Assembly (NCBI GenBank): GCA_022653695.1
Contig: JALCSW010000001.1
Coordinates: 301,034-365,033 of the forward strand
Source of the DNA: Bacilli bacterium
Lineage (GTDB): Bacteria > Bacillota_I > Bacilli_A > RFN20 > CAG-826
Length of the DNA: 64,000 bases
Direction of reading: 5' to 3'
This document shows, piece after piece, positions 1-64,000 of this stretch. A program made the position numbers and the translations under genes. The notes beneath the pieces are model-generated. The model was not told where the DNA came from, made no database searches, and saw only the letters and a list, made by a program, of their open reading frames with translations. Position 1 is the stretch's first letter, and every line of letters starts with the position of its first letter.

Positions 1-2374
1 AGTTCGGATCGTAATAGTTCCCGCCGCTGAAAAGAGGGCAGATTATGAAATACATCACCGCGTACGTCAGCCAGTCGAATATCGAAGAGGTCGGACCCAT
101 CCAAAGCATGAAACGGCCGAGGGACGAAGCGTCCCATTTCCGAGGCTTTTTGAGGTAGTCCTCGTCGACGTTGTCAAATGGGATCGCCACACATGAGAAG
201 TCGTAGATAAGATTCAAAATAAGCAGATGCAGCGGGAGCATCGGAAGGAATGGCAACAAGGCCGCGGCCGCGAGTTCGGAGAAGATGTTCCCGAAGTTCG
301 AGGAGGCTGTCATCTTGATGTATTTGATCATGTTGGCGTAGGTCTTCCTGCCTTCGATGATGCCATCCACCAAAACGTTGAGGTCCTTCTCCAAAAGAAT
401 CACGTGGGCGCTTTCCTTGGCGATGTCCGCGGCAGTGTCGACGGAGATGCCGATGTCGGCCTCTTTAAGGGCAGGCGCATCATTGATGCCGTCCCCCATA
501 TAGCCGACCACATGGCCGTTTTCCTTGAGGGCGGCCACCACTTTCGATTTCTCGAAAGGCGAGAGTTTGGCGAAGATGGTGACTTTCTCGACCTCGCTTC
601 TGAGCTCCTCGTCACTCAGGGAATCGACCTCGTTTCCGAGCATGACGCGCGGGCTCGATAAGCCAACCAATGAGCAGATATAGGCACTCACATCCGGATT
701 GTCCCCCGTCAAAACCTTGATGGAAATCCCATACCCCTTGAGCCTTGTGAGAGCCTCTTTGGTGCTTTCTTTCGGCGGATCGTAGAAAGTGAGATAGCCG
801 ATGAGGACCATGTCTTTTTCATCGCCCACGCCAAAGGCATTGACGGCCCTTGGGTTGTTTTTCTGAGCCACCGCGATGACCCGGAATCCCTTCTTGGAGA
901 AGGATTGGACATTATCCAAAATGCCCTTTTTGACTTTATCGTCCAATGGGATGACATTCCCATCCTTGGCAGCGAATGAGCAAACCGAAAGGATTTCCTC
1001 GACTGCCCCTTTGCTGATCATCTGGGTCTTTCCGTGGTTGTCTTTTACCACCACCGACATCCTCTTCCTCTCGAAGTCAAAAGGGATTTCATCGACTTTC
1101 ACGTAGTTCTTGTCGAGATCACGGAGATAATCGTTTTCGTTCGACAGTTCCATCGTTTTGGAGATGATTGATTTATCCATGAGGTTCTTGAGCCCCGTTT
1201 GGTAATAAGAGTTGAGGAAGGCGTGTTTGAGGACCTTCGGATCCGACTTGCCATCGAGGTTCAAGTGGTTTTCCAAAACCACCCTATCCTGGGTGAGGGT
1301 GCCGGTCTTATCGGTGCAAAGGACATCCATGGCCCCAAAGTTCTGAATGGAGTTGATGTTCTTGACGATGACTTTCTTCTTGCCCATGTTGATGGCCCCT
1401 TTGCCTAGGCAAGATGAGACGATCATCGGCAGCATTTCCGGCGTGAGGCCCACTGCGACCGAGATGGCGAAAAGGAAGGCCTGAAGCCAATCATGTTTGG
1501 TGAGACCATTGATCAAAAAGACGGCTGGGACCATGAGGAGCATGAACTTCACCAAAAGCCAGCTGACGGAGTCGACGCCCTTGTCGAAAGCGGTCTTTTC
1601 TTGCTTGGTGCCAGACATCTTCTGGGCCATCTTTCCGAGTATCGTCTCGTCACCGACGGCCACGCAGAGGGCCAAAGCGCTCCCCGAGACGACGTTGGAG
1701 CCATAGAAAGCGAGGTTTTTGGCCTCATAGATCGAGGAAGGCTGAGCCGATAAAAGATCTGACGTCTTTTCTAGTGGCTCGCTTTCGCCAGAGAGGGAGG
1801 ATTGGTTGACGAAAAAATCCTTTGAGGAAATGATCCTCACGTCGGCCGGGATCACGTCTCCCACGCTCAAGGCGATGACGTCCCCGACCGATAGTTCATC
1901 AAGAGGTATCGTCATCTCTTTTTCGTAACGGTAGACCGGGGTCGTGTTCTCGACCAAGGAAGAGAGTTTTTCCGCGGCCGCCGAGCTTCTATATTCCTGG
2001 GCGAAGCGGAAGATGCCGGAGATCAAGACCAAGGCGAGGATGATGATGGCGCTTGAAGGGTTCTTCTCTCCTGGGCTGGCCAAGATGACGTCGGTCAATA
2101 AAGAGACAAAAGCCAAAGTCAGCAAAACGAAAGTGAATGGGTTGATGAAAGCCCCGATGAAACGGCGAAAAACCGACTTGTTCTTGCCTTTGCTGATGAC
2201 GTTTCTCCCATAAAGGTCAAGGCTATCAGAGAGGGCGTCTTCATCGACCAAGCCTTTCTCCGAAGAGTGGTAGAACAAGTAGAGGCTCTTCAAATCACAT
2301 GTCGAAGCCGCTAATAAACGCGGCGAATAAGACGTTTTCTCGTTGGTGAAAACAGTCTTCTTTTTCTTATCCAT
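1..2374 (-). CDS. mgtA: Mg2+-importing P-type ATPase (MgtA family), C-terminus truncated by window edge
   Basis: Own translation from ATG at 2374: MDKKKKTVFTNEKTSYSP...; DVLCTDKTGTLTQDR phosphorylation motif; GDGINDAPALKEADIGISVD; C-terminal MTASSNFGNIFSELAAAALLPFLPMLPLHLL typical of MgtA. Absent from the ORF track because no stop lies inside the window. Confidence 0.92.
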   Translation of the reverse strand, partial: MDKKKKTVFTNEKTSYSPRLLAASTCDLKSLYLFYHSSEKGLVDEDALSDSLDLYGRNVISKGKNKSVFRRFIGAFINPFTFVLLTLAFVSLLTDVILASPGEKNPSSAIIILALVLISGIFRFAQEYRSSAAAEKLSSLVENTTPVYRYEKEMTIPLDELSVGDVIALSVGDVIPADVRIISSKDFFVNQSSLSGESEPLEKTSDLLSAQPSSIYEAKNLAFYGSNVVSGSALALCVAVGDETILGKMAQKMSGTKQEKTAFDKGVDSVSWLLVKFMLLMVPAVFLINGLTKHDWLQAFLFAISVAVGLTPEMLPMIVSSCLGKGAINMGKKKVIVKNINSIQNFGAMDVLCTDKTGTLTQDRVVLENHLNLDGKSDPKVLKHAFLNSYYQTGLKNLMDKSIISKTMELSNENDYLRDLDKNYVKVDEIPFDFERKRMSVVVKDNHGKTQMISKGAVEEILSVCSFAAKDGNVIPLDDKVKKGILDNVQSFSKKGFRVIAVAQKNNPRAVNAFGVGDEKDMVLIGYLTFYDPPKESTKEALTRLKGYGISIKVLTGDNPDVSAYICSLVGLSSPRVMLGNEVDSLSDEELRSEVEKVTIFAKLSPFEKSKVVAALKENGHVVGYMGDGINDAPALKEADIGISVDTAADIAKESAHVILLEKDLNVLVDGIIEGRKTYANMIKYIKMTASSNFGNIFSELAAAALLPFLPMLPLHLLILNLIYDFSCVAIPFDNVDEDYLKKPRKWDASSLGRFMLWMGPTSSIFDWLTYAVMYFIICPLFSGGNYYDPN

Positions 2375-2512
2375 AAAACTTCTCCTTTGAGCAAAGGGGA
2401 AGCTTAGAAAGTGGGCGGAGTCTAGGCGTTCCCTTTGCGCTGTATTGTCATTGTTACGCTACAGGGTAGGCCATCCATTCCGCCATCACTTCCTTTCTGA
2501 GTTCTTTTTCTC
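2375..2512 (-). promoter_or_regulatory. mgtA structured 5' leader (nested stems plus hairpin at the RBS)
   Basis: Promoter on minus strand TTGCCT-N17-TACAAT (2547-2519). Nested pairing GGCGGA/TCCGCC (2414-2419 with 2479-2484), GGC/GCC (2425-2427 with 2470-2472), CTGTA/TACAG (2440-2444 with 2460-2464); CCTTT/AAAGG hairpin overlaps the SD. Confidence 0.55.
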
Positions 2513-2626
2513 GCCGCCATTGTAAGCGCGCAAATAAGCAAAGGCAAAAGAAAAAGGAGAAATTTTTCTCTCCCTTTTCCAGTCTCTAGAAACCGTCAAT
2601 CAAAACGGTTGCCCGAAGTTGTTCGT

Positions 2627-4579
2627 TTATTTGATTTTCTTCAGCAAAAGAAGCAAGGAATAGACCACCAGTATCATCGTGAGGCCCGTATCCGCAAGGA
2701 CGGCGATGAATAACGGAAACTCCGGGATCAATAATGAGCAAAGCATGACCGCGACTTTGACGATGAGAGCCACGACGATGTCCGTGATGGCCCGGCTTCT
2801 AGTGGCCTTTGCGATCTTGATGGCCGTGACGAGCTTCGAGGGGTCATCGTTCATGATGACGATATCGGCTGAGTCGATGGCCATCTCGGAGCCAGCCCCG
2901 CCCATCGCCACCCCGACGTCTGCCAAGATGATCGAAGGGGCGTCATTGATGCCGTCTCCGATATAGGCGACGGCTTTGTCGGTGCTGTTGATTTTCTCTT
3001 TTAGGAGGCTCGTCTTCATCTCCGGGAGCAATTCGTAATGGCACTCATCGATCCCTAGATACGAGGAGACCTCTTTGGCGCTTCTTTCTTTGTCGCCCGT
3101 GAGCATCATCGTCTTCACGCCAAGCTTCTTGAGCCCCTCGACCATCTCCCGGCTTTCTTTGCGGACTTGGTCGTTGAGGACGGCATAGCCGGCATAAACC
3201 CCGTCGACGCCTAGATAGATAAGACTTCCGAGTTTATCGACAGAGGGGACGTTGATCCCGTTCTCCTCAAGGAACTCTTTTCTGCCCGATATCAGCTTAT
3301 GGCCTTTGTATGTGAGTTTCTCGCCTTTGCCCGAAAGCTCGGTGTAATCGGAGATATCGTTGCCATAGGAGTTGTCGCTCCCCTTCATCACGGCTTTGGC
3401 CAAAGGATGGTTGCTTCCGCTTTCGCTGGCCCTTAGATAATCCAGGAACTCATCTTTGTCGATGGAGTTAGGGACGATCTCGCTGATGGCGAAATCGCCA
3501 TAGGTGAGGGTGCCCGTCTTGTCGCTTACCAATAGTCCGATCTCATTGAGTTTGTCGAAATAGGCGGCCCCTTTGATGATGATGCCGTTTTTGGAGGCCA
3601 AACCGATGCCTGAGAAGAAGGTGAGAGGGACGGAAATCACGATGGCGCAAGGGCACGAGATGACCAAGAAGCAGATAGCGCTATAAAGATAACGGTACCA
3701 GACGTCTGGATTATTAATCCCAATGAACAAGGGAGGGACCACCGCCACGATGATGGCGAGGACCACGACGATCGGCGTGTATATCAAGGCGAATTTGTCA
3801 ATGAACTTGTCGGCTTTCGATTTGCTCTTGGAGCTGTTCTCGACCAATTCAAGGATCTTGCTGACTGTTGTGTCCTCGTAGGCTTTGTCGACCTTCATGA
3901 CGATGGACCCGGATTTCAGGATGGTTCCCGAATTGACGTAATCACCTTCTTTTTTCTCGACTGGCATGCTTTCGCCCGTCAAAGAAGACATGTCGAGGGA
4001 TCCGCTTCCTTTTTCGATGTGTCCGTCGCTTGGGACGATGTCCCCGACTTTGATGAGGATATGATCACCGATCACAAGGTCTTTCGGGTCGACTTCGACG
4101 ATGTTATCGCCCACGAGCTTGTTCGCGGTCTTGGCCCTTAAGCCCACCGCTTCCATGACGGCCTTGTGGCTTCTTTCGTTGGCTAGTTTCTCAAAGAGCT
4201 CGCCAACCTGGAACAAGAAGACGACAATCACGCCCTCGATGAACTCGTTGTGTCCGAAGAAGATGAGGGAGAAAGCCCCCAAGCTTCCAATGATCATCAG
4301 AAGGTTCTCGTCGAAGGGTTTGTGCTTGATGAAGGTGTTCGTAAAAGCCTCCATCACCAAATCGTAGGAAGATATGAGCCACGCCGCCGCATAAAAGGCG
4401 AAGTTGACGTAGACGCCGTATTTCTCCTCAGTGAAAAGAAAGTAACCCAATAAAGACAAACTCAAGGTCAAGACGAGCCTGACGATGGTTATTATGAGGC
4501 CTTTCTTCGTCAAAGGCTCATCGTCATCGTCTTCGACGCATGAGCAAACCGGTTCTTCTTTTTCCTTGGTCGTTTCCAT
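2627..4579 (-). CDS. cadA: Heavy-metal (Zn/Cd/Pb-type) P1B ATPase
   Basis: CPC transmembrane motif (VISCPCAIVISVP), DKTGTLT, GDGINDAPSI; Cys/Asp-rich N-terminus CSCVEDDDDE; directly downstream of an ArsR regulator. Confidence 0.9.
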   Translation of the reverse strand: METTKEKEEPVCSCVEDDDDEPLTKKGLIITIVRLVLTLSLSLLGYFLFTEEKYGVYVNFAFYAAAWLISSYDLVMEAFTNTFIKHKPFDENLLMIIGSLGAFSLIFFGHNEFIEGVIVVFLFQVGELFEKLANERSHKAVMEAVGLRAKTANKLVGDNIVEVDPKDLVIGDHILIKVGDIVPSDGHIEKGSGSLDMSSLTGESMPVEKKEGDYVNSGTILKSGSIVMKVDKAYEDTTVSKILELVENSSKSKSKADKFIDKFALIYTPIVVVLAIIVAVVPPLFIGINNPDVWYRYLYSAICFLVISCPCAIVISVPLTFFSGIGLASKNGIIIKGAAYFDKLNEIGLLVSDKTGTLTYGDFAISEIVPNSIDKDEFLDYLRASESGSNHPLAKAVMKGSDNSYGNDISDYTELSGKGEKLTYKGHKLISGRKEFLEENGINVPSVDKLGSLIYLGVDGVYAGYAVLNDQVRKESREMVEGLKKLGVKTMMLTGDKERSAKEVSSYLGIDECHYELLPEMKTSLLKEKINSTDKAVAYIGDGINDAPSIILADVGVAMGGAGSEMAIDSADIVIMNDDPSKLVTAIKIAKATRSRAITDIVVALIVKVAVMLCSLLIPEFPLFIAVLADTGLTMILVVYSLLLLLKKIK

Positions 4580-4588
4580 AGATTCTCC

Positions 4589-4882
4589 TTATTCGCTGAC
4601 GTGGGAGTAGACGATGTCGAGCAGGGCCAAAACGTGTTCGTCATCAAGTTTGTAATAGACTTTGGTGCCTTCCTTGTGGGTGGCCACGAGTTTGGCTTTC
4701 CTCAAAACTTTGAGTTGGTGGCTCACCAAAGACTGGGAAGCCCCCACGAGTTTCACGATGTCATTGACGCAGAGGTCGCCATTGGAAATCGCATAAAGGA
4801 TTTTTAGTCTCGTGTAGTCGCTTGCGATATTGAGAAGCGACTCCATCTTGTCTAAGGTTTTCTCATCGGGCATCTTGGCCAT
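4589..4882 (-). CDS. ArsR/SmtB-family metalloregulator
   Basis: 97 aa winged helix (VNDIVKLVGASQSLVSHQLKVLRKAKLVATHKEGTKVYYKL), C-terminal His/Asp-rich helix DDEHVLALLDIVYSHVSE. Confidence 0.9.
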   Translation of the reverse strand: MAKMPDEKTLDKMESLLNIASDYTRLKILYAISNGDLCVNDIVKLVGASQSLVSHQLKVLRKAKLVATHKEGTKVYYKLDDEHVLALLDIVYSHVSE

Positions 4883-4883
4883 A

Positions 4884-4937
4884 ATATGAATCTCCCTTCA
4901 TATTCGTCCAATATATTATATGAACGGCTCTTCATAT
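4884..4937 (-). promoter_or_regulatory. arsR-cadA promoter with two identical operators
   Basis: Two perfect ATATGAA-N6-TTCATAT repeats (4884-4903 and 4918-4937). Minus-strand promoter TTGAAA-N16-TATAAT overlaps the upstream copy; the other copy lies between promoter and ATG. Confidence 0.85.
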
Positions 4938-4945
4938 TTCAAGAA

Positions 4946-4981
4946 AAAAGAAAAAGCCGGGGGGCAAGACGCCCCGCGGCC
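4946..4981 (-). terminator. Intrinsic terminator after nusG
   Basis: Minus strand GCCGCGGGGCGTCTTGCCCCCCGGCTTTTTC. Confidence 0.75.
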
Positions 4982-4992
4982 TAAGCGACGGA

Positions 4993-5547
4993 TCAGATCT
5001 TCTCGATTTCCGAGAATTCGACGTCGACCGGGGTCGAACGGCCGAAGAAGACGGTGTCGACGCGGCAGGCGCCGGTCGTTTTGTCGATCGAGAGGATGGT
5101 TCCCTCGGTGCCTTCAAGAGGCCCATGGATGACCTTGACCTTGTCGCCGACGTTGTAACGGTCGTACATGGAACTGTCGACCATGCCCATGCGCTTAAGG
5201 ACCGGCTCGATCTCCTCGCGGGTGACCGGGGTCGGCTTCTGGCCGCCGCCGGAAGAGCCGGCGATGCCGGTGACGCCCGGGGTGTTGCGGACGATGTACC
5301 ACGACTCATCGGTCATGATCATCTCGACGAAGATATAACCCGGATAAAGGTTCTTCATCCTGGTTTTGCCAGTCTGGGCGCCGTCCTTAAGAACGGGCAC
5401 TTCCTGTTCCGCGACGAGAACGCGAAGGATATAATCCTGCATGTTCATGGATTGGATGCGTTTGCGGAGATTGTCGGCCGTCTTCGCCTCGTGCATGGAA
5501 TAGGTGGTGACGATGTACCACTGCTTTTCGCCTAATTGAACTGCCAT
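4993..5547 (-). CDS. nusG: Transcription termination/antitermination factor NusG
   Basis: QWYIVTTYSMHEAKTADNLRKRI, LYPGYIFVEM, VRNTPGVTG, GDKVKVIHGPLEGTEG KOW motif; adjacent to secE. Confidence 0.96.
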   Translation of the reverse strand: MAVQLGEKQWYIVTTYSMHEAKTADNLRKRIQSMNMQDYILRVLVAEQEVPVLKDGAQTGKTRMKNLYPGYIFVEMIMTDESWYIVRNTPGVTGIAGSSGGGQKPTPVTREEIEPVLKRMGMVDSSMYDRYNVGDKVKVIHGPLEGTEGTILSIDKTTGACRVDTVFFGRSTPVDVEFSEIEKI

Positions 5548-5550
5548 GAT

Positions 5551-5745
5551 TTATCCTCCGAAGGCCGATTGCAATTGCGAGATGATGCTCGATGCGGCCA
5601 GATCCTCGAGCACAAGGAATAACGCGGCGAAAACGCTGATCCAAATGACGACGGCGATCGCGGGCCATAAGGTCTCGCGATTGGGCCAACGGACGCGTTT
5701 GCCTTCCTTGACGACTTCTTTTAGGTACTTGTGCGGCGCAGCCAT
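5551..5745 (-). CDS. secE: Preprotein translocase subunit SecE
   Basis: 64 aa, KYLKEVVKEGKRVRWPNRETL then one TM helix; between rpmG and nusG. Confidence 0.93.
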   Translation of the reverse strand: MAAPHKYLKEVVKEGKRVRWPNRETLWPAIAVVIWISVFAALFLVLEDLAASSIISQLQSAFGG

Positions 5746-5759
5746 TAAGAGTCCTCCTT

Positions 5760-5909
5760 TTACTTGCTTTCCTTATGAAGCGTGTACTTCCCGCAATGCG
5801 GGCAATACTTCCTGAGTTCCAGACGACGGGTGTCGTTGGTGCGCTTCGACACCTGGTAGTTTCGGGCCAGGCATTCGGAGCAAATCAAAAAAACCTTTTC
5901 CCTTCCCAT
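5760..5909 (-). CDS. rpmG: 50S ribosomal protein L33 (C+ form)
   Basis: Start trimmed to MGREKVFLICSECLARNYQVSKRTNDTRRLELRKYCPHCGKYTLHKESK (49 aa) inside ORF 5760-5996. Confidence 0.92.
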   Translation of the reverse strand: MGREKVFLICSECLARNYQVSKRTNDTRRLELRKYCPHCGKYTLHKESK

Positions 5910-5992
5910 AACCTCTATCCTAATTCTCAGCGTGTCAATCTTAAAGCCAAGCCGCCGATTAGTCAACAATCTTTCTCTATAGAGAACCCTCG

Positions 5993-6634
5993 TCAACGCC
6001 TCTTGGGCTTAGGGGGCTTGCAAAACCCTTCCACGCGCCCGCCGTCGACGATCTTCTTGATGGCTTTTACGTATTTGGCGTAGCGGTCTTTGCACATCTT
6101 GACCGAAATGTGGAGACGGTCGGCGATTTCCGGATACGTCATGTTCTCCCCCCGGCAGATCGCCACCGCCAACACGTCTTTCGTGATGGCCTGAGGGGCT
6201 TTGTTGAGCTGAAAGGCCTCCTCGACGTAATTCAGGTAGATTCGCGGATCCTCGCCTTCGTAGGCCGGGATCACGTCATGGAAAGTAAGGTCCCCTTCGC
6301 CGGAGGAAAGCGATTCGTCGAGGGAAAAGCACGAACGGTCCCTTCTGCTTTTGAGTCTGACCGCATGGAATATTTCGTGGCGGAGCGCCGACTCGAAATA
6401 GTTCTTGAAAAGCGATTTCCCGAATTTGAAACAGCTCTCGCATTTGAAAAAGACCTGGAAATAATCGCTGTTGAGGTCCCACTCGTCGACTAAGCCATAG
6501 ACTTCCGGGGCGGCCCGCCGGCAGTGATAGGCCCTCTTTTGGTAATAACGGTGAAATAGCGCCTCCTGCGCCCCCGCCCGACCAGAGCGGATCAAAAGCA
6601 GCAGTTCCTCGTCGGAAACGACTTCGTAGCCCAT
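5993..6634 (-). CDS. Sigma-70 family sigma factor at the sigH locus (divergent SigH-like)
   Basis: DEELLLLIRSGRAGAQEALFHRYY region-2-like; C-terminal MTYPEIADRLHISVKMCKDRYAKYVKAIKK HTH; synteny rlmB-(sigH)-rpmG-secE-nusG. Confidence 0.75.
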   Translation of the reverse strand: MGYEVVSDEELLLLIRSGRAGAQEALFHRYYQKRAYHCRRAAPEVYGLVDEWDLNSDYFQVFFKCESCFKFGKSLFKNYFESALRHEIFHAVRLKSRRDRSCFSLDESLSSGEGDLTFHDVIPAYEGEDPRIYLNYVEEAFQLNKAPQAITKDVLAVAICRGENMTYPEIADRLHISVKMCKDRYAKYVKAIKKIVDGGRVEGFCKPPKPKRR

Positions 6635-6662
6635 GTCGAAACCTCCTTGATGGAGGCAGGGA

Positions 6663-7379
6663 TCACTGGCGCTTCAGATTGACTTCCGCGAAAAGAACGC
6701 TGGCGGCGACGGAGGCGTTGAGGCTGTTGACGTGGCCGAACATCGGGATCTTGACGATGAAATCGCTGTGCTTGAGGACGAGCGGCTGGATGCCGAAGCC
6801 CTCGCTTCCGATCACTAGGCAAATCGGGCACTTGTAGTCGACTTGGTCGTAATTCCGCGTTCCGCCGCCATCGCTCGCGACGATCCAATAAGACTTTTTC
6901 TTAAGAATCTCGATCGCTTGCGACAGGTTCGCGACTTCCGCCACTTTGACGTAATTGATGGCGCCCGTAGAAACCTTGGCGACCGTCCCGTTGAGCGGGA
7001 CCTCTCCGCGTTTCTTGATGATAAGCCCATCGACGCCAAAGGCATCGGCGCTCCGCAAAATGGCGCCGAGGTTATGGGGGTCCTCGATGCCATCCAGCAT
7101 CGCCAAAAGCGGATACTTCCTTTTGGAGGCGCTCGAAATGAGCTCATCCAAGGAGATGGTTCCGCAGTCGTCGGAAATGGCCACAAAGCCCTGATGGGAG
7201 GGCACTCTGGCCATTCTCGTCAATTCGCCGTCGCCGACGAACTTAACGGGGACGTTCTTTTTGCGGGCCAAAGCGACGAAAGGGTCGTTTTGGAATCGCG
7301 TGGCGGCGTAAAGCGTCCTCACGCGGTTCGTTTCAAGACTGGCTCGCACGGCATTCCTGCCAAAGATAATTGTAGACAT
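6663..7379 (-). CDS. rlmB: 23S rRNA 2'-O-methyltransferase, SpoU/TrmH family
   Basis: FGRNAVRASLE, LDGIEDPHNLGAILRSADAFGVDGLII, VIGSEGFGI, KIPMFGHVNSLNASVAASVLFAE. Confidence 0.95.
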   Translation of the reverse strand: MSTIIFGRNAVRASLETNRVRTLYAATRFQNDPFVALARKKNVPVKFVGDGELTRMARVPSHQGFVAISDDCGTISLDELISSASKRKYPLLAMLDGIEDPHNLGAILRSADAFGVDGLIIKKRGEVPLNGTVAKVSTGAINYVKVAEVANLSQAIEILKKKSYWIVASDGGGTRNYDQVDYKCPICLVIGSEGFGIQPLVLKHSDFIVKIPMFGHVNSLNASVAASVLFAEVNLKRQ

Positions 7380-7403
7380 ATCGGGGTTGTTTTTGAAGAG
7401 CGA

Positions 7404-8174
7404 TCAATTATCGGCCGTCGAGACCTTGAGCTCAAGGGGGCGGATGGTGAAACGGAGCTCGTCGACGAAGGCGGTAAGGCTGCTAGGGGAGGCGAAGTTG
7501 CAATGGAAAGTCAGGCGGAGGGCGCTGTTTTCCTGATAGGACACGAGTTCGCTCTGGCTGTTGCGGATGGAAATGTTGTAACGGTTGGCGATAAGGATGA
7601 CGTCTTTGAGAATCGGCTTGTCGCTACGGCAGACGATCATGACGATCGGATTGTTCTTGGCGGCGAGTTTCTCGACTTTGCGCATGGTGACGAGGGCGAA
7701 AATGGCGATGATGGTCGCGGCGACGGCGACGACAAAGGAACCGGCTCCGCAGGCCAAGCCGATGGCCATGCACATCCAAATCGTCGTCGCGGTCGTAAGG
7801 CCTTTGACGTCGGTTCCGGTCTGCACGATGGTGCCGGCGCCCAAGAAGCCGATGCCGGTGACGACCTGGGCCGCCAAACGGGCCGGATCGCGGGTGATCG
7901 GGGTCGTGGTGTCCACATAGAGGCTGTCCCAATACGAAAACCCGTAAACGGAGATGATCATGACAAGGGCCGATCCGAGGGCGACCAGAATATGGGTCCT
8001 TAAGCCGGCGGAATGGCCATGATACTCCCGCTCATAGCCAAGAACCCCCGAAAGGAGCCCCGCCATGAGCAGGGAAAGAATGACGAGAACCAAATTGCCG
8101 ACGATCCCACCGGAAAAGCCGGTACCGAAATCAGTGTTGAACCATTTGATGATGATTTGATCGACCGAGGTCAT
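7404..8174 (-). CDS. MgtC/SapB family membrane protein
   Basis: GYEREYHGHSAGLRTHILVALGSALVMIISVYGF, DPARLAAQVVTGIGFLGAGTIVQ, VKGLTTATTIWMCMAIGLACGAG. Confidence 0.92.
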   Translation of the reverse strand: MTSVDQIIIKWFNTDFGTGFSGGIVGNLVLVILSLLMAGLLSGVLGYEREYHGHSAGLRTHILVALGSALVMIISVYGFSYWDSLYVDTTTPITRDPARLAAQVVTGIGFLGAGTIVQTGTDVKGLTTATTIWMCMAIGLACGAGSFVVAVAATIIAIFALVTMRKVEKLAAKNNPIVMIVCRSDKPILKDVILIANRYNISIRNSQSELVSYQENSALRLTFHCNFASPSSLTAFVDELRFTIRPLELKVSTADN

Positions 8175-8195
8175 AAAAATCCCTCCTCCCCGCTA

Positions 8196-9542
8196 TCAGA
8201 ACAAGCCTTTGGCGATAAGAACGCCGCGCAAGGCGTCGCTAGCGGCATAATCTTTTCTACCCTTCGCGTCATAGTATTCGTGGTAGAGCCTTTTATCATC
8301 CTCACTTAAGTGAGGGATTTCAAGCACAATCCCCAAAACATCCTCGTATGCCCGCACCTTGGCGAAGCTGTCCTTGAGGGCGGCGATGTCGACGGAGCCA
8401 GCCATTAGGAGGCTGTTGAGTTTTTTGTTTTCCTCGTAAAGGACGGCGAGGGCGTTCGGCGTGTTAAGGTCGTCGCAAATGGCATCGAGGAATTCGCTCT
8501 CGTCGCTTGGCTTGAGGCCATCGACGGACTCGCCGGCGAGCTGAAGAGCCAATGAGCCTTTCTTCGCCGCTTCCTTGAGTTGGCCGTATTTGACCTGCGC
8601 CTCCCTGATCGTTTCGGCGCTGAAGGAAGAAGGGGCCCGGTAAGGGGAGGCGAGGACCAAAAGGCGAAAGGGGATTCCGCCGTATTCCTTGACGACGTCT
8701 TTAGCCAAAACGACGTTGCCCAAGCTCTTCGACATTTTCTCGTCGTTGACGTTTATGAAGCCGTTATGGAGCCAGTAACGGGCCAATTTGTTGCCATTGT
8801 GGGCTTTGGCCTGCGCCATCTCGTTCTCGTGGTGCGGGAACTTGAGGTCAAACCCGCCGCCATGGATATCGATATAGCCGTTCTGATCCCGGAAAATGCT
8901 ATCTATCATGACACAGCACTCGGTGTGCCAGCCGGGTCGACCTTCGCTCCAGTCGGCCTTCCAGCGGATGCCGGAATCGGTTTTTTTCCATAAGGCGAAA
9001 TCCAAAGGGTCCTCTTTTTTCTCCCCTATGGCAATGCGGGCCCCGCTTTCGAGGTCCTCGACGCTGTTGCCGCTGAGCTCGCCATAGCCGGAAATGCCGC
9101 GAACGCGAAGGTAGACGTCGCCGCCGCTAACGTAGGCGGCGCCTTTTTCGACGAGATCTTTCACGTAAGCGATTATCTGGGGCATGAAGACGGTCGGCTT
9201 CGGGGTGAGGTCAGGTTGAAGGCAGCCGACTTCATCCACGAGACGACGGTATTCCTCGATGACCGATTCGGTGAGTTCCTTCTCGCTGATTCCAAGTTCG
9301 GCGGCCCGCTTTATTATTTTGTCGTCAACGTCCGTGTAGTTGCTCACGAACGTGACCTGGTAACCAAGGTGGATGAAAAGGCGGCGGAGCACGTCAAAGA
9401 CGATGACGGGACGGAAATTGCCGATATGGGGATCGTTATAGACGGTCGGCCCGCAGACGTATATCGATACCTTGCCCGGGACAAGCGGGACGAAGGTTTC
9501 TTTCTTCATTCCGAGGGAATTGAACAATCTGACTTCGTGCAT
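8196..9542 (-). CDS. cysS: Cysteinyl-tRNA synthetase
   Basis: [53 protein letters not shown]. Confidence 0.97.
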
Positions 9543-9585
9543 ATGCGTTTATCATATCACGGGAGGGCGCGCAGGAGCGAGTGGG

Positions 9586-10245
9586 CTAACGAAAGGAGAG
9601 GACTTTCCGCGCCAGTTCCTTCGGCTTGGCGATCACGTAGGCGCATTCGTTGAGGAGCTCCGGCTTATAGAAACCGTACCCCCATGTGCATAGGCACAGT
9701 TTCATGTGGGCGTTAGTGGCGGTCAAGAGGTCGGGCAGGGAATCGCCGACGAAAAGGCACTCGTCGGGGCTCAGCCCGTATTTGCCCATCAAACGGTTCA
9801 CGATGATTGGGTTAGGCTTGACGGGCTCGCCCGCGACATGGCCCGCCACTTCCTTAAAAAGCCCGTTCCCGTAATGGGCGGGCACGACGATCTTAGCCAA
9901 GGCATCAGGTTTGTTCGAACAGACGAAAAGAAGGTAATCCTTGTCCTTAAGGAACCGAAGGACCGTCGGGAGGCCGTTGAAAGGTTTGGTGTGGTCGTTC
10001 TGATATTTGGCGTATAGGTCCATGTAGACGGGTTTCAGTTTCTCGAAATTGGCGGACGTGTCCATGTCCCCCAAGGCCGTATGAACCAAATAATCGACGC
10101 CGTTCCCGATGAGGCGATGGCATTCCCGCTTGCTGTAGCGCATCGGGAAACCCGTCCTCTTGAGGGCCTCGTTTATGGCGATGCGAATGTCGGTCAAGGT
10201 GTCGAGGAGCGTTCCGTCGAGATCGAAGAAAATGGCTTTGTACAT
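9586..10245 (-). CDS. HAD-superfamily phosphatase (phosphoglycolate phosphatase-like)
   Basis: FFDLDGTLLDTLTDI, VCSNKP, CLFVGDSLPDLLTATNA. Confidence 0.85.
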   Translation of the reverse strand: MYKAIFFDLDGTLLDTLTDIRIAINEALKRTGFPMRYSKRECHRLIGNGVDYLVHTALGDMDTSANFEKLKPVYMDLYAKYQNDHTKPFNGLPTVLRFLKDKDYLLFVCSNKPDALAKIVVPAHYGNGLFKEVAGHVAGEPVKPNPIIVNRLMGKYGLSPDECLFVGDSLPDLLTATNAHMKLCLCTWGYGFYKPELLNECAYVIAKPKELARKVLSFR

Positions 10246-10353
10246 ATTGATATTCTAATACGTTGGCGAAGAAAAAAGAAAAGGACATTCCATAAGGGTT
10301 TTGCGGGGTTTTCGCGATTTTGAATCCATGGAACCCTTTATCTTTCAGTTCCA

Positions 10354-10382
10354 TCGAAAAAGAGGCGCGATCGCTCGCGCCC
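10354..10382 (-). terminator. Intrinsic terminator after hydA
   Basis: Minus strand GGCGCGAGCGATCGCGCCTCTTTTT. Confidence 0.75.
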
Positions 10383-10398
10383 CAAAACGGAAGAGATT

Positions 10399-12216
10399 TT
10401 ACTTAAGGTTTGGGAAAGCCTCGCGATCCTTCGCGTAGGTGGTGTGAAGAAGCTCCTCGGCCTTCGGGCTTCCGTAAGAGCCAAGGAAGTCCTTGTAGAT
10501 TCTGATGATGTCAGGGTTGTTGTGCGACTGGCGGACGGGCTTGCCTTCGTCGATCTTATAAAGGATGGCGGCCCGCTTGGCGCGATAGGTATCGAGGATG
10601 TCAGGATCCTCGTTGGGGAGAAGGCTCGGCTTGACGAATGGCTGGCCGCCGCCGTTGATGCAACCGCCCGGGCAGCACATGATTTCGATGAAAGCGTAAG
10701 GCGAGGTGCCCGCGCGGATCTCGTCGAGCAAAGGCTTGGCGCTGGCCATGCCGCTCGCGACGGCGACTTTGACCTTGCCGGCCGCTCCCATGTCGACCTC
10801 CGCCTCTTTCACGGCCTCAAGGCCGCGAACGGAACGGAACTCGATCGGATCGCGCTCCTTGCCGTTGAGGGTGTGGTAGGCGGTCCGCAAGGCCGCTTCC
10901 ATAACGCCGCCGGTGACGCCGAAGATAGCGCCGGCGCCAGTGTACTCGCCCAAAAGGTCCTGATCGAACCTCTCCTCGGGGAGGCTGTCCCAAATGAGGC
11001 CGGCGCGCTTGATCATGACCGCGAGTTCACGGGTCGTGATGACCGCGTCAACGTCCGGGAGATGCTCCACCGCCGCGTTCTGCGGGCGTTCCTTCTCGCC
11101 CTTTTTGGCCGTGCACGGCATGACGGAAACGACATAAATGTCTTTTGGGTCAAGGCCGTGCTTCTCGGCGAAGTAGGACTTTGTGATGGCGCCCTGCATT
11201 TCGTGGGGGCTCTTGCAAGTCGAAACGTGAGGGATAAGATCGCTATAGAAAAACTCCATATAGTTGATCCAGCCCGGCGAGCAACTCGTGATCTGAGGCA
11301 AAGGGGCCGTTTTCTTGACGATGCGGTTGACGAGTTCCTGGCTTTCTTCGGTGATGGTCAGGTCGGCGCCCCAGTTGACGTCGAAGACGCGACGAAAGCC
11401 AAGGCGGTGCAGAGCCGCGACCATCTTGCCTTCCCCGTTCTCCTCGCCGATTTTCTTGCCGAATTCCTCGGCGATGGCGGCACGGACGGCCGGGGCGGTC
11501 TGCACGACCACGTACTTGCCTTCCGCCATGGCCCTATCGACTTTGTCGATTTCGCGGTGCTCACTCAGGGCTCCGGTCGGGCAAACCTCGATGCACTGCC
11601 CGCATTGCAGGCATGGGACTTCGGCGAAACTGCGGTTATTGAGCGGGCCGACGATGGTCTTGAAGCCACGGTTGATGAAACCGAGGATCCCGATGCCCTG
11701 GACCTCTTTGCATCTTTCGATGCAGCGGCCGCAAAGAATGCACTTGGAGGTGTCGCGGGTGATGCCGGGCGCGACCATATCGACGGTGGCCGGCGTCATG
11801 GTGCCGATGTATTTGCCGCTTTGGGCGCCGGTGATGTTGGCGACGTGAAGCAATTCGCATTGGCCGTTTTTGACGCATGTCTGGCAGTCTTTGCTGTGGT
11901 TGGAAAGCAGCAATTCGACGCTCGTGCGGCGGGCTTTGACCGCCATCGGGCTCGAAATGAAAATCTCAAAGCCCTTCTCGGCCGGGATGTCGGCGACGGG
12001 ATAGACGCAGCTGGCGAAGAGACGCCCCCCGCGCGCGGTCCTGATTTCGACGAGGCAAACCCGGCAACTCGCGAGAGAGCACCTGCCATGGTTCCAGGCG
12101 CAAAGAGACGGAATCTGATAGCCGCATTCGCGGGCGGCCTCAAGGACGGTAAGGCTCTTATCGACGCTATAGACGCGCCCTTCGATCTTGATATTGACTT
12201 TTTCGGTGTTTTCCAT
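10399..12216 (-). CDS. hydA: [FeFe]-hydrogenase catalytic subunit (HydA/HndD type)
   Basis: N-terminal [2Fe-2S] domain, CILCGRCIERC and CLQCGQCIEVCP ferredoxin motifs, H-cluster motifs TSCSPGW, MPCTAKKGE, CCPGGCINGGGQP. Confidence 0.95.
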   Translation of the reverse strand: MENTEKVNIKIEGRVYSVDKSLTVLEAARECGYQIPSLCAWNHGRCSLASCRVCLVEIRTARGGRLFASCVYPVADIPAEKGFEIFISSPMAVKARRTSVELLLSNHSKDCQTCVKNGQCELLHVANITGAQSGKYIGTMTPATVDMVAPGITRDTSKCILCGRCIERCKEVQGIGILGFINRGFKTIVGPLNNRSFAEVPCLQCGQCIEVCPTGALSEHREIDKVDRAMAEGKYVVVQTAPAVRAAIAEEFGKKIGEENGEGKMVAALHRLGFRRVFDVNWGADLTITEESQELVNRIVKKTAPLPQITSCSPGWINYMEFFYSDLIPHVSTCKSPHEMQGAITKSYFAEKHGLDPKDIYVVSVMPCTAKKGEKERPQNAAVEHLPDVDAVITTRELAVMIKRAGLIWDSLPEERFDQDLLGEYTGAGAIFGVTGGVMEAALRTAYHTLNGKERDPIEFRSVRGLEAVKEAEVDMGAAGKVKVAVASGMASAKPLLDEIRAGTSPYAFIEIMCCPGGCINGGGQPFVKPSLLPNEDPDILDTYRAKRAAILYKIDEGKPVRQSHNNPDIIRIYKDFLGSYGSPKAEELLHTTYAKDREAFPNLK

Positions 12217-12231
12217 TGTTGATCCCTTCCT

Positions 12232-14106
12232 TTATTCCTTGGAGATGGCATGGAATGGGCAACCCGCCAAACAGGTGCCGCATTTGATGCATTTCTTCTG
12301 ATCGATGAGGTAGGCCACTTTGCCCGGAACGCCGCTGATGGCGTTGACGGGGCAGTTGCGGGCGCACTTGGAGCATTTTTTGCAAAGGCCCGGATCGATA
12401 TGGAACTGAACCAAGTGCTTGCATACGTGAGCCGGGCACGTTTTGTCGACGACGTGGGCCCGATATTCCTCCGGGAACTTCTTCATGGTGGAGAGAATCG
12501 GGTTGGCCGCGGTCTGCCCAAGCGCGCACAACGAACCCAGTTTTATGACTCCGGCGAGTTCTTTCATGTCCTCGAGCGTCTGCTCGGTCCCCTGCCCGTT
12601 GGTGATTTGGGTGAGCATCTCATAGAGGCGCTTCGTGCCGATGCGGCATGGCGAGCATTTCCCGCAGGACTCGCTCGTGATGAAGTCCATGTAGAAATGG
12701 GCGACGTCGACCATGCAGTTGTCTTCGTCCATGACGATCGCGCCGCCGCTGCCCATCATGGAGCCGCGGGCGATCAAAGTATCGTAATCGATCGGAGTGT
12801 CAAGGTCCTCCTCGGTCAAGCAGCCGCCCGAAGGGCCGCCCGTCTGGATGGCCTTGAACTTCTTGCCGTTAGGGATGCCGCCGCCGATATCGAAAATAAG
12901 GGTTCTCAAAGTCGTGCCCATCGGAACCTCGACGAGGCCGACGTTATTGATCTTGCCTCCGAGGGCGAAAACCTTGGTGCCTTTGGAGCCTTCGGTCCCG
13001 ATTTTGGCGTATTCCTTGGCGCCGACGCGGATGATATAGGGGATCTGGGCGAGCGTCTCGACGTTGTTGACGCAAGTCGGTTTGCCCCATAAGCCTTTGA
13101 TGGCGGGGAAAGGAGGACGGGGACGCGGCATGCCGCGCTTGCCCTCGATGGAATTCAGCAGCGCGGTCTCCTCGCCGCACACGAAAGCACCCGCGCCTTC
13201 GCGAAGATGGACGTGGAAAGAGAAATCGGTGCCGAGAATATGGTCGCCTAGCAAACCGACCTTCTCCATGTCCCCGATGGCGTGAAGGAGACGCGAGACC
13301 GCGACCGGATATTCGGCGCGGACGTAGAAATAGCCTTCGCTGGCCCCATATGCGTAACCGGCGATCATCATGCCTTCAATGACCTCAAACGGATTGCCTT
13401 CGAGGATGGAACGGTCCATGAACGCGCCCGGGTCGCCTTCGTCGCCGTTGCAAACGACATATTTAATGTCGCTCTTTTGGTTGGCGGCGAATTGCCATTT
13501 GCGGCCGGTCGGGAACCCGGCGCCGCCGCGTCCTCGGATGCCGCTGGCGAGGACTTCGTCGATGACCTGCTGAGGGCTCATCTCGGTCAAGACCTTCTTC
13601 AAGCCTTTGAAACCGTCATAGCCAAGCGACTCCTCAAGGAAATCGGGGTTGATGAGGGAGCAGCCATGGAGGCTGATCCGTTTTTGCTTTTTGTAGAAAT
13701 TGATGTCGTCTTGGCGCACCACCGCCTCTTTGGTGACCGGATCGACGTAAAGGAGGTTGGTGCAGACTTTGCCCCCGATAAGGTCATCGTCGACGATCTG
13801 TTCGACGTCGCTCACTTTGACTTTGTGGTAAAGGGTGTCTTCCGGGAAAATCTTGACGAACGGGCCCTGGCTGCAAAAGCCAAAGCATCCGACGTGGTTG
13901 ACGGAGACCTTGCCTTCAAGGCCCCTTTCCTTGATCAACCTCTCGAATTCGTCAAGGATGGCCTTGCTGTCGTTGGCGAGGCATCCGGTGCCTCCGCATA
14001 CCATGACGGCGCGTTTGCCGCCGACGCCTTTGACTTTGTCATCGAGGGCCTTTGCGCATTTCGCGATGTCCTCTTCGAGGGCCGCGGGATTAAGGATCTT
14101 TTCCAT
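12232..14106 (-). CDS. hydB: NuoF-like hydrogenase subunit (HydB/HndC type)
   Basis: Start at MEKILNPAALEED (ORF opens at 14229 but this avoids the hydC overlap); GRGGAGFPTGRKW, CNGDEGDPGAFMDRS, ESCGKCSPCRIG; C-terminal 2x[4Fe-4S]. Confidence 0.94.
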   Translation of the reverse strand: MEKILNPAALEEDIAKCAKALDDKVKGVGGKRAVMVCGGTGCLANDSKAILDEFERLIKERGLEGKVSVNHVGCFGFCSQGPFVKIFPEDTLYHKVKVSDVEQIVDDDLIGGKVCTNLLYVDPVTKEAVVRQDDINFYKKQKRISLHGCSLINPDFLEESLGYDGFKGLKKVLTEMSPQQVIDEVLASGIRGRGGAGFPTGRKWQFAANQKSDIKYVVCNGDEGDPGAFMDRSILEGNPFEVIEGMMIAGYAYGASEGYFYVRAEYPVAVSRLLHAIGDMEKVGLLGDHILGTDFSFHVHLREGAGAFVCGEETALLNSIEGKRGMPRPRPPFPAIKGLWGKPTCVNNVETLAQIPYIIRVGAKEYAKIGTEGSKGTKVFALGGKINNVGLVEVPMGTTLRTLIFDIGGGIPNGKKFKAIQTGGPSGGCLTEEDLDTPIDYDTLIARGSMMGSGGAIVMDEDNCMVDVAHFYMDFITSESCGKCSPCRIGTKRLYEMLTQITNGQGTEQTLEDMKELAGVIKLGSLCALGQTAANPILSTMKKFPEEYRAHVVDKTCPAHVCKHLVQFHIDPGLCKKCSKCARNCPVNAISGVPGKVAYLIDQKKCIKCGTCLAGCPFHAISKE

Positions 14107-14591
14107 TAGGCTTTCACCTCCATTTTGCGGTATGAATCGATGAGGCCGGCCACTTTGTCGACGCTCATCTGAGGATAGACTTTGCCGTTGATCGATACGG
14201 CCGGGGCGAGGGCGCAGGCCCCCATGCAACGGATGGCCTCGATCGTGAAGAGGCCGTCGTCGGTCGTTTGGCCCGGTTTGATCCCAAGCAACGTCTCAAA
14301 CTTCTCGATGATCGGTTGGCTGCCTTTGACGTAGCAAGCCGTGCCGAGGCAAACCCCGATGACGTATTTGCCCTTTGGCTGGAGCGAAAAGAAATTGTAG
14401 AACGTCACGACGCCGAAGATCTCGGCGACGGGCACTCCCGTCTCCTTTGAGACGACCTCTTGGACTTCCAAGGGGATATAGCCATACTTCTTTTGGATCT
14501 CTTCGAGAATAACCATAAGCGGAGAAGGCTCGCTTTTGTGCTCGGCGCAAATGGCGACGATGTCCTCCCGCACTTCCGATCTGATTTTCAT
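14106..14591 (-). CDS. hydC: NuoE-like [2Fe-2S] subunit (HydC/HndA type)
   Basis: YGYIPLEVQEVVSKETGVPVAEIFGVVTFYNFFSLQPKGKYVIGVCLGTACYVKGS; CMGACALAPAV. Confidence 0.93.
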   Translation of the reverse strand: MKIRSEVREDIVAICAEHKSEPSPLMVILEEIQKKYGYIPLEVQEVVSKETGVPVAEIFGVVTFYNFFSLQPKGKYVIGVCLGTACYVKGSQPIIEKFETLLGIKPGQTTDDGLFTIEAIRCMGACALAPAVSINGKVYPQMSVDKVAGLIDSYRKMEVKA

Positions 14592-14667
14592 ATAGACCTC
14601 CTAAAAAATCGCGAGCGGGCGCGCTCGCACACGAAGATATTTTAGGTGCGGAAAGGGTCATTGGCAA
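14592..14667 (-). promoter_or_regulatory. hyd operon promoter and leader containing a terminator-like hairpin
   Basis: Minus strand TTGCCA-N17-TAAAAT (14667-14639), then GCGAGCG/CGCTCGC hairpin (14611-14628) followed by TTTTTT and AGGAGG. Confidence 0.65.
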
Positions 14668-14731
14668 CGATACGGAAAAATTTACCGATATATCGATTGT
14701 CCTTGTCCCGCCGGCGATGATCGATAAAAGA

Positions 14732-14766
14732 CAAAAAGCCCCGAAATAGCATTCCGGGGCTTTGAA
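14732..14766. terminator. Bidirectional-type terminator between lemA/DUF3137 unit and hyd operon
   Basis: AAAAAGCCCCG-aaatagcatt-CCGGGGCTTT. Confidence 0.75.
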
Positions 14767-14785
14767 AAAAACGATAAGGCGGCCG

Positions 14786-15721
14786 CTACTTAACGCCGGC
14801 GTTTTTCTCGAACTTGGCCTTCGTGAGCCCAAGGAGGGTGATGAAGACGGCCGGAATCGCCATGTACTCGACGATGCCAGCCATGCTCTCGTCGGTCATC
14901 TCTTTGTCGAAAGGGATGGAAATCGAATTGTCGTTGTCGTTCGTGGCGATATAAAGTTCATCCTTTATGAAAGCCATGTAAAACTGGCCTTTGGCCTTGC
15001 TCTCAAGGGACATGATTTTCTCCTGAATCTGCGGCGTGAGAAGATAGAAAACCAGTTGCTGATCGCTCGAAAAAACGGCGAATTTCCGATTGAAATTGAT
15101 ATACTCGGTTTCGTATTTGGGAAGGCCGCCGCTGCGCGAAAAATTAAAACCAGATTTCTCGAGAACCTTCAAAACGCCGCCGAAATCGCGGCCGTAGATG
15201 AAATGGTACATCGTGCCAACCGCGTAATCGACGTAGTTCGTGCTGGTGTTGCCGTGCCCGTCGCTGCGCTGCTCGCGCCGCTGAAGCTGATAATGGCTTT
15301 TCTCAAATTGGATGCCCTTATAGGTCGCCCCCATGTAATTGCGGGTGTAATAACGGTCCGGCGCCGCGAAAAAGCCCGGCTTCATGATGGTTTGGATGGG
15401 TAACCCGTTAACGTTATAGGTGGCGTTGGGGAAAAGCTCTTTGTCGATTTCCGCCTGAAGGCGCTTGCTCACCGAACGGATAAAGGAACTCTTCTTCGTT
15501 CCGGCGACGACCGCGAGCACGAGGCCCGCGACGGTCAGGATCGTCCCGATGATAAGAAGCGCCGCGTGCTGAGTGAAGAAGACGTAAACAAACAGCAAAG
15601 CGACGCCGATAACCAAAAGGGGCCAACCGACCGAATTGAGAACGATGACCTTCTGAAGTCTTACTCTCCGCTCCGCCTCAAAGGTGGAGATAAGTTTTTT
15701 TATGGCTTCGCTTTCGTCCAT
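14786..15721 (-). CDS. DUF3137-like membrane protein
   Basis: Two N-terminal TM segments then soluble domain (PTYNVNG/ATYKGIQFEKSHYQL/FKGYFY-like layout); adjacent to lemA. Start at MDESEAIKKL. Confidence 0.7.
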   Translation of the reverse strand: MDESEAIKKLISTFEAERRVRLQKVIVLNSVGWPLLVIGVALLFVYVFFTQHAALLIIGTILTVAGLVLAVVAGTKKSSFIRSVSKRLQAEIDKELFPNATYNVNGLPIQTIMKPGFFAAPDRYYTRNYMGATYKGIQFEKSHYQLQRREQRSDGHGNTSTNYVDYAVGTMYHFIYGRDFGGVLKVLEKSGFNFSRSGGLPKYETEYINFNRKFAVFSSDQQLVFYLLTPQIQEKIMSLESKAKGQFYMAFIKDELYIATNDNDNSISIPFDKEMTDESMAGIVEYMAIPAVFITLLGLTKAKFEKNAGVK

Positions 15722-15783
15722 AAAGTGCCTCCTGATGAACAAGAGGCCCCCTCAAAAAGAGGAGGCCAGGGTCGACGAGCGGC

Positions 15784-16380
15784 TCAGAATTCGATCTTAA
15801 CGTCTTGGCGCTTGGCTTCCTCAGCCTCGAAGAAGTCGCGTTTGACGAGACGAAGGTGTTTGGCGATGAGGCTCGAAGGGAAGACGACGATGTCTTCGTT
15901 ATAGACGGTGACGTTGCTGTTGTAGACCCGGCGCGAAGCCTGAAGCTGCTCTTCGACTTCCGCGATCTGATTCTGAAGATTGAGGAAGTTGGTGTTGGCT
16001 TTGAGGTCCGGATATTGCTCAGCCACGACGTTGATGGAATCGAAAGCCTTGGTGCAGGCGGCCGAGAAATCGGCTTTTTCCTTCATGGACGCGTCGGAAG
16101 AGGGGCGCCGCATGGAGATGACGTTGGCGAGCGTCGTGCTTTCATGCTTGGCATAGCCTTTGACGACGGCGACCTCTTTGGTCAAAAGATCGAACCTTTT
16201 GGTAAGGGCCACGTCGATTCCTGAAGCGGCCTCATCGATTTTGATCTGCTCTTTCTTGAGGCGGTTCGAAGTGCGAATCCACCAACTTATGATCGCGATT
16301 GCGGCAATCACGACGACGACGATGACGACGATCAAGGCGACGATGCCGCCGTTAATCCCTTCTAAGGCAATCATGGTCAT
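15784..16380 (-). CDS. lemA: LemA family protein
   Basis: N-terminal TM, NRLKKEQIKIDEAASGIDVALTKRFDLLTKEVAVVKGYAKHE, YPDLKANTNFLNLQNQIAEVEEQLQASRRVYNSNVTVYN. Start MTMIALEG. Confidence 0.92.
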   Translation of the reverse strand: MTMIALEGINGGIVALIVVIVVVVIAAIAIISWWIRTSNRLKKEQIKIDEAASGIDVALTKRFDLLTKEVAVVKGYAKHESTTLANVISMRRPSSDASMKEKADFSAACTKAFDSINVVAEQYPDLKANTNFLNLQNQIAEVEEQLQASRRVYNSNVTVYNEDIVVFPSSLIAKHLRLVKRDFFEAEEAKRQDVKIEF

Positions 16381-16481
16381 TCCTCCATAGCGCACCTTTG
16401 GGCGCTTGAATCCATTATGACGTGAGTTTAGCCTCCCGCAAAGAAAAAAAGCCGCCATGGTCCCAAAAGAGCCGCTTTTGG

Positions 16482-16522
16482 ACCAAAAAAAGCCCCATCC
16501 CTAAGGATGAGGCCTTGAAAAC
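16482..16522 (-). terminator. Intrinsic terminator after rplQ (end of ribosomal superoperon)
   Basis: Minus strand AAGGCCTCATCCTTAGGGATGGGGCTTTTTTT. Confidence 0.8.
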
Positions 16523-16526
16523 CGGA

Positions 16527-16928
16527 TCAGTCGACCCACTCAATGAGGTTGACTTCGGCGTTGTCGCCGCGGCGGCATCCGAGCTTATAAACGCGGACGT
16601 ACCCACCGTTGCGATCTTTGTACTTCGGACCGATGACGGCGAAGAGTTTGCTCAAAGCCGTCGTGCCCTTTTCGTCGACGGCGATCGGGCGGACGTAGCG
16701 GGCCGCCATGCGGCGGGCCGACAAATCGCCTTTCTTCGCGTAGCCGACGAGTCGGGAAGCCAACGTGACGAGGTCTTTGGTGACCCCGCTCGTGACTTCG
16801 ATTTTGTCATGGGCGATGAGTTCGCTCACGACGTCGCGGAGCATGCCTTTGTTCTTCGAGGGCGTGTAAGCCGTCCTGAAGCGAACGCCGGCCTTGCCGT
16901 GAACGTTCTTTCTGCCTTGTGCTGCCAT
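16527..16928 (-). CDS. rplQ: 50S ribosomal protein L17
   Basis: ML(R)DVVSELIAHDKIEVT, KLFAVIGPKYKDRNGGYVRVYKLGCRRGDNAEVNLIEWVD. Confidence 0.95.
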   Translation of the reverse strand: MAAQGRKNVHGKAGVRFRTAYTPSKNKGMLRDVVSELIAHDKIEVTSGVTKDLVTLASRLVGYAKKGDLSARRMAARYVRPIAVDEKGTTALSKLFAVIGPKYKDRNGGYVRVYKLGCRRGDNAEVNLIEWVD

Positions 16929-16932
16929 GGTT

Positions 16933-17934
16933 TTATTCTCCTACATAGTCGCGGAAGTGCAGGCCGATGGAGGCGAGTTTCTCTTTGACTTCTTTGAGCG
17001 ATTTCTTGCCCAAGTTACGGACCTTCATCATCTCGTCCTCGCTCTTTTGGGTGAGTTCCATGACGGTGCTGATGCCGGCGCGCTTGAGGCAATTGTTGCT
17101 GCGGACGGACAGATCGAGTTCCTCGATCAGCATGTCCTGATACTTGTTCTCCTCGGTCTTGACCTCTTCCTTGACGAGTTTGTAATCCTTGACGACTTCG
17201 TCAAGTTTGGTGAACTCGCTGAAGTGGGCCACGAGGAGCTGGGCCGCCATCGCCACCGCTTCATGCGGCTTGAGGCTGCCATCGGTGGTGACTTCGAGGG
17301 TCAGTTTGTCGAACTTCGAATCGTGTTCGACGCGATCCGGCTCGACGGCGTAGGCGACTTTGACGACCGGGCTGTAGTTCGAGTCGGTGGCGATCACGCC
17401 GATGGTGTTGATCTTCCGCTCGGTCTTATTGGCCTCGCTCGTGAAGTAGCCGCGCCCGGTGCCCGCGTAAACGGTCATCTTGATGTGGCCTTCCTTGTTA
17501 AGGTGGGCGATCTCGAGATCGGGGTTGACGACGCTGACGAAAGCCGGGAGCTTGAGGTCGCCGGCTTTAAGGACGCCAGGCCCCTGCATTTCGGCTTCTA
17601 AGCGCTTGACCTCGCCGCTCTTGTCGTCGATCTTGAGGACAAGGTCCTTAAGGTTAAGGACGATCGCGGTGACGTCTTCCTCAACGCCCGGGATCGCGGT
17701 GAATTCGTGACGGACCCCTTCGATTTCGACGGCGAACACGCTGGCGCCCGGAAGGGAAGCCAGGAGAACGCGACGAAGCGCGTTCCCGATCGTGTAGCCG
17801 AAGCCTCTTTCAAGAGGGCGGATGACGAAGCGGGCATAACTGTTCTCCTCGTCATTGACGTCGATCGAAAAATCGATCGGCTGGAAGGGGTTGGGGAGCT
17901 TAAGCTCCTCGGCTTTTTCTTCGGTATTAGCCAT
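16933..17934 (-). CDS. rpoA: DNA-directed RNA polymerase subunit alpha
   Basis: FVIRPLERGFGYTIGNALRRVLLASLPGASV; C-terminal LDLSVRSNNCLKRAGISTVMELTQKSEDEMMKVRNLGKKSLKEV. Confidence 0.97.
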   Translation of the reverse strand: MANTEEKAEELKLPNPFQPIDFSIDVNDEENSYARFVIRPLERGFGYTIGNALRRVLLASLPGASVFAVEIEGVRHEFTAIPGVEEDVTAIVLNLKDLVLKIDDKSGEVKRLEAEMQGPGVLKAGDLKLPAFVSVVNPDLEIAHLNKEGHIKMTVYAGTGRGYFTSEANKTERKINTIGVIATDSNYSPVVKVAYAVEPDRVEHDSKFDKLTLEVTTDGSLKPHEAVAMAAQLLVAHFSEFTKLDEVVKDYKLVKEEVKTEENKYQDMLIEELDLSVRSNNCLKRAGISTVMELTQKSEDEMMKVRNLGKKSLKEVKEKLASIGLHFRDYVGE

Positions 17935-17983
17935 TCTTTAATTCCTCCAATGGATGTCTGTTCCCTGATGCGACTGCGGGGTA

Positions 17984-18418
17984 TTAGCCTCTCGGCCGTT
18001 TCGGAGGCCGGCAGCCATTGTGAGGGATCGGGGTCGTGTCCTGGATCACCATGACCTGCAGGCCGACGCTACCCAAGGCGCGGACGGCGCTCTCGCGGCC
18101 CGGGCCCGGGCCCTTGACGTCGACGTCGATCTGGCGAAGGCCTTGCTCATAGGCGCTCTTGCCAGCGGCTTCGCCCGCGAGCTGAGCCGCGAACGGGGTG
18201 GATTTTTTGGCGCCTTTGTAGCCAAGCGCGCCAGCGCTCGACCAGGCGATCACGTTGCCTTGGACGTCGGTGATCGTGATGATGGTGTTGTTGAAGGTCG
18301 AATGGATATGGGCGACGCCCTTGGTGAAGCTGCGCTTCACTTTCTTTTTGCGGGTAGTCGTCCTTTTCGCTTTGGCGCCAGCCGCAGCGGCTGAGCCAGC
18401 TTTTTTTTCATCTGCCAT
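17984..18418 (-). CDS. rpsK: 30S ribosomal protein S11
   Basis: [46 protein letters not shown]; Ala/Lys-rich N-terminus. Confidence 0.97.
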
Positions 18419-18438
18419 TTTGTTTAGCCTCCTATGGT

Positions 18439-18816
18439 CTAGCCTTTAGTGGCTTCCTTCTTGTTGGCGATGGTCTTTCTCTTGCCCTTGCGGGTGCGAG
18501 CGTTGGTCTTGGTGCGCTGACCGCGGACCGGAAGGCCTCTTTTGTGGCGCAAACCACGGTAGCAGCCGATTTCCTCGAGCCGCTTGATATTGAGGGCGAC
18601 TTCGCGGCGGAGATCGCCTTCGGTCTTGTACTTGGCGGTCTCGGCGCGGATGGCGACGAGCTGCTCATCGGTCAGGTTCTTGACCCGGATGTCTTCGCTC
18701 ACGCCGGCGTCTTTGCAGATCTTCTTGGCGATCGAGGGGCCGATTCCGTAAATATAGGGAAGAGCCGCGACGATGCGTTTCTCATTGGGGATATCAATCC
18801 CGACAATACGTGCCAT
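18439..18816 (-). CDS. rpsM: 30S ribosomal protein S13
   Basis: [53 protein letters not shown]. Confidence 0.97.
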
Positions 18817-18837
18817 ATTCTTTGTTTTCTCCTAAAA

Positions 18838-18951
18838 TCATCCCTGTCTCTGCTTGTGCTTCGGATTCGGGCAGATGCACATAACGACACCATGCCGGCG
18901 GATGATTTTGCACTTATCGCAGATGGGTTTCACAGACGGTCTTACTTTCAT
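18838..18951 (-). CDS. rpmJ: 50S ribosomal protein L36
   Basis: Own translation (below ORF-track length cutoff): [37 protein letters not shown], 37 aa, TGA stop. Confidence 0.96.
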
Positions 18952-18990
18952 AGCGTTAATCTCCTTTTAACGGAAGCTTCGTGGCTTCCC

Positions 18991-19212
18991 TCAGTTCTTG
19001 TAACGGAACGTGATGCGCCCGCGTGTTAAATCATACGGTGAGAATTGGACGGTGACCCGATCGCCGGGGAGAATGCGGATGAAGTGCATCCGAATTTTGC
19101 CCGAAACGCAGGCTAGAACCACCGCTCCATTAGCCAGTTTCACCTTGAACATGGCGTTGGGTAACGTCTCCAACACCGTGGCTTCGACTTCAAGCGCCTC
19201 TTCTTTAGCCAA
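18991..19212 (-). CDS. infA: Translation initiation factor IF-1
   Basis: [54 protein letters not shown]. Confidence 0.96.
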
Positions 19213-19231
19213 TAGCGTTATCTCCTTTCAT

Positions 19232-19981
19232 TCATAGTTTCGTCAATATCTCATAGCCGTCTTTGGTGACGACTAGGGTATTCTCGTAATGGGCGCTGGG
19301 CTTCCCGTCTTTGCTGAGGGTGGTCCAGCCGTCCTTGAGGGTCCGGAGCTTGTTCGAACCCATCATGACCATCGGCTCGATCGCAAGGGTCATGCCTTCG
19401 CGAAGGACCGGCCCCGTCCCCGCTTCCCCGTAATCGGGGATGTAGGGGTCTTCGTGCATCTCGCGCCCAATGCCGTGCCCCGTGTATTCGCGGGGCGTGC
19501 TGTAACCGTTGCTTTCGGCGGTTTCCTGGATCGCGTGCTCGACATCGCCGAGGCGAACGCCTTCCTTGACGTGGGAGACCCCGTTCCAGAAGCATTGCTC
19601 CGTCACTTTGACGAGACGCAGTTTTTCTTCCGGGCAAATCCCCACGGCGTACGTGCGACAGGCATCGCCTTGGTAACCGTTCAGCTCGGCGGTGACGTCG
19701 AGTGAGACGATATCCCCGTCCCGCAGGATCTTGCGATCGCTCGGGATGCCGTGGACGAGCACCTCGTTCACGGAGGCGCAGATGGCTTCGGGGAAACCAC
19801 CGTAGCCTTTGCTTGAGGGGTTGGCCCCCGCGCCTCGGATGACCTCCTCGGCCTTCTTGGAGAGCGTAAGCGTGCTGACGCCGGGCTTCACCATGGGTCC
19901 GACGACGTCGAACACCTTGGCGACGACGGCTCCGGCTTTTCGCATGAGCTCAACTTCGCGCGGCGACTTGATGATGATCAT
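19232..19981 (-). CDS. map: Methionine aminopeptidase type I
   Basis: IKSPREVELMRKAGAVV, FPEAICASVNEVLVHGIP, YTGHGIGREMHEDPYIPDYG. Confidence 0.96.
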   Translation of the reverse strand: MIIIKSPREVELMRKAGAVVAKVFDVVGPMVKPGVSTLTLSKKAEEVIRGAGANPSSKGYGGFPEAICASVNEVLVHGIPSDRKILRDGDIVSLDVTAELNGYQGDACRTYAVGICPEEKLRLVKVTEQCFWNGVSHVKEGVRLGDVEHAIQETAESNGYSTPREYTGHGIGREMHEDPYIPDYGEAGTGPVLREGMTLAIEPMVMMGSNKLRTLKDGWTTLSKDGKPSAHYENTLVVTKDGYEILTKL

Positions 19982-20631
19982 TCGCTGACGTTGAGGAGCG
20001 TTCGCAGTTCCTCGAAGAGTTTGTCGCTGCCCACCATGCCATCGAAGTCATGGAGGAGGCCTTTCCCCTTATAGAAAGATAGAAGCGGCGCGGTGCTCTT
20101 GTAGTAATTGGCGAGGCGGACTTTGAAACTCGCCTCGTTGTCGTCCTTCCGCTGGATGAGCGGGCTTCCGCAGCGGTCGCACACGCCCTCTTTCCTCGGC
20201 TTCATGGAAACGACGTTGTAACTGGCGCCACACTTGGGGCAAACCCGCCTTCCGCCGATGCGGCGGACGAGTTCCTCGTCGGGGGCGGAGATGTTGATGA
20301 CGAGCCCGACCTTCCGGCCGATCTCCTCACCCATCTTCTCAAGGGCTTCGGCCTGCGGAAGGGTCCGCGGGAAGCCGTCGAGGATGTATCCGGCGGCGCA
20401 ATCGTCTTTCGATAACCGCGCCTTCACGATCGCGACGGTGAGTTCGTCGGGGACGAGATCGCCCTTTTCGATGATGGCTTTGACTTGGCTCCCCAGTTCG
20501 CTCCCCGAGGATATTTCCTCGCGGAACATGTCGCCCGTCGAAATATGGGGAAGCTTGAACGCCTGCTCCAATTTGACGGCCTGGGTGCCTTTGCCCGCGC
20601 CCGGCGGGCCCATGAGTATGATATTAAGCAT
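19978..20631 (-). CDS. adk: Adenylate kinase (zinc-LID type)
   Basis: MGPPGAGKGTQAVKL, ISTGDMFR, GFPRTLPQAEAL, CPKC...CDRC LID. Confidence 0.96.
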   Translation of the reverse strand: MLNIILMGPPGAGKGTQAVKLEQAFKLPHISTGDMFREEISSGSELGSQVKAIIEKGDLVPDELTVAIVKARLSKDDCAAGYILDGFPRTLPQAEALEKMGEEIGRKVGLVINISAPDEELVRRIGGRRVCPKCGASYNVVSMKPRKEGVCDRCGSPLIQRKDDNEASFKVRLANYYKSTAPLLSFYKGKGLLHDFDGMVGSDKLFEELRTLLNVSE

Positions 20632-20634
20632 GCT

Positions 20635-22005
20635 TTAGATGCCCTCCTGAACTTCCTCGAAGGACTTGCCCGCAAGCAGGCCGTCGATCTGGGAATTGAT
20701 TTCGAGCGCGACGCCGACGACGATGATGAGCCCCGTGCCGCCCATCGCCAGGGACGTATCCCCGTCGAAGACGTTCGAGATGACGAGAATCACCGGGAGC
20801 GCGCTGATGGCGGCCAGCGCCATGGCGCCGATGAAGGTGACCCGGTTAAGGACCTTCCCGACGTAACGTTCGGTTTCCTTGCCCGGACGGATGCCCGGGA
20901 TGTAGGAGCCGTTCTTTTGGAAGTTATCGGCCAACTGCTCCGGATCGATCTCCATCTCCGCGTAGAAGAAGGCGAAGGCGATGATGAGGGCGACGTAGAT
21001 GAGCAAGCCCCAATCCATCTTCCAGGTCGCCCCATTGAACCACTGCATGGTCCAGGTCTCGTTGTAATTGAAGATCTTGAGCCATTCGGCGTTGGCGGCG
21101 TCGCTCGAGATGAACGAGGCCACGACCGCCGGAGCGGACATGATGGAAGCGGCGAAGATGACCGGGATGACGCCGCCGGAGTTGACCTTGATCGGAAGGA
21201 AACTCGCGCGGGCCATCGATTGGCCGCCGCCTTTATTCGCGTGCTGGACCGGGATTTTGCGCTTGCTGAGCTCGATGAACACCACGAACCCTGTGATGAG
21301 CACCAGGGCGAGGATGTAGAGAGCGAACTGGAAGGCGCCTCGGACCATCGCGGAAGAGGCTTGCTGCGTGTTGTCGCTGATGTATTTGACCCAACTGCCC
21401 TTGATCTGGGTCGGGAGGGAACGGACGCATCCGGCGAAAATGATGACCGAAATGCCGTTTCCGATGCCTTTCTCGGTGACTTGGTCGCCGAGCCACATGG
21501 TGAGCATGGCGCCCGCCAAGAGGACGGTGACGATATAGGCGTAGGTCCAAAAGGCCGCCCCGCCCGTCGTCGAGAGGGTGATCGTGATGTATTTGCTGTT
21601 CTCCATCGTGCGGATGATGCCGTAGCCTTGAACCGCTCCTAGAAGCAATGTGAGGTAACGGGTCGCCATCTCGATCTTCTTGCGGCCGTACTCGCCTTGC
21701 TTGCTGAGTTCGGTGAGGGCCGGGAGAACGTCCTTCTGCAGGAGCTGGATGATGATCTGCGCCGTGATGTAAGGCGAAACGCCTAACGCGAACACGGAGA
21801 AATTGGAGAGCGCGCCGCCGCCAAGCAGGTCCATGAGGGCCAGCGTGGAGCCGCTGTTCGTGAGTTCGGCCAGTTTGTCTTCGTTGACATTGACGCCCGG
21901 AACGTAGATCTGCGCCCCGATGCGGAGAACGAAAAGCACCATGACCGTGAAGAAAATACGGTTGACGAGCTCTTTGTTTTTGAAGATTGCGGCGAACTTT
22001 TTCAT
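20635..22005 (-). CDS. secY: Preprotein translocase subunit SecY
   Basis: Multi-TM; GVSPYITAQIIIQLLQ, GNGISVIIFAG, PVIFAASIMSAP, GIRPGKETERYV. Confidence 0.96.
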   Translation of the reverse strand: MKKFAAIFKNKELVNRIFFTVMVLFVLRIGAQIYVPGVNVNEDKLAELTNSGSTLALMDLLGGGALSNFSVFALGVSPYITAQIIIQLLQKDVLPALTELSKQGEYGRKKIEMATRYLTLLLGAVQGYGIIRTMENSKYITITLSTTGGAAFWTYAYIVTVLLAGAMLTMWLGDQVTEKGIGNGISVIIFAGCVRSLPTQIKGSWVKYISDNTQQASSAMVRGAFQFALYILALVLITGFVVFIELSKRKIPVQHANKGGGQSMARASFLPIKVNSGGVIPVIFAASIMSAPAVVASFISSDAANAEWLKIFNYNETWTMQWFNGATWKMDWGLLIYVALIIAFAFFYAEMEIDPEQLADNFQKNGSYIPGIRPGKETERYVGKVLNRVTFIGAMALAAISALPVILVISNVFDGDTSLAMGGTGLIIVVGVALEINSQIDGLLAGKSFEEVQEGI

Positions 22006-22452
22006 TTACTTGACGACCTTAGCGGTCCCGCCTTTTTCCTCGATGGCTTTTTTGGCCGAAGCGCTGAAAGCGCTGGCCTCGACATCGAGTTTGACAGTGA
22101 GCGTGCCTTTCCCAAGGATTTTAATCCCATCGAGGGCATTTTTCACTAAGCCACTGCTGATAAGCGTGGTGGCGTCGACTTTCTCGCCGGCCTTGAAGCC
22201 GTTAAGATCGCCGAGGTTGACGATGGCGAAGTTCTTCTTCGAGACGTTCTTGAAGCCGAACTTCGGAAGACGGCGGGCCAGCGGCATCTGGCCGCCTTCG
22301 AAGCCGTGCTTCTTGGTGTGGGCGTGGGCGCCTTGGCCTTTCTGGCCTTTGCCGGCGGTCTTGCCGTTTCCGGATCCGAGGCCTTGGCCGCGACGGAAGT
22401 GCTTTTCGCGAGCGCCTTCGTTGACGACTAGATTGTGTAATTCGGCAGCCAT
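22006..22452 (-). CDS. rplO: 50S ribosomal protein L15
   Basis: KHFRRGQGLGSGNGKTAGKGQKGQGAHAHTKKHGFEGGQMPLARRLPKFGF. Confidence 0.96.
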   Translation of the reverse strand: MAAELHNLVVNEGAREKHFRRGQGLGSGNGKTAGKGQKGQGAHAHTKKHGFEGGQMPLARRLPKFGFKNVSKKNFAIVNLGDLNGFKAGEKVDATTLISSGLVKNALDGIKILGKGTLTVKLDVEASAFSASAKKAIEEKGGTAKVVK

Positions 22453-22454
22453 GG

Positions 22455-23342
22455 TTATTTGCCTCCTTCAATCGGTTTGGCGACCGGAGCCGCGGCCGGT
22501 TTGTCGGCGGGCTTGGCCTGCCCCTGAACGGGAGCCGGTTTGTTGAACCGAGGGCGATTCGGATAATATGGGCGGCTCTGGCCATGGAAATCCTGGTGGA
22601 ACGGCTTGGCCGGCGCCACGGGGGTCGGATGCATGGCTTTAATCTCCTCGGGGGTCTTGAGTCCACGGAGGACCATGACGGTGTCATAGTTCTGAAGGCT
22701 CATAAGGCCGGCGTGGGTGGCCCGGATGACGTTGATCGGGGTCCGGGAGCCATAGACTTTGGAATAGACGTTCTTGACGCCCGCGAGCTCAAGGATCGCG
22801 CGGACGGCCCCGCCGGCGATGATGCCGGTGCCGGCCGGAGCCGGTTTAAGGAAGACGCGCGTGTTGCCATAGGCGCCGGTGACGGCGTGGGCGATGGTGC
22901 CTTTCGTGACTTTGAGGGAGAACATTTGCTTCTTCGCGGCCACGAGGGCTTTCTTGATGGCGTCGGGCACCTCGCCGCTCTTGCGGAGGGCGAAGCCGTA
23001 TTTGCCTTTGCCGTCGCCGATGACGAGCAATGCGTCGAAACGCATGTGCTTGCCGCCTTTGACGACGCGGGATATGCGGTTGATGTCGACGACGCGCTCG
23101 AGGTATTCGTCTTCGCCGCGGCGATATCCGCCGCGACCTCCGCGACGCTCGCCCGGACGGCCGCGATGGTCGCCGAACTTGCGATCGCCCGGACGTCCCG
23201 AACTGGCGGAGCCGTGAGGCTCATAGCGCGGATTGCCCGTGCGCGGGGCGGCGTTAGGTTTGTTGGCGGAGACGGCGCCGGCGGCTTGGGCCGGGGCGCT
23301 CTTCTGCGCCGGGGCGGCAGTGACTACTTTGTTTTCTTCCAT
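22455..23342 (-). CDS. rpsE: 30S ribosomal protein S5 with long N- and C-terminal tails
   Basis: Core LERVVDINRISRVVKGGKHMRFDALLVIGDGKGKYGFALRKSGEVPDAIKKA; about 80 aa Gly/Arg/Ala/Pro-rich N-tail and about 65 aa Pro/Ala-rich C-tail. Start MEENKV preferred over 23357. Confidence 0.95.
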   Translation of the reverse strand: MEENKVVTAAPAQKSAPAQAAGAVSANKPNAAPRTGNPRYEPHGSASSGRPGDRKFGDHRGRPGERRGGRGGYRRGEDEYLERVVDINRISRVVKGGKHMRFDALLVIGDGKGKYGFALRKSGEVPDAIKKALVAAKKQMFSLKVTKGTIAHAVTGAYGNTRVFLKPAPAGTGIIAGGAVRAILELAGVKNVYSKVYGSRTPINVIRATHAGLMSLQNYDTVMVLRGLKTPEEIKAMHPTPVAPAKPFHQDFHGQSRPYYPNRPRFNKPAPVQGQAKPADKPAAAPVAKPIEGGK

Positions 23343-23358
23343 GTTTGCTATCTCCACT

Positions 23359-23715
23359 TTAGAAGAGGAGCCCTCCTTTCCGCGCGGCGTCCGCTAAGGC
23401 GGCCACGCGGCCGTGATAGAGGTAGCCAGCTCGGTCAAAGACCACTTTCGAGATCTTCTTCGCGACGGCTTTCTTAGCGAGGTCGGCGCCGACGAGGGCG
23501 GCGGCTTCGCAATTGCCGCCGCTAGCGAGTTTCAGTTGCGTCGAGCCGCTGGAGACGAGGGTGACCCCTTTAAGGTCATCGACGATCTGGGCCTCGATGT
23601 TCTTGTTGCTTCGGAAGACGACTAGACGCGGGCAAGCCGCGGTTCCGCTCACCTTCTCGCGAACGCGAGCGTGGCGGCGGGAGCGAACGGTCGCTCTGGA
23701 CTCTTTTTGAATCAT
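23359..23715 (-). CDS. rplR: 50S ribosomal protein L18
   Basis: [61 protein letters not shown]. Confidence 0.96.
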
Positions 23716-23730
23716 GTGCTTTCGTCCTCC

Positions 23731-24306
23731 TTATTTCTTCGCGCCCGCGCTGGCGGTCGTGGCGGCGCGTTTGCCGACTTTCTTGATGAGGCGCTGGCCC
23801 TTGAAGTGAACGCCCTTGTTCCCATAGACGTCCGGACGATGCGAATCGTAGATGAGGGCGGCCGTCTGGCCAACCTCCTGCTTGTCGCATCCCTCGACGA
23901 GGATGTGGGTTTCGTCCGGGCAGCTGATCTTGGTGTACTTGCCGACCGGGCTAACCTCGATCGTGTGCGAGTAGCCAAGGAACATGCTGACGGCTTGGCC
24001 CTTCATTTGGCAACGGTAGCCGGTGCCGGAGACCTCGAGTTCTCTCTTGAAGCCTTCCGCGACGCCTTTGACGGCGTTGAGAAGGAGGGCGGTCGTGGTC
24101 CCATGGCTTTCGAAGCCCTGCTTGCCCCCCTCTTCTTTGACGATGGGGGCGAGGTGGGCGACGCCGTCTTTCACCTCGACGCTGACGTCAGAAGGTATTC
24201 TGACGCTTACTTCGCCTTTGGTTCCTTTGACGGTTGCGACGCCATCTTTGATCTCAAAGCTGACGCCAGAGGGGATAGAGACGGGTTTAAATCCGATACG
24301 TGACAT
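23731..24306 (-). CDS. rplF: 50S ribosomal protein L6
   Basis: MSRIGFKPVSIPSGV, VKGTKGE, GTGYRCQMKGQAVSMFLGYSHTIE, DSHRPDVYGNKGVHFKGQRLIKKVGK. Confidence 0.96.
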   Translation of the reverse strand: MSRIGFKPVSIPSGVSFEIKDGVATVKGTKGEVSVRIPSDVSVEVKDGVAHLAPIVKEEGGKQGFESHGTTTALLLNAVKGVAEGFKRELEVSGTGYRCQMKGQAVSMFLGYSHTIEVSPVGKYTKISCPDETHILVEGCDKQEVGQTAALIYDSHRPDVYGNKGVHFKGQRLIKKVGKRAATTASAGAKK

Positions 24307-24327
24307 ATTCTTCTATTCTCCTATTGA

Positions 24328-24723
24328 TTACCAAACGTAGCAGATGACTTCTCCGCCGACTTTGGCCTTGCGGGCCTCGGCGTCGGTGAGCAAGCCTTTG
24401 CTCGTTGAGATGATCGCGATGCCTAATCCGCCAATGACGCGAGGGAGTTTGTTCGCTTCCACGGTCACGCGAAGGCCAGGTTTCGAGATGCGGCGGAGGC
24501 CGTTGATGACTTTTTCGCCAACGGGTCCGTATTTGATGGTGAGCGTGAGTTGCTTCTTCGCGCCCTCCCCATCGGTCGCGACGGCTGAGAGGAAGCCTTC
24601 TTTATGAAGGATCTCGGCGATCGCGTTCTTCATTTTGCTATAAGGCATGGAGACCGTGTCGTAATGGAGCGCGTTGGCGTTCCGAATGCGGGTCAGCATG
24701 TCGGCGATTGGATCTGCGTTCAT
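24328..24723 (-). CDS. rpsH: 30S ribosomal protein S8
   Basis: [48 protein letters not shown]. Confidence 0.97.
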
Positions 24724-24742
24724 GTTGTTGGATCTCCTTTCC

Positions 24743-24928
24743 TTACCAAGACGCTTTCGTCATGCCCGGGATCTGGCCCTTGTGGGCAAGCTCGCGGAGG
24801 CAGATGCGGCATAAGCCGAATTTGCGGATGACGCCGTGGACGCGGCCGCATCTCTTGCAGCGAGTGTACTCGCGGGTCGAGAACTTCTGCGGGCGGGACG
24901 CCTTGACTTTCAGACTTGTTTTAGCCAT
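24743..24928 (-). CDS. rpsN: 30S ribosomal protein S14 type Z
   Basis: 61 aa, [38 protein letters not shown]. Confidence 0.96.
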
Positions 24929-24946
24929 TTTCCATTGTCCTCCCTT

Positions 24947-25690
24947 TTATTTGCGGAACGGCATGCCCATCTTGTCGAGAAGGGCGAAGCACTCCGCGTC
25001 CGTGTTCGCGGTGGTCACCATGACGATGTCCATGCCGCGGATCTTCGAGACCTTGTCGTAATCGATCTCCGGGAAGATGAGTTGCTCTTTGACGCCGAGC
25101 GTGTAGTTGCCGTGTCCGTCGAAGGAGTTCTTGCTGACGCCGCGGAAATCGCGGACGCGCGGAAGCGAGATCGAGACGAGTTTGTCATAGAACTCGTACA
25201 TGCGCAAGCCGCGAAGGGTGACTTTGCAGCCGATCGACTGCCCCTGACGGAGCTTGAAGGTGGCGATGCTCTTTTTGGCCTTGGTGATGACCGGGTGCTG
25301 ACCGGTGATCGTGGCGAGCTCGGCCACGCTGTCCTCGAGGGCTTTGGCGTTTTGGGTGGCGTCGCCGACGCCGATGTTGATGACGATTTTCTCAAGGCGC
25401 GGGCATTGCATGACGCTCGTGTATTTGAATTCCTTGACGAGGGCCGGAACGACTTCCGTCTTGAACTTCTTGATGAGGCGGTTCTCGTAGCGGTTAGGGT
25501 TTTCAGCGGCTTTCTTGACCGCCTTTTTCTCAACCGGCTTCTCCGCTTTCGGGGCGGGTTTGGCCACGGCCTTGGGGGCCTCGGCCTTTTTCTCCGCGGC
25601 CTTCGGGGCTTTTGGAGCGGCGGCCTTTTTCACGGCCGCCTTCTTCGCGGGGGCTTTCGCCGCGGCGGTTTTCTTGATTTCTTCTGCCAT
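24947..25690 (-). CDS. rplE: 50S ribosomal protein L5 with Ala/Lys-rich N-terminal extension
   Basis: Core [46 protein letters not shown]; about 65 aa AK-rich leader. SD (AAGGAGG) lies inside the longer ORF, so start is MAEEIKK. Confidence 0.94.
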
Positions 25691-25704
25691 GGTGATTGCC
25701 TCCT

Positions 25705-26013
25705 TCATTTATCGATGGCCTCGCCGCTTTTCGCGACGCGGACCTTCTCGCCATTGACGATTTGGATGTGGACCCGGGTGGCTTTCTTGGTCTTCGGGTC
25801 GATCAGCGCGACTTTGCTCGCGGGGAAGGGAACGTACATGTCGACGATGGAGCCTTCCGGGGTGCCCTGAGTGGGTTTCCGATGCTTTTTGTGGACGTTG
25901 ATGCCCTCGACAACGACTTTGTTGAGTTTCGGGTAGACCACTTGGACCAAACCCGTCTTTCCTTTGTCTTTGCCGGAGAGGACGATCACTTTGTCGCCTT
26001 TTTTGATGTTCAT
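25705..26013 (-). CDS. rplX: 50S ribosomal protein L24
   Basis: [56 protein letters not shown]. Confidence 0.95.
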
Positions 26014-26025
26014 GCCTTTCCCTCC

Positions 26026-26394
26026 TTAGAGAACCTCGACCGCCAACGAGACGATCTTCATGTAGCCTTTGTCGCGAAGCTCGCGGGCGACCGGTCCGAA
26101 GACGCGGGTGCCGAGCGGGTTGCCGTCGGCGTCGATGAGGACGATCGCGTTATCGTCGAAGGCGATGAGCGAGCCATCCTTTCTCTGGACGGCTTTCTTG
26201 ACGCGGACGATGACGCCCTTGACGACTTGGCTCTTTTTGACTTTGCCGTTAGGGATCGCGTCCTTGACGGCGCAGGTGACGATGTCGCCTAAGCTCGAGG
26301 ATTTGCGGTGACTTCCGCCGTACTGACGGAAGATGCGGACCTTGCGGGCGCCGGAGTTGTCGGCCACGACCAGATTTGTTTCGTTCTGAACCAT
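26026..26394 (-). CDS. rplN: 50S ribosomal protein L14
   Basis: [72 protein letters not shown]. Confidence 0.97.
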
Positions 26395-26406
26395 GCTGAC
26401 GCCTCC

Positions 26407-26802
26407 TTATTCCTTTTCGACGGGGGCCTCGGCGGCCGCCGGCTCTTTCGCGGGGGCGGCCTCGGGGGCCTTCTCCTCGACTTTGATTTCTTTGTCTGAG
26501 CCCTCTTTGGTCTCAAGCTCGGCCTCCACGGCTTCGCTGGTGGCCTGAACGGGGGCTTTCTTGTCGATGCTGATGAGGCGGAAGCGCTTGGTCTTGCTGA
26601 TGGGGCGGCAAGCCATGATGGTCACGACGTCCCCGACCTTAGCCTCGTTCTTCTCGTCATGCGCGTAATACTTCTTCGAATATCCGACCCGTTTCGCGTA
26701 GAGGGGGTCGTTCCGCTTGGTCGAGACGGTTACCGCGATCGTTTTGTCGTTCTTGGCACCGGTGACGACACCCTGCAGGGTGTTACGATGATTTCTTTCC
26801 AT
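26407..26802 (-). CDS. rpsQ: 30S ribosomal protein S17 with acidic/Ala-rich C-tail
   Basis: [71 protein letters not shown], then about 45 aa E/A-rich tail. Confidence 0.95.
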
Positions 26803-26817
26803 TTGGGACTCCTTCCT

Positions 26818-27072
26818 TTACTTCTTTTTGGCGGCTTTGGCTTTTGGGGCCGGTTTGGCTTCCTTGGCCTTGGGCTCCGGGATTTGGAGCTCACGCTGCC
26901 GCTTGACGGTTTCGGCTTTCGCGATGTCCTTGCGGACGCCGCGAACCTGTTCGGCGTGCTCGAGCTGCCCCACCGCTTTCTTGCGGCGAAGCTCGAAGAG
27001 CTGCTGTTTGAGATCCGCGATTTTGAGGTCGAGGTCTTTGGGGGACAGCTCCCTGAATTCTTTGATTTCCAT
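26818..27072 (-). CDS. rpmC: 50S ribosomal protein L29 with AK-rich C-tail
   Basis: MEIKEFRELSPKDLDLKIADLKQQLFELRRKKAVGQLEHAEQVRGVRKDIAKAETVKRQRE. Confidence 0.94.
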   Translation of the reverse strand: MEIKEFRELSPKDLDLKIADLKQQLFELRRKKAVGQLEHAEQVRGVRKDIAKAETVKRQRELQIPEPKAKEAKPAPKAKAAKKK

Positions 27073-27075
27073 AGG

Positions 27076-27663
27076 CTATTCCCCTTTCTTCCCTTCGGAT
27101 TTGGGAGCCGCCTCGGAGGAAGCGGCCTCGCCCGGAGCCGGCTCGTTTCCGGTGTCGGAGACGGTCTCGGTTTGGGTTTCGTCCTCAGCCTTGATCTCGT
27201 CGAGGGACGATTCGTGCTGGGATTCCATCTTGGCTTTCTCGGCCTCGCTGAGGGCCTTGGTCCTCTTGACGACTTTGGTGGTGATCGGAAGTTTGAATCC
27301 GGCCATATGAAGGGCTTCCTTCATCTTATCCTCGGCGATTCCGCCGATTTCGAACATGATTTTGCCTTCTTTGACGACGGCGACCCAACCTTCGGGGTTG
27401 CCTTTGCCCGAGCCCATACGGACCTCGGCCGGCTTCTTGGTCTTCGCCATCTGCGGGAAGATCCTGATCCAGATTTTCCCGGCCCGGTCGGTATAACGGG
27501 CCAGAACGATACGAGCGGCTTCGATTTGGTGATCGGTGATGTAGGCCCCTTGGAGGGCCTGCAAACCGTACTCGCCGAAGTCGACCGTGGTGGCGCCTTT
27601 GGCATGCCCCTCATGCGAGAGGCCGTGCGGGCGGCGGTATTTAACGCGTTTTGGCTGCAGCAT
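27076..27663 (-). CDS. rplP: 50S ribosomal protein L16 with acidic C-tail
   Basis: [62 protein letters not shown]; about 60 aa E/S/A tail. Confidence 0.95.
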
Positions 27664-28369
27664 TGTCTCTGCCTCCTTGGTAATTGCCCTTGGCCGCGGG
27701 GGCCCTCTCCCCGTCGTCTTTCTGGACGCCTTTGTTGGTGGCGCGGCAGATCCAGACCTTCACGCCGATGCGGCCATAGGTTGTCGCGGCGTCGACGTGG
27801 GCGTAGTCGATGTCGGCGCGGAGGGTCTCAAGGGGCACGACGCCCTCCTTGTAACCTTCGCGACGGGCGATTTCAGCGCCGCCTAAGCGGCCTTGGCACT
27901 GAGTGCGGCAGCCGCGGGCCCCGGCTTTGCGGATCCTTTGCAAGGCTTTCTTCTGGGTGCTGCGGAAGCTTTGGCGGTTTTCGAGTTCGCCGGCGATCCA
28001 TTTGGCGATGAGCGTCGCGTCGAGATCCGGGTTCTTGACTTCGACGATGTCGATCTTGAGCGTTCCGCTCTTGACGATCTTGCCGAGTTCCTTCCGAATG
28101 CGGGCGATGTTGGTTCCGTCCTGCCCGATGACGACGCCCGGACGGGCGACGTAGGCGGTCACGGTGACGTTGTGGCCTTTGTCGGTCTTGACGCGACCGA
28201 TGTCGATATGGCTCACCATCGCGTCCTTGAGTTGCGGTTCAAGGTAATTGCGGATGGCGATGTCCTCGCAAAGGAGGGGTCCGTAGTCTTTCTTCGACGC
28301 GAACCAATTGGATTCCCAGTCCCTGTTGACTCCGATGCGGAAGCCAACGGCATTAATTTTCTGTCCCAT
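27641..28369 (-). CDS. rpsC: 30S ribosomal protein S3
   Basis: [84 protein letters not shown]. Confidence 0.96.
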
Positions 28370-28373
28370 GCGA

Positions 28374-28823
28374 TTACTCCCTTTCCTTAACCACGACTCT
28401 GATGTTCGCCATTCTCTTGATGATCGGCGATCCGCTGCCTTTGGCCCGTGGGATGAATCTCTTCATCCTGACGCCATCGGAGGCTTGGATCTCGGCGACG
28501 TAGAGACGGCTTTCGTCGAGGCCGAAGTTGTTGGTCGCGTTGGCGGCGGCGCTCTTGATGAGTTTGCCTACGGGCGCGCAGGCGGCGCGGTTGACCCTGT
28601 GCAAGAGGGCCAAGGCGTCCTTGACGTCCTTGCCGCGGACGATGTCCACCACAAGGCGAACCTTGCGCGGGGTGACGCGGACGTCGCGAGCGAACGCGAC
28701 GGCTTCCTTGACGGCCGGTTTCTCAACCTTCGGCTCCACGGGTTTCTCAACCTTCTTTTTGGCAGCCTTCTTCTCGGTTTCGGGAGCGGCTACGACTTTC
28801 TTTTCTTCTTTGGTTTTGGCCAT
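28374..28823 (-). CDS. rplV: 50S ribosomal protein L22 with K/E/A-rich N-tail
   Basis: Core AFARDVRVTPRKVRLVVDIVRGKDVKDALALL, PRAKGSGSPIIKRMANIRVVVKE; about 40 aa N-tail. Confidence 0.95.
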   Translation of the reverse strand: MAKTKEEKKVVAAPETEKKAAKKKVEKPVEPKVEKPAVKEAVAFARDVRVTPRKVRLVVDIVRGKDVKDALALLHRVNRAACAPVGKLIKSAAANATNNFGLDESRLYVAEIQASDGVRMKRFIPRAKGSGSPIIKRMANIRVVVKERE

Positions 28824-28834
28824 AACGCTCTCCT

Positions 28835-29131
28835 TTACTTCTTGGCGGCCGCAGCGGCCTGATCGCCTAAGTTGTTGCCATGGTGTCCGCTGAAGGTGCG
28901 GGTCGGGGCGAATTCGCCTAATTTGTGGCCGACCATATCCTCGGTGACGAAGACGGTGATGTGTTCCTTGCCGTTATAGACGGCGAAGGTCTGCTCGACG
29001 AAAGCGGGATAGATCGTCGAACGGCGGGACCAGGTCTTGATGACCTCTTTCTTGCCGCTCTTCTGAAGCGCTTCTACCTTCTTGAGAAGGTAAGCGTCCA
29101 CGAACGGTCCTTTTTTGCTTGAACGTGACAT
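28835..29131 (-). CDS. rpsS: 30S ribosomal protein S19
   Basis: [58 protein letters not shown]. Confidence 0.96.
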
Positions 29132-29147
29132 GTTCTATCTCCTTTCC

Positions 29148-29981
29148 TTATCTATCGTTTTTCCGACGGGTGATCAGCCTGGTCGAATTCTTCTTCGCGC
29201 GACGGGTCTTGACGCCCTGGCACTTCTTGCCCCACGGGGTACGGGGAGCGTCGCGGCCGACCGGGCACTTGCCTTCGCCGCCGCCGTGCGGGTGATCGCA
29301 GGGGTTCATCGCGAAGCCGCGGACCGTCGGGCGGATGCCCATATGGCGTTTCTTGCCGGCCCGGCCGATGTTGACCAGATTGTAATCCTGATTGCCGACG
29401 ATGCCGATGGTGGCGCGGCAGCCTTCCAGGACTTTGCGGGTTTCCCCGGAGGCGAGGCGGATGGTCACGTAGCCGCCTTCGCGGCCAAGGACCTGAGCGC
29501 TCGTTCCGGCGGCGCGGCACATTTGCGCGCCTTTGCCCGGTTGAAGCTCGATGTTATGGACCGCGGTGCCATCGGGGATGCTCTTGAGCGGGCAGCAGTT
29601 GCCGATCTTGATATCCGTGGCCTCGCCGTTCACGATCGTGTCGCCGACCTTGAGGCCGACCGGCTCGATGATGTAGCGTTTTTCGCCGTCCGCGTAGCAC
29701 ACAAGGGCGATGAAGGCGCTGCGGTTAGGATCGTATTCGATCGCCTTGACCGTCGCCTTGATGCCGTCTTTGCGGCGGACGAAGTCGATGATTCGGTAGC
29801 GGTTCTTGTTTCCGCCGCCGATATGGCGGCAGGTGATGCACCCCTGATTGTTACGGCCGCCGGAGTGTTTCTTCGGGGCGAGCAGTGACTTTTCAGGAGT
29901 GGCTTTGGTGATGTCCGCGTAGGAGAGGGTCGTCATTTTGCGGCGGCTCTTCGTGTACGGGCGATATGATTTGATTGCCAT
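29148..29981 (-). CDS. rplB: 50S ribosomal protein L2
   Basis: [87 protein letters not shown]. Confidence 0.97.
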
Positions 29982-30037
29982 TTTCTTTCTCCTATAGTGG
30001 ATTCTTTACGGACTTATTGCGGTTCGATGGTGGTTCC

Positions 30038-30466
30038 TTACTCTTTGAAGAGATCGACCGCGTTGCCTTCGGCGAGCGTGACGACCGCTTTCTTGAAGCC
30101 TGAGACGGAGCCTTTGTACTTGCCGCCCCTCGACTTCTCTTTGGCGCGCTGATTCACGATGTTGACCTGGAGAACCTTGGCGCCGTAGAGGCGTTGGAAG
30201 GCTTCCTTGATTTCGATCTTGTTGGCGCCGTCCTTGACCCTGACGGTCACTTTGTTGGCGTTTTGGAGTTGAGCCATGCTCTTCTCGGTGATGCGCGGAT
30301 CCTTGATGACCTCGTAATCGTGGGCGAGGGGGGCGGCGAAGACGACTTTCTTCTCTTCGGCTTTCGCCTCTTCCTTCTTGACTTCTTTTTTGGCCGGGGC
30401 CTTTTTGGCTTTCTCGGCTTTCGGAGCCTCTTCGACGGCGGCTTCGACTTTCTTTTCTTCGGCCAT
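30038..30466 (-). CDS. rplW: 50S ribosomal protein L23 with K/E/A-rich N-tail
   Basis: Core DYEVIKDPRITEKSMAQLQNANKVTVRVKDGANKIEIKEAFQRLYGAKVLQVNIVNQRAKEKSRGGKYKGSVSGFKKAVVTL; about 50 aa N-tail. Confidence 0.95.
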   Translation of the reverse strand: MAEEKKVEAAVEEAPKAEKAKKAPAKKEVKKEEAKAEEKKVVFAAPLAHDYEVIKDPRITEKSMAQLQNANKVTVRVKDGANKIEIKEAFQRLYGAKVLQVNIVNQRAKEKSRGGKYKGSVSGFKKAVVTLAEGNAVDLFKE

Positions 30467-31107
30467 TAGCGGAGACCTCCTTCGATGACTTTGACCTCGT
30501 CCTTGCCGACGAGCAGGTTTTGGGCGTTCACCACGTCATAGACCGAGACGTTGTTGGCGGAGACGACTTTGACGTTGGCGATGTTCCCGACCGAGAGGAC
30601 GAAGTTCTCGTCAGAGGGGGCGGCGACCACGAGGGTCTTGCCTTTGAGCCCGAGTTTGTCGAGATCGGCTTTGACGGCCTTGGTCGAGATCTTCGCGACT
30701 TTGAAGCTGTCGACGACGATCAGGCCCTTGACGGCCTTTTGGCTCAGGACGGTCTTGAGCGCGAGCGCGTAAGCTTTCTTATTCTGCGAGATGGCGTAGT
30801 TCTGATTGCCATCCGGTCCGAAGACCTTGCCGCCGCCGACCCAAATCGGGCTGCGGCTGCTTCCGGCGCGGGCGCGGCCCGTGCCTTTCTGCCTCCATGG
30901 TTTCTTGCCGCCGCCGCTCACTTCGTGCCGCTTTTTGGTTTTGGCGGTCGCCTGACGGGCGTTGGCTCTTTCGGTCAAGATGGCGTCAAGCACCGCTTGG
31001 CGGTTGTCGTCCTTGATTTTGAAGACATCCTTGGAGAGGGAAACCTTGCCAGCGTCTTCGCCGGCGAGGGTGACGACCGGGAATTCGAACGATTTCGTTT
31101 CAGCCAT
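30466..31107 (-). CDS. rplD: 50S ribosomal protein L4
   Basis: [50 protein letters not shown]. Confidence 0.96.
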
Positions 31108-31112
31108 GGTCG

Positions 31113-31958
31113 TTATTCTCCTTTCTTCTCTTCGGCCTTCGGGGCTTCCGCGGCGGGCGCGGCTTGCTCTTCGGCTGCTTTCTTATCGGCCTCGGCCTTG
31201 GCGGCTTCGGCGGCTATTTTGGCTTGTTCGGCTTCGGCCGCGGCCTTTTTGGCGGCCTCATCGGCGGCTTTCTTGGCCGCCTCTTTCTTCGGAAGGTCGA
31301 TCAACTCCTTGACTTCCGGCTTCCGGAATTGGGCCAGGACGGCGCTGCGAAGCATGACGATCGATCTCTTGGCGCCGGGAACGCACCCTTTAATAAGGAT
31401 GTAGCCCTTTTCGGCGTTGCTCTCGACGACGGTGAGGTTGAGCAAGGTGCATTGCTCCGGTCCCCAGTGACCCGACATTCTCTTGCCGGGAAGGACGCGG
31501 TTGTTGTCGCGGCCGTTATTGGCGAGCGAGCCGATCTGGCGGTGATAGCCGCTGCCGTGGCCTTTCGGGCCGATGTGCATGCCGTATTTGGCGATGGTGC
31601 CGCTGTAGCCATGGCCCTTGGTGGTGCCGATGACGTCGACGACTTCGCCGGCTTTGAAGATGTCGCAGGCGATGTTTTCGCCGATGTTCTTGGCGTAAAT
31701 CTCGTCGCCTCGAAGTTCGTATAGGTGCTGCTTTGGCGAAACGTTGGCTTTCTTATAAATGCCCATTTCGCATTTGTTGGCGTGGCGTTCGGCTTTGTCT
31801 TCGTAGCCGACTTGGAGAGCTTCGTATCCGTCTTTTTCTTTGGTCTTCTTCGCCACGATGGCGTTGGGAAGAACCTCAATGACGGTGACCGGGTACATGG
31901 TCCCGTCGGCGGCGAAGACCTCGGTCATGCCCATTTTTCTTCCAATGATGGATTTCAT
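31113..31958 (-). CDS. rplC: 50S ribosomal protein L3 with long AKE-rich C-tail
   Basis: MKSIIGRKMGMTEVFAADGTMYPVTVIEV, KGHGSGYHRQIGSLANNGRDNNRVLPGKRMSGHWG; about 70 aa tail. Confidence 0.95.
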   Translation of the reverse strand: MKSIIGRKMGMTEVFAADGTMYPVTVIEVLPNAIVAKKTKEKDGYEALQVGYEDKAERHANKCEMGIYKKANVSPKQHLYELRGDEIYAKNIGENIACDIFKAGEVVDVIGTTKGHGYSGTIAKYGMHIGPKGHGSGYHRQIGSLANNGRDNNRVLPGKRMSGHWGPEQCTLLNLTVVESNAEKGYILIKGCVPGAKRSIVMLRSAVLAQFRKPEVKELIDLPKKEAAKKAADEAAKKAAAEAEQAKIAAEAAKAEADKKAAEEQAAPAAEAPKAEEKKGE

Positions 31959-31973
31959 GATTGTGGTCCTCCT

Positions 31974-32285
31974 TTATAACTTGATGTCGATATCGACGCC
32001 GCTGGGGAGATCGAGTCTCCGCAACGTCTCGACCGTCTCTTTGGTCGGATTGACGATGTCGATCAATCTCTTGTGAGTGCGGATTTCGAATTGCTCGCGG
32101 CTATCCTTGTACTTGAAGGTAGCGCGCAAGATCGTGTAGACCTGCTTCTCAGTCGGCAAGGGGATCGGCCCCACCACACTGGCTCCGGTCTTCTTCGCCG
32201 CGTCGATGATTTTCTCGACGGCAAGGTCTAGGATCTTGTGATCGTAGGCTTGCAAGCGAACCCGGATGACTTTTTCTTTCGCCAT
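31974..32285 (-). CDS. rpsJ: 30S ribosomal protein S10
   Basis: [75 protein letters not shown]. Confidence 0.97.
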
Positions 32286-32451
32286 GAATTATCCTCCTTC
32301 GTGATTTTCTTCAGGCTTCTGGCCATTTGCTCGACGCGAGTTCCCTGACCGAATCGGTATAGCGACAACGCTTACCGGTGTGTCAGCAACATCGCGCTTC
32401 CACGCAAACGCCAGCGACGAAAACTATATCCCCCGCGTGCGTGCCCGTCAA
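32286..32451 (-). promoter_or_regulatory. S10-operon promoter and long structured leader
   Basis: Minus strand TTGACG-N17-TATAGT (32451-32423), about 130 nt leader with GGTAAGCG-ttgt-CGCTATACC hairpin. Confidence 0.75.
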
Positions 32452-32647
32452 CGGAAATCTTAGCCAAAATATCGATAGTTATTAAAGAAATAGCCGATTG
32501 CGAACCATGGGTGGAGAATAAAGGCCGATGCCCTGTGGTTTTTGCCATTTTATTGTGCATGATGCACAAAGTTTTATAAAATATGGTTGTCAAAAATGGG
32601 TTTTGGCAAGGCAATCGAAAAAGAACTGAGGCGAGGGAACGCTAGCC

Positions 32648-33307
32648 CTACCGGTCAAGGCCCTTCTCTTTGGCTTTCAAGAGTCCTTTGGCGTATGTGT
32701 ATTTGCAACCGCAGTAAAGTTGATTATAGAGACCGTAATGAATCCGCATCTCTCTGCCGACGTCGATGCCCTTGTTCTTCTTGTAGTCGCTATAAAAATA
32801 ACGGGTCCGTTGATGGGTCGCCTCCAATTCGGCTCCGATCCGGTTGAGGACCTGAGAGTCCTTTTGGCGGGAGATCGTCATGACGGTCGAAAAGAAGCCG
32901 TAACCGTTTTTCTCCGCGAAATCATAGGCTTCGCCCATGCGTTTCCGGTAGCAGATGAAGCAGCGTTCCTGACCTTCCGGCAAGGAGGCGAAAGGCTGCA
33001 GGTCTTTGTTGTAGCCCTCGTTATCGTAGGGAGTGACGATGAGCTTCACGTCATAGCCGTAATCGCGTTTGAAGAAACCAAGGAATTTCCTAAGTTCGTC
33101 CAAACGGCGGAGATATTCGCTTTGCGGATAGATGTTGGAGTTGTTGAAAAAGACCGTAACGTCGAAATGCGGGCAAAGGAAAGCCAAAGGAAAGCAACTG
33201 CAAGGCCCGCAGCAGGCGTGGAGAAGGAGAGAAGGCTTCTTATCGTTTGGCAAAGAAGCGATGATCTCGAGGCTTTTCTTGTAGTAATTGATATAGGTCT
33301 GCGGCAT
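32648..33307 (-). CDS. queH: Epoxyqueuosine reductase QueH
   Basis: SLLLHACCGPCSCFPLAFL, FFNNSNIYPQSEYLRRLDELRKF, ERCFICYRKRMGEAYDFAE; start MPQTYIN overlapping queA stop. Confidence 0.92.
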   Translation of the reverse strand: MPQTYINYYKKSLEIIASLPNDKKPSLLLHACCGPCSCFPLAFLCPHFDVTVFFNNSNIYPQSEYLRRLDELRKFLGFFKRDYGYDVKLIVTPYDNEGYNKDLQPFASLPEGQERCFICYRKRMGEAYDFAEKNGYGFFSTVMTISRQKDSQVLNRIGAELEATHQRTRYFYSDYKKNKGIDVGREMRIHYGLYNQLYCGCKYTYAKGLLKAKEKGLDR

Positions 33308-33308
33308 C

Positions 33309-34370
33309 CTAGTCCTCGCTGTTATGGGAATAATCGTATTTCCCGTAAATGAACATGCCATCGCCGAAAGAGAAAAAGCGGTAGCGGTCCTTGACGGCTT
33401 CATTATAGCAATGCAAAGTCCACCTGCGGCCCATGAAGGCCGAAACCAGCATCACAAGGGTGCTCTTGGGAAGATGGAAGTTGGTGATGAGGGCGTCCAC
33501 CGCCTTATACTCGAAACCCGGCTGGATGAAGATGTTCGTGGCCTCGTCGCTGGCTTCGTAGAATTTCCCCTCTTTCGCGAATTCGGCCTCCATGGTGCGG
33601 ACGGAGGTCGTGCCGACCGCGATGATGCGGCGGCCTTCCGCTTTGGCCAGATTGAGCCTTTCGGCGGCTTCTTTGGAAACGTCGAAGGTCTCGCTGTGCA
33701 TCACGTGGTTCTTGGTGTCCTGGACTTTGACGGGTCGGAAAGTGCCTAGGCCGATGTTGAGCGTGATGTCGACGATCTCCACGCCAATCTTTTTTATTTT
33801 GTCGATGAGTTCCGGGGTGAAATGGAAACCCGCGGTCGGGGCGGCGGCCGAGCCGGGGACTTTGGCGTAGACGGTCTGATAATCGTTGTTGTCGGCGACC
33901 TGTTTCTTGATATAGGGCGGAAGCGGCATCTGACCGAGCCGCTCGAGGACTTCGAGGAAGATGCCTTCGTAATGGAACTCCATGTGGCGGATGCCTTCGG
34001 GAAGGACCTTTACGCAAAGGCAGGTCAGCGATCCGTCGCCGAACGAGCAGACGGTTCCTTCTTTGACCGAGTGGGCGTTGCCGAGCAGGCACTCCCAAAC
34101 ATCGCCATGGACCTGATGGAGGAGCAGAACCTCCACTTTCCCGTGGGTGTCGAGTTTCTCTCCCACGAGGCGGGCGGGTATGACCTTGGTGTTGTTGCGG
34201 ACCATGACGTCGCCTTTACGGAGATAATCGACGATATCGAAGAATTTCCTGTGCTCGATCGTCCGATGCTCACGGTCGATGACCATAAGTTTGCTTTCGT
34301 CGCGCTTAGGAAGCGGATTCTGGGCGATAAGCTCCTGCGGAAGCGGAAAATCGAAAAGACCGATGTCCAT
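33309..34370 (-). CDS. queA: S-adenosylmethionine:tRNA ribosyltransferase-isomerase
   Basis: MDIGLFDFPLPQELIAQNPLPKRDESKLMVIDR, AAPTAGFHFTPELI, FIQPGFEYKAVDALITNFHLPKSTLVMLVSAF. Confidence 0.95.
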   Translation of the reverse strand: MDIGLFDFPLPQELIAQNPLPKRDESKLMVIDREHRTIEHRKFFDIVDYLRKGDVMVRNNTKVIPARLVGEKLDTHGKVEVLLLHQVHGDVWECLLGNAHSVKEGTVCSFGDGSLTCLCVKVLPEGIRHMEFHYEGIFLEVLERLGQMPLPPYIKKQVADNNDYQTVYAKVPGSAAAPTAGFHFTPELIDKIKKIGVEIVDITLNIGLGTFRPVKVQDTKNHVMHSETFDVSKEAAERLNLAKAEGRRIIAVGTTSVRTMEAEFAKEGKFYEASDEATNIFIQPGFEYKAVDALITNFHLPKSTLVMLVSAFMGRRWTLHCYNEAVKDRYRFFSFGDGMFIYGKYDYSHNSED

Positions 34371-34371
34371 T

Positions 34372-35511
<1,140 letters not shown>

Positions 35512-35538
35512 CTAAGACCTGAAGGCCCTATAAGCAAA

Positions 35539-36045
35539 TCACCATTTCACCCCGGCGTGGCGGGATGGCCCCAAAGCGGCCATGAACCCTTTGTTGCGAA
35601 TAAGAGCCAGCATAAGCGCATAGGCGGCGACGACGACCGAGGCTTCCCCGAGTCCTACGTAAGCGACATTGGCCCAATAAGGGAGACCCAGCAGCCACGT
35701 AAGCTCCCCAGCGACGATGAAAGCGTTAAAGACGATGGGGTAAAGGCAGCCAACCGCCAAGCGCGGCGAGGCGTAGGCGAGGAGAAGCGAGGAAAGGAAA
35801 GTCGCCGCGGTGCCGATGAGCATGTCGTAGGGCCCGAGGGTGCTGTTGATATTGGCCAAGAAACACCCAAGGGTCACGCCGAAAACGAAATCGGGGCGGA
35901 AAAAACATAAGAGCACGAGCATCTCGGCGATCCGAAACTGGATTTGGCCATACGCGAAACCGGAAAAAGCGAGGGTTAAAACAAAATAGACCGCCGCAAC
36001 GATGCCGTTTTGGCAGATCTTTTTCGTCAAATTTGCTGTGGCCAT
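35539..36045 (-). CDS. queT: QueT-family queuosine-precursor ECF transporter S component
   Basis: GIVAAVYFVLTLAFSGFAYGQIQFRIAEMLVLLCFFRPDFVFGVTLGCFLANINSTLGPYDMLIGTAATFLSSLL; preQ1-I riboswitch directly upstream. Confidence 0.9.
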   Translation of the reverse strand: MATANLTKKICQNGIVAAVYFVLTLAFSGFAYGQIQFRIAEMLVLLCFFRPDFVFGVTLGCFLANINSTLGPYDMLIGTAATFLSSLLLAYASPRLAVGCLYPIVFNAFIVAGELTWLLGLPYWANVAYVGLGEASVVVAAYALMLALIRNKGFMAALGPSRHAGVKW

Positions 36046-36051
36046 GAAGAT

Positions 36052-36093
36052 GACCTCCTTGTTTTTTATACGTGGTTCAGAGGAGGAACACGT
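36052..36093 (-). ncRNA. PreQ1-I riboswitch controlling queT (translational)
   Basis: Minus strand ACGTG-TTCCTCCTCTGAAC-CACGT-ATAAAAAACAAGGAGG: P1 stem, conserved A-rich tail, SD at the pseudoknot position. Confidence 0.88.
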
Positions 36094-36140
36094 CGTTAGA
36101 TGATAATACTACGCAAAAAGGGGAAAGCCACCGCTAATAT

Positions 36141-36788
36141 TCAATCTTTCACCACTAAGCCCAGCAGGGGCACGAACGCCACGGATTGAAACGGGGTCAC
36201 GATGAGGCCAGACAAAGAGCCGACGTCGACATGAAGGCCTTCGATGTCGCAGGTCCGCCAATCCACGTCCTTGAGGGGGGTCTTAAACACCTCGGCGGCC
36301 TTTAATGCGCATTTGCCGAAACGGACATACGAAAACGTCGTTTCGGCGTAATAACTTTCGTCCATGCGGCACGAAAGGAACGAAACCCGCTTCATCCGCG
36401 CTCCCGAGAAATTGGCTAACTGAAGATTGCAGTCGCGGAAAACGACGTCCTCCAAACCCGCCTCGATGAAGCGGACGCCAACCATGTTGCAGGAATCGAA
36501 GACCATTCGGCCGATGTGGCTCTTCGGGAAATCAAAGTTAAGGAAGGAACAATGCCGGAATATAAGGTTGCCCAAATCGCAATCCCCGAAATCGATCGTG
36601 GAGAAATCGCAATCCTCGAAAACGGAACCATCGAGATTCTGCTCCGGTATCTCCGTTTTCGCATTCGGAGCCTTTCTGATCAAAGCGCCGGAAAAGCCGC
36701 ACCGCAAGCATGTCGCGAAAGAACGCTCTTCAAGATCCCCGATGAGGGGCTTCTTGGGTTCGTGGGCAGTTTTCTTTTTAGCGTCCAT
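36141..36788 (-). CDS. Pentapeptide-repeat protein
   Basis: Repeated A(D/N)(L/F)XX-type units: NLDGSVFEDCDFSTIDFGDCDLGNLIFRHCSFLNFDF...LANFSGARMKRVSF; N-terminal CLRCGF. Confidence 0.8.
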   Translation of the reverse strand: MDAKKKTAHEPKKPLIGDLEERSFATCLRCGFSGALIRKAPNAKTEIPEQNLDGSVFEDCDFSTIDFGDCDLGNLIFRHCSFLNFDFPKSHIGRMVFDSCNMVGVRFIEAGLEDVVFRDCNLQLANFSGARMKRVSFLSCRMDESYYAETTFSYVRFGKCALKAAEVFKTPLKDVDWRTCDIEGLHVDVGSLSGLIVTPFQSVAFVPLLGLVVKD

Positions 36789-38004
36789 CCTTAAGAATCT
36801 CCGCCAGACCGCCTTCGGCCGTTTCCTTATAGGCCGCGGCCAGGGAATCGCCCGTGAGCTTCATCGCCCCGACCACGTTGTCAAAACTCACCTGATTCCT
36901 CTTCAGGGGCGCGATATAACGAGAATAAAGGAAAGCGTCCATGGCCCGCAACGCCCCCATGCCGTTGCGCTCAATGCAAGGGATAATGACGAAGCCGTCG
37001 ACCGGGTCGCAGCTGAGGCCCAAGAAATGCTCCATGGCGCATTCGGCCGCGTACTCGCTTTGATAAAGGCTCTCGCCCTCGATGAAGCACAAGGCTGCGG
37101 CGGCCATTGAGGCGGCCGTTCCGATTTCGGCTTGGCAACCGCCGATGGCTCCTGATATCGAAGCGTTTTGTTTTACGAGATTGCCAACGATCCCGGCCGT
37201 GAAAAGAGAATCGAGGATCGCGGCCAACGGTCGGCGCAGGTTTTTGCGTTCGTAATATAGGATCGCCGGCAAAACGCCGCTTGAACCGCATGTAGGAGCC
37301 GTTACGACCAAGCCCCCGCAGGCGCTTTCCTCGGCCACCGCGTAAGCGTAGGCGCTGATGAGCATCGTCCGTTTGCTTCCTTCATCGGTTATTCTCTTGG
37401 CTCGCCCATAAATCGCCGCGGCGTTCCGACTGACTTGAAGGCGCGGGTTCTTGTCGGCGGCGATCCTTCCCGTCGCCGCAAGGCCCCGTTCGACGGAAGC
37501 GAACATCAACCCCAAAACGCGTTTGAAGTAATCGACGATCGAAGGGTCTTCGTAACAAAGGCAGAAATCCTTGAACGAATGAAGACGTCCTTTGTTCATG
37601 AAATCTTTGATTTCCGCCAAAGAACGAAACGGATAGATGTCTTTCTCGTTAACCGAGTCGTCGTCGGTCGACGTGATCTCGCCACCGCCCAAAGAAGCGT
37701 AATGACGCGTCAAAACGACTTCATTCCCCCTGAAGGCCTCAAAGAGCAAAGTGTTAGGATGGCCTTTGGCCTCTTGAAGGGAGGGAACAACCTCGACAGG
37801 GATCGGAGCGAGCGCGTCGATGATGGCCTTTTGGCTCATATGGCCCAAACCCGTCAACGCCAACGATCCGTAGAGCGTCGCGCGAACCGCGGTCGCCTCC
37901 GAAGGCAACAGGCGCTTAAAGGCCACGGCGGCATGAAAGGGGGCGATGGTATGGGAACTGCTGGGGCCGTTGCCGATTCGAAAGAGGTTGGTCAAGGATT
38001 TCAT
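36778..38004 (-). CDS. sdaA: L-serine dehydratase, iron-sulfur dependent (single chain)
   Basis: RIGNGPSSSHTIAPFHAA, APTCGSSGVLPAILYY, GGCQAEIGTAASMAAAAL, MEHFLGLSCDPVDGFVIIPCIERNGMGA. Confidence 0.93.
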   Translation of the reverse strand: MKSLTNLFRIGNGPSSSHTIAPFHAAVAFKRLLPSEATAVRATLYGSLALTGLGHMSQKAIIDALAPIPVEVVPSLQEAKGHPNTLLFEAFRGNEVVLTRHYASLGGGEITSTDDDSVNEKDIYPFRSLAEIKDFMNKGRLHSFKDFCLCYEDPSIVDYFKRVLGLMFASVERGLAATGRIAADKNPRLQVSRNAAAIYGRAKRITDEGSKRTMLISAYAYAVAEESACGGLVVTAPTCGSSGVLPAILYYERKNLRRPLAAILDSLFTAGIVGNLVKQNASISGAIGGCQAEIGTAASMAAAALCFIEGESLYQSEYAAECAMEHFLGLSCDPVDGFVIIPCIERNGMGALRAMDAFLYSRYIAPLKRNQVSFDNVVGAMKLTGDSLAAAYKETAEGGLAEILKDGR

Positions 38005-38014
38005 GGTTTGTTTT

Positions 38015-39424
38015 TTATTTTACGATAGTTGGCTCCGGCTGCGGTATCTTTGTTTCAGAAACGAGCGATTCGTTTTTCCTGAATATCGGTTTGGCATAAA
38101 CGAATACGATAAACCCGACGAAATTCACGATCCCAGCGAATATCCAGGCCATGCTTTGGGCGCCCAAAGCCGCAACAACCCCATAAGGAATCACCAAAAC
38201 GAGGGCGCCGATGATCCGCCAAGCCATTTCGGTGACGCCACTCCAAAAAGAGACGCTCGGTTTGCCAATAGCCGATAGAGCGTTTCTCCCAAGGTAAATC
38301 ATGTTCAGCAGCAAATAACCGGCCATATCCCAATAAAGGTAGATACGGCAATATTCTATTGTCTCGGCATCGGGATTGGCCAAGAAAAAGAAGGCGGCCT
38401 TGTCGCGGACGAGGAAAGTGAGAACGATCTGGATGACGGATTGAACCAATAAAACGACGAATGATTGGCTGATGCCGTCTTTGACCCGCTTGTATTGTTT
38501 CGCTCCGTAATTCTGTCCGCAAAAAGCGCCTAAGGAGTACCCGTAAGCGATGATAAAGGTACAGAGCAGATAATCGACGCGACTGCCGGCATAATACCCG
38601 TTGATAGCGGCCGTTCCATACCCATCGATCGATCGTTGCATCGCCATGACCCCGATGGCTAGGATGGAAAATTCGAGGGCTAAAGGAATGCCAATCCGCA
38701 AATGATCATGGACGAATTTGCGATCGTACTTAAAGTCTTCTTTTCGTAAGTGAAGTTCAGGATATTTGAAATAGACCATGAAGTAACTCGTTATCGAGGC
38801 GATTACCGTCGAGGCGACGAAAGCCAAGGCGCACCCCATCACCCCCCAGTGAGCCACCCAAATGAAAAGAAAATCGAGCAAGATGTTTATCGCGGCGTAA
38901 ACGCTCATCGAAACGAACTGCAAAACAGCGTCGCCGATCGCTCGCATGAAATTCTGGTAGAAATACAGAAAAAAAGTCCCAAGCAGGCCCCCGAGCATAA
39001 CGTACATGTATATCCGCGAATAATCGTAAAGCGCCGTCCCAGACGAAACTCCACCCGCAGCAAGGAAAGCCGGGACAAGCAAAAGAGTAGCCATCGTCAT
39101 GATAAGGCCAGCGATAAGGTTTATAAGGATGGAAATTCCATAACTATGCCGCACAGCTTTGACGTCTTTTGCACCAAAAAGCTGAGAGGTGAAATTGCCC
39201 AACCCGGCCGGCAGACCTTGCGCAAAAATAGTGGCCGGATAGATGATGTTGGCCGAAGCGCCCACCGCCGAAAAAGCGGTCGCGCCCAATTGGCCGACGA
39301 AAACGCTGTCGCCCCACGAATAGGCCATTTGAACCAAATTGCCTAAGAATATGGGGATCGAGAAGATAAGCAGCACTTTCCACGGCGTGCCGACCGTTAA
39401 ATCCTTTTGTTGCGCGTGTCCCAT
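38015..39424 (-). CDS. MATE family efflux transporter
   Basis: 12-TM pattern; PIFLGNLVQMAYSWGDSVFVGQLGATAFSAVGAS, FCGQNYGAKQYKRVKDG. Confidence 0.93.
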   Translation of the reverse strand: MGHAQQKDLTVGTPWKVLLIFSIPIFLGNLVQMAYSWGDSVFVGQLGATAFSAVGASANIIYPATIFAQGLPAGLGNFTSQLFGAKDVKAVRHSYGISILINLIAGLIMTMATLLLVPAFLAAGGVSSGTALYDYSRIYMYVMLGGLLGTFFLYFYQNFMRAIGDAVLQFVSMSVYAAINILLDFLFIWVAHWGVMGCALAFVASTVIASITSYFMVYFKYPELHLRKEDFKYDRKFVHDHLRIGIPLALEFSILAIGVMAMQRSIDGYGTAAINGYYAGSRVDYLLCTFIIAYGYSLGAFCGQNYGAKQYKRVKDGISQSFVVLLVQSVIQIVLTFLVRDKAAFFFLANPDAETIEYCRIYLYWDMAGYLLLNMIYLGRNALSAIGKPSVSFWSGVTEMAWRIIGALVLVIPYGVVAALGAQSMAWIFAGIVNFVGFIVFVYAKPIFRKNESLVSETKIPQPEPTIVK

Positions 39425-39525
39425 TTCTGCAACCCGCTCAATAACTATACAGCCTCCATGGCGAGTTAGAAGTGGAATAGCGATCGTTTCGACATTTCTT
39501 TATTTCAGGACGAGAAAGGGGGTTA

Positions 39526-39557
39526 CTTCCGTAAAACGGAAGGCTATCATTGGATAG
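39526..39557 (+). promoter_or_regulatory. Two tandem hairpins immediately upstream of the kinase start codon
   Basis: CTTCCGT-AAA-ACGGAAG (39526-39542) and CTATC-attg-GATAG (39544-39557). Confidence 0.55.
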
Positions 39558-39559
39558 TT

Positions 39560-40099
39560 ATGAGAACTTTCATTCTTCTATCAGCGATCCCGGGCGCTGG
39601 GAAAAGCACTTGGGCACGCCAGTTTAAGGCGGAGAACAAAAACACCTTCATCGTCTCCAGCGACGAGATTCGCAAGGAACGTTTTGGCGCGGTCAACAAC
39701 TTCCAGCACGAGCAGGAAGTCTGGCAGATCTTCCTTGACACCATCAACCATTATGCCGAAACGATGGATGAGGTCACCGTCATCGCCGACGCGACGAACC
39801 TTGAGAACCGGTTCCGCGAATTCTATTGCAAAGGGACCCCGAAATTCGACAAGCATATCCTGGTCCTTTTCGACGTCCCCTATGAAGTCTGCCTCATCCA
39901 AAACCAAATGAGAACGTCCGACCGCATCGTTCCGCTCCATGCGATGGAACGGATGAAATCGCAATTGGAATTCCCTTCGCCCGAAGTCTTAGCGATGTAC
40001 GACCAATATATCCTCGTCAAGAACTTCTCGAAGAAAGTCAAAGTCGCGGACGAACGCCCAGCCGACGAACCCGACGCTTTTCCAAAATCCGGAAATTGA
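39560..40099 (+). CDS. AAA_33/polynucleotide-kinase-like P-loop kinase
   Basis: Walker A AIPGAGKSTWA, VSSDEIRKERFG, VIADATNLENRFREFY. Confidence 0.78.
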   Translation: MRTFILLSAIPGAGKSTWARQFKAENKNTFIVSSDEIRKERFGAVNNFQHEQEVWQIFLDTINHYAETMDEVTVIADATNLENRFREFYCKGTPKFDKHILVLFDVPYEVCLIQNQMRTSDRIVPLHAMERMKSQLEFPSPEVLAMYDQYILVKNFSKKVKVADERPADEPDAFPKSGN

Positions 40100-40106
40100 C
40101 CGCAAG

Positions 40107-40136
40107 AAAAACCCGAACCGCGAAGTTCGGGTTTTT
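40107..40136. terminator. Bidirectional intrinsic terminator
   Basis: AAAAACCCGAAC-cgcgaa-GTTCGGGTTTTT between convergent genes. Confidence 0.85.
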
Positions 40137-40155
40137 GAATGCTTTGAAGAAACGC

Positions 40156-41094
40156 TCAGCGGGCGGGCGAAGCGGCGGCCTTTTTCTTGTCCTTAAGGGT
40201 AACGACAAGAAAGGCGACGCCGGCGACGATGACAAGGCCGCCAAAGACCATAGCGCAAACCGGATAGGCCAAACCGGAATAACTGAGATCGGCGGTTTCA
40301 AGATGGACCGAAGCGGCATCACGGAAATAGAAGTCGAAGATGCCGTTGCTCGCAATGGTGGCGCCCACGAGCATGACAGCGACGCTGTCGAGAACGCCGG
40401 CGAGGGAAAGATCTTTCTTGTTCTTAATGATGAAACCGGCGACGATCGCTAACACTGAGGCGATGGCGAGGCCAAGGCAACTAAAGCCAAGAACCGAGGA
40501 GACCTGCAGATTGTAGGCTATAAGATTATCCCCACGAGCCCAAATGCCAACCATGGCAAGCAAAATCTCAAGCGCCGTGAGGCCAAGGAAGAGACCACCG
40601 CCATATGAAAGACCAGTGAGAAGAACCTTACTATCGCGGCCATCGAAAACGCGAACCATCGGAATGTTCGCGGCGATAAGAAGAACGATCGCGATGAGAA
40701 GGCCTAGCACAACGATAAAAGGGATGCTCCCAAAGGAAAGAAGATCGAAATAAACGGCCGCATTCGCAATGGCGAAAACCGCTCCAATATATCCTTCAAC
40801 GATAAAGGCGGTAAAACTCTTGACGATGGTGTCATCATCGTCCGGCTTAATGATGCTTTTCACGGCTTGGACGAAACCATAAATACTGATCATGAACATG
40901 GTCAAACCAATGGCGGCCAATTCAAGGTTGAAGTTAAAAGCGAAAACCTTGTCACCGGTAAAAGCGGTGTTGATGGCCGTCCACCAAAGCGGAGTGACGA
41001 AAATGCCATAATAAAGGCCCAGAACGCCAAACGCGCAGGCAATCAACGCATGGAAAATCAACGATAAGGTACGAGAAGTGTTGCCATATTTCAT
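40156..41094 (-). CDS. Multi-TM membrane protein of unknown function
   Basis: 312 aa, multiple hydrophobic segments; no family recognised. Confidence 0.75.
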   Translation of the reverse strand: MKYGNTSRTLSLIFHALIACAFGVLGLYYGIFVTPLWWTAINTAFTGDKVFAFNFNLELAAIGLTMFMISIYGFVQAVKSIIKPDDDDTIVKSFTAFIVEGYIGAVFAIANAAVYFDLLSFGSIPFIVVLGLLIAIVLLIAANIPMVRVFDGRDSKVLLTGLSYGGGLFLGLTALEILLAMVGIWARGDNLIAYNLQVSSVLGFSCLGLAIASVLAIVAGFIIKNKKDLSLAGVLDSVAVMLVGATIASNGIFDFYFRDAASVHLETADLSYSGLAYPVCAMVFGGLVIVAGVAFLVVTLKDKKKAAASPAR

Positions 41095-41154
41095 ATTTTT
41101 TTACCTCACGAGCGACTGGGGCTTCAAAAAGAATGCCTTCAGCGCGACTTACTA

Positions 41155-41183
41155 ATTTAAGTCTATCTTATAAAGATAGTCAA
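41155..41183 (-). promoter_or_regulatory. Promoter with palindromic operator for the 312-aa membrane protein
   Basis: Minus strand TTGACT-N17-TTAAAT; spacer carries CTATCTT-ATA-AAGATAG (41163-41179). Confidence 0.75.
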
Positions 41184-41225
41184 TGCGTGACTTCTCCGCG
41201 GCCCCCAAAACCCCACTATCAATGG

Positions 41226-42419
41226 TCATTTGCCTATTTTTTCAGAAACGGCGATGGAACTCATCAAAGCCCAGGACAGATTATATCCACCGCACAAACC
41301 ATCGATGTCAAGAACCTCGCCGGCGAAGAAAACGCCCTTCTCCCGCTTGGACTCCAAACCAGAAACCACATCCCCAAGAGAAACTCCGCCTAAACTGACC
41401 TGGCTGTTAACAAACGGATAGGGGCTCGCCGGAACGAAGACAAGGTCCTTCATTGAACGGGCGAGAATCTTTAGCTGAGTGGTTGAAAGATTGTTCTGCT
41501 GAATATGATTAATTTTATAAAAAAACGAAACTAATGATTTGGGAAAATACCCGTCTAAGAAGTTAGTTGGGTTGAGTTTATGAAAAGCGGATAAATCATC
41601 AAGCAAAACGGACTCCGCTTGATCGGGGAAGAAATCAAGGTGGATGGAGGATAGCGCCAACACCCCTAAGCGCATCAGAACGCTCTCAAGATTGAAAATC
41701 ACAATGCCGGAAAGGCCATTGCCCTTAAAAAGAACTTCGCCTCTTTCCTTAAAGAGAACATGGGTGCCCGCGATGGCTTTGACGGAAACTTTGCGGCGCA
41801 AGCCAGAGAGCGGCTTGACGTCTTCGGGGTTCTTGACTTGAATAGGGCAAAGCCCTGGACGAAGGGGAACGATATCGTATCCGTGCTTTTTCAAAAGCGG
41901 AAAGGTTTCCCCGTCGCTCCCCAAATTCGGAGTCGAAGCTCCGCCAATGGTGAAAACGACCTTATCAAAAAATCCAAAATCCATGCAACTTAGGTTTAGA
42001 ATGCGATATTGAGAGCCTTTTTGCACGTAGTCGGTCACTAAGCAATCCAAGTGGATAGTAACGCCAAACCGCCGAAGGGAGGCAACAAGAAAATCAGTAT
42101 AAGCCACGGCGTTATAACTTTCAGGATAAACATTATCGCCTTCACGGCGAACAGGCACGCCAAAGGATCTGATCACCGAAACGAGATATTCAAAAGGATA
42201 GGCTTTGATGGCCTCTTCCATAAACTTGGGATGGTTATATTTCTCGCCCTTCAAATCGACGTTGAGTAAATTGCAACGCCCGTTCCCGGTCGCGCAAAGT
42301 TTGCGTCCAAGTTTCTTTTCCTTTTCAAAAATGTGAATCTCATACTCGGGGTGATCCTGTTTAAGCAAAAGGGCAGTATAAATCCCAGAGGCTCCCCCGC
42401 CAATAATCGCTATCCGCAT
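41226..42419 (-). CDS. NAD(P)/FAD-dependent oxidoreductase, HI0933/BaiN-like
   Basis: IIGGGASGIYTALLLKQ, KLGRKLCATGNGRCNLLN, VSLGGVSLGDVVSGLESKREKGVFFAGEVLDIDGLCGGYNLSWAL. Confidence 0.93.
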   Translation of the reverse strand: MRIAIIGGGASGIYTALLLKQDHPEYEIHIFEKEKKLGRKLCATGNGRCNLLNVDLKGEKYNHPKFMEEAIKAYPFEYLVSVIRSFGVPVRREGDNVYPESYNAVAYTDFLVASLRRFGVTIHLDCLVTDYVQKGSQYRILNLSCMDFGFFDKVVFTIGGASTPNLGSDGETFPLLKKHGYDIVPLRPGLCPIQVKNPEDVKPLSGLRRKVSVKAIAGTHVLFKERGEVLFKGNGLSGIVIFNLESVLMRLGVLALSSIHLDFFPDQAESVLLDDLSAFHKLNPTNFLDGYFPKSLVSFFYKINHIQQNNLSTTQLKILARSMKDLVFVPASPYPFVNSQVSLGGVSLGDVVSGLESKREKGVFFAGEVLDIDGLCGGYNLSWALMSSIAVSEKIGK

Positions 42420-42479
42420 AGCAATAGTCTATTCCATTTGGGGCAACAACGAAAACAAGATAGACTTTATTTAATGGTC

Positions 42480-43823
42480 TTATTTTTCTAGATAACGCTT
42501 AATCTCAAATGGTGTCACTTGTGACCTATATTCGTCCCATTCAATTTCTTTGGCTTCCAAATACTTGCCATAAGCGTGTTCGCCGACAACCTCCTTCATG
42601 AGTGGATCGGCCTTGAAGTCTTGGATGGCCTCGTGCAGGTTGTTCGGCATATTGGGAATGCCTTGGGCGACTCTCTGATCAGCGCTCAAAGAAAAGATGT
42701 TATCGTAGACAGGCGGCACGATTTCATCGTCTTTCGCGTTGAGGATCCCATCGAGGCCGCTGGCCAAAATTCCAGAAAGGGCCAAATATGGGTTGGCTGA
42801 CGAATCGACGCAACGGATTTCGGTTCTGGTGCTGGAGCCTCTTGTGGCAGGAATGCGGATCATCGACGAACGGTTGGCATCGCTCCAACAAACATAACAC
42901 GGAGCTTCATATCCTGGAATCAAACGCTTATATGAATTGACGATCGGATTCGTAAGAAGGGCGAATCCGCGTGCGTGCTTGATTATCCCGGTGATCCATT
43001 TGCGGCACACCAAGGACAATTTCATGGGATCGTTCGCATCAAAGAAAATATCGTTGCCATCTTTGTCGGCCAAAGAGCAATTCGTGTGCATTCCGCTTCC
43101 ATTGATTCCAGCCACCGGTTTAGGCATGAACGAAGCCAAATAGCCATCTTTGTGGGCCACGAACTTAACGACTTGCTTGAACGTCTGAACGTCATCGCAG
43201 GCCTGAAGAACGTTTGAAAAACGGAAATTGATTTCGTTTTGCCCTGGAGCGACTTCATGATGGGCGGTCTGAATGACAAAACCTAGTTTCTCGAGTTCCA
43301 AAGCGATATCGCGACGAACATATTCGCTGCCATCGATCGGCGAAAGGTCAAAATAAGAAGCCTGATCGAGCGGCTCCATAATCGGATGGCCCTTATCGTC
43401 CAATTTGAAAAGAAAGAACTCCGGCTCGAAACCAACGTTAAGGTTTTCAAAACCGGCCTCTCGCATTTTGGAGATCGCCTGCTTCAAAATGAAACGCGGG
43501 TCTCCCGGAAAGGGTTTCCCATAAGGCGTGTAAACATCGCAAACCAAGCGGGCGATCTTTCCATGGGAGCTGTCTTCAAAATCCAAAACCATCCAAGTTG
43601 AAAGGTCGGGACGAAGATACATGTCCGCCTCTTTGATGCGAACAAAGCCCTCGATGGAAGACCCATCGAACATGATTTTATTGCCAAGAGCGGCCGGCAA
43701 CTGACTTACGGCGATTTCAACCGCTTTGATAGTCCCTAGAATATCGGTGAATTGAAGACGGACATATTGAACGTCTTCGGCCTTTGCCATCTCCAAAATA
43801 TCCTTTTTAGTGTACTTTTGCAT
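42480..43823 (-). CDS. glnA: Glutamine synthetase type I
   Basis: FDGSSIEGFVRIKEADMYL, VAPGQNEINFRF, NGSGMHTNCSL, NPIVNSYKRLIPGYEAPCYVCWSDANRSSMIRIPA. Confidence 0.96.
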   Translation of the reverse strand: MQKYTKKDILEMAKAEDVQYVRLQFTDILGTIKAVEIAVSQLPAALGNKIMFDGSSIEGFVRIKEADMYLRPDLSTWMVLDFEDSSHGKIARLVCDVYTPYGKPFPGDPRFILKQAISKMREAGFENLNVGFEPEFFLFKLDDKGHPIMEPLDQASYFDLSPIDGSEYVRRDIALELEKLGFVIQTAHHEVAPGQNEINFRFSNVLQACDDVQTFKQVVKFVAHKDGYLASFMPKPVAGINGSGMHTNCSLADKDGNDIFFDANDPMKLSLVCRKWITGIIKHARGFALLTNPIVNSYKRLIPGYEAPCYVCWSDANRSSMIRIPATRGSSTRTEIRCVDSSANPYLALSGILASGLDGILNAKDDEIVPPVYDNIFSLSADQRVAQGIPNMPNNLHEAIQDFKADPLMKEVVGEHAYGKYLEAKEIEWDEYRSQVTPFEIKRYLEK

Positions 43824-43991
43824 GATGATTTATAACCTTTCTTCATAAATCCGCCCTAATTATTGGATATTTTGGAATTCATTCAATACTTTTTTCCAAA
43901 AATTAGTTTTTCTTCGATGCCACAGCCCCACAAAAGCCATCGTCGATCGAACCGCGCAAAACCCAACGGATCCGCTTCGATGCGGCAATCG

Positions 43992-44018
43992 AAAAAACGC
44001 GCCTGATGGGCGCGTCCA
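43992..44018 (-). terminator. Intrinsic terminator after dtxR-family gene
   Basis: Minus strand ACGCGCCCATCAGGCGCGTTTTTTC. Confidence 0.8.
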
Positions 44019-44023
44019 ATTCG

Positions 44024-44401
44024 TTAACTTTTTGATTTAGCTACGACTTTTGACTCGATCGCTTTGAACGTCTCTTCGGAAATGACATGCTCGATTTGGC
44101 AGCAATCGATCTCCGCTGTCTCGGAAGAGACGCCAATGCTTTCCAAATAGGCCCGCAAAACCTTATGGCGATGATAAACCTCGCTCGCCACTTTAACGCC
44201 CAACGGGGTGAGGGCCAACTCGCCATAGCGAGCCTTGCTGATAAACCCGCGAGATTTCAATTCGCTCGCCATCTGCGTAGCAGCCGGTTTGCTGACACGC
44301 AAAGCCTTGGCAACGTTCGTGATCGAAAGAGGAAGTTCCTTTTCGCCAAGAACCAAAATGGTCTCCAAATAATCTTCCACCGCTTTTGAGTTCTTTCTCA
44401 T
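44024..44401 (-). CDS. DtxR/MntR-family metal-dependent regulator
   Basis: AVEDYLETILVLGEKELPLSITNVAKALRVSKPAATQMASELKSRGFI, HRHKVLRAYLESIGV, CQIEHVISEETFKAIE; start MRKNSK. Confidence 0.92.
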   Translation of the reverse strand: MRKNSKAVEDYLETILVLGEKELPLSITNVAKALRVSKPAATQMASELKSRGFISKARYGELALTPLGVKVASEVYHRHKVLRAYLESIGVSSETAEIDCCQIEHVISEETFKAIESKVVAKSKS

Positions 44402-44454
44402 GTTAGTTAGATTATACATTCTTATACGATGTTTATGAAAGTTTTGCTTGCCCC

Positions 44455-44511
44455 TTGTGGAAACGATCCCATTTGTCTATTATATTCATGGCTAGTTAAC
44501 ACGGGTTAACT
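44455..44511 (+). promoter_or_regulatory. feoAB promoter and DtxR-type operator
   Basis: TTGTGG-N17-TATTAT (44455-44483); perfect palindrome AGTTAAC-ACGG-GTTAACT (44494-44511) at the start region. Confidence 0.8.
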
Positions 44512-44529
44512 TTGCTAGGGGAGAATCGA

Positions 44530-44820
44530 ATGTCACAACCAGACGATAATAGACGCCGATTGAGTCTTAAAGCCGGTGAATGCGGCCATCTTAGCGACCT
44601 GAGAAGAGGCCAAAAGGCCATCGTTCTCGATTTCCATAACGACAATGCAGCCCTAAGGCGCCACCTTTTGGATATGGGAATCACCAAAGGGGTCGTGGTC
44701 GGAGTCAAGAAGGTTGCCCCACTGGGCGATCCCGTTTGCATTGAATTAAGAGGATACGAATTAGCGATTCGTCGCGCCGATATGCGTGGAATTGACATTC
44801 AAGTATTGGGCGACAAATGA
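44530..44820 (+). CDS. feoA: Ferrous iron transport protein FeoA
   Basis: DLRRGQKAIVLDFHNDNAALRRHLLDMGITKGVVVGVKKVAPLGDPVCIELRGYELAIRRADM; ATGA overlap with feoB. Confidence 0.92.
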   Translation: MSQPDDNRRRLSLKAGECGHLSDLRRGQKAIVLDFHNDNAALRRHLLDMGITKGVVVGVKKVAPLGDPVCIELRGYELAIRRADMRGIDIQVLGDK

Positions 44821-46910
44821 GAACGGTAGGACTGGTTGGAAACCAAAACGCCGGCAAAACGACCCTTTTCAACGCCCTTACTGGCATGAATGCGACGGTT
44901 GGGAATTGGCCCGGCGTCACCATCGAACGAAAAGAAGGGCAAATCAAAGGGGCTCCGGATTGCAAACTGGTTGACACCCCCGGGGTGTATTCCCTTTCTC
45001 CCTATACCGATGAGGAAAAGGTGACACGCGCGTTTTGTCTCAATTCGCACCCCGATCTCATCATCAACATCATCGACGCCACTTCCCTTGAGCGTTCGCT
45101 CTACCTCACGACGCAACTGGCCGAACTTTCGACCGATGTCATCGTCGCCCTCAACATGGCGGACATCTTGGAATCGCGTGGAATCGCGATAAACGATGAC
45201 AAGTTATCCGAAGAACTTGGTTTAACGGTGGTGCGCATAAGCGCCAAAACAAACGAGGGCGTCGATAACTTAATCAGAATAATCGCCAAGGGAACCTACA
45301 AAAAGAACCCTCATCTCAAAATCTACGCCAACGACGTTCAAAAAGAGCTGGTTCATCTTGAAGGGGACCTCAACACCGAACTCGAGGAATCCGGAAACCC
45401 CAAATTCGCAGCCGTCAAACTCTTTGAAGGCGATCCCTTCTTTCAGGCGCTCAACAACAGTTCCACGAAAAAGGAAATCCAGGAAATCGAAGGCAAATAC
45501 GACATGGACGCCGAGCAAATCATCGCCGACCAACGTTATGACTTCGTCACGAAAGTCAAACGCGACTGCTGCTCGGAAAAGCCAGTGCGGGAATCGGTCA
45601 CGGACAGACTGGATCGCGTTTTCTTGAACAAATGGGCGGCCATCCCCATCTTCATCCTCATCATGGGCCTCGTGTACTTCCTTTCCGTGGGCGTGGTCGG
45701 TTCTTTGACTTCCGATTTCATCGACGCCCTGTTCAATGGGTCGGAAACGATTGAGGTCTTTTTCAACGAAGTCCCGTTCGCCATAACGGGTCTTGGTCCT
45801 TTGCTTGGCCAAGCGATCGTTAACGCCGGTGGCAGCGTTTGGTCGGCTGATTTGGTTCAAAACGGCGCTATCGCGGGCATTTCGGCCGTTTTGACCTTCG
45901 TGCCCCAACTTGCCATGCTTTTCCTTTCGATGGCCATCTTGGAAGCCAGCGGATACATGAACCGCATCGCTTTCTTTCTCGACAAGATATTCAAGAAATT
46001 CGGGCTTTCGGGCAAGAGCATCATCCCTTTCATAGTGGGAACCGGATGCTCCGTGCCTGGGGTCATGAGCGCCCGCACGGTCGAAAACAAAGACGAACGG
46101 GAAATGACGATTATGCTCACTCCGTTTATTCCCTGCAGCGCCAAACTCCCGATCATCACCGCCTTCGCTTCCGTTCTCAGCCCCACTTATGGGTGGCTTA
46201 TCTCGCTCAGCCTCTATTTCCTCTCGATCGTCATCGTTCTTATCAGCGCCATTATCCTAAAGAAACTGAATAAGCATCCCTCGGATTCGAGTTTCATCAG
46301 CGAACTTCCGGCCTATAAACTGCCAAACCCCAAATACGTCATGAGGGAGGTCGGCGAGAAAACGTGGTCTTTCATCGAGCGGGCCGCAACCGTCATCTTC
46401 TTTTGCTCGATCGTCGTTTGGGTCTTGACCCGCTTCACGTGGACGTGGGAATACGTCGGGCCGGCCTCCCTTGGCGCCACCGAAACCGATATCGATCGCT
46501 CGATGCTGGCCGACATCGGCAAAGGATTGGCATATCTGTTCATTCCCGCCTGGGGCGGGGTTTACAGTTGGGGCGCCACCGTAAGCGCCATTCAGGGCCT
46601 CATCGCCAAAGAGCAGGTCATATCCTCTCTCTCCGTTATCGCGGGCGAGAACATCACGACCGCCATGACGAGTTCCGGAAGCCTCTTCTACTACTTCACG
46701 ATGCGGCCGCTCGCCGCTTACAGTTTCATGGTCTATAACCTCTTCAGCATTCCCTGCGTAGGCGCCTTGGCGGCCATGCGCAAGGAACTTGGCTCAAGGA
46801 AAGCGATGGGGAAAGCGATCGGCCTCGAACTGTCATGGGCTTACGTCGTGGCCAGCTTTTTCGGAATCATCGCGTGGGGAATCGGCGGATGGGGGGTCAT
46901 CGGCTTATGA
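44817..46910 (+). CDS. feoB: Ferrous iron transporter FeoB
   Basis: GLVGNQNAGKTTLFNALTGMNATVGNWPGVTIERKEG, VDTPGVYSLSPYTDEE, Gate motif SFLVGTGCSVPG-like (PFIVGTGCSVPGVMSARTVEN). Confidence 0.97.
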   Translation: MRTVGLVGNQNAGKTTLFNALTGMNATVGNWPGVTIERKEGQIKGAPDCKLVDTPGVYSLSPYTDEEKVTRAFCLNSHPDLIINIIDATSLERSLYLTTQLAELSTDVIVALNMADILESRGIAINDDKLSEELGLTVVRISAKTNEGVDNLIRIIAKGTYKKNPHLKIYANDVQKELVHLEGDLNTELEESGNPKFAAVKLFEGDPFFQALNNSSTKKEIQEIEGKYDMDAEQIIADQRYDFVTKVKRDCCSEKPVRESVTDRLDRVFLNKWAAIPIFILIMGLVYFLSVGVVGSLTSDFIDALFNGSETIEVFFNEVPFAITGLGPLLGQAIVNAGGSVWSADLVQNGAIAGISAVLTFVPQLAMLFLSMAILEASGYMNRIAFFLDKIFKKFGLSGKSIIPFIVGTGCSVPGVMSARTVENKDEREMTIMLTPFIPCSAKLPIITAFASVLSPTYGWLISLSLYFLSIVIVLISAIILKKLNKHPSDSSFISELPAYKLPNPKYVMREVGEKTWSFIERAATVIFFCSIVVWVLTRFTWTWEYVGPASLGATETDIDRSMLADIGKGLAYLFIPAWGGVYSWGATVSAIQGLIAKEQVISSLSVIAGENITTAMTSSGSLFYYFTMRPLAAYSFMVYNLFSIPCVGALAAMRKELGSRKAMGKAIGLELSWAYVVASFFGIIAWGIGGWGVIGL

Positions 46911-47107
46911 TGAATTGGATTGATTTCTGGGTCGTCCTCTCCATCGTCGTTCTGGTCCTCGCGATCGTCTTTTTCCGCTACGTCTATCCGCGTCTCAAAT
47001 ATCGAAGCGGCAACAAGATCGTTCAGCAGTATCGGCACCGCTATGGCCGCAATCGCGGGTGCCGACGCAAATGCCGGCATGGACGCCGACATGATATGAA
47101 AAAATAA
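46907..47107 (+). CDS. FeoB-associated small membrane protein with Arg/His/Cys tail
   Basis: MMNWIDFWVVLSIVVLVLAIVFFRYVYPRLKYRSGN...GCRRKCRHGRRHDMKK; ATGATGA overlap with feoB stop; short TM plus Cys-containing tail. Confidence 0.7.
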   Translation: MMNWIDFWVVLSIVVLVLAIVFFRYVYPRLKYRSGNKIVQQYRHRYGRNRGCRRKCRHGRRHDMKK

Positions 47108-47152
47108 AAATTCCGCAATTCAGGAATTCATACCTAACTTGCGGGATTTGAA
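47107..47152. terminator. Terminator-like inverted repeat between feo operon and gtrA
   Basis: AAATTCCGCAA...CTTGCGGGATTT. Confidence 0.6.
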
Positions 47153-47737
47153 TCAAGCTTTCTTTTCGTTTTTCTTTGGGGCTCGGAACAAAATGAATTT
47201 CCGGCTTGTGTAGTTATAGACCATCGTGACGCAAGTCTGCAGAACGAAGCAAACTAGATAAGCCCACGTCTCGCCTGTAGCCTTGCCAACGAAGATGGCG
47301 AACAACCCAATAGGGGTGGCGTCCGTTATGCTGATCCCGAAAGACGTTTGAACGACGAAACGGCCAAGCATCATCAAACCGACGCCGATAAGCAAGCCAA
47401 CGGCCGAAAGAATGACGAAATACAGCATGTAGAGCTTGCTGCGCGCTTTTTTCTCGTCTTTGACGTTTTTAAAGACCCACAGGAGGGAAAGCAGGTAATT
47501 CACGACCGTCGAAACCAGAAAGCCGCAGGCGGTGGAAATGGCGGTGATCGCGTCGCCGCTAGTCAAAGACTTCCCGATCGCCCCCTGAATTAGGAGCCGC
47601 ACCAAAAGATCGACGAGCGTGGCGATGAGGCCCACGACCACGAATCGGAGGATCTCCAGCCAAATATTCCTGTCGCGCTTATCTTTTGCCTCCTTTGCCG
47701 CAGGGGTCGGAGGAATTTCTTTGTTTTCGTTTTTCAT
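47153..47737 (-). CDS. GtrA family membrane protein
   Basis: LEILRFVVVGLIATLVDLLVRLLI, CGFLVSTVVNYLLSLLWVFKNV, NYTSRKFILFR. Confidence 0.88.
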   Translation of the reverse strand: MKNENKEIPPTPAAKEAKDKRDRNIWLEILRFVVVGLIATLVDLLVRLLIQGAIGKSLTSGDAITAISTACGFLVSTVVNYLLSLLWVFKNVKDEKKARSKLYMLYFVILSAVGLLIGVGLMMLGRFVVQTSFGISITDATPIGLFAIFVGKATGETWAYLVCFVLQTCVTMVYNYTSRKFILFRAPKKNEKKA

Positions 47738-47776
47738 GCGCCTTATCTTAAACCTCTTTCATTAGATGCGAAATCC

Positions 47777-49912
47777 TCAAAGGGCGTCCACTTCCTTTAA
47801 GAAGTCGGAGGCGGAGGCGTCGCTAGGCATCCTTAGATCCCCGCGCGGGGAAATCGCGACGGTTCCGACCTTCGCCCCATCGGGAAGGCAACTCCGTTTG
47901 AACTGATTGTGGAAAAAGCGGTTGAAGAACGCCCGCAGCCACTTTTTGATAATGGGGCCATCGTAAACGCCGGCATAGGCCTGTTTCGCCAAGAAAAAGA
48001 GTTTGGCGGGGCGGTAGCCGAACCTCAGAAAATGATAGATAAAGAAATCATTCAATTCGTAAGGGCCCACTTTGTCCTCGGTCTTTTGCGTTATCCGCCC
48101 CTCGCTGTCAGTCGGCAGAAGCTCCGGGCTTATCGGCGTATCGACGATATCGTTAAGCGAGTCGGCGCATTCGGGGTGCAGGAGGGCGTAGCCGGAAACC
48201 AAATAACGGACGAGGGTCTTCGGAATCGAAGCGTTCACGCCATACATCGACATGTGATCGCCGTTATAAGTCGTCCAGCCCAAGCAAAGTTCGGACAAAT
48301 CGCCAGTCCCAACCATGATGCCGCCCAAATCGCCCGAGTAATCCATAAGCAGTTGCGTCCTTTCGCGGGCTTGGGCGTTCTCGTAAGTGAGATTCTGGTC
48401 GCTTTCGTCATGATGGATGTCCTTGAAGTGCTGACGAAGGGAGTCTTTGATGGCGATTTCTTCAAACGAGATGCCAAGTTCCTGAGCCAAAAGGACGGCG
48501 TTGTCGTGGGTCCGTTTGCTCGTCCCGAAAGCCGGCATCGTAATCGCGTGAATCCCCTTATAATCAAAGCCGAGTTTCTTAAATGCCTCATGGCAGACAA
48601 GGAGAGCCAAGGTGCTGTCGAGACCACCCGACAGCCCCACGAGGACGACTTTGCAACGGATGGCGCGCAAACGCTTGACCAGACCCGCCGCTTGCATCGA
48701 CAGAATCAGGGAAACGCGCTCCAAGTCGATGCCTTCCCCCTCCGGAATGAACGGATTCATTGGGTAGTGGCGTTCCAGTTTCCCGGGTTTTTCCAAAGGC
48801 ATCGGGAAATAGACGCTCATATAGGTGAAGCGCTCGGCGTTCCCGAAAGAAGTCATCTTGCGACGCTCAGCCATGATTTTCTCCAGATCGATTTCGGCGG
48901 TAGCGACCCCGGAGCCGAAAAGATCGGTTTCGGCAAGGATCTTGCCATTCTCGGAAATGATGTCATGGGCGGCGAAGACCAAATCCGTCGTGCTTTCCCC
49001 GTCGCCGGCGCTCGCGTAGACATAGGCGCAGCAAAGACGGGCCGAAAGAGAGCTCACCAGGTTTTCGCGGAATTCCTTCTTTCCGACGACTTCGTTGGAA
49101 GCCGAAAGGTTAAGAATGATATCGGCGCCGTTTTTGGCCGCCATCGTGCTGGGGGTGTCCGGCACCCAGGCGTCTTCGCAGATCTCAATGCCTATCTTGA
49201 GATCGGGATAGTTCTCATCAACGAAGAGAAGGCCGGTTCCAAAAGGGATCTCCTCGCCTCCGATATCGATTGATCCGTTCTCTTTGGGGGCTTCCGTGAA
49301 ATGGCGTTTCTCATAGAACTCCGAATAGTTCGGCAAATGGGATTTGGGAACGACGCCCAACACTTTGCCTTGGTGGACCGCCACGGCGCAATTGTATATC
49401 GCGTTGCCATATATCAACGGGGCTCCGAAAACGAAAAACACATTGAAATCCCGGCTGAAGAAGGCCACTTTCTTAATGGCTTCAAACACCCGATTCTGAA
49501 TCGTGGACGTCAGAAAAAGGTCCTCGGCCGTATAACCCGTAAGACACAATTCCGGCATCGTCAAAATGGCGACTTTGTCCGCTGCGGCGCGTTTCACGGC
49601 GTTCTCGATCTCCTGAACATTATGCGAAAGGCCGGCCACCTCGATATGAAGGGATTCCGCCCGAACGCGAACGAACCCCAGGGGATCGCTGAATTTGGCC
49701 GAATGGCTGGTTTTGAGCGGATTCAGCTGAGTTTTCGGAGAAAGAAAAGAGAGGCGGGCCGAGTCCGCAAGACGCTCATAATACTCCGGCGAGAGAACAA
49801 CCAAATCGGAATAGCCGTTCTTGGTTATGAACAGGCAACCCTCGTTGGCGGCGAGGTCGGCTTTGAGTTTCGTGGTGTCGCGAAGGGCGGTGATCGGTTG
49901 GATTTTATTCAT
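47777..49912 (-). CDS. nadE: Glutamine-dependent NAD+ synthetase with N-terminal Phd/YefM-antitoxin-like domain
   Basis: C-terminal part: nitrilase domain GFVRVRAESLHIEVAGLSHNVQEIE, LTMPELCLTGYTAEDLF, and synthetase VGLSGGLDSTLALLV. N-terminal MNKIQPITALRDTTKLKADLAANEGCLFITKNGYSDLVVLSPEYYERLADS resembles Phd/YefM. Confidence 0.93.
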   Translation of the reverse strand: MNKIQPITALRDTTKLKADLAANEGCLFITKNGYSDLVVLSPEYYERLADSARLSFLSPKTQLNPLKTSHSAKFSDPLGFVRVRAESLHIEVAGLSHNVQEIENAVKRAAADKVAILTMPELCLTGYTAEDLFLTSTIQNRVFEAIKKVAFFSRDFNVFFVFGAPLIYGNAIYNCAVAVHQGKVLGVVPKSHLPNYSEFYEKRHFTEAPKENGSIDIGGEEIPFGTGLLFVDENYPDLKIGIEICEDAWVPDTPSTMAAKNGADIILNLSASNEVVGKKEFRENLVSSLSARLCCAYVYASAGDGESTTDLVFAAHDIISENGKILAETDLFGSGVATAEIDLEKIMAERRKMTSFGNAERFTYMSVYFPMPLEKPGKLERHYPMNPFIPEGEGIDLERVSLILSMQAAGLVKRLRAIRCKVVLVGLSGGLDSTLALLVCHEAFKKLGFDYKGIHAITMPAFGTSKRTHDNAVLLAQELGISFEEIAIKDSLRQHFKDIHHDESDQNLTYENAQARERTQLLMDYSGDLGGIMVGTGDLSELCLGWTTYNGDHMSMYGVNASIPKTLVRYLVSGYALLHPECADSLNDIVDTPISPELLPTDSEGRITQKTEDKVGPYELNDFFIYHFLRFGYRPAKLFFLAKQAYAGVYDGPIIKKWLRAFFNRFFHNQFKRSCLPDGAKVGTVAISPRGDLRMPSDASASDFLKEVDAL

Positions 49913-49986
49913 AGTGTCATAATTATACCATTATTATGCCATATATCAAAAATCACGGAAATTGGGAACACCGACAAACGCGTTTG

Positions 49987-50880
49987 ATGGATAATAGAGC
50001 CATGAAAAGCGGATTAGCCATCGTCAACGCCTATCTAATCCTCCCAGGCGCTCAGCATTTTTACGAGAGGATGCGGGCCGAACTGGCCCATCGCGATGTG
50101 GCGCTGGGCCTTACCACCAACGCCGAGATCCTCTCCTACGTCGATAGCGAGGGCAACCTTGCCGGCAAAACGCCAAATGTCGATTTCATCCTGTATTTGG
50201 ACAAAGACCCCTATGTTTCCCATATGCTTGAGATGAAGGGCATGCGCCTTTTCAATTCGGCTCGCGCCATCGAACTTTGCGACGATAAAATGCTTACCCA
50301 TATTTCGCTGGCGAACCACGGTATAAAAATGCCAAAGACCATTTCCGGCCCCCTCAACTACTCGACCGAAGACGGTGGCGCCTTCCTTACGAACCTCGAA
50401 AGGGAGCTTCGATATCCTTTCGTCGCCAAGGGAAACTTCGGATCGCTTGGAAAGGAAGTGTTCCTCATCCATAACCATCAGGAGCTGATCTCTGAGGAAA
50501 AGGAACTTTGGCACACTCCCCGCATCTATCAGGAGTTCATCGCCGCAAGCGCTGGATACGACTATCGCCTGATCGTCATCGGGGGGCGCTTCGTCGCCGG
50601 CATGAAGCGGCAAAGCGGAACCGGCGATTTCCGAAGCAACATCGGCTTAGGCGGCCGCGCCACGAAAGCCACCATCCCCGCTTCCTTCATCGCCCTCGCG
50701 GAAAAGGCCGCAAGCATCCTTCGTCTCGATTACTGCGGCGTTGACCTTTTGAAAGGCGCTGACGGGGAACCGATCCTCGACGAAGTGAATTCCAACGCCT
50801 TCATCGAAGGAGTCGAAAAAGCCACCGGCGTCGACGTCGCCGGGGCTTATGCCGACCATATCGTCAAAACGATATATTAA
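49987..50880 (+). CDS. ATP-grasp ligase, RimK-like
   Basis: DKMLTHISLANHGIKMPKTI, YPFVAKGNFGSLGKEVFLI, YQEFIAASAGYDYRLIVIGGRFVAGMKRQ, LDYCGVDLLKGADGEPILDEVNSNA. Start MDNRAM or MKSGL. Confidence 0.88.
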   Translation: MDNRAMKSGLAIVNAYLILPGAQHFYERMRAELAHRDVALGLTTNAEILSYVDSEGNLAGKTPNVDFILYLDKDPYVSHMLEMKGMRLFNSARAIELCDDKMLTHISLANHGIKMPKTISGPLNYSTEDGGAFLTNLERELRYPFVAKGNFGSLGKEVFLIHNHQELISEEKELWHTPRIYQEFIAASAGYDYRLIVIGGRFVAGMKRQSGTGDFRSNIGLGGRATKATIPASFIALAEKAASILRLDYCGVDLLKGADGEPILDEVNSNAFIEGVEKATGVDVAGAYADHIVKTIY

Positions 50881-51962
50881 AGGCCTAGTTTGGCCTTGAG
50901 GCCACACGCCCAAACGATGATTTTTTTGTCGCTGTCATGAGACACGGTTCGAACCGCGTCGTTGGGGCTAAGCCAATAGATTTCTCGAATTTCCTCAGGC
51001 TGGCAGACGGTTTCGACGCTCGCGCTTTCGGCAATGAGGAAAACCACTCGCTTGGCCACGCCTTCCTTTGGCGAATAATCGATATGATAACGGTCTTTCG
51101 CGACAATCCGAACGTCCAGACCCGTTTCTTCTTTGATTTCGCGAAGGGCGGTCGCCTCCTCGGACCCGTCGGTCTTTTCAACGTGCCCCTTCGGAAGGCT
51201 GTAATGCCCTTCCTTCATGTGCTCAACGAGAATTTCGTTATCGTGGAACACCACGGCCCCGCAGCTTTTTTCCTGCTTGCCCAGCAAATTGTCGATAAGG
51301 GCGACTTCGTCCTCGCCCAAACCGAGCCACTCGAAATACTCATCAACGGTGCCCCACCGCTTGTTGAACTTCGCCATGACCCGTTTCCAAAACGCGATGC
51401 TGGGGGTCAAAACGGGTTTGGGAAAATCGGGATTGTTCCTTTTCGTCTCGCGGGTAAGGCGGGTCAAATACGGAAAAGAAAGCAAATAGTCGGCGTTAGC
51501 GTCGTGAAATGGGACGCCGTTGGCCAATAGAAGGATAAAGGAAAAAACGCCGGTCCGGTCTTTGCCGGCGGAGCAATGGATGAGACAAGGCTTCTCGCAA
51601 TGGGCCAAAGTAAGGAAAATCCGCCGGGCTTGCAAAGGATCTTCCAGCATCTCCAAATAGGAATCGATCTGATCCAGGCGGCTCGTTGGAACGCGGCCGT
51701 TCCCATTCACCGAAAGCTCATATTGAACGAAGCGCGGGTCGCCAAAAGTCTTGTCGGGGCGGGTTTTCTTTTCGCCTTCGCTCCGAATGTCCAAAATCGA
51801 TCTGATCCCCAAGGCTGCCATTTTGTCGACATCTTCTTGGATGGCGTCGGCCAGCGTCCCCGAACGGTAAACGACTCCGAACTGGGTTTCCCCATAACGA
51901 GCCGCATAACCACCCAAATCCCGGAAATTCTCGATTTTCCTGAAAGGCACTCTTCTTAACAT
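50877..51962 (-). CDS. Tyrosine/dual-specificity phosphatase (Y_phosphatase3-like) fused to NUDIX hydrolase
   Basis: N: ENFRDLGGYAARYGE...HCSAGKDRTGVFSF; C: CGAVVFHDNEILVEHMKEGHYSLPKGHVEKTDGSEEATALREIKEETGL. Confidence 0.9.
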   Translation of the reverse strand: MLRRVPFRKIENFRDLGGYAARYGETQFGVVYRSGTLADAIQEDVDKMAALGIRSILDIRSEGEKKTRPDKTFGDPRFVQYELSVNGNGRVPTSRLDQIDSYLEMLEDPLQARRIFLTLAHCEKPCLIHCSAGKDRTGVFSFILLLANGVPFHDANADYLLSFPYLTRLTRETKRNNPDFPKPVLTPSIAFWKRVMAKFNKRWGTVDEYFEWLGLGEDEVALIDNLLGKQEKSCGAVVFHDNEILVEHMKEGHYSLPKGHVEKTDGSEEATALREIKEETGLDVRIVAKDRYHIDYSPKEGVAKRVVFLIAESASVETVCQPEEIREIYWLSPNDAVRTVSHDSDKKIIVWACGLKAKLGL

Positions 51963-52098
51963 GGACCCATTCTACTACGGATGGGGGCGACGACGCTTCA
52001 GCAAAAGAAATCTTGTTACAAAAAAAGAACACCATGAAGCGAAGAAGCAAGGTTCACGCCCGATTGGAAAGCAACGGTTTTCCGAAAAGCGCCAACCT

Positions 52099-52833
52099 TT
52101 ATTGCTTTTTCGGCGGATTGGCGGCGTTCTGCTTTTTCAATTCGTCGCGAATTTGGATCAAAATCTCCATTTCGGTCGGAGCGGGGACGCCGGGAACCGC
52201 CGGAGCCGGCCTCTCTTCCGGATAGAGTTGATAGTATTTCTCCTTGGCTTCTTCGGCTAAGGCCTTCCGGCCCTCTTTGACCTTCGCGATCGTCTTCACG
52301 ACGACAAAGAGAACAAGGGCGATGATGAGGAATGAGATGACGGCGTTGATGAAGGCGCCCCAGTCAATGCTGGCCGAAAGGTTATAAACGTAAGTGCCCC
52401 CATGAAGGGTATAGAGCGTCTTCAGCGAAGTCTGCCACTGAACGAAAGTGGCGGAGTCAGCCGTTATGTCGGCGCCGGAATTGGCGGCGTAGCGAATCGT
52501 CATGTCGGTGAGATCGGACGAAGCGAAGGATTGGCCGATGTTGCTCACGCCCGCCTGAGTCGCGTTGGCTGCCGGCAAAACGGTTATCAGGCCTTTGAGG
52601 CCTCCCGGGACGCCCCAGGTGCACAGGCTCAGCAAGATGTTGACCACCGCCGTGACGATGGTGCCAAAGGCGCCGCCGATGATAACGCCAACGGCCATGT
52701 CAACGACGTTGCCGCGGTTGATGAAAGCCCCAAATTCCTTAGCGAGGCCACCCGTTCTCTTATGAAGCTCCGCGCGTTTTTCCCTAAACGCCTTCTTTTT
52801 GGCCATTTTCTCAGCCGCGTTTTCCTTTGCCAT
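52099..52833 (-). CDS. mscL: Large-conductance mechanosensitive channel, long-loop form
   Basis: FGAFINRGNVVDMAVGVIIGGAFGTIVTAVVNILLS; DWGAFINAVISFLIIALVLFVVVKTI; about 90 aa between TM1 and TM2. Confidence 0.9.
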   Translation of the reverse strand: MAKENAAEKMAKKKAFREKRAELHKRTGGLAKEFGAFINRGNVVDMAVGVIIGGAFGTIVTAVVNILLSLCTWGVPGGLKGLITVLPAANATQAGVSNIGQSFASSDLTDMTIRYAANSGADITADSATFVQWQTSLKTLYTLHGGTYVYNLSASIDWGAFINAVISFLIIALVLFVVVKTIAKVKEGRKALAEEAKEKYYQLYPEERPAPAVPGVPAPTEMEILIQIRDELKKQNAANPPKKQ

Positions 52834-53234
52834 GGTTCACCCTCCGAACATAAAAAAGATAACACGATAGCCGGGAAAAGAAATTCCAATGTTCGGGAAA
52901 CGAGGCTTCGGACTCCCCAAAATATCCACGTTTTCTGCCCTAATCTCATAGCCGCTTTCAAAAAAGTTATCCACCGTCCAAAAACCAATTTCCAATTGTA
53001 AAAAATGCGTTCCTCCGATTGGGGGTTGCTCATAATCGACTTTGTTAGACACTGTCAAAATTTTCCCTTTCCAAAATTGACATTTTTAGCATCGAAACAA
53101 CCCCTCATGGAATCGAGGTTTTCCACAGCTGTTTTGTGGGAAAAAACCGTTTCCGAAAATGACCCAAAAAGTTGTCAATTCGGGCAGTGAGCATTTTGAT
53201 TTGCTTTTTATGGGCATATAGATATGATTAACAA

Positions 53235-53363
53235 CGCAAGGGCGGAGAGGAAGCGAAAGCGTCCACCCCTAAATAGCACAATGTCTGGGTCGAGGAGCTT
53301 TTCGTACCCACCAATTGTTTAGAGGACGCCCCGCGCCGAAGTCAGGAAGCAAAGGCAAGGTTT
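53235..53363 (+). promoter_or_regulatory. Structured 5' leader of nrdD
   Basis: Nested pairing GCGTCC/GGACGC (53259-53264/53324-53329), CTAAA/TTTAG (53269-53273/53318-53322), CAAT/ATTG (53279-53282/53314-53317), TGGGT/ACCCA (53286-53290/53306-53310). Confidence 0.6.
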
Positions 53364-55751
53364 ATGATCAAGATCCAAAAAAGAGACAATTCGATCGTCG
53401 ACTTCGATTTGAGGAAAATCGAGAACGCGATGAGTCGCGCTTTCGCGCAGGAAGGCAAGGAAACCACCCAGGATGTCCTGGAGCTTCTAGCGATCCGCGT
53501 GACCGCCGACTTCAACAAGAAAATCAAGAACGGAATCATCAGAGTCGAGGATGTCCAAGACAGCGTCGAGATCGTTCTCGTCGAAAGCGGATACGTCGAC
53601 GTCGCGCGCTCCTACATGGATTATAGAAAACGCCATCAGGAACTTCGCGAGATCAAGAACACGGAACTTAACTATGCCTCGGTCGTCGACAACTACCTCA
53701 AGGTCAACGATTGGCGCGTCAAAGAGAACTCGACCGTCACTTATTCTGTCGGCGGCCTTATCCTTTCCAATTCCGGCGCCGTGACAGCCAATTATTGGCT
53801 CAGCCAAATTTACGATAAGGAAGTGGCCGACGCCCACCGCAACGCGGACATGCACATCCATGACCTTTCGATGCTTACCGGATACTGCGCCGGCTGGTCG
53901 CTCAAGCAGCTCATCAAGGAAGGCTTAGGCGGCGTCACGGGTAAAATCACCTCGGCTCCGGCCAAGCACCTCATGACCCTTTGCAACCAAATGGTCAATT
54001 TCCTTGGAATCATGCAAAACGAATGGGCCGGTGCGCAGGCGTTCAGTTCTTTCGACACTTATCTGGCTCCCTTCGCGAAAGCCGACCACCTGAGTTATAA
54101 AGAGGTGAAGCAAGCCATCCAATCCTTCATTTACGGCGTCAACACCCCATCGCGTTGGGGAACCCAAGCCCCTTTTACCAATATAACCATCGACTGGACC
54201 GTGCCTGACGACATGGCCGAGCTCAACTGCATCGTCGGGGGCAAGGAAATGCCTTTCAAGTACAAGGATTGCACCGAAGAGATGGCCATGGTCAACAAAG
54301 CCTTCATCGAGGTCATGATCGAAGGCGACGCCAACGGCCGCGGGTTCCAGTACCCGATCCCAACCTACTCCATCACCAAGGATTTCAATTGGGGCGAGAC
54401 CGAGAACAACAAACTGCTTTTCACGATGACCGCCAAATACGGCACCCCGTACTTTTCGAATTACATCAATAGCGACATGAAGCCGAGCGACGTCCGCAGC
54501 ATGTGCTGCCGCCTCCGCCTCGATCTCCGCGAACTCCGAAAAAAGAGCGGCGGTTACTTCGGTTCTGGCGAATCGACGGGATCCATCGGCGTCGTCACGC
54601 TCAATATGCCGCGCCTCGCCTATTTGGCGACCGACAAAACCGACTTCTTCGCGCGCCTTGATCACCTGATGGATGTCGCGGCCCGGTCGCTTGACACCAA
54701 GAGGAAAACCATCACCGCCCTCCTCGAGGGAGGCCTATATCCGTACACGCGCCATTACCTTGGATCCTTTAAAAACCACTTCTCGACCATCGGCCTCGTC
54801 GGCATGAACGAAGCCTGCCTCAACGCCCGCTGGATAAAAAAGGATCTGACCGACGAGGAAGCCCAGGCTTTTACTGTCGAGACCCTCAACCATATGAGAA
54901 GCCGCCTTTCCGATTACCAGGAGCGGTACGGCGATCTCTTCAACCTCGAGGCCACCCCGGCCGAGTCGACCGCCTATCGCCTCGCCAAGCACGACCGCGA
55001 ACGCTATCCGGACATCATAACGGCCGGCAAGGCGGGCGAGACCCCGTATTACACGAACAGCTCGCACCTTCCGGTAGGCTATACCAGCGACATCTTCCAA
55101 GCCCTTGACATCGAGGACCGTTTCCAGACGCTTTACACCTCCGGAACCGTTTTCCATGCCTTCCTTGGCCAAAAACTTCCGAATTACCAAAGCTGCATGA
55201 AACTCGTCCATAAAATCGCCGAGAATTACAAACTCCCCTATTACACCATCAGCCCGACCTACTCGGTTTGCCAAGACCATGGCTATATCTCCGGCGAAGT
55301 TTGGAAGTGCCCCATTTGCGGAAAAGACACCGAAGTCTACTCCCGCATCACCGGTTACTACCGCCCAGTCAAGAACTGGAATGAGGGCAAATCCCAGGAA
55401 TTCAAGGACCGACGGACCTACATTATCGAAAACGGCGAGGATCCGCTTCCCAAAAGCGGCCTAACCCGCCCTCTCCGCCGAGAAAGCAGCCAAGCTCCGA
55501 AGGTGACGGAACTCATGCTTTTCACCTCGCCCACTTGCCCAAACTGCAAGATGGCCAAAATGATGCTCGATAAGGAAGGCATTAAGTATCGTAACGTCGA
55601 CGCGACGAGCGAAAAGGACGCCACGATAGCTTATGGCGTCACGAAGGCGCCGACCCTTCTCGTGCCTGACGGCGACTCCTTCGACGTCTACGAAAACGCC
55701 TCGCTGATCCGCGGCTATATCGAAAAGGCAAAAGGAAACGATGCGGCCTGA
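53364..55751 (+). CDS. nrdD: Anaerobic (class III) ribonucleoside-triphosphate reductase with C-terminal glutaredoxin-like domain
   Basis: N-terminal ATP cone; QMVNFLGIMQNEWAGAQAFSSFDTYLAPF, NTPSRWGTQAPFTNITID; C-terminal LMLFTSPTCPNCKMAKMMLDKEGIKYRNVDATSEKDATIAYGVTKAPTLLV. Confidence 0.95.
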   Translation: MIKIQKRDNSIVDFDLRKIENAMSRAFAQEGKETTQDVLELLAIRVTADFNKKIKNGIIRVEDVQDSVEIVLVESGYVDVARSYMDYRKRHQELREIKNTELNYASVVDNYLKVNDWRVKENSTVTYSVGGLILSNSGAVTANYWLSQIYDKEVADAHRNADMHIHDLSMLTGYCAGWSLKQLIKEGLGGVTGKITSAPAKHLMTLCNQMVNFLGIMQNEWAGAQAFSSFDTYLAPFAKADHLSYKEVKQAIQSFIYGVNTPSRWGTQAPFTNITIDWTVPDDMAELNCIVGGKEMPFKYKDCTEEMAMVNKAFIEVMIEGDANGRGFQYPIPTYSITKDFNWGETENNKLLFTMTAKYGTPYFSNYINSDMKPSDVRSMCCRLRLDLRELRKKSGGYFGSGESTGSIGVVTLNMPRLAYLATDKTDFFARLDHLMDVAARSLDTKRKTITALLEGGLYPYTRHYLGSFKNHFSTIGLVGMNEACLNARWIKKDLTDEEAQAFTVETLNHMRSRLSDYQERYGDLFNLEATPAESTAYRLAKHDRERYPDIITAGKAGETPYYTNSSHLPVGYTSDIFQALDIEDRFQTLYTSGTVFHAFLGQKLPNYQSCMKLVHKIAENYKLPYYTISPTYSVCQDHGYISGEVWKCPICGKDTEVYSRITGYYRPVKNWNEGKSQEFKDRRTYIIENGEDPLPKSGLTRPLRRESSQAPKVTELMLFTSPTCPNCKMAKMMLDKEGIKYRNVDATSEKDATIAYGVTKAPTLLVPDGDSFDVYENASLIRGYIEKAKGNDAA

Positions 55752-56658
55752 CGTGCTTATTATCGGAGGCGGCCCGTCAGCGATGACGGCCGCCCTTTAT
55801 TCTTTGCGGGCCGGAAAAAGCGCCACCATCATCGAAAAAGAGCATTTCGGCGGACAAATCGCCGACTCCCCGCGCGTTGAGAACTTTCCGGGCCGAAAAT
55901 CAGTTTCCGGCCTCGATCTTTCAAACGATATGTTTGAGCAAATCGCCGCCCTGGGAGCCTCTTTCGAGATGGACGAGGCGAAATCACTTCTTAAGGATGG
56001 CGACCATTTCAGGATCGAAGGCGGTTTCGGAACCTACGAAGGCTCCAGCGTCATCATCGCCACCGGCGTCAAGCACCGCAAATTGGGCCTTGAAGGCGAG
56101 GACAGGCTCCTTGGGCACGGCGTCAGTTACTGCGCCGTCTGCGACGGGGCTTTCTACGCAGGGAAAGACGCGCTCGTCATCGGAGACGCCAACAGCGCCC
56201 TTCAATACGCCATCATGCTCGCCTCCTACTGCCGCAAGGTCACCGTCGTAACCCTCTTTAAGGGATTCTTCGCCGACCCGATCCTCGTCAAAGGCCTTTT
56301 GAGGCTTCATAACATCGAGGTTTTCCATAACTATAGCGGCCTTTCCTTCAACGGCGAGAAGGAATTGGCCTCCGTCACGTTCGAGGACACCGGAAGCAAA
56401 GAGAAAAGGGATTTCCCATGCGCGGGCGCCTTCGTCGCGATTGGCCAAATCCCCGACAATGAGCGGTTCGCCAACGCCGTGGACCTCGTCAACGGCTACA
56501 TCGTCACGGACGAAGACATGGCCACGAGGACCCCAGGCGTTTTCGCCGCCGGGGATTGCCGAGCCAAAAGATGCCGGCAACTCACCACCGCATGCAACGA
56601 CGGGGCCATCGCCAGCCTCTCGGCCGCCCGATACCTCTTCGCGAAGGATCAATCGTAG
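55741..56658 (+). CDS. trxB: Thioredoxin-reductase-like FAD flavoprotein
   Basis: DVLIIGGGPSAMTAALYSLRAGKSATIIEKEHFGGQIADS, CAVCDGAFYAGKDALVIGDANSA, GVFAAGDCRAKRCRQLTTACNDGAIAS. Confidence 0.9.
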   Translation: MRPDVLIIGGGPSAMTAALYSLRAGKSATIIEKEHFGGQIADSPRVENFPGRKSVSGLDLSNDMFEQIAALGASFEMDEAKSLLKDGDHFRIEGGFGTYEGSSVIIATGVKHRKLGLEGEDRLLGHGVSYCAVCDGAFYAGKDALVIGDANSALQYAIMLASYCRKVTVVTLFKGFFADPILVKGLLRLHNIEVFHNYSGLSFNGEKELASVTFEDTGSKEKRDFPCAGAFVAIGQIPDNERFANAVDLVNGYIVTDEDMATRTPGVFAAGDCRAKRCRQLTTACNDGAIASLSAARYLFAKDQS

Positions 56659-57344
56659 CCGCGCAAAAACGCCGCCCTTACACGCTTGCCGACGATGGCC
56701 TTGGCTTCCAAGGCCTTTTCTTTGGGAATCATGTGCAAACCATGGCTTATGCAGTTTTCGCTGTCGACGTAGCGTTGGATAAAATAACGGTCCGCGCCTT
56801 CGAGCCACACCCCGATTTCCTCGAAATCCTTCATCGTGTGGTATTCTTCGATCGCGGTCGTCCGAAATTCGTAAGGAAGGCTCCCGCGAATCAAAAAGGC
56901 GATCGATTCGCCGATGGCTTTCATGTCGGCTTCAAGGCTTCCGACCGTCATCGCGTATTTCTCGGGGCTGTTTTTGATGTCCATCGCCACATAATCGACA
57001 AGACCTTCGGAAACGAGTTTTTTTAGAACCGCGGGCCGCGACCCGTTCGAATCGAGTTTCACTTTGTAACCAAGCGATTTGATGTCGTGAAGTTTGCTTT
57101 CCAAATCGTCCATAAGCGTGGGCTCTCCGCCCGTGACGCAGACGGCATCGAGGACGCCGCGGCGCTTATGGAGATACTTAAGGATATCGGCCCACGCGAT
57201 TTTCGGGGCATGCGCGGGATTTAAAACAAGGGAAGAGTTATGGCAGAACGGGCAACGGAAATTGCATCCGGCGGCAAAAAGGGTCGTCGTGATGTTGTCA
57301 TCGTAGTCAAGAAGCGACAGTTTTTCCCATCCCGAAAAATCCAT
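56649..57344 (-). CDS. nrdG: Anaerobic RNR-activating radical SAM protein
   Basis: MDFSGWEKLSLLDYDDNITTTLFAAGCNFRCPFCHNSSLVLNP (CxxxxCPFCHN), VCVTGGEPTLMDDLE. Confidence 0.9.
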   Translation of the reverse strand: MDFSGWEKLSLLDYDDNITTTLFAAGCNFRCPFCHNSSLVLNPAHAPKIAWADILKYLHKRRGVLDAVCVTGGEPTLMDDLESKLHDIKSLGYKVKLDSNGSRPAVLKKLVSEGLVDYVAMDIKNSPEKYAMTVGSLEADMKAIGESIAFLIRGSLPYEFRTTAIEEYHTMKDFEEIGVWLEGADRYFIQRYVDSENCISHGLHMIPKEKALEAKAIVGKRVRAAFLRGYD

Positions 57345-57441
57345 GTGTATAGTATAGCCCTAATCCCAACGCGTTCGGGCGAAAGAAAAGCGAAAGACGG
57401 AAATGCGTGGCTTCCCCCCTCTTTTGAATGCAAAAAATAAA

Positions 57442-57497
57442 AGTACTTACTAGATTATATCGACACTTCTTGGCAAACGAATAAAAAAGTATCTACT
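57442..57497 (+). promoter_or_regulatory. Twin palindromic operators upstream of tetR-family gene
   Basis: AGTA-CT-TACT (57442-57451) and AGTA-TC-TACT (57488-57497), both within AAAAGTAYYTACTA. Confidence 0.65.
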
Positions 57498-57556
57498 ATT
57501 CCTTCGATAAAATGCAATAATTTTCAATATCGGTTTCAGAAAGGCCGACGCAGAAA

Positions 57557-58138
57557 ATGGCATATCACGATTTGGGCGACATCGATAACAAGATCATCGA
57601 AGCGACGATTGAGGTCGGCGGAAGCAACCCTTCCAACCATCTTTCGACATCAAGGATCGCCAAGATGTGCGGCGTGAGCGAATTCGTCATCTACAACCAT
57701 TTCGCGACCAAAGAGAATCTGGTGTCTATCGCCGACCATAAGGTCTTTGAGGAAACCACCAAAGAAGCCGATCGCCTCATCGTTGACAGCGACGACGATT
57801 TCGATGCCCTTTGGAACGGCATGGTGAACTTCTTTCTCGCCCGTCCCGTCTATACGGCTTTCGAAATCAATTATGGGCACATGTTCCCGCGGGTCACGGA
57901 ATCGCCCAACACTTTGGATTTCCGAGCCGACATGATCGACAATGCCAAAAAATACATGAAAAGCGTCCAATTCGATGAGGACTGGAAATACGGCTACGCG
58001 TGGATGTGGGTTTTCCGCACCATCATCACCTATGCCCAATTCGTCCTCAACAAAAGTTTGGATGACACGGAAGAAACCAGATCCGGCTCGCGTCATTTGG
58101 CGAAAACCGGTTACGTTTCGGTAAAACAGATAAACTGA
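57557..58138 (+). CDS. TetR-family transcriptional regulator
   Basis: IIEATIEVGGSNPSNHLSTSRIAKMCGVSEFVIYNHFATKENLVSIADHKVFEE. Confidence 0.88.
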   Translation: MAYHDLGDIDNKIIEATIEVGGSNPSNHLSTSRIAKMCGVSEFVIYNHFATKENLVSIADHKVFEETTKEADRLIVDSDDDFDALWNGMVNFFLARPVYTAFEINYGHMFPRVTESPNTLDFRADMIDNAKKYMKSVQFDEDWKYGYAWMWVFRTIITYAQFVLNKSLDDTEETRSGSRHLAKTGYVSVKQIN

Positions 58139-58226
58139 TTCGGGTAGCCGATCGCCTTTTCTTTAATAAAGGGCTATCAAAAAGAAAAAAGATGAGTTTT
58201 TCGAACGAGAGCCCCGCGAATCGGGC

Positions 58227-59825
58227 TTAAGCAATCCTGCGGGTCGAATAGCGTTTCTTTTTGTGGACTTTCCCGCATATGGGGCAAACGATCTCGCCCT
58301 TTTCGTCAATCGGGGTGATGTTCCGAAAATGAAGCAAGGCTTCCGCTTTCCGTTTATAGAGCCACTCCTCATCCTTCGAGAAATCGCTCTTTCTGATTGG
58401 CTCGGGGCGCTTGCCGTCGATGGTGGTGTAAATATAGGGCGTCCCGTCATCGCACCTGGCGTCGACGATTCGGGTATGGCACCGATCGCACTCATCGTAG
58501 CCTTCCTTGTCGTTATGGGTGAGGCTGCCTTCGCAAAAGGGGCAATCCTTCCGTTCGGGGTCGCAATAGATCATGGCGCGCAGAAGAACTTGCTGCAAGC
58601 GGCGGAAGGACTCAACGTTCTCAGGGGAAAGAAAGATGGCTTTGGGGTTCCCGATTTCCTTTTCGTAAGGAGTGCAGGGGATGACCTCGTCAAACGAAGC
58701 GGAAACACCCGGCGAGGCCAACGGATCGGTTAGTTCGAACCCCACCTCCGGAACGAGAAGGATAGTCCTCTCCTTCTTTTTGCGGACGCGAAGGAAAACC
58801 CCTTTGCCCCGTTCGTCGATAAGGCGAGCCGTCCAGCCTTTGAACGCCATGACGATATCGAGGCCCTCGGTCTTGATCGGGGCCGAAAGGCTGGTCGCGA
58901 AACTGAAGCTCTGCAACGCGAAAACCAGCAGATACTCCACGTATTCGTAATATGTTAGACGGAGGGCGCCAAGGTCAACGGGAACGGCCCTTTCATCCTT
59001 GCCGTGACCTTTTTCAAGCATCCATTTCTCAAGACGATAAACTTGCCGGTAGTCCTTTTGCATAAGGAAGATATTCGTCTTCCGCAACGGGAGTTTCCTG
59101 TTTCTGACTTTGTTGAGGCGATAAACCGGCTTATGAAGGCGTGGGACGATAACGGCCGAAATTGCTTTCATCTTCTCGTAGATTCGCTTCGCGGAGGCAT
59201 AGTATTTGTCGAAATAGCGCACATACCCCATGTGAAGTTTGCCGATCGAAAGAAAGTAGTTGAGATGGTTGACCCGTTCGAGCAAATTGAATTCGATCGT
59301 CTCGTTGGCGTACACCAAATCCCTCAATAGGGAAACGCCGTTTCGAGCGAACGAGAGAATCGAATCAACGAGATTGCAAAAAACGAGATTCTCGTAAATC
59401 GCGTAATCGTCCAAATAGACGCGGGTGAGGAGTTTCTCGGGTTTCAGACCCTTCGCGGTAATGTCGTTGACATTCTCCGTGTGGGCGCCCAAATGCTGAA
59501 TGGTCGCCTGGTTGATGATGCGGACGTTCTCGACGGGAAGGACCTCATCGGCGTCGGTCAGATTGATAATGGGTTTGGCGAAGATCCGCTTCAAGGCCGG
59601 CAAGGCGGCCTCGATTCGGTCGCAGGTCTCCTCCATGGTGAAGAAATCCAAGTCCGGCTCGATTGAAAAAAGAGGCAAATCGTGAACCGAATGATAATTG
59701 AAATCCTTTACGGTCAAAGAGGCGTGTTTGGCGCTGAAAGAGGCGATGGGGCCAAGGACCGACTCCAATCGTCGGTATTCCTTTTGGTGGGGTTGATAGG
59801 CGACTTTCGGCATATCAGTCCTCAT
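58227..59825 (-). CDS. Zinc-ribbon partner protein of McrB-like ATPase (possibly DUF2357-related), unknown function
   Basis: 532 aa; YENLVFCNLVDSILSFARNGVSLLRDL; C-terminal CPFC...CDRC and CPIC zinc-ribbon motifs; 11-bp overlap with the upstream AAA gene. No recognisable PD-(D/E)xK motif. Confidence 0.65.
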   Translation of the reverse strand: MRTDMPKVAYQPHQKEYRRLESVLGPIASFSAKHASLTVKDFNYHSVHDLPLFSIEPDLDFFTMEETCDRIEAALPALKRIFAKPIINLTDADEVLPVENVRIINQATIQHLGAHTENVNDITAKGLKPEKLLTRVYLDDYAIYENLVFCNLVDSILSFARNGVSLLRDLVYANETIEFNLLERVNHLNYFLSIGKLHMGYVRYFDKYYASAKRIYEKMKAISAVIVPRLHKPVYRLNKVRNRKLPLRKTNIFLMQKDYRQVYRLEKWMLEKGHGKDERAVPVDLGALRLTYYEYVEYLLVFALQSFSFATSLSAPIKTEGLDIVMAFKGWTARLIDERGKGVFLRVRKKKERTILLVPEVGFELTDPLASPGVSASFDEVIPCTPYEKEIGNPKAIFLSPENVESFRRLQQVLLRAMIYCDPERKDCPFCEGSLTHNDKEGYDECDRCHTRIVDARCDDGTPYIYTTIDGKRPEPIRKSDFSKDEEWLYKRKAEALLHFRNITPIDEKGEIVCPICGKVHKKKRYSTRRIA

Positions 59826-62487
59826 TCAGTTTGCCGATGAAATCCGCGCATCGGGCCAAACCCAAATCGGCGAACTGACGAACCAGTTCCTCTTTGTCGT
59901 CAATGGTCTTCACCTCAAGCTTAGCCACGACCTTACTGAGCAAAATCGTCTCGACGGCTTGGTCTTGGACGTTCCTTCCGGGGAAACACTCTTCATAAAT
60001 ATTCACGAAATCCTCGATTTGACGAAGGATGCGGTTGCCAAACGAGATGTTGAAAGGCGACAGCAACCCCTCGACGTTCTTGATGAGTTCGTTGCCTTCG
60101 GCGTCGAAAGTGCCTTTCGCCTTGGCGCTCTCATAAAGCGAAAGAAGGGTCTGGGCTGAGTAGAATTGCTGAGGGATGGGGTTGCCATAATCGCGGACTT
60201 TCGGGGCCCGCTTATTGAAATTCATGGTATGGGCGCGATCGTAAACCTTGTCGGAGATAACGAAGGTGGACTCATCGCGGTTGGCCGTTCCGACGAACCA
60301 TACGTTCGACGGCACTTTAAGAACGCTGCCGTCCTTAAGGGCCTTGTATTCGCGCCAAAGGCCGCCATCCTTTGCCCGCAGGTTGATATTAAGAAGCTTC
60401 AGCTCGCGCTTATCGGGTTCGTTCTCCATAAGGGAAAGGAAGTCCGAGAAATAATACTCGATGCGCGAAAGGTTCATCTCGTCGAGAACGATGAACGTCG
60501 GGATTTCCTTGTTGAGGTTGGCCGCGTAAAGGGCTTGGGTGAATTTCTTCGGGGTGAATTTCTCCGAGAACTCGTTGTAATAGCCGAGCAATTCGTTTTT
60601 GTCCTTCCATGAGGACTCGACTTCGATAAGGTCGCATTGGGCGGCGATGGCTTCCGAGAAAATCTTCGGCAAGCTGGTTTTCCCAGTGCCTGACATCCCT
60701 TGAAGGATGCTAAGGCGACAGGCGCCCAAACCCGCGACGAAAGTCGCCATATCCTCATAACTATAGGAAAGGTGAAGACGGCTGTCCTTGGCGTAAGTGA
60801 CCACGAATTTGACGAGACCGCTTAATGAAGGGGCCACCGCCGCGATTGCCTTCCGTTTGGCCAAATCCGCCGCAAATTCGGCTTCCTTTGCGTCGATTTG
60901 AGAAAACGCGGGGCAAGGATCGAAGTGGCCCTCGGCCGTTTCGTCCTCCTCGCCGATAAGCCCCGTTCCCCCCGTACCGCCGCCCCCGGCGAGGTTTGCG
61001 GCTTCCACCGAAAGGTTGCCCCTTTCCCCGTCAAGGGCTTTGCGGATAATCATCACGGCCACGATTACTACATCAACCAACAAACAATAGAAAGCGTCGC
61101 TATGGATGGAATAAGTGTAATCCTTGGTGTAAGCGGGAAAGTAATAGCGGATGACCTCAAGGGTGCTTTCCTCGGTTATTTGGGTGGCGATCGTGAAGTA
61201 AATGCCGGCCACCCCGAAAATGAAAATGAAGAACACATTGACATACGTCACGGCCTTGGCAAGGGCTGGAAAATGCTTGTAACGGGAGAAAAAGCCCGAT
61301 AAAGCGAGAACGAGGCCAATCCCCGAGCAGATGACCATAAGCATGATCCCAAAGGCCAAAACCTGATAACCCGATCCCAAATTGGGGTAATCCTGCAGAA
61401 GTTTAAGGCCCGTCAGCGTCACGTCTTCGCTATAGGCCGTCGAATCGAACTTGACGTCGATGATATTGAAGAAAAGGGAGACGACCGTCACGGCAGTGAC
61501 GAGCAACAGATAGACAAGCGGCTCGATGTCGGTGAAACGGATGTGGCCTTTCCTAGGGGCCTCCACTATCCCGTTGGCCACGTCAAACTGGCCTTTGAGA
61601 ATGGAGAAAGGAAGGGTTAACGCGCAGAAGATGACGAAAGGGATAAAGGAAATCGATTCGCTATAGAACCCCTGAAGGGAATAGGCGAACTGGATGACGT
61701 ACCCCAGCATGAAGAACTCAAACGAAACGGCGACCTCGAGCCACATCAGTTTCCTCGCCATGAGAACGAAACGTTTCTTGTCGCTCCAGAAATAGGAAAG
61801 CGAGGATATGAAGTACAAGAAGAGAATGACGAAGAGGGCGATGTTGATGAGACAGTAAATGGAATCCTCCAAGTAGGCTCTCTCGGAGATGAGGACCTGA
61901 CCTAAAACGCAAACGTGATCAACCGAAGTGGAACCAACCGCGTAAACCGGAACGAACAGGAGGCAAAGAAGCAAACCCAGGAGCCCAATGGCGACCGTGA
62001 CGAGAATGCCAACGGCCGCCCGTTTGGATTCGGGTTTGACAGGCGCGTTCTCAGCCTTGGTTTTCGTTAAAGCCTTGGCACGGACGGAAAGGGCAAACCC
62101 AATGGTCGCGATGACCATTGACAAAAGAATGGGAACGAACAATCCGACCCCAACGGAATGGTAGGCGATCTGAAAACCGAAAAACGCCACCCCGAAAACA
62201 AGGAAATAAACGGCGGAGAAGAAATTGCCGGACGCTTTGTTGCGAATCACCTCAAGGGCGGAAAGGACGAAACCGACGAGACCGACGAAGAAGCCGAACT
62301 TGAGGCAAAGGGCGTAAACGGTCGAGGTTGTGGCTCCCCCTTCTCGAGCTAGCGACCAAATCGAGTAGCCCGCAAGGCCGTTAGACAAGGGCAAAAGAAT
62401 GGCGGAAAGATCCAACGCCAAAGCCAAAACGAAGAGAGCCAAAACGATTGCTCTATAGATACGCGCGTGCTTAAGATTCTTTTCCAT
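59815..62487 (-). CDS. Membrane-embedded McrB/MoxR-type AAA+ ATPase
   Basis: N-terminal half with many TM helices; C-terminal AAA: LQGMSGTGKTSLPKIFSEAIAA, FIVLDEMNLSRIEYYFSDFLSLMEN, NVWFVGTANRDESTFVISDKVYDRAHTMNFNKRAP. Start MEKNLKH. Confidence 0.85.
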   Translation of the reverse strand: MEKNLKHARIYRAIVLALFVLALALDLSAILLPLSNGLAGYSIWSLAREGGATTSTVYALCLKFGFFVGLVGFVLSALEVIRNKASGNFFSAVYFLVFGVAFFGFQIAYHSVGVGLFVPILLSMVIATIGFALSVRAKALTKTKAENAPVKPESKRAAVGILVTVAIGLLGLLLCLLFVPVYAVGSTSVDHVCVLGQVLISERAYLEDSIYCLINIALFVILFLYFISSLSYFWSDKKRFVLMARKLMWLEVAVSFEFFMLGYVIQFAYSLQGFYSESISFIPFVIFCALTLPFSILKGQFDVANGIVEAPRKGHIRFTDIEPLVYLLLVTAVTVVSLFFNIIDVKFDSTAYSEDVTLTGLKLLQDYPNLGSGYQVLAFGIMLMVICSGIGLVLALSGFFSRYKHFPALAKAVTYVNVFFIFIFGVAGIYFTIATQITEESTLEVIRYYFPAYTKDYTYSIHSDAFYCLLVDVVIVAVMIIRKALDGERGNLSVEAANLAGGGGTGGTGLIGEEDETAEGHFDPCPAFSQIDAKEAEFAADLAKRKAIAAVAPSLSGLVKFVVTYAKDSRLHLSYSYEDMATFVAGLGACRLSILQGMSGTGKTSLPKIFSEAIAAQCDLIEVESSWKDKNELLGYYNEFSEKFTPKKFTQALYAANLNKEIPTFIVLDEMNLSRIEYYFSDFLSLMENEPDKRELKLLNINLRAKDGGLWREYKALKDGSVLKVPSNVWFVGTANRDESTFVISDKVYDRAHTMNFNKRAPKVRDYGNPIPQQFYSAQTLLSLYESAKAKGTFDAEGNELIKNVEGLLSPFNISFGNRILRQIEDFVNIYEECFPGRNVQDQAVETILLSKVVAKLEVKTIDDKEELVRQFADLGLARCADFIGKLNED

Positions 62488-62496
62488 GATTGCATC

Positions 62497-62511
62497 GGGG
62501 GAACCTCCCCC
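62497..62511 (-). promoter_or_regulatory. Hairpin containing the only purine-rich SD-like tract upstream of the McrB-like gene
   Basis: Minus strand GGGGGA-GGT-TCCCCC. Confidence 0.5.
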
Positions 62512-62740
62512 GCCTATTGGGTTTATGATAACACGATGCGTTCGGTTGGGCGTTATGGAGTGAAAAACCGCCATACATCAGACCGCTTTCGCAAAAGGGG
62601 CGATGGATCGCCCTCGGCGCGGCGCCGCCTTCGCGACGCGGATCCCGGCTTTCTTCTGAGCGCGATCCGTTTGCTCGCGCATGGCGCCGCCGGATAGACG
62701 CCTTACGCACAAACGGATAGGGGGCGCTTGCGTTAGCGTA

Positions 62741-62790
62741 TTGACTTATGCGGATATGCCAATTATTATATTGACACTCATAAATATGAG
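62741..62790 (+). promoter_or_regulatory. arsR-arsP promoter/operator
   Basis: TTGACT-N17-TATTAT (62741-62769), operator CTCAT-AAAT-ATGAG (62777-62790) at the start site. Confidence 0.75.
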
Positions 62791-62805
62791 AATGAGGAAC
62801 AAGAA

Positions 62806-63114
62806 ATGACGAATGCCCAATTCACGCTAGCGGCCAAAGCCCTATCGGACCCAACCAGGCTGCAGATACTTCAGATAGTTTCCAGATCGAAAAACATTTG
62901 CGCTTGCAAAATTCTGGAAGAGCTCCATATTTCCCAAGGCACTCTGTCGCATCACATGAAAATACTCGCCAGCCTCAAATTGGTGTCAGTCGAAAGAAAC
63001 GGGAAATGGTGCCATTATTCCTTGATCAGCGAAAACATGTGTGAGATTTCGCGTTTTATCCAAGCGATTTGCAAGGAGGGCAAAGAAGCCATCGTTTCTT
63101 GCGATTGCCAATAA
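62806..63114 (+). CDS. arsR: ArsR-family metalloregulator (thiol type)
   Basis: ALSDPTRLQILQIVSRSKNICACKILEELHISQGTLSHHMKILASLKLV; C-terminal CDCQ. Confidence 0.93.
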   Translation: MTNAQFTLAAKALSDPTRLQILQIVSRSKNICACKILEELHISQGTLSHHMKILASLKLVSVERNGKWCHYSLISENMCEISRFIQAICKEGKEAIVSCDCQ

Positions 63115-63193
63115 AGCAGCGAGCCTTATAACCCTGACGGGTTTTCTTTTTACGAAAACATATTGATATTCATCAATTTATTGGAGCGTGTTT

Positions 63194-64000
63194 ATGGAAG
63201 CAACGAACAAACGAATAAAGCCCAAACATTGGAAACTTTGGCTTTTCGGCGGAACGGTTTTATTGATCGCATTGATAAATGTCCTCGTTGGCGTTTTCCT
63301 CGGATGGGACGCCGCGGCGATTCCCTGGAACTTCATCAGCGACCAAATTCTTGGCATGAAATGGCTAAGCGCCTTAGTTTGGAAACTGATCGTCGCGATT
63401 GGGGGAGGCTTCGAGGAAGGGACATGGCAATATCAGGTCGAGTCGTCCGTTCAGTTTTTCGTCTACGACTTCATGAAAATCGGAATTTTGCTTTGCCTGC
63501 TGATTTTTCTCATTTCCTATATCCAATCTTACTTCCCGCCCGAAAGGACGAAGAGGATTCTCGGGAAGTTCCACGGAATAGGCGCCAATATCATTGGGGC
63601 TTTGCTAGGCACGGTAACCCCGTTTTGCAGTTGTTCCTCCATTCCGATTTTCATCGGTTTCACGAGAGCGGGCCTATCGAGCGGCGTCACTTTCAGTTTC
63701 CTGATATCCAGCCCTTTGGTCGATTTGGGTTCCCTTACGCTCCTCGTCGGATTTTTCGGCTGGCCCATCGCGGTCGCTTACGTTCTGGTGGGGCTCGTTT
63801 TGGCCGTTATCGGAGGGACCATCATCGAAAAAACCGGACTTGGCAAAAACGTCGAGGATTTTGTGCTGAAGGGCCAATCCACGGTTGACATCGACATGCC
63901 TGATCTCACCCAAAAGGACAGGCTCATATATTCAAGAGACCAAATGTGGCAAACGTACAAAAAGGTCTTTTGGTTCATCGTGGTCGGCGTCGCCATCGGA
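63194..64000 (+). CDS. arsP: ArsP/DUF318-type permease, truncated by window edge
   Basis: Own translation MEATNKRIKPKHWKLWLFGGT...; signature GTVTPFCSCSSIPIFIGFTRAGLSSGVTFSFLISSPLVD. Absent from ORF track because no stop in window. Confidence 0.88.
   Translation, partial: MEATNKRIKPKHWKLWLFGGTVLLIALINVLVGVFLGWDAAAIPWNFISDQILGMKWLSALVWKLIVAIGGGFEEGTWQYQVESSVQFFVYDFMKIGILLCLLIFLISYIQSYFPPERTKRILGKFHGIGANIIGALLGTVTPFCSCSSIPIFIGFTRAGLSSGVTFSFLISSPLVDLGSLTLLVGFFGWPIAVAYVLVGLVLAVIGGTIIEKTGLGKNVEDFVLKGQSTVDIDMPDLTQKDRLIYSRDQMWQTYKKVFWFIVVGVAIG

Follow-up and report, generated by a model that had tools for sequence, protein, structure and literature searches.

What might an McrB-type NTPase do when it is embedded in the membrane and its partner carries no nuclease motif? 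This question is raised by two genes in a 64,000-nucleotide stretch of a Bacilli bacterium genome (contig JALCSW010000001.1, positions 301,034 to 365,033; hereafter the window). The two genes lie where an earlier note on this DNA had placed them, both on the minus strand. Gene A (P0001; 59815..62487) encodes an 890-aa McrB-like NTPase with 12 transmembrane (TM) helices, as judged from the ORF, TM prediction, AlphaFold2 modelling and homologue alignment. It is followed by gene C (P0002; 58227..59825), whose ORF and profile comparisons identify a 532-aa partner of the CnuC/McrC type. The two genes overlap by 11 bp. The start of gene A was set at the ATG at position 62487 (MEKN...), which agrees with the starts of close homologues; the ORF itself could open as early as 62574. 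The pair is flanked upstream by a divergent ArsR-permease pair and downstream by a convergent TetR gene, both named by sequence reading.

The multi-TM region claimed for the N-terminal half of gene A was readily confirmed. The membrane module occupies residues 8–485 (61033..62466, minus strand) and contains 12 hydrophobic segments spanning residues 14 to 481. Among 24 homologues, 12 TM helices precede the Walker A motif in 19, 11 in four and eight in one. Lysine and arginine residues number 28 across the seven predicted cytosolic loops versus six across the six external loops, and this positive-inside pattern places both ends of the module in the cytosol (N-in/C-in). The AlphaFold2 model of gene A (mean pLDDT 80) recovered the same helices and, in agreement with the alignment, a short disordered linker following them. 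In addition, beta strands were modelled in the external loops at residues 180–194 and 341–359. These beta-hairpin-like loops belong to units 2 and 3 of what are possibly three 4-TM units; profile matches between the units, partly in-register and with E values from 1e-4 to 1e-2, are suggestive of a three-repeat origin. The 8-TM version is found in a MAG labelled Oscillospiraceae (L079:7432–11479) and is consistent with the loss or gain of one 4-TM unit. Profile matches of gene A to the PDB sequences of BILF1 and a Kv channel were rejected as artefacts of TM composition.

The membrane module was not found separately from this NTPase in 100 genomes. In three genomes (L035/L074, L066 and L109) two ORFs take the place of the single NTPase gene, whether through assembly error, decay or a natural split; in L074 and L066 the break falls between the membrane module and the NTPase, and the L074 linker holds a zinc-ribbon-like CxxC stretch. 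Mean pairwise identity within the family is 0.32 for the TM module versus 0.69 for the AAA+ domain. The faster divergence of the TM part would suit either a sensor or effector exposed to shifting pressures or a region that is just weakly constrained.

The second half of gene A is, as the earlier note had read it, an McrB/MoxR-like AAA+ module, and its active site is complete. Profiles, Foldseek and alignment delimit a McrB/MoxR/dynein-type domain at residues 526–887 (59827..60912, minus strand), and Foldseek assigned the C-terminal 360 residues to the dynein/MoxR/McrB-type AAA+ fold, with dynein, MCM, NorQ, CbbQ and RavA as the nearest structures. The Walker A motif GMSGTGKT (residues 597–604; 60676..60699, minus strand) is invariant in all 24 homologues, as are the other catalytic residues tested; conserved positions of the family include the extended Walker A GMSGTGKTS, the Walker B motif LDEMN, GTANRDES, R751 and R819. 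The NxD(E) signature NRDE (residues 736–739; 60271..60282, minus strand) is present in all homologues as GTANRDES or a near variant. The NxD form is the defining mark of the CoCoNuT/CoCoPALM branch of McrBC (PMC11090510).

In phylogenetic analysis the 12-TM NTPases formed one clade (support 100/99), distant from canonical McrB, which joined CnuB-type NTPases encoded on plasmids (97/97). The alternative grouping of the 12-TM and CoCoPALM NTPases was not rejected (AU p 0.166), and the CnuB grouping is thus not decisive. A first tree, in which the 12-TM clade was sister to CoCoPALM, was abandoned, as the clade moved once the CnuB-type rows were added.

Whether the product of gene C is related to McrC was a matter that the earlier note had left for checking. 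It is, by way of CnuC-type proteins. Three regions were distinguished, all on the minus strand: a DUF2357 (McrC N-domain) region at residues 65–276 (58998..59633), recognized from PF09823 matches, plasmid annotations and hhalign; an alpha/beta middle domain devoid of a catalytic motif at residues 285–422 (58560..58973), delimited by the structure model, hhalign and alignment; and C-terminal zinc ribbons (58260..58553), C428/C431/C446/C449 and C458/C514/C517/H521, identified by domain search and alignment. The seven cysteines of the ribbons are invariant in 28 of 28 sequences and H521 is retained in 25, whereas no PD-(D/E)xK pattern is conserved within residues 285–422 of the same 28 proteins. 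Both the zinc ribbons and the apparent lack of a nuclease motif, as first described, therefore hold for the family.

PF09823 (DUF2357) was matched by six of the 28 gene C members, with only that of L079 above the gathering score and the copy in the window itself below detection; partial matches to gene C on plasmids are annotated as DUF2357. In profile–profile comparisons, gene C was aligned by hhalign to the McrC N-domain of CoCoPALM (E 3.5e-22) over the DUF2357 part only, and to four plasmid CnuC-type proteins over 428 columns, zinc ribbons included (E 2.8e-28). The four plasmid proteins are called CoCoNuT CnuC-like by gene order, being encoded downstream of an NxD NTPase. The plasmid CoCoNuT-like clusters (L146–L149) come from Nostoc, Polaromonas, Pseudanabaena and Deinococcus, and two of the plasmids are predicted to be conjugative. 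In the alignment, the middle domain of gene C falls where CnuC carries its inactivated nuclease fold. A direct profile match between gene C and canonical McrC was not obtained, and the McrC kinship of gene C therefore rests on the DUF2357 matches and on the CnuC and CoCoPALM intermediates. A Foldseek search of the PDB with the gene C model (pLDDT 73, built from seven sequences), in which residues 14–83 contain helices, returned nothing; a weak resemblance of the zinc ribbon to eL43 in the PDB (E 0.009) was set aside.

The pair occurs at ∼38 other loci, nearly all in Bacilli/Mollicutes-type bacteria. A genome scan yielded 34 loci, 33 of which represent the 12-TM family and one (L080) the CoCoPALM type; the 33 come, with few exceptions, from Acholeplasmataceae, Anaeroplasma and related Bacilli MAGs. 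Genes A and C are adjacent wherever a contig holds both (intergenic distance −35 to +13 bp, measured for 20 pairs), and their evolutionary distances are strongly correlated (r = 0.955, Mantel p 0.0005). Since full-length homologues at 32–94% identity maintain this constant pairing, the association is beyond chance. Neither a TM-free N-terminal half, nor a pair confined to one genome, nor a housekeeping partner, any of which would have spoken against the earlier description, was encountered.

The pair is nevertheless sporadic. Across 397 genomes of the class, ∼22 carry a full-length partner and ∼100 a CoCoPALM-type partner. Within the genus of the window only three of 37 genomes contain the pair, their copies fall in different clades, and the copy of one congener (G014) is less similar to that of the window (36% identity) than is a copy from another family (46%), suggesting transfer or repeated loss. 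Viral contigs yielded no copy, and the plasmid set yielded only the partial DUF2357 matches, none of them full-length. An empty-site comparison within the genus was dropped, the flanking TetR gene being too poorly conserved in relatives that do not have the pair.

Enrichment of the pair near defence genes was among the checks that the earlier note had proposed. At the 45 loci sampled, some of them from the same genome, there was neither a neighbour conserved beyond close relatives nor a recurrent nuclease. Single copies of the pair lie within two genes of BREX BrxL, two DRT3 reverse transcriptases, AbiEi/AbiEii, Fic or DUF262-like genes, where the Fic and DUF262 labels and the assignment of genes to loci depend in part on motifs and visual inspection. 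Enrichment looked positive at first; however, when genes further out at the same loci served as control, 88 families were hit near the pair and 68 far from it, so that defence-family hits were about equally common. Since the distal control gave comparable matches, enrichment is unproven. The distal genes include PglX, and some of the distal matches are parts of the same islands. The neighbourhood evidence for a defence role may thus be called suggestive, not clearly above the local control.

Taken together, these results lead us to place the pair in the NxD branch of McrBC-like systems, as a variant that consists of two genes, is embedded in the membrane and has no nuclease. Its likeliest role, held with about even confidence, is that of a conflict system, for example in anti-phage defence, with its output through the membrane module. 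In the mechanism that we propose, the NTPase subunits would assemble into a ring at the cytosolic side of the membrane, where the 12-TM modules would anchor it. In McrBC, the hexameric NTPase is activated when it is bound by McrC through the DUF2357 domain (PMC11090510 and references therein); by the same logic, gene C should activate gene A, its DUF2357 domain binding the ring and stimulating hydrolysis. The dead nuclease-like core and the zinc ribbons of gene C might recognize a ligand, which may be foreign nucleic acid or a signal linked to the ribosome. Gene C lacks nuclease residues and the pair has no accompanying nuclease; the output is therefore most plausibly exerted via the 12-TM module, the units of which, rearranged by NTP hydrolysis, could alter the membrane in the manner of abortive infection or relay an envelope signal. 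Membrane damage, sensing and assembly are all compatible outputs, between which sequence cannot decide.

The main rival to a conflict role is an envelope-assembly motor, in which, as in CoCoPALM, the NTPase ring and the DUF2357 partner would supply the force to export, assemble or extract surface proteins, while the 12-TM module would serve as a membrane platform. It owes this standing to the CoCoPALM relatives: at the loci examined, these sit with SipW-type signal peptidases (profile-confirmed in three) and exported YAWFT-type proteins rather than with defence genes. CoCoPALM, which is likewise membrane-anchored, is thereby tied to export and assembly, and this weighs against the defence reading, as do the near-equal neighbourhood counts and the lack of copies in viral contigs and of full-length copies in the plasmid set. 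At one locus the two systems meet: in L055 (106–10499) the 12-TM pair lies directly upstream of a CoCoPALM-type set on the same strand, and one apparent operon comprises the pair, two exported YAWFT-like proteins, a SipW-like signal peptidase, a multi-TM NxD NTPase and a zinc-ribbon DUF2357-like protein, bridging both system types. Furthermore, a CoCoPALM-type partner is present in 14 of the 22 pair-bearing genomes versus 86 of the 375 that do not carry the pair (p 1e-4, uncorrected for phylogeny). However, a signal peptidase adjoins the pair at only one of ∼40 pair loci, there is no conserved substrate gene around the sampled pair loci, and five pair-bearing genomes of one family (f27) gave no CoCoPALM match. 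On balance we regard the envelope motor as unlikely, albeit deserving serious attention. As side observations, the genome of the window has a CoCoPALM-type locus on another contig (L037, G000:C3, about 70 kb), and at two CoCoPALM loci (L041:7210–13932 and L042:3270–10265) the McrC-like domain is found inside giant proteins of 2240 and 2331 aa.

The Foldseek ranking of the NTPase, with NorQ, CbbQ and RavA among its nearest folds, could also be taken to indicate a chaperone of the MoxR type that serves a membrane or metal protein in the way of NorQ/NorD, the zinc-ribbon partner being its adaptor. This is improbable, as by sequence the NTPase is akin to the McrB-type NxD NTPases, gene C has a DUF2357 region and no VWA domain, and no conserved client gene occurs near the pair. 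Ordinary Type IV restriction, with a nuclease that is provided in trans or concealed within the middle domain of gene C, agrees with the McrC-family membership of gene C and the position of that domain at the CnuC nuclease fold, but is very improbable given the absence of a conserved D...(D/E)xK pattern from 28 sequences and of a recurrent nuclease nearby, and a 12-TM anchor that would be unusual for DNA translocation.

How does the pair compare with known systems? Like McrBC of E. coli K-12, it couples an AAA+ NTPase to a DUF2357 partner encoded in the adjacent gene. However, E. coli McrB is soluble and has an NxxD motif, whereas gene A is a membrane protein with NxD; McrC has a PD-(D/E)xK nuclease, for which gene C conserves no motif, and PF10117, used as a test for the McrC nuclease, had no match in the genome of the window. 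In PADLOC, the NTPase part of gene A, and no other part, matches the phage-defence candidate PDC-M26A (4e-50), as do CoCoPALM NTPases, and there is no match for the partner. A literature search turned up nothing on PDC-M26.

The resemblance to CoCoNuT (CnuB/CnuC), especially Type II, is closer (PMC11090510). Both have an NxD McrB-type NTPase, a partner in which DUF2357 is combined with a catalytically inactive middle domain and with CPxC zinc ribbons at the C-terminus, and genes that often overlap; in Type II, CnuC carries an inactivated nuclease and the CPxC motifs are down to two (PMC11090510), which is the layout of gene C. Unlike CoCoNuT, the pair has a 12-TM module instead of coiled coils (judged from the AlphaFold2 model and the homologue alignment), and is accompanied by neither a HEPN or other effector nuclease nor a helicase, with no active nuclease in gene C either. 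The model of gene C has helices in place of the N-terminal Ig-like beta-sandwich of Types I, II and III-B/C. According to the CoCoNuT census, a coiled-coil McrBC system whose McrC nuclease is absent or inactive is in every case encoded alongside a different nuclease (PMC11090510). The 12-TM family breaks this pattern, and its output is therefore likely to be something other than the cutting of nucleic acids.

With CoCoPALM, which is named yet not analysed in PMC11090510, the pair shares a membrane-anchored NxD NTPase and a nuclease-free DUF2357 partner, and it occurs in the same bacterial groups, often in the same genome. The CoCoPALM NTPase, however, has one FtsB-like TM helix and a coiled coil where the pair has 12 TM helices, and its partner is coiled-coil-tailed and accompanied by a signal peptidase and exported proteins, whereas gene C ends in zinc ribbons and has no such companions. 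The architecture that the earlier note had taken for a departure from McrB and McrC is real; in CoCoPALM it already has a named relative. Literature searches brought up no account of an McrB that spans the membrane many times and has a partner with a dead nuclease; such proteins may sit unremarked in the supplementary tables of PMC11090510.

The pair lacks some defining features of each of McrBC, CoCoNuT and CoCoPALM, and we regard it as a new architectural variant of a recognised, little-studied branch, not as a categorically new kind of system. Where its relatives have a coiled-coil or FtsB-like part, the pair has a 12-TM module; it looks as though an established antiviral machine has been redirected to work at the membrane of the cell. 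Rather more tentatively, we suggest that the pair is a new immune or stress system of the NxD McrBC-like kind: a 12-TM machine fused to the ring would replace the nuclease and convert CnuC-type recognition into mechanical action on the membrane. Being composed of just two genes, it makes the role of membrane-bound McrBC relatives directly testable in a laboratory host, and it stands between CoCoNuT, with its predicted RNA targeting, and CoCoPALM, with its ties to the membrane and export.
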